In this document: in pieces, positions 1-35,550 of the stretch
Position numbering within the stretch: the first letter of the stretch is position 1
Layout: every line of letters starts with the position of its first letter
DNA from: a virus
DNA: 35,550 nt
Virus record (IMG/VR): IMGVR_UViG_3300030328_002821
Location: 1-35,550 of that record
Reading direction: 5' to 3' (one strand)
Notes under the pieces: generated by a model
The model's input: only the letters and a program-made list of their open reading frames with translations
Told to the model about the DNA's origin: nothing
Databases searched by the model: none
Program-made: the position numbers and the translations under genes

Positions 1-581
1 TTTTCATTTAATTTTGTCATTCCACTTTTAAAACTCTCAAATATAGGGTGATTTTTTATTTCTCCATCATGTTTATATTTATCCTTCCATAAATCATATT
101 TGTTAGCCCATATTCCTACTGCTATTGGATAATCATGGGATTTTTTTCTTCCCTTTTTGTTTATAGCATCCCAGTAAGGAGAACATATTGTATCTACTAA
201 AAAAGTCCAACACAATTGTTGTTCAATGTCATAATGTTTATCCATGTGTCTGTCATCAATCATAAATATAATATATTTAACTTTTCTAGTTTTCATATCA
301 TTAATCCATTCAGACCAAAAAACTGTTTCTCCTCCTACATCTGCTGTTTTTACTGTATGTGCATCTCCATCCAATTTAACATATTTTCTACTCGCTCTTT
401 CTCGCCCAACAGTTCTGTTTTTTATTTCAGGCACTTCGCCTCTTGTTCTTAATTGATGGTGCAATGTAGTTTTTCCTACCTTTGTTGCTCCATACACCCC
501 AAAAGGAATTGAATGCATTCTGTTCCACATTTTTGCTACGCCCTCTGCTACTAATATAACAAAGCCCGCCATTACCGACAT
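1..581 (-). CDS. Arf/Ras-like small GTPase, 3' end cut off by the window
   Basis: The reading frame is open from an ATG at 581 to the window edge (193 residues visible, no stop). It has the small-GTPase motifs in order: P-loop GATKVGKTT (residues 31-39), a candidate G2 Thr57, G3 DVGGE (81-85) and G4 ANKYD (159-163). The DxGG form of G3 is typical of Arf/G-alpha-type proteins, but the usual catalytic Gln after GG is Glu here, so hydrolysis may be altered. Residues 3-18 are a hydrophobic helix that could anchor the protein in a membrane. The start is supported by GGTGAT seven bases upstream, and a stop lies just before it in frame. It follows two membrane-protein genes in the same operon. A viral membrane-associated GTPase is an inference; another P-loop GTPase (MglA-like) is the main alternative. 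Confidence 0.8.
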   Translation of the reverse strand, partial: MSVMAGFVILVAEGVAKMWNRMHSIPFGVYGATKVGKTTLHHQLRTRGEVPEIKNRTVGRERASRKYVKLDGDAHTVKTADVGGETVFWSEWINDMKTRKVKYIIFMIDDRHMDKHYDIEQQLCWTFLVDTICSPYWDAINKKGRKKSHDYPIAVGIWANKYDLWKDKYKHDGEIKNHPIFESFKSGMTKLNE

Positions 582-587
582 AACTAA

Positions 588-812
588 TCACCATAAATGA
601 TTCCACCAATTAACAAATCCAGTCCACAAACTATTATAGATATTTATTCCCCAAAAAGGTAAAGCATGACCTATTAAAAAACTAGCAATTGAAGCACATA
701 CACTCCAAATGAAAAATCTAGTTCTCAAGAACCATATATCAGCAGAGTGAGCACGTTGTAAATCGTATGCTAATGTGGATTCATCGAACCCCATTAATAA
801 TTCAGAAACCAT
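588..812 (-). CDS. Small hydrophobic membrane protein
   Basis: This 74-residue protein has a charged N-terminal 25 residues and then one or two hydrophobic segments (roughly residues 27-48 and 50-72) rich in Trp, Phe and Ile. The ATG at 812 is preferred over the upstream GTG at 821 because GAGTGAGG lies just before it. It begins a few bases after the stop of the preceding membrane protein. Its small size and membrane segments would fit a holin or a minor virion membrane protein, but no family is recognised. Confidence 0.6.
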   Translation of the reverse strand: MVSELLMGFDESTLAYDLQRAHSADIWFLRTRFFIWSVCASIASFLIGHALPFWGINIYNSLWTGFVNWWNHLW

Positions 813-817
813 ATACC

Positions 818-1237
818 TCACTCATTCATTGTTAAGAATGTTGGGCTTATTGTATTTTCAGCAGGTGGTTGGTATGGTTGACCAAATTGGGGCATGGGAT
901 TTTGAATAAAACCGTTACCATATTGTTGGTCATATTGTCGCATTGTATCTCTAACCCTTTTACGATTTTCTTCTTCTTTTTGTTTTCTAGCCCAATATGC
1001 ATCTATTTTCCGTTGTAATAATACATCCTCTATCCTATCAAATAGTGTCAAATCAAACACGGCTTTCAATATCATTATTCCACCTATGGTTAATATCCCA
1101 AACAATAGTGCATGGGTATAACCTGCATATGGAAACATAAATCCATATTGGGTATAAAAATAAATGTTAACGCCACTTACAGCACCAACAAATAATATAG
1201 TCATTACTAATCTTGTATCATCTTCTAAACTTGGCAT
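818..1237 (-). CDS. Membrane protein with charged coiled-coil and Pro/Gln-rich tail
   Basis: This 139-residue protein has two hydrophobic segments (about residues 9-31 and 40-62). A strongly charged helix rich in Arg, Lys and Glu follows (about 75-100), and then a Gln/Pro/Asn-rich tail. The start has a good GGTGAGAAAAGG leader. It sits between the virion structural genes and the GTPase gene, so a role in lysis, membrane interaction or virion anchoring is plausible. No known family is recognised. Confidence 0.6.
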   Translation of the reverse strand: MPSLEDDTRLVMTILFVGAVSGVNIYFYTQYGFMFPYAGYTHALLFGILTIGGIMILKAVFDLTLFDRIEDVLLQRKIDAYWARKQKEEENRKRVRDTMRQYDQQYGNGFIQNPMPQFGQPYQPPAENTISPTFLTMNE

Positions 1238-1254
1238 CCTTTTCTCACCTTTAT

Positions 1255-1554
1255 CTATGCGAAATTAACTGTGCAATTACCTGCTCCTGCATCAAATTCA
1301 ACATAGCATCCTTGTGCTAATATTGCCCCATGTAAATCTTGCTCTAATGCTTTGGCAGTACCACCTGCGTGCATATGAAGTCGCAATACTTCTTTTTTAC
1401 CTGAAATTGTACTATTAGCACTATCCCAAATTTTAATTGTGAATAAAGCATTAGTCGTAGAAGTCATATGAACACTAACTAATCTACATCTATCACTCGA
1501 TACTAATGTTGATGAGGATAATACCCCACTAGTGTTACAGCCTGAACCACTCAT
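1255..1554 (-). CDS. Small Ser/Thr/Gly-rich probable virion protein
   Basis: About 99 residues from the ATG at 1554; a TTG at 1578 would add eight. The ATG is preferred because GGGAATAGGC precedes it and the TTG has no ribosome site. The composition (Ser, Thr, Gly, Ala, alternating hydrophobics, few charges) suggests an all-beta fold, as in head-decoration or tail-associated proteins. It lies in the structural cluster close to the capsid gene. No family is recognised and the role is inferred from context only. Confidence 0.55.
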   Translation of the reverse strand: MSGSGCNTSGVLSSSTLVSSDRCRLVSVHMTSTTNALFTIKIWDSANSTISGKKEVLRLHMHAGGTAKALEQDLHGAILAQGCYVEFDAGAGNCTVNFA

Positions 1555-1590
1555 GCCTATTCCCAACCATTGAAACAAGGGGTTGCCTTA

Positions 1591-2016
1591 TCAATCTTCG
1601 GTTGATTCATTTAAATCGGAAGTAATAGTTTCTTCTACCTTTTCAACTGAATCTTTTTTAGCAGCCTTAACTAAATCTTCAAACTTTGTAGGTGCTTCTT
1701 TTGGTTTAGTTACTACTTTCTTTTTTGGTTTTGTTTTCTTTTTACTAGGAAATAAAGTTTCTGCTACATCTTCTGATGAACCATCTAAATTAAATTCTTT
1801 TTTAATTAATCTTAGTTCATTAGCCCCAAATTTAGAAATAGCCTCTTTATCACTACCTGTCAATTCAACTACTAGCCCTGCATCTCCTAGCATACCTACT
1901 GCAATATTAACAGGTACTACACAATTCTCATCATGACGTATTTGGTATACTGTACCACCTCTTCTAAGTAGAAGCGGGCCATCATGTTTTACTTTTTTTA
2001 ATCTTACATTACTCAT
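1591..2016 (-). CDS. Probable virion-associated protein with Lys-rich linker
   Basis: This 141-residue protein has two parts. Residues 1-80 look globular with a basic start (MSNVRLKKVK). A Lys/Pro-rich stretch (about 90-110) leads to an acidic helical tail. It is preceded by GGAGGAATAAAAA. The position downstream of the capsid and decoration-like genes suggests a head-completion or connector role (compare the small adaptor genes of tailed phages), but no motif supports a specific call. Confidence 0.55.
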   Translation of the reverse strand: MSNVRLKKVKHDGPLLLRRGGTVYQIRHDENCVVPVNIAVGMLGDAGLVVELTGSDKEAISKFGANELRLIKKEFNLDGSSEDVAETLFPSKKKTKPKKKVVTKPKEAPTKFEDLVKAAKKDSVEKVEETITSDLNESTED

Positions 2017-2043
2017 TTTTTATTCCTCCATTATAGTAATCTC

Positions 2044-2067
2044 ATTCCCCTCGATTAGAAGGGGAAT
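2044..2067. repeat. Inverted repeat between decoration-like gene and the next gene
   Basis: ATTCCCC (2044-2050) and GGGGAAT (2061-2067) form a perfect 7-bp stem with a 10-base loop. It lies in the 87-bp gap after the 2104-2457 gene. No T-run follows it on the minus strand, so it is more likely an RNA-processing or stability hairpin than a terminator. It could tune expression between the abundant capsid genes and the downstream genes. Confidence 0.45.
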
Positions 2068-2103
2068 AAGACTACGTTATTATAATGGTATTAATTTTTT
2101 AAT

Positions 2104-2457
2104 TTAAAGGTTACCCCATGCTCTTACTCGCACAGAGCCACCATTTGCGTCATTAGCCAAAGTAGCATTAGTACCATCTAGTGCTGTAAACATAAGAGCA
2201 AACGATGTTGAACTCTCATAAGCACCTGCTGCACTAATCTCTACTAAAGGCAATACTGCATTAGCGTTGTCGCATCCTGTAATAGATACACAATGAAGAG
2301 AAGAAAGGCCAAGAGCAGAAGCAGGTATTACTGAACCTGCCGCTACTATTGACGTTACATCTATCAAAGCATCTACAACATATTCATCACCAACAGCCTT
2401 TGGAAGTGTAACTCCCTTATGGTCTGCAAGCAAAGTAACTGTATATGCTAAAGCCAT
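2104..2457 (-). CDS. Probable head decoration/minor capsid protein
   Basis: This 117-residue protein is rich in Ala, Val, Ser and Thr with almost no Lys, a composition typical of small beta-rich capsid decoration proteins. It begins immediately after the capsid gene with a GGTGATTTGA ribosome site. A decoration or cement protein directly downstream of the major capsid gene is a common arrangement in HK97-type viruses. The role is inferred from position, size and composition. Confidence 0.55.
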   Translation of the reverse strand: MALAYTVTLLADHKGVTLPKAVGDEYVVDALIDVTSIVAAGSVIPASALGLSSLHCVSITGCDNANAVLPLVEISAAGAYESSTSFALMFTALDGTNATLANDANGGSVRVRAWGNL

Positions 2458-2466
2458 TCAAATCAC

Positions 2467-3843
2467 CTAAGCACTCTTAATGTTAGTAATCTTACCTTGA
2501 CCCTTGAAGAAAGAACAGCAAGTTTCACCCATTGTTCTGTACATTCCTTGGTTTCCAAGTTTACCGACACCGAATGGGTTTCCGTTAGTAATTCCATCCT
2601 CAAAGTATTGGGTTGGTTTCATAACAGATAGCCATAGATGGTCTGTATCTAGGAACAGCATATCACTTAATTCATTTGTTGAGTTACTACCAGTTGAAGG
2701 CATATCTTTTGCAGGGATTAGAGGGATGTCAAAGTATGTTGCTACTCTAAATCCAACTTCTTGACCCTTTGCACCTTTTACACCATTATGTGTAGGAACA
2801 ATCTCTTTCCTATCCATAAATCTCTCTTGGCTTTGTAGTAAGTCAGCAATGTGCTGAATAGTATCGTATCCTGTTAGAATACATTTTGGGTTTCCACCGT
2901 TTTGACGGATTCTTCTAATCATACTATTAATCATAGTTAGAGTTAGAACTCTAGCATCACCTGCTGCATATCCATCTCCAAAGTCAACCTCTGCATCCAA
3001 GAAAGAAGCAACACCTGTTGCTGCGTTACTACTAATAGTAACACTTCTTGTTGTACCAAACAGATTAACTACATCTGCAACAACTGCGGAGTTATCTCCA
3101 TTGTTTGCACCAGTAGTCAATAGGTTAGCGTTATACATAGCAGCGATTTCACCCGCAGAAGAAACAATCTTCATCAAAGAAGTGTAGTTTCTTTCAATGT
3201 TTGTTGCTGTACCGTCATCATATGACTCATATGGCATAACAAGCATTTTGCTTTGTGTTTCTGCATGATGCTTACCCATGTCCTCTCTAACGATTGCACG
3301 AATATCTCCGACACCATCATCAATAGCAGCCAATTCCATACCAAGTTCTGAGAACTCAAACAAATGAGCAACAGTCTTTGGACTTACATAGAGTTTAGCG
3401 TATTCAGGTGAAAGTGGTCTAAATCCATTTGCACCATCTAATGCAGCATTTTCTTCAACACCACCAATTTGGTCTACTCTAGGTGTAGATAAATCAGCAG
3501 TATTTGCAGCAACAGCAGTTGTTCCTGTTCCAAATGCAGAACCACTACCACCAGTAGGTCGGCTCTTTAGAACTCTCCATCCTGATGATGTGTAAGGTCT
3601 TTTTGCTAGAATTGAAAGAGGGTTAACCTCTTGATTCAACATTGACCATACTTTTTGTCCGTAAAGAACATTGTATAAATCTCCCAATCCACTTGCTGCA
3701 CTAAACGGGTTTGATGCAGCGTCATGGGGCGTTCCGAATCCACCAACAACACCAGAACTCTTCAATAGAGCATTTCCAGCAGGGCCAGTTAATCCATAGG
3801 TTGCGGCTTCTAAATCTTTTATTGTGTTTGTATATCCACTCAT
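2467..3843 (-). CDS. Major capsid protein, HK97-fold type
   Basis: The 458-residue product is the best candidate for the main shell protein. It lies directly downstream of the protease/scaffold gene and upstream of decoration-like genes, the standard HK97 head order. It has a strong AGGAGTGATATAAA ribosome site. The N-terminal ~45 residues are Gly/Ala-rich. The body has features common in HK97-type coats: a Gly-rich loop near residues 95-105 and long Ala/Gly/Val-rich stretches, then a segment with 'SVMKPTQYFEDG' near residue 410, like the C-terminal portions of many coat proteins. There is no N-terminal scaffolding delta domain, which fits the presence of a separate scaffold. The fold is inferred, not shown by a signature motif. 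Confidence 0.8.
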   Translation of the reverse strand: MSGYTNTIKDLEAATYGLTGPAGNALLKSSGVVGGFGTPHDAASNPFSAASGLGDLYNVLYGQKVWSMLNQEVNPLSILAKRPYTSSGWRVLKSRPTGGSGSAFGTGTTAVAANTADLSTPRVDQIGGVEENAALDGANGFRPLSPEYAKLYVSPKTVAHLFEFSELGMELAAIDDGVGDIRAIVREDMGKHHAETQSKMLVMPYESYDDGTATNIERNYTSLMKIVSSAGEIAAMYNANLLTTGANNGDNSAVVADVVNLFGTTRSVTISSNAATGVASFLDAEVDFGDGYAAGDARVLTLTMINSMIRRIRQNGGNPKCILTGYDTIQHIADLLQSQERFMDRKEIVPTHNGVKGAKGQEVGFRVATYFDIPLIPAKDMPSTGSNSTNELSDMLFLDTDHLWLSVMKPTQYFEDGITNGNPFGVGKLGNQGMYRTMGETCCSFFKGQGKITNIKSA

Positions 3844-3855
3844 TTTATATCACTC

Positions 3856-4506
3856 CTAAAACTTCCTCGCAAGATTGTGAATATCTCCCCAACTCATAGA
3901 AGATAATTCTTCTGATGATGTAGGGAAACCTTCAGGTAATCCAAACGAAACTTCTTTTGCTTTTGCTATTTCATTATCTTTTGCAGATAAAGATTTGCGT
4001 AGTTCAGCGAACTCTTCTTTTAGAGCCGCTACTTCTGTACGAGCATCATATTCTGCCTTTTCAGCAGCAGACTTTCTTACATTTTGTTCTGCAATGAACC
4101 TTGATTCAAATTGTTTTGATAGGTTTTCATATGCAATCTTTTCTAATTGTTCAGCCTTAAACTGTTCATATGCCTTCTCAACATTTTGTGCAGATAAATC
4201 TAATGATTTAAACTCACTAGCATCCCATTCTTTAGATACTTTTAGAGGTGCAGGAGTTGCAGTTGGGTTTCCATTAACTACTACTTCTTCACCTGCTTCT
4301 ATATCAGTTTGGTCTTGGTCGTCTAATGCTTTTGCTTCATCATCCATCTCTAAGTTTTCCATTTCATCAGTTTCAGGGGTCATGTCAGCGTACTCCATGC
4401 TCTCTTCCATCGATGCATCCATCGTTTCTTCTTCCTTGTTAAGAGAATTAACTTGTTTCATCAAGTCATTTAACTCTTCAAGGGCTTTTTCCAACTTTTC
4501 AGTCAT
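3856..4506 (-). CDS. Nested scaffold protein from an internal in-frame start
   Basis: Inside the protease gene an in-frame ATG at 4506 (Met180 of the long product) is preceded by GGTGA with a 7-base spacer, a better ribosome site than that of the full-length protein. It falls exactly at the junction between the protease and the coiled-coil region. The product would be a 216-residue acidic scaffold starting MTEKLEKALEELNDLMKQ, made in excess over the protease-scaffold fusion. Phage lambda uses the same logic (C and Nu3). The W-motif stays at its C-terminus, so the free scaffold would carry it in many copies. Confidence 0.7.
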   Translation of the reverse strand: MTEKLEKALEELNDLMKQVNSLNKEEETMDASMEESMEYADMTPETDEMENLEMDDEAKALDDQDQTDIEAGEEVVVNGNPTATPAPLKVSKEWDASEFKSLDLSAQNVEKAYEQFKAEQLEKIAYENLSKQFESRFIAEQNVRKSAAEKAEYDARTEVAALKEEFAELRKSLSAKDNEIAKAKEVSFGLPEGFPTSSEELSSMSWGDIHNLARKF

Positions 4507-5043
4507 ATTTTTTTCACCTTTTTCTTCCTTTAATATATCAAATTTTGCTTCGGGGTTAATTCCCTTTTCGCAAATTGTGACTTCGTGTAATTCAAGACCA
4601 TCTATTTCATTATAATCACCTAAATCATCTGATTTACGGCTTCTTTTAGAAATAGCCTGACCTCCTATGCTAAAAGAACGTAATGTTCCCTTTCTAATAT
4701 TTCTAGATATTTCTTTTGCTTTTTCAATATCATCTCTTAATTTAATAACAACATAAAAACCTACATCATCAACATGGGTTTTATGGACTGTACCATTTTT
4801 ATCTCTATAACTATCAATAACTTCTCCAACTTGAACATTAGAATGATTTGACATTACATTTCTAAACTTCTTATTACCCATAAATCCTTCAACTGCACTT
4901 TCTAGTGCTTTTATAGTAATCAAATCATTTTGTTTATCTACCATTTCAATGGAAGCATATCCACCAATAATCAAGTCATCAGACTTTAAGATACTAAAAT
5001 CTCTAACATCATGGTTAACAAGACGCATTGGAGCAGACAGCAT
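3856..5043 (-). CDS. Prohead protease fused to scaffold domain
   Basis: The 395-residue protein has an N-terminal capsid-maturation protease of the HK97/S78 type (about residues 1-175). The candidate catalytic residues are His67 (in MSNHSN), Ser125 (in RSFSIGG) and an acidic residue near Glu154 (in LHEVTICEKGINPEA). Residues 180-395 are a highly acidic, helical, coiled-coil-rich scaffold. It ends in SSMSWGDIHNLARKF, the C-terminal form of the W-motif found on many late proteins here. The ribosome site of the full-length start is weak. A second internal start produces the scaffold alone (separate entry). The gene lies immediately before the capsid gene. Confidence 0.85.
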   Translation of the reverse strand: MLSAPMRLVNHDVRDFSILKSDDLIIGGYASIEMVDKQNDLITIKALESAVEGFMGNKKFRNVMSNHSNVQVGEVIDSYRDKNGTVHKTHVDDVGFYVVIKLRDDIEKAKEISRNIRKGTLRSFSIGGQAISKRSRKSDDLGDYNEIDGLELHEVTICEKGINPEAKFDILKEEKGEKNMTEKLEKALEELNDLMKQVNSLNKEEETMDASMEESMEYADMTPETDEMENLEMDDEAKALDDQDQTDIEAGEEVVVNGNPTATPAPLKVSKEWDASEFKSLDLSAQNVEKAYEQFKAEQLEKIAYENLSKQFESRFIAEQNVRKSAAEKAEYDARTEVAALKEEFAELRKSLSAKDNEIAKAKEVSFGLPEGFPTSSEELSSMSWGDIHNLARKF

Positions 5044-5074
5044 TGATGATAGTTTTTTTCAACGACTATATTAA

Positions 5075-7624
5075 CTAAGCGGTTTCAGATTCAGGTAAGT
5101 CTAATTTATTATACCTGTCAAGTGTAATATCCCATACTCCCGCATCTTCTTTTGAATCTAACATACGTTGTTTTTTACCAGTCCAAGTAACCCAAGTCTT
5201 TTTACCATCTAAAGGTACAACTCTAACGTGTAATCTAGTATCAAACTTATCGCCTTCTAGTTTATATTCATGGTAACCATCCTTTTGAACTCCTAATATT
5301 AATTTACCACTATCTATTGTTTTACCTTCTTTAACACCCGAAGTAATTATTTTAGCAGGAAACTTACCTGATTTACCAAATAGGTTATAAACATCAGAAG
5401 TTGTTTCTATATCAAATAACCATGCCATAGTTTTTTCTCCTGCTTCAATAATAAAATCTAAATTATTATCCTCCCTTCTTTGTATAGTAAAACTACCTTC
5501 TTTAGGATTCTTCTTAGGTTGTTTTTCAATCATTTCATCATTAGCAGTAAATGTATCTTCTGTTTTATTATAAATTATATCTTCTTGAATTATTAACCAT
5601 TTCTTTAATTTTTTAATATCACTATTAAATACTGCACTTTCAAATTTTTCCATATGGTGTTCTTTAATATATTCTAATATTTTTTCAAAACTAACTGGGT
5701 CATCTAGGTCTATTAATTTATTTTTTATATCTACTCTTAATTCTGAACGCATACTTTTTATGGCTGACTTTAAATCTTCTTTCCAAACATCTATATCATA
5801 TAGTGCTTTTTTCTCCATTAAATTATCCCCACTAAAGCCCATAATAGTAAAACCATCTAAGTTAGTTTTCAATATTATTTCTGCTTCCCCATGTATTTCA
5901 TCAGTAATATACATTTTCTTTACGCCTTTTAATTTATACTTAAATGGTTTATCTAAATCTTCCCAAATAGATTTTTTTGTTTTATCTGATAATAGTTCTA
6001 ATGTTGATAATTTATCAGATTGAGTTACTTCCGGTATCTCTATGACTTTAGCAGAATATACACTAAACCCTTCTTTGGTTTTCTTTACTTCGTCAACCTT
6101 TACTCTCACAATTTCACCAACTTCAACAGACTGTTTAGTATTCAATGCTTTACCAATAGGCAAATATTTTTTATCTTCTAATTCTTTGGTATTATATTTT
6201 CTTGCATCCTCTGCTGATAAAGGTCCAATACCAATAGTATAAGAATACAAATCACTTTTAGTCTTTTTAGAATCTAATATTATAACATCTAAATCAACAA
6301 ACTTTTTCCACTTAACCCATTTAGGGTTTTTTCTGCTACCTAATTGATATGTTGATTCGATGTCTTTTATCACAACACCCTCAGACGCAGGTAATTGCAT
6401 AATAGTTTCAGAATACTCGCCTACCTCTTTAATAGAATCTGCTATTCTAGTATCTTTCTTAGATGGGAATGCTAAATCTTCGGAAGAATGTTGGGAATAT
6501 TGATACATTAAAATATTAATTCTTTCTCTCAATGGTTCATCCATTAAATCTCTTTCTTCATGCCTCATTATATCAAATACATGAAGTCTCAATTTTAACC
6601 CATCTATTTCTTTCTTAAATATATAATTAATTACAGATGCCCTGTGCAAAGGTTCTTCACCTCTGAATAACATTAATTCTCCATCTAATATACAATCACC
6701 AAAGTGTTTTTTACTCAACTGCTCAACTTGGTCAGGACATTTATCAGTAATTTCTTTTTGATTATAGGAAAATATTTTTACTTTGCCATCTATTTTATGT
6801 AATTGAACTCGCATACCATCATATTTTTCTTGAACAACATATTCTCCACTAAACCCTTTTAGTTGTTCCATATCATTTAATTCAAATATTCGATACATTG
6901 GTTTGTTAGGTACTATAAAATTAATATCTGATTTTTCTTCTTCTGATTTTTCTTCTGATTTTTTGATATTAATATCAACTAATTTATTCCATTGTACTGA
7001 TGTATATTCTTCTAAAAACACCTTTTTTAATAAAGATAACATACTCTTAAATCTTGTTTTAATTCTCTTGGTATCTTTACCATCACCATAATGTTCTGTA
7101 ATGTATAAAGGAATATCTTTACTCTCTAAATCTAATCCCATAGCACCCTGAGTAATTTCATCGGGAGATAGATTATGTTTTTCCCAAGCAGATGAAGGCA
7201 ATGGGATATTATGAGACCTTAATGCATAATGAATAAATGCAACAAAAACACTATCATTAGATAGGAATGTCTCTATTACATTATCTCCTAACTGTTCAGA
7301 AAATGGGTCACTTATTTCTTTAGATTCAAATCTTAAACTTTTAACAGCATCATATAATTTTCTTGCTTGTATAGATGTAGGGTCTTCTGCACTCTCATCA
7401 AATACAATATCTTCATCTAAATATTTTTTTAATAGTCCTGTAAAAGTATCTAAAGAATCAAATTGAGTTCGTATAGATTTTACAGTTTTTTTCCATCTCT
7501 TACCATATTCTTTAGGGTCTTCTAAAGCAGATAAATAAGAATAACGTGTGCGTTCAAAAAAATCTAAAACACGCTTTGTTAACACGTCTTTTTTCTTTTC
7601 AAATACTACACCTGAAATTGACAT
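5075..7624 (-). CDS. ATP-dependent DNA ligase with long C-terminal extension
   Basis: This 849-residue ligase has an N-terminal helical DNA-binding-like region (about 1-235). The nucleotidyltransferase core follows with motif I EKYDGMR (AMP-accepting Lys267), motif III DGE (314-316), motif IIIa FD (350-351), motif IV EGVVIK (415-420) and motif V WVKWKK (436-441). An OB-fold region spans about 445-540. Residues 540-849 go well beyond the usual ~550-600 residues of archaeal ligases. Part of this tail (about 740-770) weakly resembles the LigD 3'-phosphoesterase domain, but its catalytic His residues are not visible. The start has GAGTGG upstream. Its place between head genes and the small W-motif genes is unusual; it could act on packaged or incoming DNA. 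Confidence 0.93.
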   Translation of the reverse strand: MSISGVVFEKKKDVLTKRVLDFFERTRYSYLSALEDPKEYGKRWKKTVKSIRTQFDSLDTFTGLLKKYLDEDIVFDESAEDPTSIQARKLYDAVKSLRFESKEISDPFSEQLGDNVIETFLSNDSVFVAFIHYALRSHNIPLPSSAWEKHNLSPDEITQGAMGLDLESKDIPLYITEHYGDGKDTKRIKTRFKSMLSLLKKVFLEEYTSVQWNKLVDINIKKSEEKSEEEKSDINFIVPNKPMYRIFELNDMEQLKGFSGEYVVQEKYDGMRVQLHKIDGKVKIFSYNQKEITDKCPDQVEQLSKKHFGDCILDGELMLFRGEEPLHRASVINYIFKKEIDGLKLRLHVFDIMRHEERDLMDEPLRERINILMYQYSQHSSEDLAFPSKKDTRIADSIKEVGEYSETIMQLPASEGVVIKDIESTYQLGSRKNPKWVKWKKFVDLDVIILDSKKTKSDLYSYTIGIGPLSAEDARKYNTKELEDKKYLPIGKALNTKQSVEVGEIVRVKVDEVKKTKEGFSVYSAKVIEIPEVTQSDKLSTLELLSDKTKKSIWEDLDKPFKYKLKGVKKMYITDEIHGEAEIILKTNLDGFTIMGFSGDNLMEKKALYDIDVWKEDLKSAIKSMRSELRVDIKNKLIDLDDPVSFEKILEYIKEHHMEKFESAVFNSDIKKLKKWLIIQEDIIYNKTEDTFTANDEMIEKQPKKNPKEGSFTIQRREDNNLDFIIEAGEKTMAWLFDIETTSDVYNLFGKSGKFPAKIITSGVKEGKTIDSGKLILGVQKDGYHEYKLEGDKFDTRLHVRVVPLDGKKTWVTWTGKKQRMLDSKEDAGVWDITLDRYNKLDLPESETA

Positions 7625-7633
7625 TTAACCACT

Positions 7634-8383
7634 CTATTCGTGCAGACTAAATCCATATTTTCTTTCCATTTTAGCACGACCACCATGTTCAGCATCCATT
7701 TCAGTTTCTCCCTTTAGACCTAATCTTTCTACAAGGTTCATTAATTGGGTATGTTCTTTTAGATATTGTTTTTTATCTTCTTCTTTCATAGGACTGTTTT
7801 TCCATCTTTCTAGTGCCTCTCCGAATTGGATTCTAATATCATCCATCTTAGATTTTGTTATATTATCCATTTCTAAATTCTTAACCAAATCTAATCCTTG
7901 TGCTGCTTTTAATAATCTCTTTAGCATAATTGCTTTACCCAAAGAATCGTGTAAATCACCAATCTGTTGAGTCAATCTTTGTTCGTCTTCTAATAGTTTT
8001 TTCTGCCTTCTACCTTGTGTTGCATCAAATCCCATAGAATTTTTATCTGAACCTGTTATTTCTAATTCTTCTAGTTTAGTATTAACATCGTCTAAATCTC
8101 TTTGTAATTCTCTAATTCTCCTTTGTTTATCCCTGTCTCTTTCATCAGATAAATAATCTTTCATTACTGATTTACCAACATAACCATATCCTTCATCACC
8201 TGTTGGATTTGCTATTTTTTCTTCTTTAGGATTTTTAGGGGGGCTTTTCAACTTAACTTCTTCACCCATAACATCTTGGTCATTAGCAACAGTAGTTCCA
8301 TCACTAAATTCTGCCAAAACTTCTTTTGCTTTCAATATTGCTAGTTCAATCATTTTTTCTTCTTTTGTTACTCTTTCCGGCAT
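7634..8383 (-). CDS. Coiled-coil protein of unknown function
   Basis: The 249-residue protein is hydrophilic and helical. Residues about 85-140 form a likely coiled coil (RDKQRRIRELQRDLDDVN region), and further helices run to the C-terminus. A short Pro/Lys-rich linker lies at about 45-60. The start has GAGGGGTGAAAAA. It begins five bases after the upstream gene and ends just before the ligase. Scaffold-like or internal virion roles fit the context. It lacks the W-motif. Confidence 0.6.
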   Translation of the reverse strand: MPERVTKEEKMIELAILKAKEVLAEFSDGTTVANDQDVMGEEVKLKSPPKNPKEEKIANPTGDEGYGYVGKSVMKDYLSDERDRDKQRRIRELQRDLDDVNTKLEELEITGSDKNSMGFDATQGRRQKKLLEDEQRLTQQIGDLHDSLGKAIMLKRLLKAAQGLDLVKNLEMDNITKSKMDDIRIQFGEALERWKNSPMKEEDKKQYLKEHTQLMNLVERLGLKGETEMDAEHGGRAKMERKYGFSLHE

Positions 8384-8387
8384 TTTT

Positions 8388-8615
8388 TCACCCCTCTATT
8401 CTCTCTACAATTTTGTGAATATCATCCCAATCCATTTTAGAAATAACGTCACTTGTTGGAGCAGAACCATTTACCATAGCAGGTTTAGGGGATGATGAAA
8501 CCACAAATCCTGATTTCATTAATAAATTATCTTGTCTATATACTGTATCTTCTAGTGCTTTCACTTTATCAACTAACTCTTTCATTAGCATAAGCATTTC
8601 ATTTTTTTCACTCAT
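8388..8615 (-). CDS. Small scaffold-like protein with C-terminal W-motif
   Basis: This 75-residue protein has an N-terminal coiled coil (residues 4-32), a Ser/Pro linker and the C-terminal peptide SKMDWDDIHKIVERIEG. The end is clearly related to the scaffold C-terminus: PTSDVISKMDWDDIH here and PTSSEELSSMSWGDIH there. It therefore looks like a miniature or accessory scaffold sharing the same docking peptide. The start has GAGGGGTTAA upstream. Confidence 0.6.
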   Translation of the reverse strand: MSEKNEMLMLMKELVDKVKALEDTVYRQDNLLMKSGFVVSSSPKPAMVNGSAPTSDVISKMDWDDIHKIVERIEG

Positions 8616-8933
8616 TTAACCCCTCCTCTTTAATTTACCATCTAAACCAAATTGAAAGGATGCTATTTCTGTACCATCTTTTTCTGCAACATCAATATAA
8701 AACCCGTCTCCATCAAGGCTCAACTCTATTTTAAGTAAACGGCCAAGACCTGCCATTACCTCTCCACTATCAATATCTCCTTGTAATTGTTTTAATTTTT
8801 CTTCGGTATAATCGCTTTCATCAAATACATTCCTATTTAGGAAGTTATCTACTTCCTTTTCTAAAATCCCTCTAAATGTTCTTATATCTCTTGCTATCTT
8901 ACGTTCTTTTTTCAATGTCGTTTCCCAACTCAT
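8616..8933 (-). CDS. Small late protein with N-terminal W-motif (MSWETTLKK)
   Basis: This 105-residue protein starts MSWETTLKKERK and continues as a helical, charged N-terminal half. The C-terminal half, with DGDGFYIDVAEKDGTEIASFQFGLDG, looks like beta strands. It is the first of five consecutive genes that begin with ATGAGTTGG; neighbouring genes overlap by ATGA or touch. No known family is recognised. The shared start suggests a common destination, such as the procapsid. Confidence 0.6.
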   Translation of the reverse strand: MSWETTLKKERKIARDIRTFRGILEKEVDNFLNRNVFDESDYTEEKLKQLQGDIDSGEVMAGLGRLLKIELSLDGDGFYIDVAEKDGTEIASFQFGLDGKLKRRG

Positions 8934-9262
8934 TTCAAATCACCCTTTTTACTTGGATAGACCATACTTCGTAATTGATTATACAGAGTCTCATAGTCCT
9001 TCCTTAGTTCTGCTGCTGACGCTACAATACTTAAGTTCTTTTCATCGAACCCATTTAATTTCTTAGTTAGTTTTTTATCACTTTTAATTAATTCAACTTT
9101 CTTCATCTCATCTATAAGAGTAGATAGTTTAGTTAAATCTTGACCAAAATATTCAGAAGGCTGAGTAGATTGAAGTAATTTCTTCAATTTCTTTTTTTCT
9201 TTAGGTTCTAATTTTTCCAATAAACCACTATCGGTCTTTTGAAGTGTATATTGCCAACTCAT
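8930..9262 (-). CDS. Small helical late protein with N-terminal W-motif (MSWQYTLQK)
   Basis: This 110-residue, Lys-rich, all-helical protein begins MSWQYTLQKTD. It overlaps the next gene by ATGA and has no recognisable domain. Apart from the leading motif it does not resemble its neighbours, which is what marks the motif as a tag and not an inherited domain. Confidence 0.6.
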   Translation of the reverse strand: MSWQYTLQKTDSGLLEKLEPKEKKKLKKLLQSTQPSEYFGQDLTKLSTLIDEMKKVELIKSDKKLTKKLNGFDEKNLSIVASAAELRKDYETLYNQLRSMVYPSKKGDLK

Positions 9263-9495
9263 TTTTCATCACGTCTTAATGCTTCTTTTGCTTTTTTATT
9301 TCTAGCCATTATTTGTTCTAATAACTCTGCTTCTTTTTTCTTTGTTCTTTCTGCCGCTTCTTCATCTTGGGGTAGTTTAGAAGCAGTAGTGGAAACTCTA
9401 TCCATAGGTTTTTTGTTTTTCTTGTTAGGTAAAAAGGGAAAATTACTTCTAGCATACTCTTCCATATCTATTTTTAGTGTATCTTCCCAACTCAT
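9259..9495 (-). CDS. Small late protein with N-terminal W-motif (MSWEDTLK)
   Basis: The 78-residue, highly charged protein begins MSWEDTLKIDMEE and ends in a Lys/Glu/Arg-rich helix. It overlaps its neighbours by ATGA on both sides, consistent with translational coupling. No family is recognised. Confidence 0.6.
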   Translation of the reverse strand: MSWEDTLKIDMEEYARSNFPFLPNKKNKKPMDRVSTTASKLPQDEEAAERTKKKEAELLEQIMARNKKAKEALRRDEK

Positions 9496-9713
9496 TCTAA
9501 ATCACCTATAATTTCTCTAATTCTTTTTGCTTGGGATGTGTGCATTTCAACTGCTTTATCTAATTCCTCTACTATCTTTTCTAAAGTCTGTCTATCTCTT
9601 AGTCTTTCTCTTTTCGTATAAACAGATGGAGACTTTGGTGGTTCTCTTTTATTTCTTCCCAACCTTTTTACATACTTGGGTTCTTTATATTTTAATACAT
9701 CTTCCCAACTCAT
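9492..9713 (-). CDS. Small late protein with N-terminal W-motif (MSWEDVLK)
   Basis: The 73-residue basic protein begins MSWEDVLKYKEPK. A Lys/Arg/Pro-rich middle (about 14-40) is followed by a helix ending in EIIGDLE. The basic middle could contact DNA or the inner capsid face. No family is recognised; the start motif and the ATGA overlap place it in the tagged series. Confidence 0.6.
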   Translation of the reverse strand: MSWEDVLKYKEPKYVKRLGRNKREPPKSPSVYTKRERLRDRQTLEKIVEELDKAVEMHTSQAKRIREIIGDLE

Positions 9714-9723
9714 TCTAAATCAC

Positions 9724-10062
9724 CTATTGTTGTCTGCTACCTGAAACATCTGCTCTATCTTGTTCGTATGCTTCTTGGTCTGAAACTTCACCGTAATTTT
9801 TAGGCTTTCTAGCATTTCCTGTATATCCTTCCGCTAGGATATCATTTATATTTTTTAAACCACTATTTATTTTACGGATTTCATTACTAATTCTGTTAGT
9901 AGAAGTATCATCTAATCCTTGAGATGGGGTAGGTGATGTTGCTACCATATATTCAGTTTGATTCGTATAATTTAAAAGATTCTTCATGTCTTCTTTCACA
10001 TTTTCAAATCGTTTCTCGTCAAACGTTTTTGTCTCATTTTTTACTATATCTCGCCAACTCAT
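9724..10062 (-). CDS. Small late protein with N-terminal W-motif (MSWRDIVK)
   Basis: This 112-residue protein begins MSWRDIVKNETK. It has a helical N-terminal part, a Ser/Thr/Pro stretch (about 42-55) and a second helix, then ends in a polar tail. The ATGA overlap with the gene before it suggests translational coupling. No known family. Confidence 0.6.
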   Translation of the reverse strand: MSWRDIVKNETKTFDEKRFENVKEDMKNLLNYTNQTEYMVATSPTPSQGLDDTSTNRISNEIRKINSGLKNINDILAEGYTGNARKPKNYGEVSDQEAYEQDRADVSGSRQQ

Positions 10063-11423
10063 TCTAAATCCTCCATGACTTCTCTTAATATAGCAAATTT
10101 TTCAGGTAAAGACTCAACTTCAACAGTATGTACATCATTCCGTAAATAAGATTCGTCTAAAGAGATTTCCCTTATTTTCGCTAAATAATACATAAATGCA
10201 TATAATTCTGTTGTTCTTTTTAATTCTATTCGGTAATCTTCATTTTGTATATCTGCTACACCTACATTAACATCTTTAGGTTGCCCTTCTTCATCAAACA
10301 TAGGGTCGGGTTCTGTTAGATAGTAAGTCTCTTTTGATTCTCTATCATCTAATAAATCCCCAAGTCTTAGTTCTATAACATCAGCATAATCAATAATTTT
10401 CTTCTTAGACATTTTAGCCAATTCTTTTATTTGTGATTTAGTAGCATCAGGATTCATTGCTTGTTTAATTTCCCTCACTATCTTCCCATAACCCCCTTCT
10501 AATGAAATAAAATCCTTTAGGTTTTTTGTATCTCTAACCTTTATTTCTTCTAATTTAAATCCTCTTTGGGTAAATATTTCTTTAAGTAATTCTATTCCTG
10601 TTTTACCAGAATACTCATCATTTAAAATATCTAATAATCTTACAGGGTGTTTACCCTCTTCATATTTCTTTAGGAACTTAAATATATTTTTTTGTGAAAA
10701 TAATTTTGATTCACTTTGTAAAGTATCTAATTCACCCTTATAATTTTCTATTCTAGAATCTTTACCATATTTAGTTAATAAATTACGCATAGTAGAAAGG
10801 AAAGAATAATCCTTAGTAGGTTGTCTCTCTTTTCTAGATAGTTGGTCTTCTAACTTATCGAGCGTAGATATAGCCGTTTCTAATTTACTGAATATATTTT
10901 CATCGGCTACAAACGCATCATAGATAGCCTTTTCATCTGAATCTTCTTCTAAATTTTCTACAAAATTATCTAATTGTTGTTGATTTTCTTCTGAACGCAT
11001 ATCATCAGACATACCCGCTAATAAAAACATAGCAGCATTATCTTGTTTAATTTTTAGAATTTGTTTAAACACTTTACGATGAGAAGTTATTGCTACAAAT
11101 AATTTACTCATATCTATTTGTTTAGGTTTTGATGGTTTACCTTCATCAGTAAATTTCTCAGAACCTAATGGTTTAAATCCACCACTAGCGGTCATTAAAT
11201 CATCAGATAAAGATTGCCTAAGTTTATCTTTCCAATCTTCATTAGTAACTCTAACAACATTTTCTAAATTATTCACAAAGTTATCAGGTACTTTACTAGA
11301 TAATAAATCTTTGACTTTGGGGGAAAATGTTTTTTTAATTTGGTCTAATACAAAAGCAGTTTTAGCCATAGGCTCTTTATGACCGCGAATATCTGCTTTC
11401 AATAATATAGACACACTTACCAC
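10059..11423 (-). CDS. Large helical late protein, unknown function
   Basis: About 454 residues, rich in Lys, Glu, Asp and Leu, and mostly helical by eye. The start is uncertain: a GTG at 11423 overlaps the preceding gene, and a second GTG at 11414 or a TTG further in are possible. Near the N-terminus VSILLKADIRG resembles the W-motif without Trp. No known domain is recognised. The size and the position between portal and scaffold genes suggest an internal virion or assembly protein. Confidence 0.6.
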   Translation of the reverse strand: MVSVSILLKADIRGHKEPMAKTAFVLDQIKKTFSPKVKDLLSSKVPDNFVNNLENVVRVTNEDWKDKLRQSLSDDLMTASGGFKPLGSEKFTDEGKPSKPKQIDMSKLFVAITSHRKVFKQILKIKQDNAAMFLLAGMSDDMRSEENQQQLDNFVENLEEDSDEKAIYDAFVADENIFSKLETAISTLDKLEDQLSRKERQPTKDYSFLSTMRNLLTKYGKDSRIENYKGELDTLQSESKLFSQKNIFKFLKKYEEGKHPVRLLDILNDEYSGKTGIELLKEIFTQRGFKLEEIKVRDTKNLKDFISLEGGYGKIVREIKQAMNPDATKSQIKELAKMSKKKIIDYADVIELRLGDLLDDRESKETYYLTEPDPMFDEEGQPKDVNVGVADIQNEDYRIELKRTTELYAFMYYLAKIREISLDESYLRNDVHTVEVESLPEKFAILREVMEDLE

Positions 11424-11629
11424 TTATTTTCTGTATTTCTTTTTCTTTTTGGCATTAAGATTACATCGGGAATATCATTACTGTTAGGTATTTTCTTTTC
11501 TACTGTTCTAGATATATCAATACCTACTGCATCTAAATCTCTATTTGGTTCTACTTTACGCTCGTTATACACTTTTGCTCTTGCAGCAGCCAATTCTCTC
11601 TCTAATTCTCTTACACTTTTTTCACTCAT
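11417..11629 (-). CDS. Small charged late protein
   Basis: The 70-residue protein begins MSEKSVRELERELAAARAKV, an amphipathic coiled coil, and ends in a basic tail (KRKRNTENKW). It has an ideal GGTGATTAA ribosome site and overlaps the next gene slightly. No family is recognised. Confidence 0.55.
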   Translation of the reverse strand: MSEKSVRELERELAAARAKVYNERKVEPNRDLDAVGIDISRTVEKKIPNSNDIPDVILMPKRKRNTENKW

Positions 11630-11672
11630 TTAATCACCTTTTTTTAAATATGCTAGAATAACTACTCCGGCA

Positions 11673-13319
11673 CTAACCTACCCTTCTTTCAGTTCTTTTA
11701 TCAACATTTTGATTTCCGGCTGCTTCAGGTAAGCCACTAAATCTTTTATCAGGCCCACTATCCATACTAGGCTTATTTCTAGTTGCAGGTGGATTTTCCT
11801 GTGGTTTACTTTGATTCATCATCTCCTCTTGCATTTGTCCTAATTGACTTGCATCAATATCTGTACCTGCATACGGGTCTAATTCAACTTCCCCTTGTCC
11901 TTCTCCACCTTTATCTGCTTGTTCAGGTTTAGGTTCAGGTTTACTATAAGAGAATCTGCCTTCATCATCCATATCTATCTCAAATCCTAAATTTTTAATA
12001 GATGCAGCAATGTTAACTTCAATCTCTCTCTTTCTTAGTTTAGCAACTTCATCTTCTTCTTCCGATGGTGGAAGTTTTAGAACCCAATCAGTAATTCCAA
12101 ACTCTTTTGTTACAAAAGGGAATACATAATTATTCCAAATAGTCTGAGCCATTTCTACTGCTCTATTAGTAACAAGTATTTGCATACCTTCATTATTCAA
12201 TCCACCACTAGAAGAATTGTCAGCCATAAATATTTTACTTACACCATAGAAACCTGAAACTCTATCTCTCAAATCATCTTTGACTGAAACATAATCCATT
12301 TCTTTTAGGCTATCCATAAACTTAATCCATTCAATAGAACCTTTACCACCTTCTGATTCAATACCCATTACAGGTATAAAATGAGGGTCTTGTTCCATCT
12401 TTTCTTTTACGCCTTTCCAAAAAGATTTCATAGATTCTATATTTCTAGTCTGTACTGCAAGTAATCCTCTAGGCATTCTTGCTTTTGTATAAGAAGAATT
12501 AATGTAATTATCCATAGCAATCAATGTGGTCACACTATTCCACAATGTTATTATCGGGGACAATCCATATAACCTACTAGGGGTATATTTACTGAAATGT
12601 AATACTTCCCCTTCCAAGAAATATTGTTCTTCACCATTAACTCGATTAACATAATGGATAGGATAGAGTTCAGTAGTGCCACACACCTCACAAGAGCCAA
12701 CAGATTCTTCTGAAATGAAATCCCTATGCCTTAAACAAGTAAATCCTCTATTCCCTCTTTCACCTAATTCATCTGCATAGATATGCATACCTACGGGGTC
12801 ACCTCGATAGATTTCCTTTATTCTATGCATCATAATTTCAGAATCACTATCTAAGAAATATTCCTTAACTAATACTAAATAGGCATCATCCATTATATTC
12901 AAGTCATCTTCTAATTCTTTAAGTACATCAATAAATAGTTGTTCTGATTTGTTAACATAACCATCCATAAAAGATGAAGCATATTTTAATTGGTCACGGT
13001 TAGGCTTGGATAAATTAGTAGAACCACATTCTACACATTCCGGTGTAGGTGTTTTGTGTTCTTTACAACAGTCATCACATTTCAATACAAACTTTTCTTC
13101 CCAAAAATATCCTCTCCTAAAAATCTCATTTTTTAATTGAGTAACACAAGTTCTAACTATAACAGATTGGTTTGCTATATGATATATTACAGGGGCAGTC
13201 AACATATAGGAATTATCCTTTTCCTGAATCCCCGGATTAAACACCTTACGGTCAGCAGGTTTAGGTGTTGTTCTCCTAAAGAGGTTAGTTATGCTAAATC
13301 TTCTTTTTTCTTCTACCAT
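11673..13319 (-). CDS. Portal protein with two zinc-ribbon insertions
   Basis: This 548-residue protein lies downstream of the large terminase with one gene between. The features are portal-like: an N-terminal alpha/beta body, a long crown/stem region with 'PSRLYGLSPIITLWNSV' (about 250-270) resembling the conserved portal core, and a disordered Pro/Gln/Glu-rich C-terminal tail. Two Cys clusters, C81/C84...C95/C98 and C195/H198...C210/C213, look like zinc ribbons inserted in the body, which is unusual for portals. The ATG at 13319 is chosen over a GTG at 13328 because GGTGTG precedes it. The dodecameric portal role is family knowledge; the identity is inferred from order and this motif. Confidence 0.85.
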   Translation of the reverse strand: MVEEKRRFSITNLFRRTTPKPADRKVFNPGIQEKDNSYMLTAPVIYHIANQSVIVRTCVTQLKNEIFRRGYFWEEKFVLKCDDCCKEHKTPTPECVECGSTNLSKPNRDQLKYASSFMDGYVNKSEQLFIDVLKELEDDLNIMDDAYLVLVKEYFLDSDSEIMMHRIKEIYRGDPVGMHIYADELGERGNRGFTCLRHRDFISEESVGSCEVCGTTELYPIHYVNRVNGEEQYFLEGEVLHFSKYTPSRLYGLSPIITLWNSVTTLIAMDNYINSSYTKARMPRGLLAVQTRNIESMKSFWKGVKEKMEQDPHFIPVMGIESEGGKGSIEWIKFMDSLKEMDYVSVKDDLRDRVSGFYGVSKIFMADNSSSGGLNNEGMQILVTNRAVEMAQTIWNNYVFPFVTKEFGITDWVLKLPPSEEEDEVAKLRKREIEVNIAASIKNLGFEIDMDDEGRFSYSKPEPKPEQADKGGEGQGEVELDPYAGTDIDASQLGQMQEEMMNQSKPQENPPATRNKPSMDSGPDKRFSGLPEAAGNQNVDKRTERRVG

Positions 13320-13373
13320 TTTACACACCCATTATTTGATTACCCGATTCCATGAACACATATTAAAGTTCCT

Positions 13374-14744
13374 TCAAACGCTATTTACTCCTATTAGATT
13401 TGGTTTTTCATCTATGCCCTCTAATTTATCCATCCAACTCATTTTAGAGTTTTCCTCCAATTTACTAATTGAGTCCAAATCAATATCATATGCAGAAAAA
13501 TCATAGTTAACATTATCCTTATGGTTGTGATATTTCATTAATTTAAAAAGTTCTCCCATTCTACCCTTAGCCCAAGATTCCTTTTTGTGTCCTTTCTTAA
13601 TTCTAACTAATTCTAATAATATATCTGCATTTGGCCCTTTCATTCTAAAATGTGGTCTACATTTAGTTAGTAATTCGTGTACATCTTTTTGGGAATAGAA
13701 GTTTAATCTGTTAACAGGTCTAGTATCTTGTGGAGATTTTTGGTCTAAATGTAATCTACCCATACCTAATGATTTATGCATTTCTATCATAAACGCTTTA
13801 CCTCTTTCCCCAGTAGCAACCAAACCTACTCTAGGATTATTATTCCTATCCATAGTAATATAACCATCTGAATCTATGAATGCAGCAGTATATGCATAAA
13901 TGTCTTTTTTAATGTCATCATTTAATTTATAATATGCCCCATCTACGTTTGTAATATTTTGTGTTATCGCCAATTTAGAAACTATTTGTGGGGAAGATTT
14001 TTTCTTTAGATTTTCAGGTAATGCTTCATGTATTTCTCTTGAAGATATTCCGGGATATTCACAAACAGATTTCAAAATGCTTTCTTTGATTCTATCTTTC
14101 ATTCCTTTAGTACTGCTTTGGGATTTTACTAATTTTTTAAATTCTTTTTTTGCTTGGGATGCTTGTTTGGATAAAATAGCATATTTTTTATTAAAAGGCA
14201 TATCTTTCATTTCTAATTTCAGTTCCCAATACTTACACAAAGAATCTATCACTTCTCTTTTAGAATTAACATCTTGAATATTGCCAAGTTTAATTATATT
14301 AGACTCTGAAAAAGACATATCCTTTAGAATAGATTTGTAAGGACTAACCCAATATATTTTTTCAATACTCTTTTCTAAATGGTCTGAATAAGCATCAATT
14401 AAATTGTCAATGGATTTAGTTAACTCTATTTTTGGTTCTCCCTTGAGTGTTCTTCTAAATTTTCTCATATCCTTGACTAAAACAGGAATATTTTTATTTT
14501 CAATAGTATATTCTTTCAAAGATAAATCTAATGTTTTATTTGCTTTGGTATAACTCATGTTAAAGTCTTCTGCATATTCCTTAACCAAATCACCATGACT
14601 AGTTAAGGGTCTGCCACTAAGCCATAACATTTTAGCCTCTAATTCCATTTCTTGTTCTAATTGGCGTTGTTCACTAGTTAAATCTTCAACTTCCTTCACT
14701 TTATCCGTCAATTGTTGCAATTTTTCTGAATTAAGTTTAGCCAT
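13374..14744 (-). CDS. LAGLIDADG-type endonuclease-like protein with C-terminal W-motif
   Basis: This 456-residue protein has a helical N-terminal half and a winged-helix-like segment (about 220-275: IKESILKSVCEYPGISSREI). A LAGLIDADG domain follows, starting at YAYTAAFIDSDGYI (283-296) with the acidic DSD pair, and the downstream strands resemble a single-motif homing endonuclease (LHLDQKSPQDTRPVNRLNFY). Near residue 434 it carries SKMSWMDKLEG, the W-motif. It sits between terminase and portal, has a GGATGTGATAAA ribosome site, and is not inserted within another gene. It may be a free-standing homing endonuclease, or one recruited to a virion or packaging function. Confidence 0.75.
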   Translation of the reverse strand: MAKLNSEKLQQLTDKVKEVEDLTSEQRQLEQEMELEAKMLWLSGRPLTSHGDLVKEYAEDFNMSYTKANKTLDLSLKEYTIENKNIPVLVKDMRKFRRTLKGEPKIELTKSIDNLIDAYSDHLEKSIEKIYWVSPYKSILKDMSFSESNIIKLGNIQDVNSKREVIDSLCKYWELKLEMKDMPFNKKYAILSKQASQAKKEFKKLVKSQSSTKGMKDRIKESILKSVCEYPGISSREIHEALPENLKKKSSPQIVSKLAITQNITNVDGAYYKLNDDIKKDIYAYTAAFIDSDGYITMDRNNNPRVGLVATGERGKAFMIEMHKSLGMGRLHLDQKSPQDTRPVNRLNFYSQKDVHELLTKCRPHFRMKGPNADILLELVRIKKGHKKESWAKGRMGELFKLMKYHNHKDNVNYDFSAYDIDLDSISKLEENSKMSWMDKLEGIDEKPNLIGVNSV

Positions 14745-14755
14745 TTTATCACATC

Positions 14756-16189
14756 CTAAAAGTTCAATCCCATTAATCCTGTATTCATACCAATAGAGGG
14801 TGTTTGGGGCGAATCAAACACTCCGAGGTCGTCTAAGAGTATAAAGGAGTCAGTAGGTGACTGAGTTGCAGCATTAGCCAATGCTAACCCCATAACTAAG
14901 TCATCATGTGCTCCAACACCCTCAAACTTACCGGATTCTGTTATAGAAAACATAGATAATTCTTCAATTAGTGCAGTAGTCATCCTTTTACTATTATTAT
15001 CTCCATAAGGAAAGTTAATTTTACCATTTTCAATGTTCATTTGAAGATTTAGTATGATTTCTTGCTTCTTTTTTCTAGTCGTATTGAAATCTTTAATATT
15101 CATATCAGTCAAACTGCGTAATTCTTGAGTAAATGCCTTTGCAAAGGTGTTTGTTTCATATAATATCTGTTCAGGTTGAAAAATTTGCCCTATAATTCGT
15201 ATTTTTTCGATATTTTCTCTAAATTCCACATTTTTTGCTCTATCTACATGAACAATTGTCTTATTTTTCTCTTCATCAACCTCTAAGACAATAATTACAT
15301 TGTAATCCCCATCAGTTGAGATAGCAGGGTCAACACCAACATAATATTTGTATCCTTTATCCTTACGATTCCCTAATTTTAAGACATAATCCTTATTTTT
15401 GCACTTACTTACATGGTCAGGGTCGAAAAGTGCTGTTCCGGTAGAAACAGGTATGCACAAATATTCCCTTGTAAACTTCAATGAACCAATTTCAGACTTT
15501 CTTTGCATCAAAGCATCATAATCCCAACGCTCAGGCCAAAGTGGTTTATTCATTGAATCTAAACAAGGGTATTTTCTAACAGTATATGCTTCATTTTCTT
15601 CTAATTGTGAAAATATATCCGTATATGTAAATGGTGTGCCTATCATTCTCAAACTTGCAGTATGATGAAGTGTAGGTATCATATCTCCAAAGAACCAATC
15701 TGTAACTCTTTGGATACCTGATAAACTAAACTCTTTCAAAGGGTCGTCAATAATTATTTCTTGAGGGTGAAGTCCTCTAATCTGAGAACCAACAGACCTT
15801 TCTAATATTGCATTGCCATTTGTTAATTGAATATTACCAATAGCCCAACCTCTTGAAGGTCTAAACTTCTTTAATTGTGGAAGATTAAAATATTTATCAA
15901 TTTCACGCATATGTACTAAAGTCTGCTTTTGATTGGATGAAATGTACAACATTTGAAACGGAGGCTCTTGGAAGCACAAATTCCATACTACCCAACTGTG
16001 CATAAAGACGGATTTTCCGTGGTCTCTTGAACAAATAATTACTGTTCTATCTGTATTTTCCATTAACTCTTTCCATTCTTGCATATATTCGGGATACATC
16101 ATTCCTAAGACATTTTTAAAAAAATACGCAAAGGAGTTTTTAGACAATTCCATATCCATAGATGTCATAAAATCTGTATCTAATTCCAT
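14756..16189 (-). CDS. terL: Terminase large subunit (packaging ATPase/nuclease)
   Basis: The 477-residue motor protein has an ATPase domain with Walker A CSRDHGKS (53-60), Walker B EIIIDDP (144-150) and coupling motif GTPF (184-187). The RNase H-like nuclease has Asp287 (VGVDPAIS), Glu345 (ILYETN) and Asp429/Asp430 (GAHDDLVMGLA). The ATG at 16189 follows GGTGA with a five-base spacer; a GTG at 16198 lies in the same frame but has no such leader. It overlaps or abuts the GNAT gene upstream. It drives DNA into the prohead through the portal and cuts the concatemer. Confidence 0.95.
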   Translation of the reverse strand: MELDTDFMTSMDMELSKNSFAYFFKNVLGMMYPEYMQEWKELMENTDRTVIICSRDHGKSVFMHSWVVWNLCFQEPPFQMLYISSNQKQTLVHMREIDKYFNLPQLKKFRPSRGWAIGNIQLTNGNAILERSVGSQIRGLHPQEIIIDDPLKEFSLSGIQRVTDWFFGDMIPTLHHTASLRMIGTPFTYTDIFSQLEENEAYTVRKYPCLDSMNKPLWPERWDYDALMQRKSEIGSLKFTREYLCIPVSTGTALFDPDHVSKCKNKDYVLKLGNRKDKGYKYYVGVDPAISTDGDYNVIIVLEVDEEKNKTIVHVDRAKNVEFRENIEKIRIIGQIFQPEQILYETNTFAKAFTQELRSLTDMNIKDFNTTRKKKQEIILNLQMNIENGKINFPYGDNNSKRMTTALIEELSMFSITESGKFEGVGAHDDLVMGLALANAATQSPTDSFILLDDLGVFDSPQTPSIGMNTGLMGLNF

Positions 16190-16194
16190 TATAT

Positions 16195-16755
16195 TCACCT
16201 TGATTTAATTGCTGCCCACCAACTAGAATTATGAACATAATATTTTTCTAATGTACCAATATTACCATTTGCATTACCAATTGAGATTTCATCAATTAAT
16301 TCATCAGGAAGTTCGGATTCATCTAATGGCCTAAATCCTTCACTTTGATAGTGTTTCATTGCCTTTGGATTAGAAAAATTAACTATAAGTTTTCTATTAC
16401 TCTTAACTCTAATCATTTCACGAAATAATATACGCATCAAACCCCTACCTCTAGAAGTATCTCTAACATGGATTCCTGAACCTAATAGAAATTCCTTATA
16501 TGGAGCATAGCCAATTACACCTACGGGTTTATCCGTATCTTTTTCATATGCGACATGGTGTACTGATGGTGTAGTAGCGAACTTACCATCTTTAGGAGTA
16601 TTTCTAAACCTATTAGAACGAGATTTAAATCCACTATAACCATCATCATTGAAAACTTTGACTGCATCATCTTCTGACATTGTTTTGAAATATATATCAT
16701 CACTAGCATAATTGGAATTAGGTAGTTCAGGATATTTTTCTTCCTCTTCTGCCAA
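16195..16755 (-). CDS. GNAT-family acetyltransferase with C-terminal W-motif
   Basis: The 186-residue protein has the GNAT fold signature. The pyrophosphate-binding motif A lies near RDTSRGRGLMRIL (98-110, R-G-R-G loop), and motif B is NPKAMKHYQSEGF (129-141). The protein ends in SSWWAAIKSR, matching the W-motif found at other termini. It uses a TTG start with a perfect GGGGTGATTAA leader. Lying between a large virion-type protein and the terminase, it may acetylate a capsid or host protein, or travel in the virion. The substrate is unknown. Confidence 0.8.
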   Translation of the reverse strand: MAEEEEKYPELPNSNYASDDIYFKTMSEDDAVKVFNDDGYSGFKSRSNRFRNTPKDGKFATTPSVHHVAYEKDTDKPVGVIGYAPYKEFLLGSGIHVRDTSRGRGLMRILFREMIRVKSNRKLIVNFSNPKAMKHYQSEGFRPLDESELPDELIDEISIGNANGNIGTLEKYYVHNSSWWAAIKSR

Positions 16756-19524
16756 TTAATCACCCCTAAAATTACCTTTCAAATAATAAACTGCATCTTC
16801 TGATACTCCATATTTTTTAGCAATTCTAGCCATAGAATCTGTTTCAGAAACAATAGACTCTATATCGTATGCAGTTAACTCTACACTATGTTTTTCATGC
16901 ACCTTTTCTATTGCAGTATTTACATGAGAAAAATTATCCAATTTAGATATTCCATAATATACAGGTTTATCTAACATTTTTCTAATAGAATCATGGGCTT
17001 CTAATAAATTAATTTCAAATTCACTTTTAACAATTAATCCTTTCTTACTCAAATTATCATAACTCTGTATAAATGATGAAACTAGATTTCTACTACCCGA
17101 AGTCCCTTCTTGTGCAGCATTATATCCCCTAGAACCTAAGCCTAAATCTTTTGCTCTAGGATTCAATAAATCATCACCAATGTAATCACCTTTTCTTTTT
17201 CTAATATGTTTAACTAGAACGGCTAATGGGTATAATTTACTCTCTCTATTTTTCTCAAACTCTTCTGCTAATTTTTCAACAGGTGTACCATTAAACTCAA
17301 CATCAATATTTAAGTTATTTTTTTCCTTTATTTCTTGTAATGCCGCCCCAAACTCTACGTCTATATCGTGAGTATGTTGAGTTTCAAAGATTAAATCTAA
17401 TTGTTTAGCGGCAAGTTCCATTTTAGATTTTATAGAAGATAATCTAGAACCGGGTTCTATATTACCAATCTCTTCTAGTAATTCTGTTAATCTTTTTAAT
17501 CCTTTTACTGATAATGTTGCTGTACCCATTTCAGAATATCTTGCCAATAGAGTAGTAAAAGCAGTAGGCTCTTTACCTTCTTGTGACATAAAGAAATCCA
17601 TTACTTTGTTAGTTACATACTCCGGCTCATCATCAAACGGCATATACTCACTAAGTAAAGGTCGGATAACATAATCAATCAAACTATCAACATAATCATC
17701 ATACTCTGTTTCTATTTCCTCTAATACATCTTTTAGTTTACTACCTTTTCTCCCAGTAAATAATGACGAATATGTTTGTTGATTAGTTTTATTGGATTTC
17801 TCCCTACCTGTTCTCCCTACTTGAGTAGTGGCTCTAGTAGGCATTGCTTCTTTTTCAGTAGCAGTACCAAGATTTAGAATATCATACATAATATCGAAAT
17901 GAGTTTTTAATTTTTTAATGAGGCTATCCATATCAGATATATTAAACTCATCGGCTAATTTATTAGTTAAAGGAAGATAATAAAAATCTTGCACCTCGTC
18001 TTCCGTAGCATACTCTTCTAAATCATCTATATAATCTGCTAATTTACTTAAGTCAGTTTCATTTAATTCAATATCTATTTTAGTCGCATATTTCTTTGCT
18101 CTACGCTTTAGCGACTCTATGTCTTTTTTGAATGTAGGCACTCTTCCAAATGCACCACTCTTCCAAACATATTTGAAAAGTGGGTCTACCTCTTTCATAG
18201 TTTTGAAGGATTCTATGTCTTGGAATAATGCTGATTCTGTTTTATTACCAAAGGCTTCCCTAGTTGCCAAATCTGTTTGAGTTTTTGTAGATTTTTCATC
18301 AAAGTCAGATTCAACCCTAACATCCATTTCATCATAGTCACTTCTAGCAGCCATTGCTGAATCTAACTCAACACTCTGAAATGTGTTCTCATCTTTCAAA
18401 TATCCCTGTAAGAAATCCCCAAGTAACATTATTGCTTGTATACTTCTATCTTCTCTATCAATTGGTTGTTTTGGTACTTTTACAATATAATTATCTTCTT
18501 CAACTAATCTATATTCTTTTAACTGTGCTATTCTCTGCAAAATGATAGGCATATCTTCTTCGGATACTCTTTCAGTAGAAAGATATTTTTCATAGGATTC
18601 TATAAACTCATCTTGTGCATTAATATATTTATTAAATGATGAGTGTTTCTTTTCCCAATAAGCATATATTTTATCTCTCCTATCTAAAGATTTTAGAGAC
18701 AATGAGCCAACCATTAAATCAACACTAACCTTTCTAATATCTTCCTGACCTGAAATATTTATGGATGTTAATTTCCTAAGTATAACTGATAGGTTTGTTT
18801 TTAGGTGTGAGTAATTTTGTATTAAATCTTCTAATTGTGATATATGAGCATTCAACTTAACAGGAGAATCTAAATAATTCTCTCTACCTTTCTCAGATAG
18901 TGTTAACTTATTCATTGACATCTTTTTTCTTTTTAATAATGAAGCAACTGTCAATGTCTTTCCATCTATCAATAAATTGACTACAATAGGTTTCAAAGTA
19001 TCACGGATAATAGTATCTGCTGATGCTATATCTTCAAATGCAATAGCGAACCCTTCCGATGAATCCCTAGCATAATCATAAAATAAATCCAATACTTTTC
19101 TTTTAGTTGGTTCAGGAAACTTTGTGAATCCCTTATACTTGCTTATTTCATCCCTTACTGCATTTTTATATGACGTTCCTGAAAATTTCCCTGTTTCCTT
19201 ATCTGCTGTACTACCCAAAAACTTAGCATTTATTTTAATATCATGCCCTCTAGTCATTTTACCTGCCATACCAGTTTCAGGATTATCTCGTTTTTCTGCT
19301 AATAGAATAGCGTAGGCTAGGTCTTCAGCAGATGTAGTTTCTCTTACATATTTTATAAAATCTCTTCTTATAGATTTAATATCAACATCTTCTTGTTCAG
19401 CACCACCCGTAACATACGGCATCAATATTGAATTTAATGCGATAGTTCTACCCTTTAAAATAACATCCATTATTTCATCAAAGAAATCATTATCCCCCAA
19501 CCAGTTTTTAAATTGTTCACTCAT
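16756..19524 (-). CDS. Very large helical late protein with C-terminal HTH-like segment
   Basis: About 922 residues from the ATG at 19524, which is preferred over a GTG at 19539 and has GAGGCGG upstream. The protein is highly charged and almost entirely helical, with long coiled-coil stretches. The last ~40 residues (SMARIAKKYGVSEDAVYYLKG) look like a helix-turn-helix. No enzyme motif was seen. It overlaps the preceding gene by ATGAGTGA. It may be an internal virion or ejected protein or a DNA-associated protein; the size is unusual for a gene next to the terminase. Confidence 0.65.
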   Translation of the reverse strand: MSEQFKNWLGDNDFFDEIMDVILKGRTIALNSILMPYVTGGAEQEDVDIKSIRRDFIKYVRETTSAEDLAYAILLAEKRDNPETGMAGKMTRGHDIKINAKFLGSTADKETGKFSGTSYKNAVRDEISKYKGFTKFPEPTKRKVLDLFYDYARDSSEGFAIAFEDIASADTIIRDTLKPIVVNLLIDGKTLTVASLLKRKKMSMNKLTLSEKGRENYLDSPVKLNAHISQLEDLIQNYSHLKTNLSVILRKLTSINISGQEDIRKVSVDLMVGSLSLKSLDRRDKIYAYWEKKHSSFNKYINAQDEFIESYEKYLSTERVSEEDMPIILQRIAQLKEYRLVEEDNYIVKVPKQPIDREDRSIQAIMLLGDFLQGYLKDENTFQSVELDSAMAARSDYDEMDVRVESDFDEKSTKTQTDLATREAFGNKTESALFQDIESFKTMKEVDPLFKYVWKSGAFGRVPTFKKDIESLKRRAKKYATKIDIELNETDLSKLADYIDDLEEYATEDEVQDFYYLPLTNKLADEFNISDMDSLIKKLKTHFDIMYDILNLGTATEKEAMPTRATTQVGRTGREKSNKTNQQTYSSLFTGRKGSKLKDVLEEIETEYDDYVDSLIDYVIRPLLSEYMPFDDEPEYVTNKVMDFFMSQEGKEPTAFTTLLARYSEMGTATLSVKGLKRLTELLEEIGNIEPGSRLSSIKSKMELAAKQLDLIFETQHTHDIDVEFGAALQEIKEKNNLNIDVEFNGTPVEKLAEEFEKNRESKLYPLAVLVKHIRKRKGDYIGDDLLNPRAKDLGLGSRGYNAAQEGTSGSRNLVSSFIQSYDNLSKKGLIVKSEFEINLLEAHDSIRKMLDKPVYYGISKLDNFSHVNTAIEKVHEKHSVELTAYDIESIVSETDSMARIAKKYGVSEDAVYYLKGNFRGD

Positions 19525-21139
19525 CAGATACCGCCTCACTACTTTCCACTTTCTTTGTTGCTATTTTTAATTTTTCTAAGACTTTTATAGGTTCAGTAAC
19601 ACCTTTAATATTGATTCGATAATTATCTTCTACAACTTTTTTCATAGAATTATAAATCCAATTTCGCAAGGCTTCCCGTATCTTTCTATACAAACCCTCA
19701 TTAATTAATTCTTTTAACATTAACTCATAATTTTCTTCTCTAGTTTCTTTATCCTCTGCATCTCTAAACTTACCATAATAATTACCAAACCCGTCATTAC
19801 CATCTACAACGCCTAATACTAAACCTACACCCTCTAACATAGGAATCAAATCTTTAAACACCCTAAACCTTTTATCAGGTTGACCAAGTTCTTCACTATC
19901 TCTTTCCTGTATCTCAAAAAGAGTCTGTTTTATATCAATATCTTCTTCTGTAAATAATCTAGATAAATGTTTTAAATCATTTACTGTTGATAAAACATAA
20001 TACCCACTTCTATTTTGCATATTATCAAATGCAACAGTTCTTTCATCATATTCTGTTACCCAGTCCTCAAAATCTTCTGCCCCTTCAAAACCATATTCTT
20101 CATATGTAGGATTTTCCCTTTCACTTGCTAATGCTAAATAGTCATCAGCAGGTAATTTATTCAAAGATACTCCCGCAGATAATCTCCTTATATATTCTTC
20201 AAATTGCTTTTTTAAATCAACATCTTTCGCAATTTCCTTTAAAAATTTATTATCTTGATACACTTTTTTATTTTTAATATCTTCTTTAGTATTTCTAATT
20301 ATTTTATCCATTATACTTTTTAGTCCACTAGGCGATTCACTACCTCTCAATCCTTTCAAAGCCTGTTTAGTAGCAATAGATAATTTTGTTTTCTTTTTTT
20401 GAAAACCTCTAGATTCTAGATTACCCGAAGAATCAACAGGTAAGTCTTTAGTTTCTATAATGTAAATTAGAGCAGGGTATAACTCATTATAATCATTCCC
20501 AAGAAATTCATCTGTACCTTTTGGTTCATCAAACATCTCTTTTTTATTTCTTTTTGGTATATTACTACTAGTAACAACTTTTCTTAAATACGCTATCATC
20601 TTTTGAGAATTAGGTCTAGCACTTATAGTATATGTATCAGGTGCAGGTTTGTCAATGTTGTAAGTATTTTTCAGCATTTCATATGCTTGAGTTTGTTTTA
20701 CTTCACCAAAATTTTCGATTGCATCGAATAATTTTGTTTTATTATCTCTTACATTCTTTACTCTATCCTTTTTTGTCTCAGGAGTGTTAGCAGAGTTAGA
20801 CCAATTTGGTAAAGATTGTATGTCGCCTGATTTGAACTTCTCTAATATATTAGGGAATTGACTTCCTTTACTACCGCCAACTTGTTGACCTGTTTTGATA
20901 TTCTTTATTGCTTCCAGTATTTTCTTAGCCCTATCATCTACTCCATCAATGGCTCTAATCTCAGCAAATGATTCAGGATTATCTAAAAAATATTGTATTG
21001 CTTTTCTTCTACCTGCAACATTTGCCCCAACAGTCTCCGAAATGAATTTATCCATTTGTTTATCAGTATAGAGATTGACTAAAATCCTCCTATAATCATT
21101 AGCAGTCTGTCTCGGAAGTGCTTTCAATAAATTACTCAT
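19517..21139 (-). CDS. Large helical late protein, unknown function
   Basis: The 540-residue product starts at the ATG at 21139 inside an ATGAGTAA overlap with the preceding gene; an earlier in-frame start would overlap more and lacks a ribosome site. It begins MSNLLKALPRQTANDYRRIL. The protein is helical and charged, with Lys-rich regions that could bind nucleic acid. No known motif is recognised. Its place next to the other large late proteins suggests an internal virion component. Confidence 0.6.
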   Translation of the reverse strand: MSNLLKALPRQTANDYRRILVNLYTDKQMDKFISETVGANVAGRRKAIQYFLDNPESFAEIRAIDGVDDRAKKILEAIKNIKTGQQVGGSKGSQFPNILEKFKSGDIQSLPNWSNSANTPETKKDRVKNVRDNKTKLFDAIENFGEVKQTQAYEMLKNTYNIDKPAPDTYTISARPNSQKMIAYLRKVVTSSNIPKRNKKEMFDEPKGTDEFLGNDYNELYPALIYIIETKDLPVDSSGNLESRGFQKKKTKLSIATKQALKGLRGSESPSGLKSIMDKIIRNTKEDIKNKKVYQDNKFLKEIAKDVDLKKQFEEYIRRLSAGVSLNKLPADDYLALASERENPTYEEYGFEGAEDFEDWVTEYDERTVAFDNMQNRSGYYVLSTVNDLKHLSRLFTEEDIDIKQTLFEIQERDSEELGQPDKRFRVFKDLIPMLEGVGLVLGVVDGNDGFGNYYGKFRDAEDKETREENYELMLKELINEGLYRKIREALRNWIYNSMKKVVEDNYRINIKGVTEPIKVLEKLKIATKKVESSEAVSDE

Positions 21140-21350
21140 TTTCAAAATCCCCCAATGTAGTCTGCCTGTATATCTTATCATTAATCTCTTTGATTAATTC
21201 ATTCACCCCTCTCTGAATACCATTCAAAGCGTTGGTGATTTCTTTTGGCAATGTACCTGCACTTTTAATATCACTTATTTCTTTGGTTATTGTGGCTTGC
21301 ACTCTTTTAGCAGAATCCAATACGGCTAATTTATCATCTAAGGTAGTCAT
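21132..21350 (-). CDS. Small coiled-coil protein
   Basis: The 72-residue protein has heptad-like helices (DDKLAVLDSAKRVQATITK region and VNELIKEINDKI) and an acidic tail. It overlaps both neighbouring genes, so it is probably translated by coupling. No known family is recognised; it may be a chaperone or linker for the adjacent large proteins. Confidence 0.55.
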   Translation of the reverse strand: MTTLDDKLAVLDSAKRVQATITKEISDIKSAGTLPKEITNALNGIQRGVNELIKEINDKIYRQTTLGDFENE

Positions 21351-22654
21351 TGTATTCCTCTTATTGTTTCAAACCACATACTTGCCTTTTTATTAGACAT
21401 ACGGTTTTCTATATCTTTTATTTCTTGTTCTATTCTTTTCCAACTTCTCTTGGGTAAATTTTTCTTTGCATTTTTTAATCTTCTTCTTAAGAAATCAAGT
21501 CTTTCTTGTGTATCAAATTTAAAATTTGGAGATTCCTTCTTTTTAGGTCTCTCAGGTATGCCTTGTTCTGCTATTCTTCTCTTGTAGGCCGCAAATTGCC
21601 TTTTGTGTTTGTCTATATATCTCTGTGCAGTTTTAACCATATCGTCAAGTTTAGTCCATTCTGAATCTTTTTTTGCTGTTACAAGTGCTTCTGCAATATC
21701 CTCTTGCATACTACCCCTAACCCTTATTGTATAATCACTAAATAATTCACCTAATGTAATGGCAGTTCCCGAAAATTGTCCTATTAAAGCGTTAAGAGTT
21801 TTTTCATCATTTAACAATTTTAACAGTTTTTCACTATAAATAGTTCGTAATACAGATAGGTATATATTTCTATTTTTTTGAATCTCTTGCCTAATACCAT
21901 CCCCTTTTCGGTATGTAAATCTATTTATATAATCTAAATCAGGTTCAAATTGTCTCATTGCTCTTTTTTCAAAATCTGTTAATTCATCAAACGAGTGTAA
22001 TTTTATACTTGGTTGATGGGCTTTTATTCTTTTAGCAAAGTATTGTTTAAATTTTTCTCGATTTACAGTTTCATCGGGATTCAAGATACCTGCTTCTCTT
22101 CCTTCTTCTAAATATCTTTTATACTGTATCATTGTTCTTCTATTTTTACCATATTTTTTTGGTCTAGTTGGATATTTCTTTTGTCGCCCTGTTATCAATT
22201 CTTGCTTAGGTGAAAAATAATATTCTACTGCTTCAGGATGTTGTTTCATTCTTTCAGCATCTTGAACAATATTATTTCTAGTCATAGTAATATGCCACTC
22301 AGGAAATTTTTCTCGCAATTCATTTATTTTACCTGAACCCATAGGTCTTTCAGTTACCATACGAAGTCCTCTCCAAATATATTTACCTGAACCTTTTGCT
22401 GATTGACTAAACACCTCTTTACTAAAACCATGTTCATCAGCAATTATATGTCTGATACTTGGGTCTATTTCTCCCGATTTATGGTCAAGAATTTTAACAT
22501 CCAAATCATAAGCATTTAATCTATCTGCAAGTTCATCAGGATTTAATTCAGATTCATCAATTGATTGGGCTTGTGTAAAAGATAAGGGAGCAAACTTACC
22601 ATCACCAACTGGCTGCATAGGTGGAGGTGCTTTCAGAATATTTTGCCAACTCAT
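21347..22654 (-). CDS. Late protein with W-motif at both ends
   Basis: This 435-residue basic protein begins MSWQNILKAPPPM and ends KASMWFETIRGIQ, so W-motif-like peptides sit at both termini. The middle is rich in Lys, Arg and Tyr with a segment 'ELREKFPEWHITMTRNN' near residue 115, and the last 100 residues are very basic and helical, suggesting nucleic-acid or capsid-lining contacts. It overlaps the next gene by ATGA. No known family is recognised. Confidence 0.6.
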   Translation of the reverse strand: MSWQNILKAPPPMQPVGDGKFAPLSFTQAQSIDESELNPDELADRLNAYDLDVKILDHKSGEIDPSIRHIIADEHGFSKEVFSQSAKGSGKYIWRGLRMVTERPMGSGKINELREKFPEWHITMTRNNIVQDAERMKQHPEAVEYYFSPKQELITGRQKKYPTRPKKYGKNRRTMIQYKRYLEEGREAGILNPDETVNREKFKQYFAKRIKAHQPSIKLHSFDELTDFEKRAMRQFEPDLDYINRFTYRKGDGIRQEIQKNRNIYLSVLRTIYSEKLLKLLNDEKTLNALIGQFSGTAITLGELFSDYTIRVRGSMQEDIAEALVTAKKDSEWTKLDDMVKTAQRYIDKHKRQFAAYKRRIAEQGIPERPKKKESPNFKFDTQERLDFLRRRLKNAKKNLPKRSWKRIEQEIKDIENRMSNKKASMWFETIRGIQ

Positions 22655-22920
22655 TGTAACTTCTCCTCTTCTGAATCAAGGTATTCTTTTGCTGTTCTAC
22701 CCATTAATTCCCCAAATTCTTTAGCCTTCTTAAGTGACCCTTCTCTTACTGGAAAGGGCAACATACGCGTAAATGCTTTTTCATTAATATAAGCAAACCT
22801 TTCTTCAAAATTCATGTTAGATAAAGCCCTTAGTTCCTCTTTCATTTGTGCAGCCAAAGTTTCATTTACATTTTTTTCATCATGAAACTTAGGTTCTTTT
22901 ATTATTTTTTCCCAACTCAT
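22651..22920 (-). CDS. Small late protein with N-terminal W-motif (MSWEKIIK)
   Basis: The 89-residue protein begins MSWEKIIKEPKFHDEKN and is otherwise helical and acidic (ending YLDSEEEKLQ). It overlaps the TerS-like gene upstream by ATGA. No known family is recognised; it belongs to the W-motif series. Confidence 0.6.
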   Translation of the reverse strand: MSWEKIIKEPKFHDEKNVNETLAAQMKEELRALSNMNFEERFAYINEKAFTRMLPFPVREGSLKKAKEFGELMGRTAKEYLDSEEEKLQ

Positions 22921-23573
22921 TGTAATTTCTCCTCCATTTTATTTCTAACATCTAACCAAACATCAGGATGGTTTTGTGCTAATACTTCTTGTACTATCTG
23001 CATTTGTGCAACTATAATTGTATCTTGTCTCTTATGTACAAGTTTACCTTTGAACTCCATAACATACTTTAGACTCTCTCTAATCTCTCTAGCAAGTTTA
23101 GTTAAACTATCAATAGATTTTGGGTCTGTACTACCTTCATCAAACAATGATTCTATCATATTATCTAATCTACCAATGTTTCTCTCAAGAGTTTCTATCT
23201 CATCTATTTCCTTTACAGCAATCATATTTGCTGCGGATTGTTGAACTAAAGGTTGCAAGTGATTTTTTACATGACGCACTATTTGTTCTTCTGAACACCC
23301 TACAATATTTGCTGCTGTTATCGGTGTCATATTACCTGCGTGTAATTGTTCTTCTAATTCCATCCTAATGGGACTAACGCATAAACCACACTTAGGATTA
23401 GACGAGTTAACATATTCTCCCATATGATTTCTTTGGTGTCTAGAAGTTGTACCACTAGGCCAATCATATTCTCTATCTATAATATCTGTGCTAATATGTA
23501 ATTCTTCGATTCTATGCTCAATATCATACCTATCCTCATGGTTACAAAGAACACATCGTTTTCTAGTTACCAA
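22917..23573 (-). CDS. Terminase small subunit candidate with duplicated zinc/HTH modules
   Basis: The 218-residue protein has two tandem modules of identical spacing: C7xxC10...H46xxxH50 and C62xxC65...H101xxxH105. Each looks like a zinc-bound helix-turn-helix (RHQRNHM and VRHVKNHL). A long coiled coil follows (about 120-180, IDSLTKLAREIRESLKYVMEF), a pattern common in small terminase subunits, which bind DNA and oligomerise. A TTG start is used, with GGTGATTTT just upstream. The name is inferred from architecture and the presence of TerL in the same operon; a transcription factor is the main alternative. Confidence 0.55.
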   Translation of the reverse strand: MVTRKRCVLCNHEDRYDIEHRIEELHISTDIIDREYDWPSGTTSRHQRNHMGEYVNSSNPKCGLCVSPIRMELEEQLHAGNMTPITAANIVGCSEEQIVRHVKNHLQPLVQQSAANMIAVKEIDEIETLERNIGRLDNMIESLFDEGSTDPKSIDSLTKLAREIRESLKYVMEFKGKLVHKRQDTIIVAQMQIVQEVLAQNHPDVWLDVRNKMEEKLQ

Positions 23574-23577
23574 AAAA

Positions 23578-23724
23578 TCACCTTGTATATGATAAACAAT
23601 TTGCTTTAATTCCTAAATTAACATTATCCAAAATACAACGCATATCAATGTTATACCTACAATCAGTTGCTCCGCATATTCTAATTTTACATTCTGCTTC
23701 CTTTACTATCTGTTCCCAACTCAC
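23578..23724 (-). CDS. DUF1540-like Cys-rich micropeptide with N-terminal W-motif
   Basis: This 48-residue protein begins at a GTG that overlaps the upstream stop (GTGA). The start reads (V)SWEQIVKEAE, the W-motif. Five Cys follow (12, 17, 22, 30, 43), with the pattern CGATDCRYNIDMRC resembling the small metal-binding DUF1540 family (C-x4-C-x-Y-N...C). It probably binds zinc or another metal. The stop codon lies within the GGTGA that serves the next gene. Confidence 0.6.
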   Translation of the reverse strand: MSWEQIVKEAECKIRICGATDCRYNIDMRCILDNVNLGIKANCLSYTR

Positions 23725-24815
23725 ACTACCACCTTCATTATAGTTCTCCAATCTTTAACTTCTCTATCATCACTTGTTAATTTTTCATCTTCTTTAGGTT
23801 CTTCTTTAACAGGGGGTTTCCAACCTGCTAATTTAGCCATATGATTAACCTGCCTTCTAGAAATATAAATATAGAAATCTTCAACAAAACCCGGTGTACC
23901 TTTGGCATTCAACAAGGTTTTAACTCTCTCACTTTCTGTATTATTTGCTACATTAATAGGTGTATCCATCAATCTTGTTCTAGCCTTAGTTGTTGCGAAG
24001 TTTCCTGCCTTTGTTGTAAACTCATCATCCCTAACCATAACTTTCATCATTTGTCTAATTTCTGAAATACCCTCGTATGCAAACTTTGCAGCACCTTCTC
24101 TTTCTATTTTTACAGGAGCATTTTCTTCTATGTGGTGGACTGCTGCATTTATGGCCTTTATTCCTTCTGTAACGACAGCAACTAACCCCGGTTTATTAAA
24201 TGGTGAAAGACCCCCATCACCATAAATTGCTTGCCACATTGGTGGTGTAGCCTCTCCTTTACTTGTATCCCACCAAGAATCATCTGCTGCTTTAACACTT
24301 TCAACTTTATTTTTATAATCTTTTCTATATTTAACATAATCACCAGTTCTATAATGACCATATATTGTTTTCTTTACAGGCTTTTTTGTTCTAGGTTTTA
24401 TCCCAACAATACCTTCAAACTTAATATTTCTAGGGTTTAGTTCACTTTCAGCACCACCATGTGTATTTAATATACCAACTATCTTTTCAAGTTCCTTAAC
24501 TTCTTCAGGAGTAAACTTAGGTTGTTTTGCAAATTGTGATAAAAACTGTATCTCTTTAGCCAAACCCGGTGTTTCTTTTGGACCGGAATTACCCATTATT
24601 CTACCATCTATACCATGTCTCATTAAAATATCTAACAATGTACCTTTGAACTTAACTACTCCCATACTAGCGGCACTAATTTCTTTAGCAGTACTATGCC
24701 ACTCTTTAAACATCTCAGAAAAAGTTTCACCGGAATATTCTACTCTCGATTTCCCATTCCCCATAGAAATAACAGGTTCAACTTTCTTTACGGGCTTCTT
24801 TTTTCCTTTTACCAC
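23721..24815 (-). CDS. Late protein with C-terminal W-motif
   Basis: The 364-residue product uses a GTG start with a strong AGGAGG leader. Its first residues are very basic (VKGKKKPVKKVE). Middle regions are globular with Gly/Lys-rich segments; the C-terminal tail is acidic and then ends REVKDWRTIMKVVV, a W-motif at the C-terminus. No known family is recognised. An internal virion or DNA-associated role is plausible. Confidence 0.6.
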   Translation of the reverse strand: MVKGKKKPVKKVEPVISMGNGKSRVEYSGETFSEMFKEWHSTAKEISAASMGVVKFKGTLLDILMRHGIDGRIMGNSGPKETPGLAKEIQFLSQFAKQPKFTPEEVKELEKIVGILNTHGGAESELNPRNIKFEGIVGIKPRTKKPVKKTIYGHYRTGDYVKYRKDYKNKVESVKAADDSWWDTSKGEATPPMWQAIYGDGGLSPFNKPGLVAVVTEGIKAINAAVHHIEENAPVKIEREGAAKFAYEGISEIRQMMKVMVRDDEFTTKAGNFATTKARTRLMDTPINVANNTESERVKTLLNAKGTPGFVEDFYIYISRRQVNHMAKLAGWKPPVKEEPKEDEKLTSDDREVKDWRTIMKVVV

Positions 24816-24930
24816 GTTTTAACCTCCTATTAACTGTTTTATTATTAAAGAGGTCGCTTGTTGCGGCAGAAGTGGTAGAAACCGTACCTGACATTTTTAA
24901 TTGTTCAAACCAATCTGATAACTTTTCCAA
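24778..24930 (-). CDS. Basic micropeptide with N-terminal W-motif
   Basis: The 50-residue protein has a TTG start, with GAGGTGG immediately upstream. It begins (M)EKLSDWFEQLKMSG and ends in a highly basic tail (RRLKRGKRKKEARK). It overlaps the next gene start by 38 bases. The start motif supports a real gene, but the size and the overlap keep confidence moderate. Confidence 0.45.
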   Translation of the reverse strand: MEKLSDWFEQLKMSGTVSTTSAATSDLFNNKTVNRRLKRGKRKKEARKES

Positions 24931-24931
24931 A

Positions 24932-25060
24932 TTACCACCTCATAATACTAACTAACCATTTCCAAAGAGTAGTACTATCTTTTTCTTTTGTTATAGGCGT
25001 ACTATCTTCTTCTTCAAATAAAGAATCCATTATTTTATCATGATTATGACATTCTATCAT
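24932..25060 (-). CDS. Acidic micropeptide with Trp-rich C-terminus
   Basis: The 42-residue product starts at an ATG with GGTGG five bases upstream. It is acidic in the middle and ends TTLWKWLVSIMRW, an amphipathic, Trp-rich end that loosely resembles the W-motif. It stops just before the next gene. No family is recognised. Confidence 0.4.
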   Translation of the reverse strand: MIECHNHDKIMDSLFEEEDSTPITKEKDSTTLWKWLVSIMRW

Positions 25061-25070
25061 GGAATCCACC

Positions 25071-25757
25071 TTAATCCCTCTTAATAGTATCTTTCCAATC
25101 TAATGATTTGTATTCTCGCATCTTATCTTGCCAAGTTTCTTCATCTTCTATGGAAAATGAATCTGATACATCTTTAGGAGGGTCAGGGTCTTTAGCGGTT
25201 AAATCTTCTAATCCACCCATATCCTTTATTTGTTCTACAATTAACATATCGTATGCTCTAATGAAAGTATGGCCTACATAATTCTTAAACTCAGATGATT
25301 CTGCTATTTGTTTTAAAGCATGGCTAATAAGTTGCTTTAATTTATGTTGTTCGACATTAGATAATTCCCCTGCCATAACCTTCTCTAATATTTTTTCTTT
25401 TATTTTACCATCCATTGCTTCGGCTGCTGCATCAAAAAGACCTATTTCTTCTAATTGTTTTATTGTCTCTTCACTTAAATCCTTAGTTGAAGTATCTAAT
25501 GCCATAGGTTCGGCATCATCATCTAATTCTTCCATCTGCTCTTTAGCGGCTTGTAAAGTAAGAGTCAATGGTTCTCCTAATAATGGTGAAACGAATGAAA
25601 CTAAAGTTTCTTCTGTTAGTTCATCAACAGTAAATTTATTGAAATCTTCCATTGCTAACCCCGATAAATCTAAAGCAGTTTCTTCTACAAACCCACCTAA
25701 TCTATTAAATATAGGGGAATACCCTGAACTCTGTAAAACATTACGATAGTCTACCAT
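25071..25757 (-). CDS. Late acidic protein with C-terminal W-motif
   Basis: About 228 residues from the ATG at 25757 (a TTG at 25784 is possible). It is acidic and helical (Glu/Asp/Leu-rich), with an N-terminal 'DYRNVLQSSGYSPIF' segment, and ends MREYKSLDWKDTIKRD, a clear C-terminal W-motif. The acidic, helical body fits a scaffold, chaperone or assembly factor, but no family is recognised. Confidence 0.6.
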   Translation of the reverse strand: MVDYRNVLQSSGYSPIFNRLGGFVEETALDLSGLAMEDFNKFTVDELTEETLVSFVSPLLGEPLTLTLQAAKEQMEELDDDAEPMALDTSTKDLSEETIKQLEEIGLFDAAAEAMDGKIKEKILEKVMAGELSNVEQHKLKQLISHALKQIAESSEFKNYVGHTFIRAYDMLIVEQIKDMGGLEDLTAKDPDPPKDVSDSFSIEDEETWQDKMREYKSLDWKDTIKRD

Positions 25758-25817
25758 TACCCTACAACCCGCTATCACTAGCAACCCGTCAACATTGGCT
25801 AGAGGCTTTAATACTAT

Positions 25818-25964
25818 TTATTCTTCTTCTAATAAATGATGCATTCCTAACCATTCTAAGAAAGCAACTTTCATAGGTTTCTCTGTATCCCAATTCTTTT
25901 TACCATCTATATAATAGGGGTTTGAAAAACCTAATAATTGTGCTTCCCAATAATCCCAATCCAT
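25818..25964 (-). CDS. Trp-rich micropeptide with N-terminal W-motif-like start
   Basis: The 48-residue product begins MDWDYWEAQLLGF and ends in an acidic tail (HHLLEEE). Five Trp residues in 48 is striking. The gene starts two bases before the end of the preceding paralog gene's untranslated gap, with GGAATTAAT as leader. Small tail-assembly chaperone-like proteins can have this size, but no family is recognised. Confidence 0.5.
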   Translation of the reverse strand: MDWDYWEAQLLGFSNPYYIDGKKNWDTEKPMKVAFLEWLGMHHLLEEE

Positions 25965-25965
25965 A

Positions 25966-26742
25966 TTAATTCCATTTAAATTCTATATCTTTATAATGTT
26001 TTTTAATTTTTGTTAAAGCATCATCAATTCTATATTCGTCTATTGGCACACTCCCATGCTCAGTAAGTATCAAATTTATACTATTACTCATATGAAACTC
26101 ATAGGGGTATTTATCTGAATGTATGTGAACACCCTTTCTTTTACTTACACCACCCAACGTTAATGTGTCTCCTTCAGGAGTTAAACCTAAACTTCCTACA
26201 CCATGATATTCTCTAGGGTCATAATATATTTCCCAATCACCAACTCTATATGGGTCTTTGATAAACCTACCACCATTAACAACAGGGGATACTTGAGCAA
26301 TTAAATCTAAAGCACGACAATAAACTTCTTCAGGAATTTTCTCTGCCTGTTTATTCATTGTATATCTTGTTTCCTCTACTGTTATTGTTATTCTATCTTT
26401 TTCCTTAACATCTTTAATTTTTACATTTGTACCAGTCATAGGATATAGATAAAATTGAGATACAAAATGGTCAGGGCCATGTATTTCAGTATAACCTGTG
26501 GGAGATGGTACTTTGGTAATACGATAATATTCAATTCCTCCATCCTCCCCGTCATTACGAACTTCATCGAATATACTATTATCATCATATAATGGGGTAT
26601 TCTGTACTTTATTTTGTAGTGCGAACATTCTATCTTTACAGTCATCTTTATCTTCATCGGGTTTGTTTACGTCAAAAGGTTTCACCTTGAACTTAGGCAA
26701 GTTAACTGTTCTCATCTCATTTTTTAAAATATCAAACCACAT
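25966..26742 (-). CDS. Tandem paralog 4: W-motif plus KNEMR/LPKFKVKPF module protein
   Basis: This 258-residue protein begins MWFDILKNEMRTVNLPKFK, then VKPFDVNKPDEDKDD with a conserved Cys. The body is variable and beta-rich, and carries the shared core IPEEVYCRALDLIAQ (near 120). It is one of four consecutive paralogs. The ATG has GGTGATTAT upstream. The bodies differ far more than the N-terminal ~45 residues, so the N-terminus is under stronger constraint. Function unknown. Confidence 0.65.
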   Translation of the reverse strand: MWFDILKNEMRTVNLPKFKVKPFDVNKPDEDKDDCKDRMFALQNKVQNTPLYDDNSIFDEVRNDGEDGGIEYYRITKVPSPTGYTEIHGPDHFVSQFYLYPMTGTNVKIKDVKEKDRITITVEETRYTMNKQAEKIPEEVYCRALDLIAQVSPVVNGGRFIKDPYRVGDWEIYYDPREYHGVGSLGLTPEGDTLTLGGVSKRKGVHIHSDKYPYEFHMSNSINLILTEHGSVPIDEYRIDDALTKIKKHYKDIEFKWN

Positions 26743-26746
26743 ATAA

Positions 26747-27514
26747 TCACCACTCTATTTTTAAGTCTTCAAAATGCCTTTCTATTTTAACGAGTGCCGC
26801 AGAAACACCTTTAGAAGTATTCCAACCAATTGGGAAGTTATCTTGGCCTATCTTCCACATAGTTCCAAAATTTCCCGTGCGTACTGATAATATATTCCAA
26901 AGTGTAATATAATCTACTTCACCTTTTTTTATAGTAATCGTTCTATGTTTTTTTATGCGTATCTCTGTCGGGACTTCCATCACACGGTCAATATTTTTAT
27001 AACGTATTTTCCAGTCACCTACACTCTCTTCGACATATGTTCCATGCTTTTGTGGAGAACCCTGACTAATCATATCTAACGCTTTACAATAAACTTCTTC
27101 GGGTATTTCGTTCACATCTTGTTCTATATCTTGTATGTTATCTTCATATATACTTACCTTAACATATACATCAGGGTTGGCAAACCCATTACTTAGTATA
27201 GGGTGTAATTGTAATTCTACACCAAATAAATCATCATAATCTGTTATGTCATCCATTCCAAGATATTGAAATCCACCCTCTGATGGAGTATTGAAATCTG
27301 CCATTTTTTTAATCTCATTAAATAAACTTTGAATATTACCTTTTGGGTTATTGCGAACAAGTTTTGTCTGTTCTGATTTTTTCACTACTCCATTTAAGAA
27401 TCTATCTTTACAATCATTATCTTCTTCATCAGGTTTGGTTTCACCAAATGGTTTTATTTTAAATTTAGGTAAGTTGATTGTTCTCATTTCATTCTTCAAA
27501 ACATCAAACCACAT
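26747..27514 (-). CDS. Tandem paralog 3 of the KNEMR/LPKFK module family
   Basis: From the ATG at 27514 (GGAG-TGAGAAGT upstream, matching its sister; a GTG at 27523 is possible) the product has 255 residues. It begins MWFDVLKNEMRTINLPKFK and shares the KPDEE/Cys segment and the core IPEEVYCKALDMISQ. The rest diverges strongly. The body looks beta-rich and could be a virion surface or DNA-contact domain. No known family is recognised. Confidence 0.65.
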   Translation of the reverse strand: MWFDVLKNEMRTINLPKFKIKPFGETKPDEEDNDCKDRFLNGVVKKSEQTKLVRNNPKGNIQSLFNEIKKMADFNTPSEGGFQYLGMDDITDYDDLFGVELQLHPILSNGFANPDVYVKVSIYEDNIQDIEQDVNEIPEEVYCKALDMISQGSPQKHGTYVEESVGDWKIRYKNIDRVMEVPTEIRIKKHRTITIKKGEVDYITLWNILSVRTGNFGTMWKIGQDNFPIGWNTSKGVSAALVKIERHFEDLKIEW

Positions 27515-27519
27515 ACTTC

Positions 27520-28287
27520 TCACTCCGTAAACTTGATATTAATATTGTTTATATAATCAGCAATTATATCTAACCCGTCTTTAACCTGCGAGGATGTCTC
27601 CAACGTATTTGGTAAAAATATATTATTATTATATGTTAAATGGTGTAATTTACCACGATATTCAATATTTACATCTAACTCAATATCCATTCTAATAAGT
27701 TTTTTGCGATTAACTATTAACCCTCTAAGTCTGCTAAAACTTTCTACATTATCAAATGTACCATCATTATCATTTGCAGTTCTCGTCAACGCATCAGTAT
27801 GAAAATATCTTATAGCACCATCTTTTGACGTGAACGGTACATCACGTTGAATTGCATCTAATACTGTACAATAATCTTCTTCACTTAATTTAGAGTCAGC
27901 AAAGGTTTGGGCGGTAGAGTCCTTACCAAACGTAGTCTGCCAAGTTTCATGGTCAACTACAACACTTATTGTTAAAGAATCATCTTGGTTATAATTAGGA
28001 TATTTTTCAGGTTTTGGTGTGTAGCGTATCGTTAATCTTCTCCGATTATCGGTGTGTTTATGAACATTAGTGTTCACTTCAAAGTCTGGATTTTTTAATT
28101 TCTCTTCTAACGAACTTATTTCCGATTGATTAAAAAATTTCCTAGCATAAAACCTCCTTTCTATCTCTTTGACTTTTCGTTCACAATTATCGTCTTCATC
28201 AGGTTTATTCACATTAAAAGGTTTAACTTTAAATTTGGGTAAATTAACACTCCTCATTTCATTTTTAAGAATATTAAACCAACTCAT
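27520..28287 (-). CDS. Tandem paralog 2 of the KNEMR/LPKFK module family
   Basis: From the ATG at 28287 (GAGGTGG leader; a GTG at 28296 is possible) this 255-residue protein begins MSWFNILKNEMRSVNLPKFK, the version closest to the W-motif consensus. It shares the KPDEDDNCE segment and a core LSEEDYCTVLDAI. The body (about 60-255) is polar and beta-rich by eye. No known family is recognised. Confidence 0.65.
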   Translation of the reverse strand: MSWFNILKNEMRSVNLPKFKVKPFNVNKPDEDDNCERKVKEIERRFYARKFFNQSEISSLEEKLKNPDFEVNTNVHKHTDNRRRLTIRYTPKPEKYPNYNQDDSLTISVVVDHETWQTTFGKDSTAQTFADSKLSEEDYCTVLDAIQRDVPFTSKDGAIRYFHTDALTRTANDNDGTFDNVESFSRLRGLIVNRKKLIRMDIELDVNIEYRGKLHHLTYNNNIFLPNTLETSSQVKDGLDIIADYINNINIKFTE

Positions 28288-28910
28288 ATAGGCCACCTCA
28301 TATTATCTGCTTCCTGTCTAAGTGCCAAAGCAATATTAGATTCTTCCTCAGAACTTAGTGGTGGGTTTTCATCGTACATTCCGTCTTCATAATTAAACCA
28401 ATCATACCATAACACAATCAACCTCAATGTCATCATATTACGACTAAATATATCCTGTTTTCTGATAATCAGTTGTTGTGTATACGATTTTCTGCTGTCC
28501 TCAAATGCAACATCAATTTCATAATCCCTTAAAGTAGTATTAGCAGATACACCCGCTTTAAGTAAATCTAACGCTGTACAAAATACTTCTTCAGGTATAT
28601 CATCTATGTTACCAACAGCAAAATAACGGTCAATCCACATTTTCGTTCTTGTTTTTTTACTACCATAATGCATTGTAGAAAACTTACTATCTTCTACCAT
28701 GTAAGGGTTACTTACTTCTTTAACTCTAACAAAGTCACCACCTATTTCACTAGGGAACTGATATCTTTTAGTAAAATCAATAATTTCCATAATTTTATCT
28801 CTACACTCTCTATCTTCTTCGTTCGGCTTTGCAACATTGAACGGTTTAACTTTGAACTTGGGTAAATTAACCAATTTGTTCTGTTTTATAACATTCCACC
28901 AATTACTCAC
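28284..28910 (-). CDS. Tandem paralog 1 of the KNEMR/LPKFK module family, first late gene
   Basis: This 208-residue member starts at a GTG with GGGAGATTTAGCC upstream. It begins (M)SNWWNVIKQNKLVNLPKFK, shares KPFNVAKPNEEDREC and a core IPEEVFCTALDLL, and lacks about 50 residues compared with the others. It is the first gene of the late operon after the non-coding region, and ends with ATGA overlapping paralog 2. Function unknown. Confidence 0.65.
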   Translation of the reverse strand: MSNWWNVIKQNKLVNLPKFKVKPFNVAKPNEEDRECRDKIMEIIDFTKRYQFPSEIGGDFVRVKEVSNPYMVEDSKFSTMHYGSKKTRTKMWIDRYFAVGNIDDIPEEVFCTALDLLKAGVSANTTLRDYEIDVAFEDSRKSYTQQLIIRKQDIFSRNMMTLRLIVLWYDWFNYEDGMYDENPPLSSEEESNIALALRQEADNMRWPI

Positions 28911-29336
28911 GGCTAAATCTCCCTACAAAATTAATTACCCAAATCGCCCAATCAGGCAATATGTGAATGAAGGCGGTAGGTATCATACTTTAGCCTCTTC
29001 TATCCGGTATAAAATGTTAACCCCGTAAAATATCAAAAAATGGGCGGTCATTTTTTTGCCACTTGCGATTTTTTTTCAGTTTAAATTAATGCATTCCCGA
29101 TATAAAATTAAACCTTTATTCTATTTAATTAGTTATACAAATAATACAATTAGATTATACCTGTATCTCTGTACATGAGCGTTTTTTTATTCTATTATAT
29201 TTATATTCGCTTTAAATTAGATAGATATAGTGTGTATGCACAACAATAATGCACATTCTTGCATGAAAATTAAATATATATAATTAATTTAAAAAAAAAT
29301 TTTGAACCCTGTTACACACCCATTCCCCAATACTAC
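28911..29336. other. Non-coding AT-rich upstream region of the late operon
   Basis: No supportable gene was found. It contains the candidate late promoter and inverted repeat described separately, long A/T tracts (29255-29310), several TATA-like strings, and many T/A-rich repeats. It is the presumed control region of the minus-strand late operon, with a leader of about 75 bases to the first GTG. Confidence 0.6.
29006..29056 (-). promoter_or_regulatory. Candidate late-operon promoter: TATA box plus upstream inverted repeat
   Basis: On the minus strand TTTTATACC (29006-29014) is a TATA-type box about 96 bases upstream of the first late gene start. Twenty bases further upstream lies a perfect 8-bp inverted repeat, AAAAAATG and CATTTTTT (29035-29042 and 29049-29056) around GGCGGT. 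Palindrome, 17-20 bp gap, then TATA is the same geometry as at the ACCATATGGT promoters. Expected transcription start is near 28984. This is an inference from sequence pattern. Confidence 0.5.
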
Positions 29337-29384
29337 CCATATGGTTGTATAATTAAATAAATTATTTTACCGTACCATATGGTA
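29337..29384. promoter_or_regulatory. Two palindromic CCATATGG operator-like sites
   Basis: CCCATATGGTT lies at 29336-29346 (core 29337-29344). A perfect 12-bp palindrome TACCATATGGTA lies at 29373-29384. The second is followed on the plus strand, about 20 bp later, by CATAAAAAATA (29404-29414), a weak TATA-like string. That would place a plus-strand transcription start near 29430, just before the candidate structured RNA. Six such sites occur in the 29.3-33.2 kb intergenic regions. Confidence 0.6.
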
Positions 29385-29429
29385 TGTGCTTTGCTACATA
29401 TCCCATAAAAAATAAAGAAAAATCGGGTT

Positions 29430-29830
29430 AAGAGGTTAAACACATTTAATGAGAAGATATCCTACCTACCGACTAGTGCTCGGTAATCAATCTTAACTAG
29501 TAAATGCTTATGTCTAACATTAACCGTCTTTTCTTAGGTGGTGCTTGCACCTTAATGGCTGCTTTCAGACCTTTGAATTGTATATGGCTTACTGCTTTTA
29601 TATTCTATTGTTTCTAAACTACTTGTCGGGACTTGGCTAGCCTTTCATCTAGAAACTCACAAGCGTGGTTCAGTTTTAAGGAATACCACCTCTTCGGTAT
29701 TCACACCATATTCTTATTCTCTCTACTCTGCCTAACTTCGGTGGCTTGAATAGGGTTGCGTACCTATTAACAAACATTAGGTTTGAATCCATAAAGAATT
29801 AGTTTGGTCGAGCCGAGTAATCATTTATGT
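29430..29830 (+). ncRNA. Candidate structured non-coding RNA
   Basis: No convincing gene occupies this region, but it holds several perfect hairpins. The stems are TACCGA/TCGGTA (29467-29472/29480-29485), AGGTG/CACCT (29536-29540/29548-29552), GTTTCTA/TAGAAAC (29610-29616/29650-29656), GAATACC/GGTATTC (29681-29687/29696-29702) and AATAGG/CCTATT (29749-29754/29763-29768). TCGG (29738) and CCGA (29813) could close the 3' part. The base composition is more GC-balanced than the A/T-rich flank. Strand is tentative: plus is favoured by the upstream operator and TATA-like box, but the hairpins are symmetric. It matches no RNA family I recognise. Confidence 0.5.
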
Positions 29831-29851
29831 ATAATCAAGAGAACTTGAATC

Positions 29852-30058
29852 TTATATTCCACCTGAAGAAGCATTACGATAAATCGTTATTGCTGACCTA
29901 AAGGTAGAAGGTTTAAAATTGGGATTAGTTTTAACTAATTCCTCGATTAATTTGTCTATTTGGTTTCTGTTTAAATCAATGTTAACAGCATTTTCTGCTA
30001 ACCATTGATAATGCCTTCTAGAGAATAAACTTACTGACAAGGTAAACTCACTCCACAA
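29852..30058 (-). CDS. Small conserved-phage-type protein
   Basis: The frame gives 68 residues from an ATG at 30058 or 62 from a TTG at 30040 (GGAGTGAG upstream of the TTG). The body reads FSRRHYQWLAENAV...NPNFKPSTFRSAI, a pattern I recall from small hypothetical proteins of many tailed phages (short 'RxHY..LA' start and 'NPxF....F' end). Function unknown. It overlaps the zinc-ribbon gene upstream by 10-28 bases. Confidence 0.55.
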   Translation of the reverse strand: MWSEFTLSVSLFSRRHYQWLAENAVNIDLNRNQIDKLIEELVKTNPNFKPSTFRSAITIYRNASSGGI

Positions 30059-30174
30059 TTTTCATTGATACAAATGTACCAAACTAAACCACCATCACAA
30101 GGCATTAAATATGTATATCCTTTTTCATATCCCATACCACATTCTTCACAATATCCTACTATTTCTTCACTCAT
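30031..30174 (-). CDS. Small zinc-ribbon protein
   Basis: The 47-residue protein starts at the ATG at 30174, with an ideal GGAGGAATAATA leader; longer in-frame starts lack one. Cys pairs CEEC (9-12) and C...C near 34-44 (ICINENCGVSLPC) suggest a zinc ribbon. Such tiny zinc-binding proteins are frequent in archaeal viruses. Function unknown. Confidence 0.6.
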   Translation of the reverse strand: MSEEIVGYCEECGMGYEKGYTYLMPCDGGLVWYICINENCGVSLPCQ

Positions 30175-30176
30175 TA

Positions 30177-30344
30177 TTATTCCTCCGTATATGCATCGAA
30201 CCACAATCCACGCTTTTTCATATCTGAACAAGTTGAACCACTTGTTTCAGGGTCTCTACAATGTTCTTGAGCCTCTTCAAGTGTTAATCCTCTTTTGATT
30301 GTCCTATTTTTTCCATTAAATCTACATCTAATTATTTTATACAT
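30177..30344 (-). CDS. Small conserved phage protein (MYKIIR...TLEEAQEHCRDPETS)
   Basis: This 55-residue protein matches from memory a small family common in tailed phages: an N-terminal YKIIR..., a central GLTLEEAQEHC..PETSGSTC and an end RGLWFDAYTEE. The function of the family is unknown. The ATG at 30344 is chosen because the gene overlaps the upstream one (ATGTATAA) and the conserved start begins here. Confidence 0.65.
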   Translation of the reverse strand: MYKIIRCRFNGKNRTIKRGLTLEEAQEHCRDPETSGSTCSDMKKRGLWFDAYTEE

Positions 30345-30477
30345 TATTCCCATCTCCACATTCTTTACAATCACCTATACGGTTCTCTGAATCATAAAAC
30401 TCATCACAAATATTACATAGAAAATAACCACAACCATTTAATAAATCTAAAGCATCTCTTAGGGTTTTCTTAGTCAT
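30337..30477 (-). CDS. Zinc-ribbon micropeptide
   Basis: The 46-residue product begins MTKKTLRDALDLLNGCG, then has FLCNIC (C21, C24) and DCKEC (C37, C40), a clear two-pair zinc ribbon. It overlaps both neighbouring genes (ATGA and ATGTATAA), which supports it despite its size. Function unknown. Confidence 0.55.
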   Translation of the reverse strand: MTKKTLRDALDLLNGCGYFLCNICDEFYDSENRIGDCKECGDGNNV

Positions 30478-30551
30478 TCCTCTTCATCCTCCTCAAAGTA
30501 CTCATCTAAATATGCGTGGTCGTATGAAGTCATACTATCAGGATAAGGCAT
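30474..30551 (-). CDS. Acidic micropeptide
   Basis: A 25-residue frame (MPYPDSMTSYDHAYLDEYFEEDEEE) starts with GGTGAGGAATA upstream and overlaps the next gene by ATGA and the previous one by TAATG. The very acidic end and exact overlaps suggest that it is translated, but the size keeps this tentative. Confidence 0.4.
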   Translation of the reverse strand: MPYPDSMTSYDHAYLDEYFEEDEEE

Positions 30552-30673
30552 TATTCCTCACCTTGTTCCGTTTTGAATGCTGCTTGTTGTAATGATAATA
30601 CAATTTCTTCGCCACATTCACGACAATATAATTTATTTGCCGATATTATTCTACCACATATACATTCATTCAT
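30551..30673 (-). CDS. Zinc-ribbon micropeptide
   Basis: The 40-residue protein has CICG (C4, C6) and CRECG (C17, C20), a compact zinc ribbon, followed by an amphipathic tail. The start overlaps the previous gene's stop (AATGA), with GGTGATGAAGA upstream. It is the third zinc-binding micropeptide in 650 bases. Confidence 0.5.
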   Translation of the reverse strand: MNECICGRIISANKLYCRECGEEIVLSLQQAAFKTEQGEE

Positions 30674-31446
30674 TCTTCATCACCATGTTTTAATCTTGCT
30701 TCTCTAGTTAATGCCACAATATCAGGACTACATTCTGTTCTTGATTCAGTAATATGCTCAAAATAACATTCTAATTCAGGCTCATGTAAAAAGGTAATTT
30801 CTTCATCTGCAACATCTCTAAAACATTGTTGAAAACTAGTTTCAAATATATGTTGAATTAAACCAACATCAGAAATAACATTATCAACCATTCTCTCTTT
30901 AATAGTAGCAGCCTTCTTTACTCTTGCAGATTCCCAACTAATATTAAATGTTAATACTAAACCTTCATTTGAGTTTGTGAGACTAAAAGACAAAATAACT
31001 GTTTCATCATCAGGGATAGAATATTGTAAATGATATCCTCTAACATAATCTTGATTAGGCTTTCCTGTAAACTTCATCAGTTCCTCAGTTGTCATGTTTG
31101 AAAGATTAATATGATTACCTTTTGGCTCATGCCAAACTGAATTAATGAGTTCTTCTTTAGTAACATTAAACTCAACATTTTCCCAACCATTATCTTTCAT
31201 ATCCTGTACTATACTAGCAGATAACCATTGATACGGTGAAGTGAACATTGGTTTACCATCAACTATACATTCTGAAATAATAGTTTCTTTACTTTTATCA
31301 TATTTACCCACAGGAGAAGTTTCAGTTTTATTAGATACATTAATTCCCCAATCATCTAATGATTCCAATAACTCATAATAATGATAATCTTTCAGTTTCG
31401 TGTTTGCATATTTCATGTTCATTGTTCTTTTGTATACTATACTCAT
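30670..31446 (-). CDS. Hypothetical protein
   Basis: This 258-residue protein, with a GGATTAA leader, has mixed alpha/beta character and no motif I recognise. It is acidic overall, with a stretch WHEPKGNHINLSN near 105 and a C-terminal helix. It starts one base after the stop of the previous gene's region and is followed by small zinc-ribbon genes. Accessory early-gene context; function unknown. Confidence 0.6.
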   Translation of the reverse strand: MSIVYKRTMNMKYANTKLKDYHYYELLESLDDWGINVSNKTETSPVGKYDKSKETIISECIVDGKPMFTSPYQWLSASIVQDMKDNGWENVEFNVTKEELINSVWHEPKGNHINLSNMTTEELMKFTGKPNQDYVRGYHLQYSIPDDETVILSFSLTNSNEGLVLTFNISWESARVKKAATIKERMVDNVISDVGLIQHIFETSFQQCFRDVADEEITFLHEPELECYFEHITESRTECSPDIVALTREARLKHGDEE

Positions 31447-31644
31447 TTAATCCATCTCCATAGTTTGAAACGCTTTCAGTCCTGCTTTAATCTCGGATAG
31501 ACACATTACAAAGTCATCACCTTGAACTGTCAATTCTTTAATTACTAAGACTTGTGCAGAACCGGATTTCATATGTCCTACTGTTAGTTTATATTTATAT
31601 GGTTTCATTTCTTGTATTTGTTTTATTTCTGACATTTTAATCAT
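31447..31644 (-). CDS. Small hypothetical protein, possibly leaderless transcript
   Basis: The 65-residue frame begins MIKMSEIKQIQEMKPYKYKL; an alternative start is the second Met (31635). The first ATG lies where transcription would begin given the TATA box at 31663-31671, so the message may be leaderless. The protein has a beta-rich middle and an amphipathic C-terminal helix. No known family is recognised. Confidence 0.55.
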   Translation of the reverse strand: MIKMSEIKQIQEMKPYKYKLTVGHMKSGSAQVLVIKELTVQGDDFVMCLSEIKAGLKAFQTMEMD

Positions 31645-31662
31645 ACTAAGATTCCCCTATAA

Positions 31663-31702
31663 GGTATTTAACAGGTAGCAGTCAAAGCACTACCATATGG
31701 TT
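31663..31702 (-). promoter_or_regulatory. Promoter: operator palindrome 20 bp upstream of TATA box
   Basis: Minus-strand TTAAATACC (31663-31671) is a TATA-type box, and 20 bp upstream lies ACCATATGGT (31692-31701). Expected transcription start is about 31642, at the start codon of the 31447-31644 gene. Confidence 0.6.
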
Positions 31703-31737
31703 GTAACATTAACTTTGTGTGGTTATAAACCCAAAAA

Positions 31738-31752
31738 GGCCGAAAAACGGCC
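31738..31752 (-). terminator. Hairpin terminator with T-run (minus strand)
   Basis: On the minus strand GGCCG-TTTTT-CGGCC is a 5-bp all-GC stem followed by TTTTT (31733-31737). It lies 43 bases after the stop of the 31795-32325 gene and before the next promoter, which fits termination of that gene. Confidence 0.65.
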
Positions 31753-31794
31753 AATTTAGGTGCTGATTAGGGCTGAACCTAATTAATCAGTTAT

Positions 31795-32325
31795 TTATTC
31801 TTCCTCCTGAGAAGAGTTATTTACAATAACTACGGGACTTTCGCCATTCCATAGGTATTGTGCATCGTTGCCTTTTGTGAAGTCAGAGTAAGCCTTATTC
31901 AAGACTTGTCTGCGAGACGCTGTTTTATCATCAGCAAACTCAATTGCTTCTGTATAATTACCGCCACCGGATTTACCGTGACGCATCTCTAATGTTCTTA
32001 CTGCTTCATTCTCGTTGAATAGTGTTACCATTGCAGAATGATAGGTTGTTAGAAGTCCATCCCTAGCAATTAGTACTGCATCAGGCATAGTTGAACCTCT
32101 TCCTGTTCTAAATGGTTTATCTGTTATATCTGCGAAACAAGTTCTAATTGCTGCATAAAGTGAGTCTCTTGATTCAGGCTTTTTATCACCTGCTTCAATC
32201 AACTGTGGTACAGCAACTAACTCTATATTGTCAGTCATCCAATCAGGATGGTTTTCGAACCACCCATTAATTAATGTTGTTTTACTTGTCCATTGTTCTT
32301 GTGTCATACTTTCTTTATCTGTCAT
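31795..32325 (-). CDS. Possible DNA-associated/regulatory protein, paralog of the 32561 gene
   Basis: The 176-residue protein shares a pattern with the divergent neighbour: PFRTGRGSTMPDAVL near 70-85 (neighbour PWRRGGGGILSATAL), then RHGKSGGGNY near 115 (neighbour PHGKSKNSHF), a further helix and an acidic QEEE end. No known family is recognised. A leader GAGGAATTAAA precedes the ATG. The strong hairpin terminator and the operator-bearing promoter suggest independently controlled expression, and it may be abundant. Confidence 0.6.
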   Translation of the reverse strand: MTDKESMTQEQWTSKTTLINGWFENHPDWMTDNIELVAVPQLIEAGDKKPESRDSLYAAIRTCFADITDKPFRTGRGSTMPDAVLIARDGLLTTYHSAMVTLFNENEAVRTLEMRHGKSGGGNYTEAIEFADDKTASRRQVLNKAYSDFTKGNDAQYLWNGESPVVIVNNSSQEEE

Positions 32326-32390
32326 TTTAATTCCTCTTTTTCTCCTGTATCGGGTTCAGCCCCTTTCAACATACTATACATCACTTAATA

Positions 32391-32506
32391 GGTATATAAG
32401 GGTGTTCTCAAAGTACCACACCATATGGTAGTATTATTGCATATTTGTATAAAAATCTTAAATATACTACCATATGGTTTTACTTTGTCAGAACCCTTTA
32501 TTAAGG
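32391..32506. promoter_or_regulatory. Divergent promoter region with two ACCATATGGT operators
   Basis: For the minus gene, TTATATACC (32391-32399 reading) lies about 65 bases before the ATG, with ACCATATGGT (32420-32429) 19 bp upstream of it. For the plus gene, TTTATTAAGG (32497-32506) has ACCATATGGT (32469-32478) 18 bp upstream. The two operators lie 39 bp apart between the two TATA boxes, so one factor could drive both genes. Confidence 0.65.
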
Positions 32507-32560
32507 TGGAACATGGCTATTATTATGCTCACAAAGGCAATCAGTAATATAAATTAAGGA

Positions 32561-33043
32561 ATGATTAAAATGGAAACATGGGAAGATACAAAAAGAAAAG
32601 TAGAAGCAATGATAGAAGCAAATGGTGACAATCTAGATGAGAGTCTAGTTATTGTTTGCCACCACCTAATGAGTCAAGGTGACACTAAGGTGGAAACACA
32701 GCAACAAATGGCTAAATCTCTTAAAGAAGTTTTGAGAGGTTGTAACGGTTATCCTTGGAGAAGAGGCGGAGGAGGAATCCTTTCTGCAACTGCTCTAAGT
32801 ACTGTTGATGCAATAGTAGCAGATGTTCAATCAGCATTTGCTGAAGCATTCGATTCTTGTGGTGATGGTGTAAGAGCATTTTTACTACCTCACGGTAAAA
32901 GCAAGAACTCACATTTCGCAGATGGTGCAGATTACGCAAGTACACTCACAAAGACAATTCGCAAAAATGCAACTAACCTATACAAACTAGGTTGGGATGG
33001 AACAATAGAAGGCTTAGGTTTTTCTTTACAGGAGGAAGAATAA
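32561..33043 (+). CDS. Possible DNA-associated/regulatory protein, paralog of the 31795 gene
   Basis: The 160-residue protein (157 from the second ATG at 32570, which has AAGGAATGATTAAA upstream) begins METWEDTKRKVEAM. It then shows PWRRGGGG, LPHGKSKNSHF and an acidic QEEE end, all shared with the divergent neighbour. A helical segment VDAIVADVQSAFAEAF is central. No known family is recognised. A strong terminator follows at 33071. Confidence 0.6.
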   Translation: MIKMETWEDTKRKVEAMIEANGDNLDESLVIVCHHLMSQGDTKVETQQQMAKSLKEVLRGCNGYPWRRGGGGILSATALSTVDAIVADVQSAFAEAFDSCGDGVRAFLLPHGKSKNSHFADGADYASTLTKTIRKNATNLYKLGWDGTIEGLGFSLQEEE

Positions 33044-33070
33044 GCGGATTGTTGTTGTGAGCAACTAATT

Positions 33071-33110
33071 GGGGAGATGGGGTTTAAACACCCTATCTCT
33101 CCTTTTTTTT
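33071..33110 (+). terminator. Strong hairpin terminator with T8 run
   Basis: A stem of about 13 bp (33071-33083 paired with 33090-33102, loop TTAAAC, with two G-T pairs) is followed by eight T (33103-33110). It lies 28 bases after the stop of the 32561-33043 gene and clearly ends that transcript. Confidence 0.8.
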
Positions 33111-33111
33111 A

Positions 33112-33751
33112 TTTTAGGGTCTTAAACTGACAAAGTGTTTAATACCATATGGTTGTGTATTGTTTTAAAATAGAGGCTGCCGAGAACTTGACCACATCCT
33201 TTATATACCCTAGCGAGAATCCTGATTCTGTACAGTCAATGAAAAACCATTTATGTACAAGAATAACCTAATTACTATTTAAGTAGGTATTCTTCAAAGG
33301 ATTAATTTTTTACCACCAATATAACGCAAGTTATTATTACTAACAGTTAAAGAATCATATTAATACAATATGCTATATTTCATAACAATATTGGTATCAG
33401 ATATCCTATATAATATAGAATAACTAAATTATATCTTAGTCATTTTGATTAACATTCTTCCTTTCCACAAAGGTAAAAACGAGAGGTAGAACAAAATGAA
33501 TAAGATATAGGATATATGTATATCATTATAATATACATTATCATTTACTACATTTACATACATACATACATACTTTTTACCTCTCTCTCTTTTTATTTAT
33601 TTATTCTCTCTAGAAAAATGCAAAAATGAGAGAAACGAAGAATCGAAGTCAAAATGATAAACATATTACATGATATGTGAATCATTCCGTCATTTCCAAC
33701 AAATGTAAACGAGTGGAAACTAAAAACTAATAAAATAAACAAGGTGATAAC
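33112..33751. other. Long AT-rich intergenic region with operator and inverted repeat
   Basis: No supportable gene. It holds the operator TACCATATGGTT (33143-33154), a TATA-like TTTATATACC (33200-33209), an inverted repeat GAGAGGTA/TACCTCTC (33481-33488/33578-33585), a short CATA tandem (around 33553-33571), and many AT-rich palindromic strings at 33355-33420 and 33505-33545. Such regions can hold replication origins or long leaders; nothing more specific can be shown. Confidence 0.5.
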
Positions 33752-34174
33752 ATGACCAAAGAAGATAAAGAAACAAAAACAGAAGAAACAGAAAATACGA
33801 AGTATATGAGAATGTTTGGTGATAAAGGAAATATAAAATATTCTCCTAAAGGAACGATGCAACAACCCTTTACTAGGAAACCCCTTGAAGGTGTTGAACT
33901 TTTAATACAAGAAAAGTGTAATGATATAAAACATATGCTTCTTAGAAAGAATGAACAATATGGAGATTCAGCATTGAATCCAATTAGAATATTCTCAACA
34001 TCTAGTACAGATGAACAACTCCGAGTTAGAATAGATGATAAGTTAAGTCGTTTAACTCGCGGTAATGATTTATTAGAATCAGATGATGATGTAATACATG
34101 ACCTAATTGGTTATCTAGTATTACTATTAATACATAAAGACACTCACCCCATAAGTGGAGAAGTTGTAGAATAG
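33752..34174 (+). CDS. MazG/DUF1599-like nucleotide-pyrophosphatase-type protein
   Basis: The 140-residue protein has an unstructured acidic/basic N-terminus (about 50 residues). The helical domain follows, with KNEQYGDSALNPIRIFS (about 70-85), VRIDDKLSRL (about 93-102) and DVIHDLIGYLVLLLI (about 115-130), a pattern typical of the DUF1599 / nucleotide-modification-associated all-alpha phage proteins related to MazG. It may act on nucleotides. GGTGATAAC precedes the ATG. No catalytic proof is visible. Confidence 0.6.
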   Translation: MTKEDKETKTEETENTKYMRMFGDKGNIKYSPKGTMQQPFTRKPLEGVELLIQEKCNDIKHMLLRKNEQYGDSALNPIRIFSTSSTDEQLRVRIDDKLSRLTRGNDLLESDDDVIHDLIGYLVLLLIHKDTHPISGEVVE

Positions 34175-35198
34175 TCTTAGCGGGCTATTTTACAATGCTT
34201 TAGGGTGTTATAATAAGGGTTTTACCAAAATAAAAAAGTAAGAAGATATAGAGGATGAGTGATGTTAAGCAAAAAAGTCGCTTAATGCTAATTCTAGAAC
34301 AGCAAAGTAATTCGATATTAGAGTAATAGGTTATCACAAGTATTATGCTTGAGTTAATTGGTCAAACTTGTGTACAAAACCACTTGTTTTACTTGAGTAT
34401 TGTCATATTACCAAAACTCGTAAAACTAATTTATCTGTATTCTCGAACAGATAGTCAGTAAGAATTGTTTCCGCTAGAAACGATGGTCTGCTGATGACTT
34501 ACCCTCGCGGTAATGGCATAGCACAATTACTTTCCCTTTAACACTCAATAGTCAATGAAGACTTTAAAATAAAAACACTCTAAATTCGTTTAGGGTAGAG
34601 GTTTATGCAGTAATAGTTCAAGGCTCATGCTAGCCGGTGTTGACATATACTTTCATAGAAGATTCTTCTTCTGCATCTTGTGAACTCCCTCTACCCTCCG
34701 AATATTTACACTCAATATATCAGACGGAAGAATATGGCAACCTATTACATTCCGTTCCATTGCAGCCATATGCATAATTGGTGTTTCTGATATTGTTCAA
34801 TTGAGTAGAGTTTACTGAAATAAAAAAGACGAATCGTGATGGATTAGATTTCCATCCAAAGCAGTAATTAAATGACCTGCCCAAACCAGTAATGTGCTTT
34901 TCCGCCATGTCTTTCTCTACTATTTACACTCACGATTATTAGTCTACGGATTAGTAATTACCCAATTAAGGTTTTACTGTATGTATAATAACTTAAGTTG
35001 ATTAAGTCGCCATACTAAAAAAATATGCAAAGTTTTTGCTTTAAATCCCAGTTCGTTCAAGTCTGGGAGCGTTCATAAATGGGCTTGTATATTTTCCTTA
35101 ATTGCGAGTTGGGTTTGTCAAGTAATACATCAAGGGTAATTAAGCAAGAGCCAAGAGATGTCCCCAACTAATCACATTCCAATATGGAGATAATTAAA
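34175..35198 (+). ncRNA. Long structured non-coding region, candidate large RNA
   Basis: No supportable gene in about 1 kb, but many perfect stems. Examples are TTAAGC/GCTTAA (34265-34285), ACAAGT/ACTTGT (34336-34371), ATCTGT/ACAGAT (34433-34452), GTTTC/GAAAC (34467-34481), TTACC/GGTAA (34499-34513), an 8-bp stem capped by TTCG (34577-34596), AGGGTAGAGG/CCTCTACCCT (34592-34601/34688-34697), AATCGTGA/TCACGATT (34832-34839/34930-34937), GATGGA/TCCATC (34838-34856) and TCCCAG/CTGGGA (35046-35068). The motif CTCTAC...TATTTACACTCA is duplicated about 215 bases apart. Plus strand is assumed from flanking genes. No RNA family is recognised. It may be one large RNA or several. Confidence 0.6.
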
Positions 35199-35550
35199 AT
35201 GAATATATTTATACTAGATAATAACCCAAAGACTTGTGCAAAAATGATGTGCAACAAACACGTTGTTAAAATGCCAACGGAAAGTATGCAAATGATTTCA
35301 ACGATTTTACATCATCATGGTATAGATTCACCATACAAACCTGTAATGTTGAATCATCCTTGTACTATTTGGGCTAGAAAAAGTAGACAAAACTTTAGTT
35401 TTCTTTGGGAACATTGCTTTGAATTGTGTAAAGAATATACGATTCGCTACGGAAAGACTCACAAAGTAGAAGAAACTTTACGAGAGTATGCAAGTAAAAT
35501 TGCAGAAATGTACATTTTGTTACCTGATATAGGTCTTACCCCATTTGCCC
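35199..35550 (+). CDS. Conserved phage protein of unknown function, 3' end cut off
   Basis: The open frame runs from an ATG at 35199 (GGAGATAATTAAA upstream) to the window edge (117 residues visible). It reads MNIFILDNNPKTCAKMM, then CNKHVVKM, NHPCTIWARKSRQNF and YTIRYGKTHKVEE, which I recall as a hypothetical protein widespread in tailed phages ('CDKHVVKM...NHPC.IWAR'). Cys/His content is notable. The function is not known to me. Confidence 0.7.
   Translation, partial: MNIFILDNNPKTCAKMMCNKHVVKMPTESMQMISTILHHHGIDSPYKPVMLNHPCTIWARKSRQNFSFLWEHCFELCKEYTIRYGKTHKVEETLREYASKIAEMYILLPDIGLTPFA

Follow-up and report, generated by a model that had tools for sequence, protein, structure and literature searches.

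A candidate modular RNA of repeated pseudoknotted folds in an archaeal-looking viral genome

Our analysis revealed a large, conserved element in a viral genome that is composed of tandem copies of one fold and one different element, H. As judged from sequence comparison, this structured and modular element is very probably read as an RNA on the + strand and would have its function at the RNA level. A preliminary description of the same DNA had proposed that this viral genome harbours a large modular RNA with possible pseudoknots, and the test it had named, conservation and covariation in relatives, bears this out. The two modules it noted are both real, but its count was short, since there are five such modules (P0-P4) and one of another kind. 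Beyond that description, our comparison points to an archaeal-looking virus, to one fold repeated five times in tandem and to modules that appear to have been exchanged between viruses.

Position and layout of the element

The window, which is the whole stretch of 35,550 nucleotides that was analysed, belongs to an IMG/VR virus record that is 58,593 bases long. The element sits in a rightward operon between a phrog_1485-like gene (33752-34174) on its 5′ side and a pyrimidine-dimer-glycosylase-like gene (from 35199) on its 3′ side. From 34174 to the next gene there is no + strand ORF of 60 aa and a single - strand ORF, of 62 aa. The fold of a module consists of stem a around an A-rich strand plus the crossing helices b and c; CACTCA linkers follow P0, P1 and P2, and the array terminates in CACATTCC. 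The parts are listed below; R1 (a covariance model) and R2 are treated in the next section, and family labels were assigned by reading.

34199-35180, + strand: whole modular RNA element; non-coding, conserved in five close relatives; candidate transcript
34199-34209, + strand: outer helix TTTAGGGTGTT, partner AACACTCTAAA at 34574-34584; encloses P0; conserved in family A with little variation
34215-34538, + strand: P0, large 5′ module; layout common to six loci of several families
34215-34219/34534-34538, + strand: P0 helix a, AAGGG/CCCTT
34222-34226/34509-34513, + strand: P0 helix b, TTACC/GGTAA; short or lost in some loci
34235-34241/34527-34533, + strand: P0 helix c, AAAGTAA/TTACTTT
34515-34524, + strand: GGCATAGCAC motif between P0 b and c; GGCATAGNAC in P0 of 12/12 compared loci
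34541-34547, + strand: linker ACACTCA after P0
34593-34696, + strand: P1; weak R2 match with exact borders
34593-34601/34688-34696, + strand: P1 helix a, GGGTAGAGG/CCTCTACCC
34605-34610/34671-34676, + strand: P1 helix b, ATGCAG/CTGCAT
34615-34620/34681-34686, + strand: P1 helix c, AGTTCA/TGAACT
34703-34714, + strand: linker TATTTACACTCA after P1
34717-34793, + strand: H, different element; also in L007 (88% identity) and L110 (79%)
34804-34921, + strand: P2; R1 76.5 bits (seed member), R2 62 bits; covariation
34805-34810/34915-34920, + strand: P2 helix a, GTAGAG/CTCTAC
34812-34817/34887-34892, + strand: P2 helix b, TTACTG/CAGTAA
34818-34824, + strand: P2 A-rich strand
34825-34830/34909-34914, + strand: P2 helix c, AAAGAC/GTCTTT
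34921-34932, + strand: linker TATTTACACTCA after P2
34962-35104, + strand: P3, outer stem CCAATTAAGG/CCTTAATTG; weak R2 match 34966-35101
35106-35169, + strand: P4, terminal module; a GAGTTGGG/CCCAACT, c ACATC/GATGT; b uncertain
35173-35180, + strand: terminal CACATTCC, before the ribosome-binding region; common to families A and B

All strings quoted in the preliminary description were found where it had placed them, including the same linker, TATTTACACTCA, after both of its modules (34703-34714 and 34921-34932). Four relatives retain the first of its two crossing pairs (ATGCAG/CTGCAT with AGTTCA/TGAACT), with b down to 4-5 bp and without covariation. The second, GTAGAG/CTCTAC with AATCGTGA/TCACGATT, is not supported: AATCGTGA/TCACGATT pairs at 8/8 positions in the window, but L006 and L007 each have two mismatched positions and L096 lacks it. 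The crossing helices of P2 are instead TTACTG/CAGTAA and AAAGAC/GTCTTT. Helices b and c of P3 are uncertain in the window and clearer in L006. P4 shows a compensatory change within family A and has a weak R2 match (35108-35168), relatives of P4 having belonged to the R2 training set.

The virus carries archaeal-type information genes, encoding a TFIIB-like protein, clamp-loader proteins, a family B polymerase and an ATP-dependent DNA ligase, and the GenBank phage matches of its capsid and portal proteins are archaeal viruses (22-29% identity). The terminase departs from this pattern, as its best matches include bacterial phages. By its genes it looks like an archaeal tailed virus, from which we infer the host. 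A tRNA search of the window and the rest of the record found none. An AT-rich stretch of ~700 bases divides the leftward from the rightward genes, and the GC skew flips its sign there, which suggests a candidate replication origin at 33044-33751. This stretch is non-coding and contains a terminator-like hairpin (33071-33102), a TATA box and AAACGAG-containing repeats; TTTATATA is found at 33200-33207. The palindrome ACCATATGGT, possibly an operator, occurs five times in the window (29374, 31692, 32420, 32469 and 33144; expected 0.02), and CCATATGG likewise lies upstream of the RNA element in relatives. An ATP-dependent DNA ligase domain is present in two proteins of one viral genome (window 5075-7624, - strand; L003 15800-17446, + strand).

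Evidence for the module fold

A descriptor of a stem enclosing crossing helices was applied with a cut-off score of 47, using 60 dinucleotide shuffles of the region as control. It gave two matches >= 47 in the region, compared with a mean of 0.17 and a maximum of one in the shuffles. The duplication noted in the preliminary description goes beyond chance, with scores of 52.5 and 49.4 versus 48.8 for the best of the 60 shuffles. Since the reverse complement of the region also gives two matches, the descriptor is blind to strand, and the strand was set by the covariance model.

Seeds were first chosen by the descriptor, which required a, b and c, and were then hand-listed. Alignment A9, with ten modules in register, was adopted as the R1 seed because the 3′ strands were out of register in alignments A7 and A8; the model itself includes only helices a and c. 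Applied to 81 loci (730 kb), R1 yielded 25 matches at E <= 0.01, some of which represent one place in two overlapping or near-identical records. All of them are on the + strand, which is the strand of the neighbouring genes, and all lie in non-coding stretches of this virus group. In a further 740 kb of viral loci, collected by means of the 5′ motif, the L110 contig was the only one with a match past E 0.1; the confinement to the group applies to the scanned loci (730 + 740 kb).

Standard pairs make up 97.6% of the pair cells in the 25 aligned matches (shuffled, 70.8%; slid, 40-55%), and double-sided pair changes number 84 versus 24.6 in shuffled and 1-9 in slid alignments. These counts lean towards structure, because the alignment was made to fit the structure, and helices a and c had guided the choice of seeds. 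The covariation count was also made on 26 matches, with L313 included. Nine pairs show any double-sided change, which is not above the shuffles (7.7), and covariation within family A alone is not significant. Matches outside the seed are free of the seed-picking bias; an example is L313, a blind match with E 1e-7 that adjoins a P0 found by another motif. Stem a, the A-rich strand, helix c and double-sided changes are all found in P2 and its relatives, and weakly in P1, P3 and P4. With filters off, R2 detects P2 (62 bits), followed by weak matches to P4, the beginning of P0, P3 and P1 at borders that had been set by hand earlier. The weak matches have E 0.04-0.8 in 2.5 kb with false matches interspersed, and the R2 training set was without P1 and P3. 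Single-strand folding of the parts gave z -1.3 to -2.9. We consider the anatomy of helices a and c almost certainly correct.

Helix b was left out of the covariance model and tested by partner permutation. With a first definition of its 5′ strand (up to the A-rich motif), which truncated 2 of the 15 modules, 3 of 5,000 permutations and 1 of 200 shuffles were as high. On 15 non-redundant modules, fixed windows of 8, 9 and 10 nt, chosen after that result, were matched by 0, 0 and 5 of 20,000 permutations. Because b had been considered in choosing most of these 15 modules, the test was redone on six modules from the a/c model alone. Here, 17, 24 and 44 of 720 permutations (p 0.02-0.06) and 1, 7 and 9 of 1,000 shuffled interiors were as good. 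The six-module figures are the ones to rely on, and the presence of crossing helix b is regarded as likely rather than proven.

P0 varies too little in family A for covariation. In a swap test on five representatives, own pairings scored above swapped ones on average only, and a shuffled-tail test on six loci was therefore run. In these six (the window, L099, L126, L133, L117 and L313), the stem that precedes the TT run finds its partner beside c, in the segment following GGCATAGNAC. Compared with shuffled tails, p ranged from 0.0025 to 0.12, and the combined value of 2e-7 is optimistic because the start strings were chosen by eye. P0 helix b is missing in L006 and has 4 bp in family D and L117.

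Relatives and exchange of modules

Five close relatives (L005, L006, L007, L008 and L094) have the element in the corresponding position. Diverged relatives, which were reached via 3′-end and linker patterns and a neighbouring-protein search, form groups B (L096, L099, L102), C (L125, L126, L308 and, placed by pattern context only, L315) and D (L133, L134, L138), with L117/L119 and L313 being similar. Further arrays occur in L135, L137, L110, L124 and L132/L136. All sequence outside the window is metagenomic.

Compared with L099, L096 has gained P2 and another module type, T3, between two CACACTC copies. P2 is identical at 138/138 positions in L096 and L007, save a 46-base hairpin inside the L007 copy, and this identity stops directly after CACACTCA. 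P0 is 68% identical between L096 and L006, and the glycosylase-like neighbour proteins of the two families are ~60% identical to each other. A module with 138/138 identity beside neighbour proteins of ~60% argues that modules move as cassettes, on evidence from metagenomic contigs in which misassembly is possible for any single contig. T3 spans ~95 bases (L096 2123-2217, L133 3272-3366, and also L138) and is 86% identical between L096 and L133, which belong to two diverged families. A hammerhead reading of T3 was weighed by eye and dropped.

By reading, the genes downstream of the array differ between viruses, and L110 and L132 also have single modules in intergenic gaps elsewhere in the operon. 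In L135 (2634-3293) and L137 (2924-3590), P-modules are interspersed in alternation with genes for tRNA-Lys and tRNA-Leu, and tRNAs adjoin modules in L110, L135 and L137. A hairpin, CTTACTACC...GGACTAGAA, was seen in L006, L007, L125 and L126; in L007 it is part of P2, and in three loci it separates modules. BLASTN of the RNA against GenBank phages returned short matches only, the one in LR756500 being inside a leucine-rich-repeat-like ORF. A Neobacillus match (L097) had nothing but the search pattern in common, and L098, L100 and L101, brought in by the 3′-end pattern, were chance matches in coding sequence.

Possible functions and comparison with known RNAs

As a whole, we favour an operon-transcribed array that acts as a multivalent scaffold or decoy, with a probability of roughly 0.4. 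An archaeal-type promoter near 33200 would drive transcription of the element together with the operon, and the repeated fold would present the same surface several times to a protein or ribonucleoprotein of the virus or its host. With the fold and a few constant bases (G-UUU, A-rich strand) maintained, the helix sequences would be free to vary, and modules would be gained, lost or exchanged at the linkers. A fold kept despite helix change, the variable copy number and the differing next genes point to such a repeated surface, and a scaffold or decoy mechanism is our leading, if tentative, guess. We count the strand-specific matches, L313, the double-sided changes, helix b, the P0 layout and the module exchange in favour of this explanation; P1, P3 and P4 scoring weakly alone and the origin of the seeds in a descriptor requiring a, b and c count against it. 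With more reserve, the element may represent a new class of viral RNA device, in which independently folding, exchangeable pseudoknot cassettes with their own linkers make up one large archaeal-virus RNA, possibly cut into single modules or forming particles.

The sequence evidence does not separate a scaffold from a stability or processing element, which we regard as rather unlikely. Compact pseudoknots would then stop an exoribonuclease or mark cleavage and protect the operon mRNA, in the manner of flavivirus exoribonuclease-resistant RNAs (xrRNAs) with a different fold. Arrays just upstream of genes with ribosome-binding sites, the single modules in further gaps (L110, L132) and the constant linkers would fit this role, whereas modules between tRNA genes in L135 and L137 would not. 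A cis-regulatory leader, in which elements in tandem would sense a protein or act like riboswitches to control the next gene, is improbable: the position before genes and the constant bases of the compact pseudoknots agree with it, but up to five copies, differing downstream genes and copies between tRNAs do not, and no shared expression platform was seen. Similarly improbable is an RNA-only assembly, i.e. a homo-oligomer or cage as in GOLLD and ROOL, which the size, pseudoknots, viral genome and some tRNA neighbours recall (PMC12286853); there is no Rfam match, and the very variable module number would fit one closed particle poorly. A DNA-level role, in a replication origin or as a hot spot of recombination with the folds as by-product, is very improbable: the AT-rich stretch with its skew change adjoins the element and plain recombination could explain the cassette exchange, but pair changes are double-sided, matches keep to a single strand relative to the genes and arrays also lie away from the origin-like stretch (L110, L135).

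In Rfam 15, no family matched at gathering score, and none of GOLLD, ROOL or OLE appeared at E <= 10 in 33601-35550; tRNAs were detected by the same searches. Permissive scans gave matches far under the gathering scores, besides tRNAs and overlapping matches on them in L135. Thus an array of exchangeable copies of one knotted fold matches no recorded RNA family, and a literature search, covering few subscription papers and none of the preprint servers' own holdings, returned no account of such a modular RNA. Flavivirus xrRNAs are likewise compact, pseudoknotted viral modules and often repeated, whereas they belong to the 3′ untranslated region of RNA viruses. Their layout differs from that of the P-modules, and the permissive scan of 33601-35550 gave no match to any xrRNA classes that Rfam may hold. 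OLE RNA is also a large ornate non-coding RNA, but it is bacterial and has another context, and the element is without an Rfam match.

The large ornate RNAs described to date are those of bacteria and their phages, and little is understood of what they do (PMC12286853). The natural module losses, gains and swaps of a modular large RNA in archaeal-looking viruses would provide ready-made variants for probing function. GOLLD and ROOL contain pseudoknots and are also found in phages, where tRNAs are often nearby (PMC12286853). The likeness to them, which the preliminary description had drawn while recognising no sequence match, holds in kind only: large size, pseudoknots, viral genomes and tRNA neighbours in some members of each (PMC12286853). 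In contrast, GOLLD and ROOL are known from bacteria and phages and are not described as tandem copies of one fold; moreover, GOLLD keeps a conserved 3′ region, whereas here P0 recurs at the 5′ end. GOLLD and ROOL are the nearest in kind, and the element is not a member of either.
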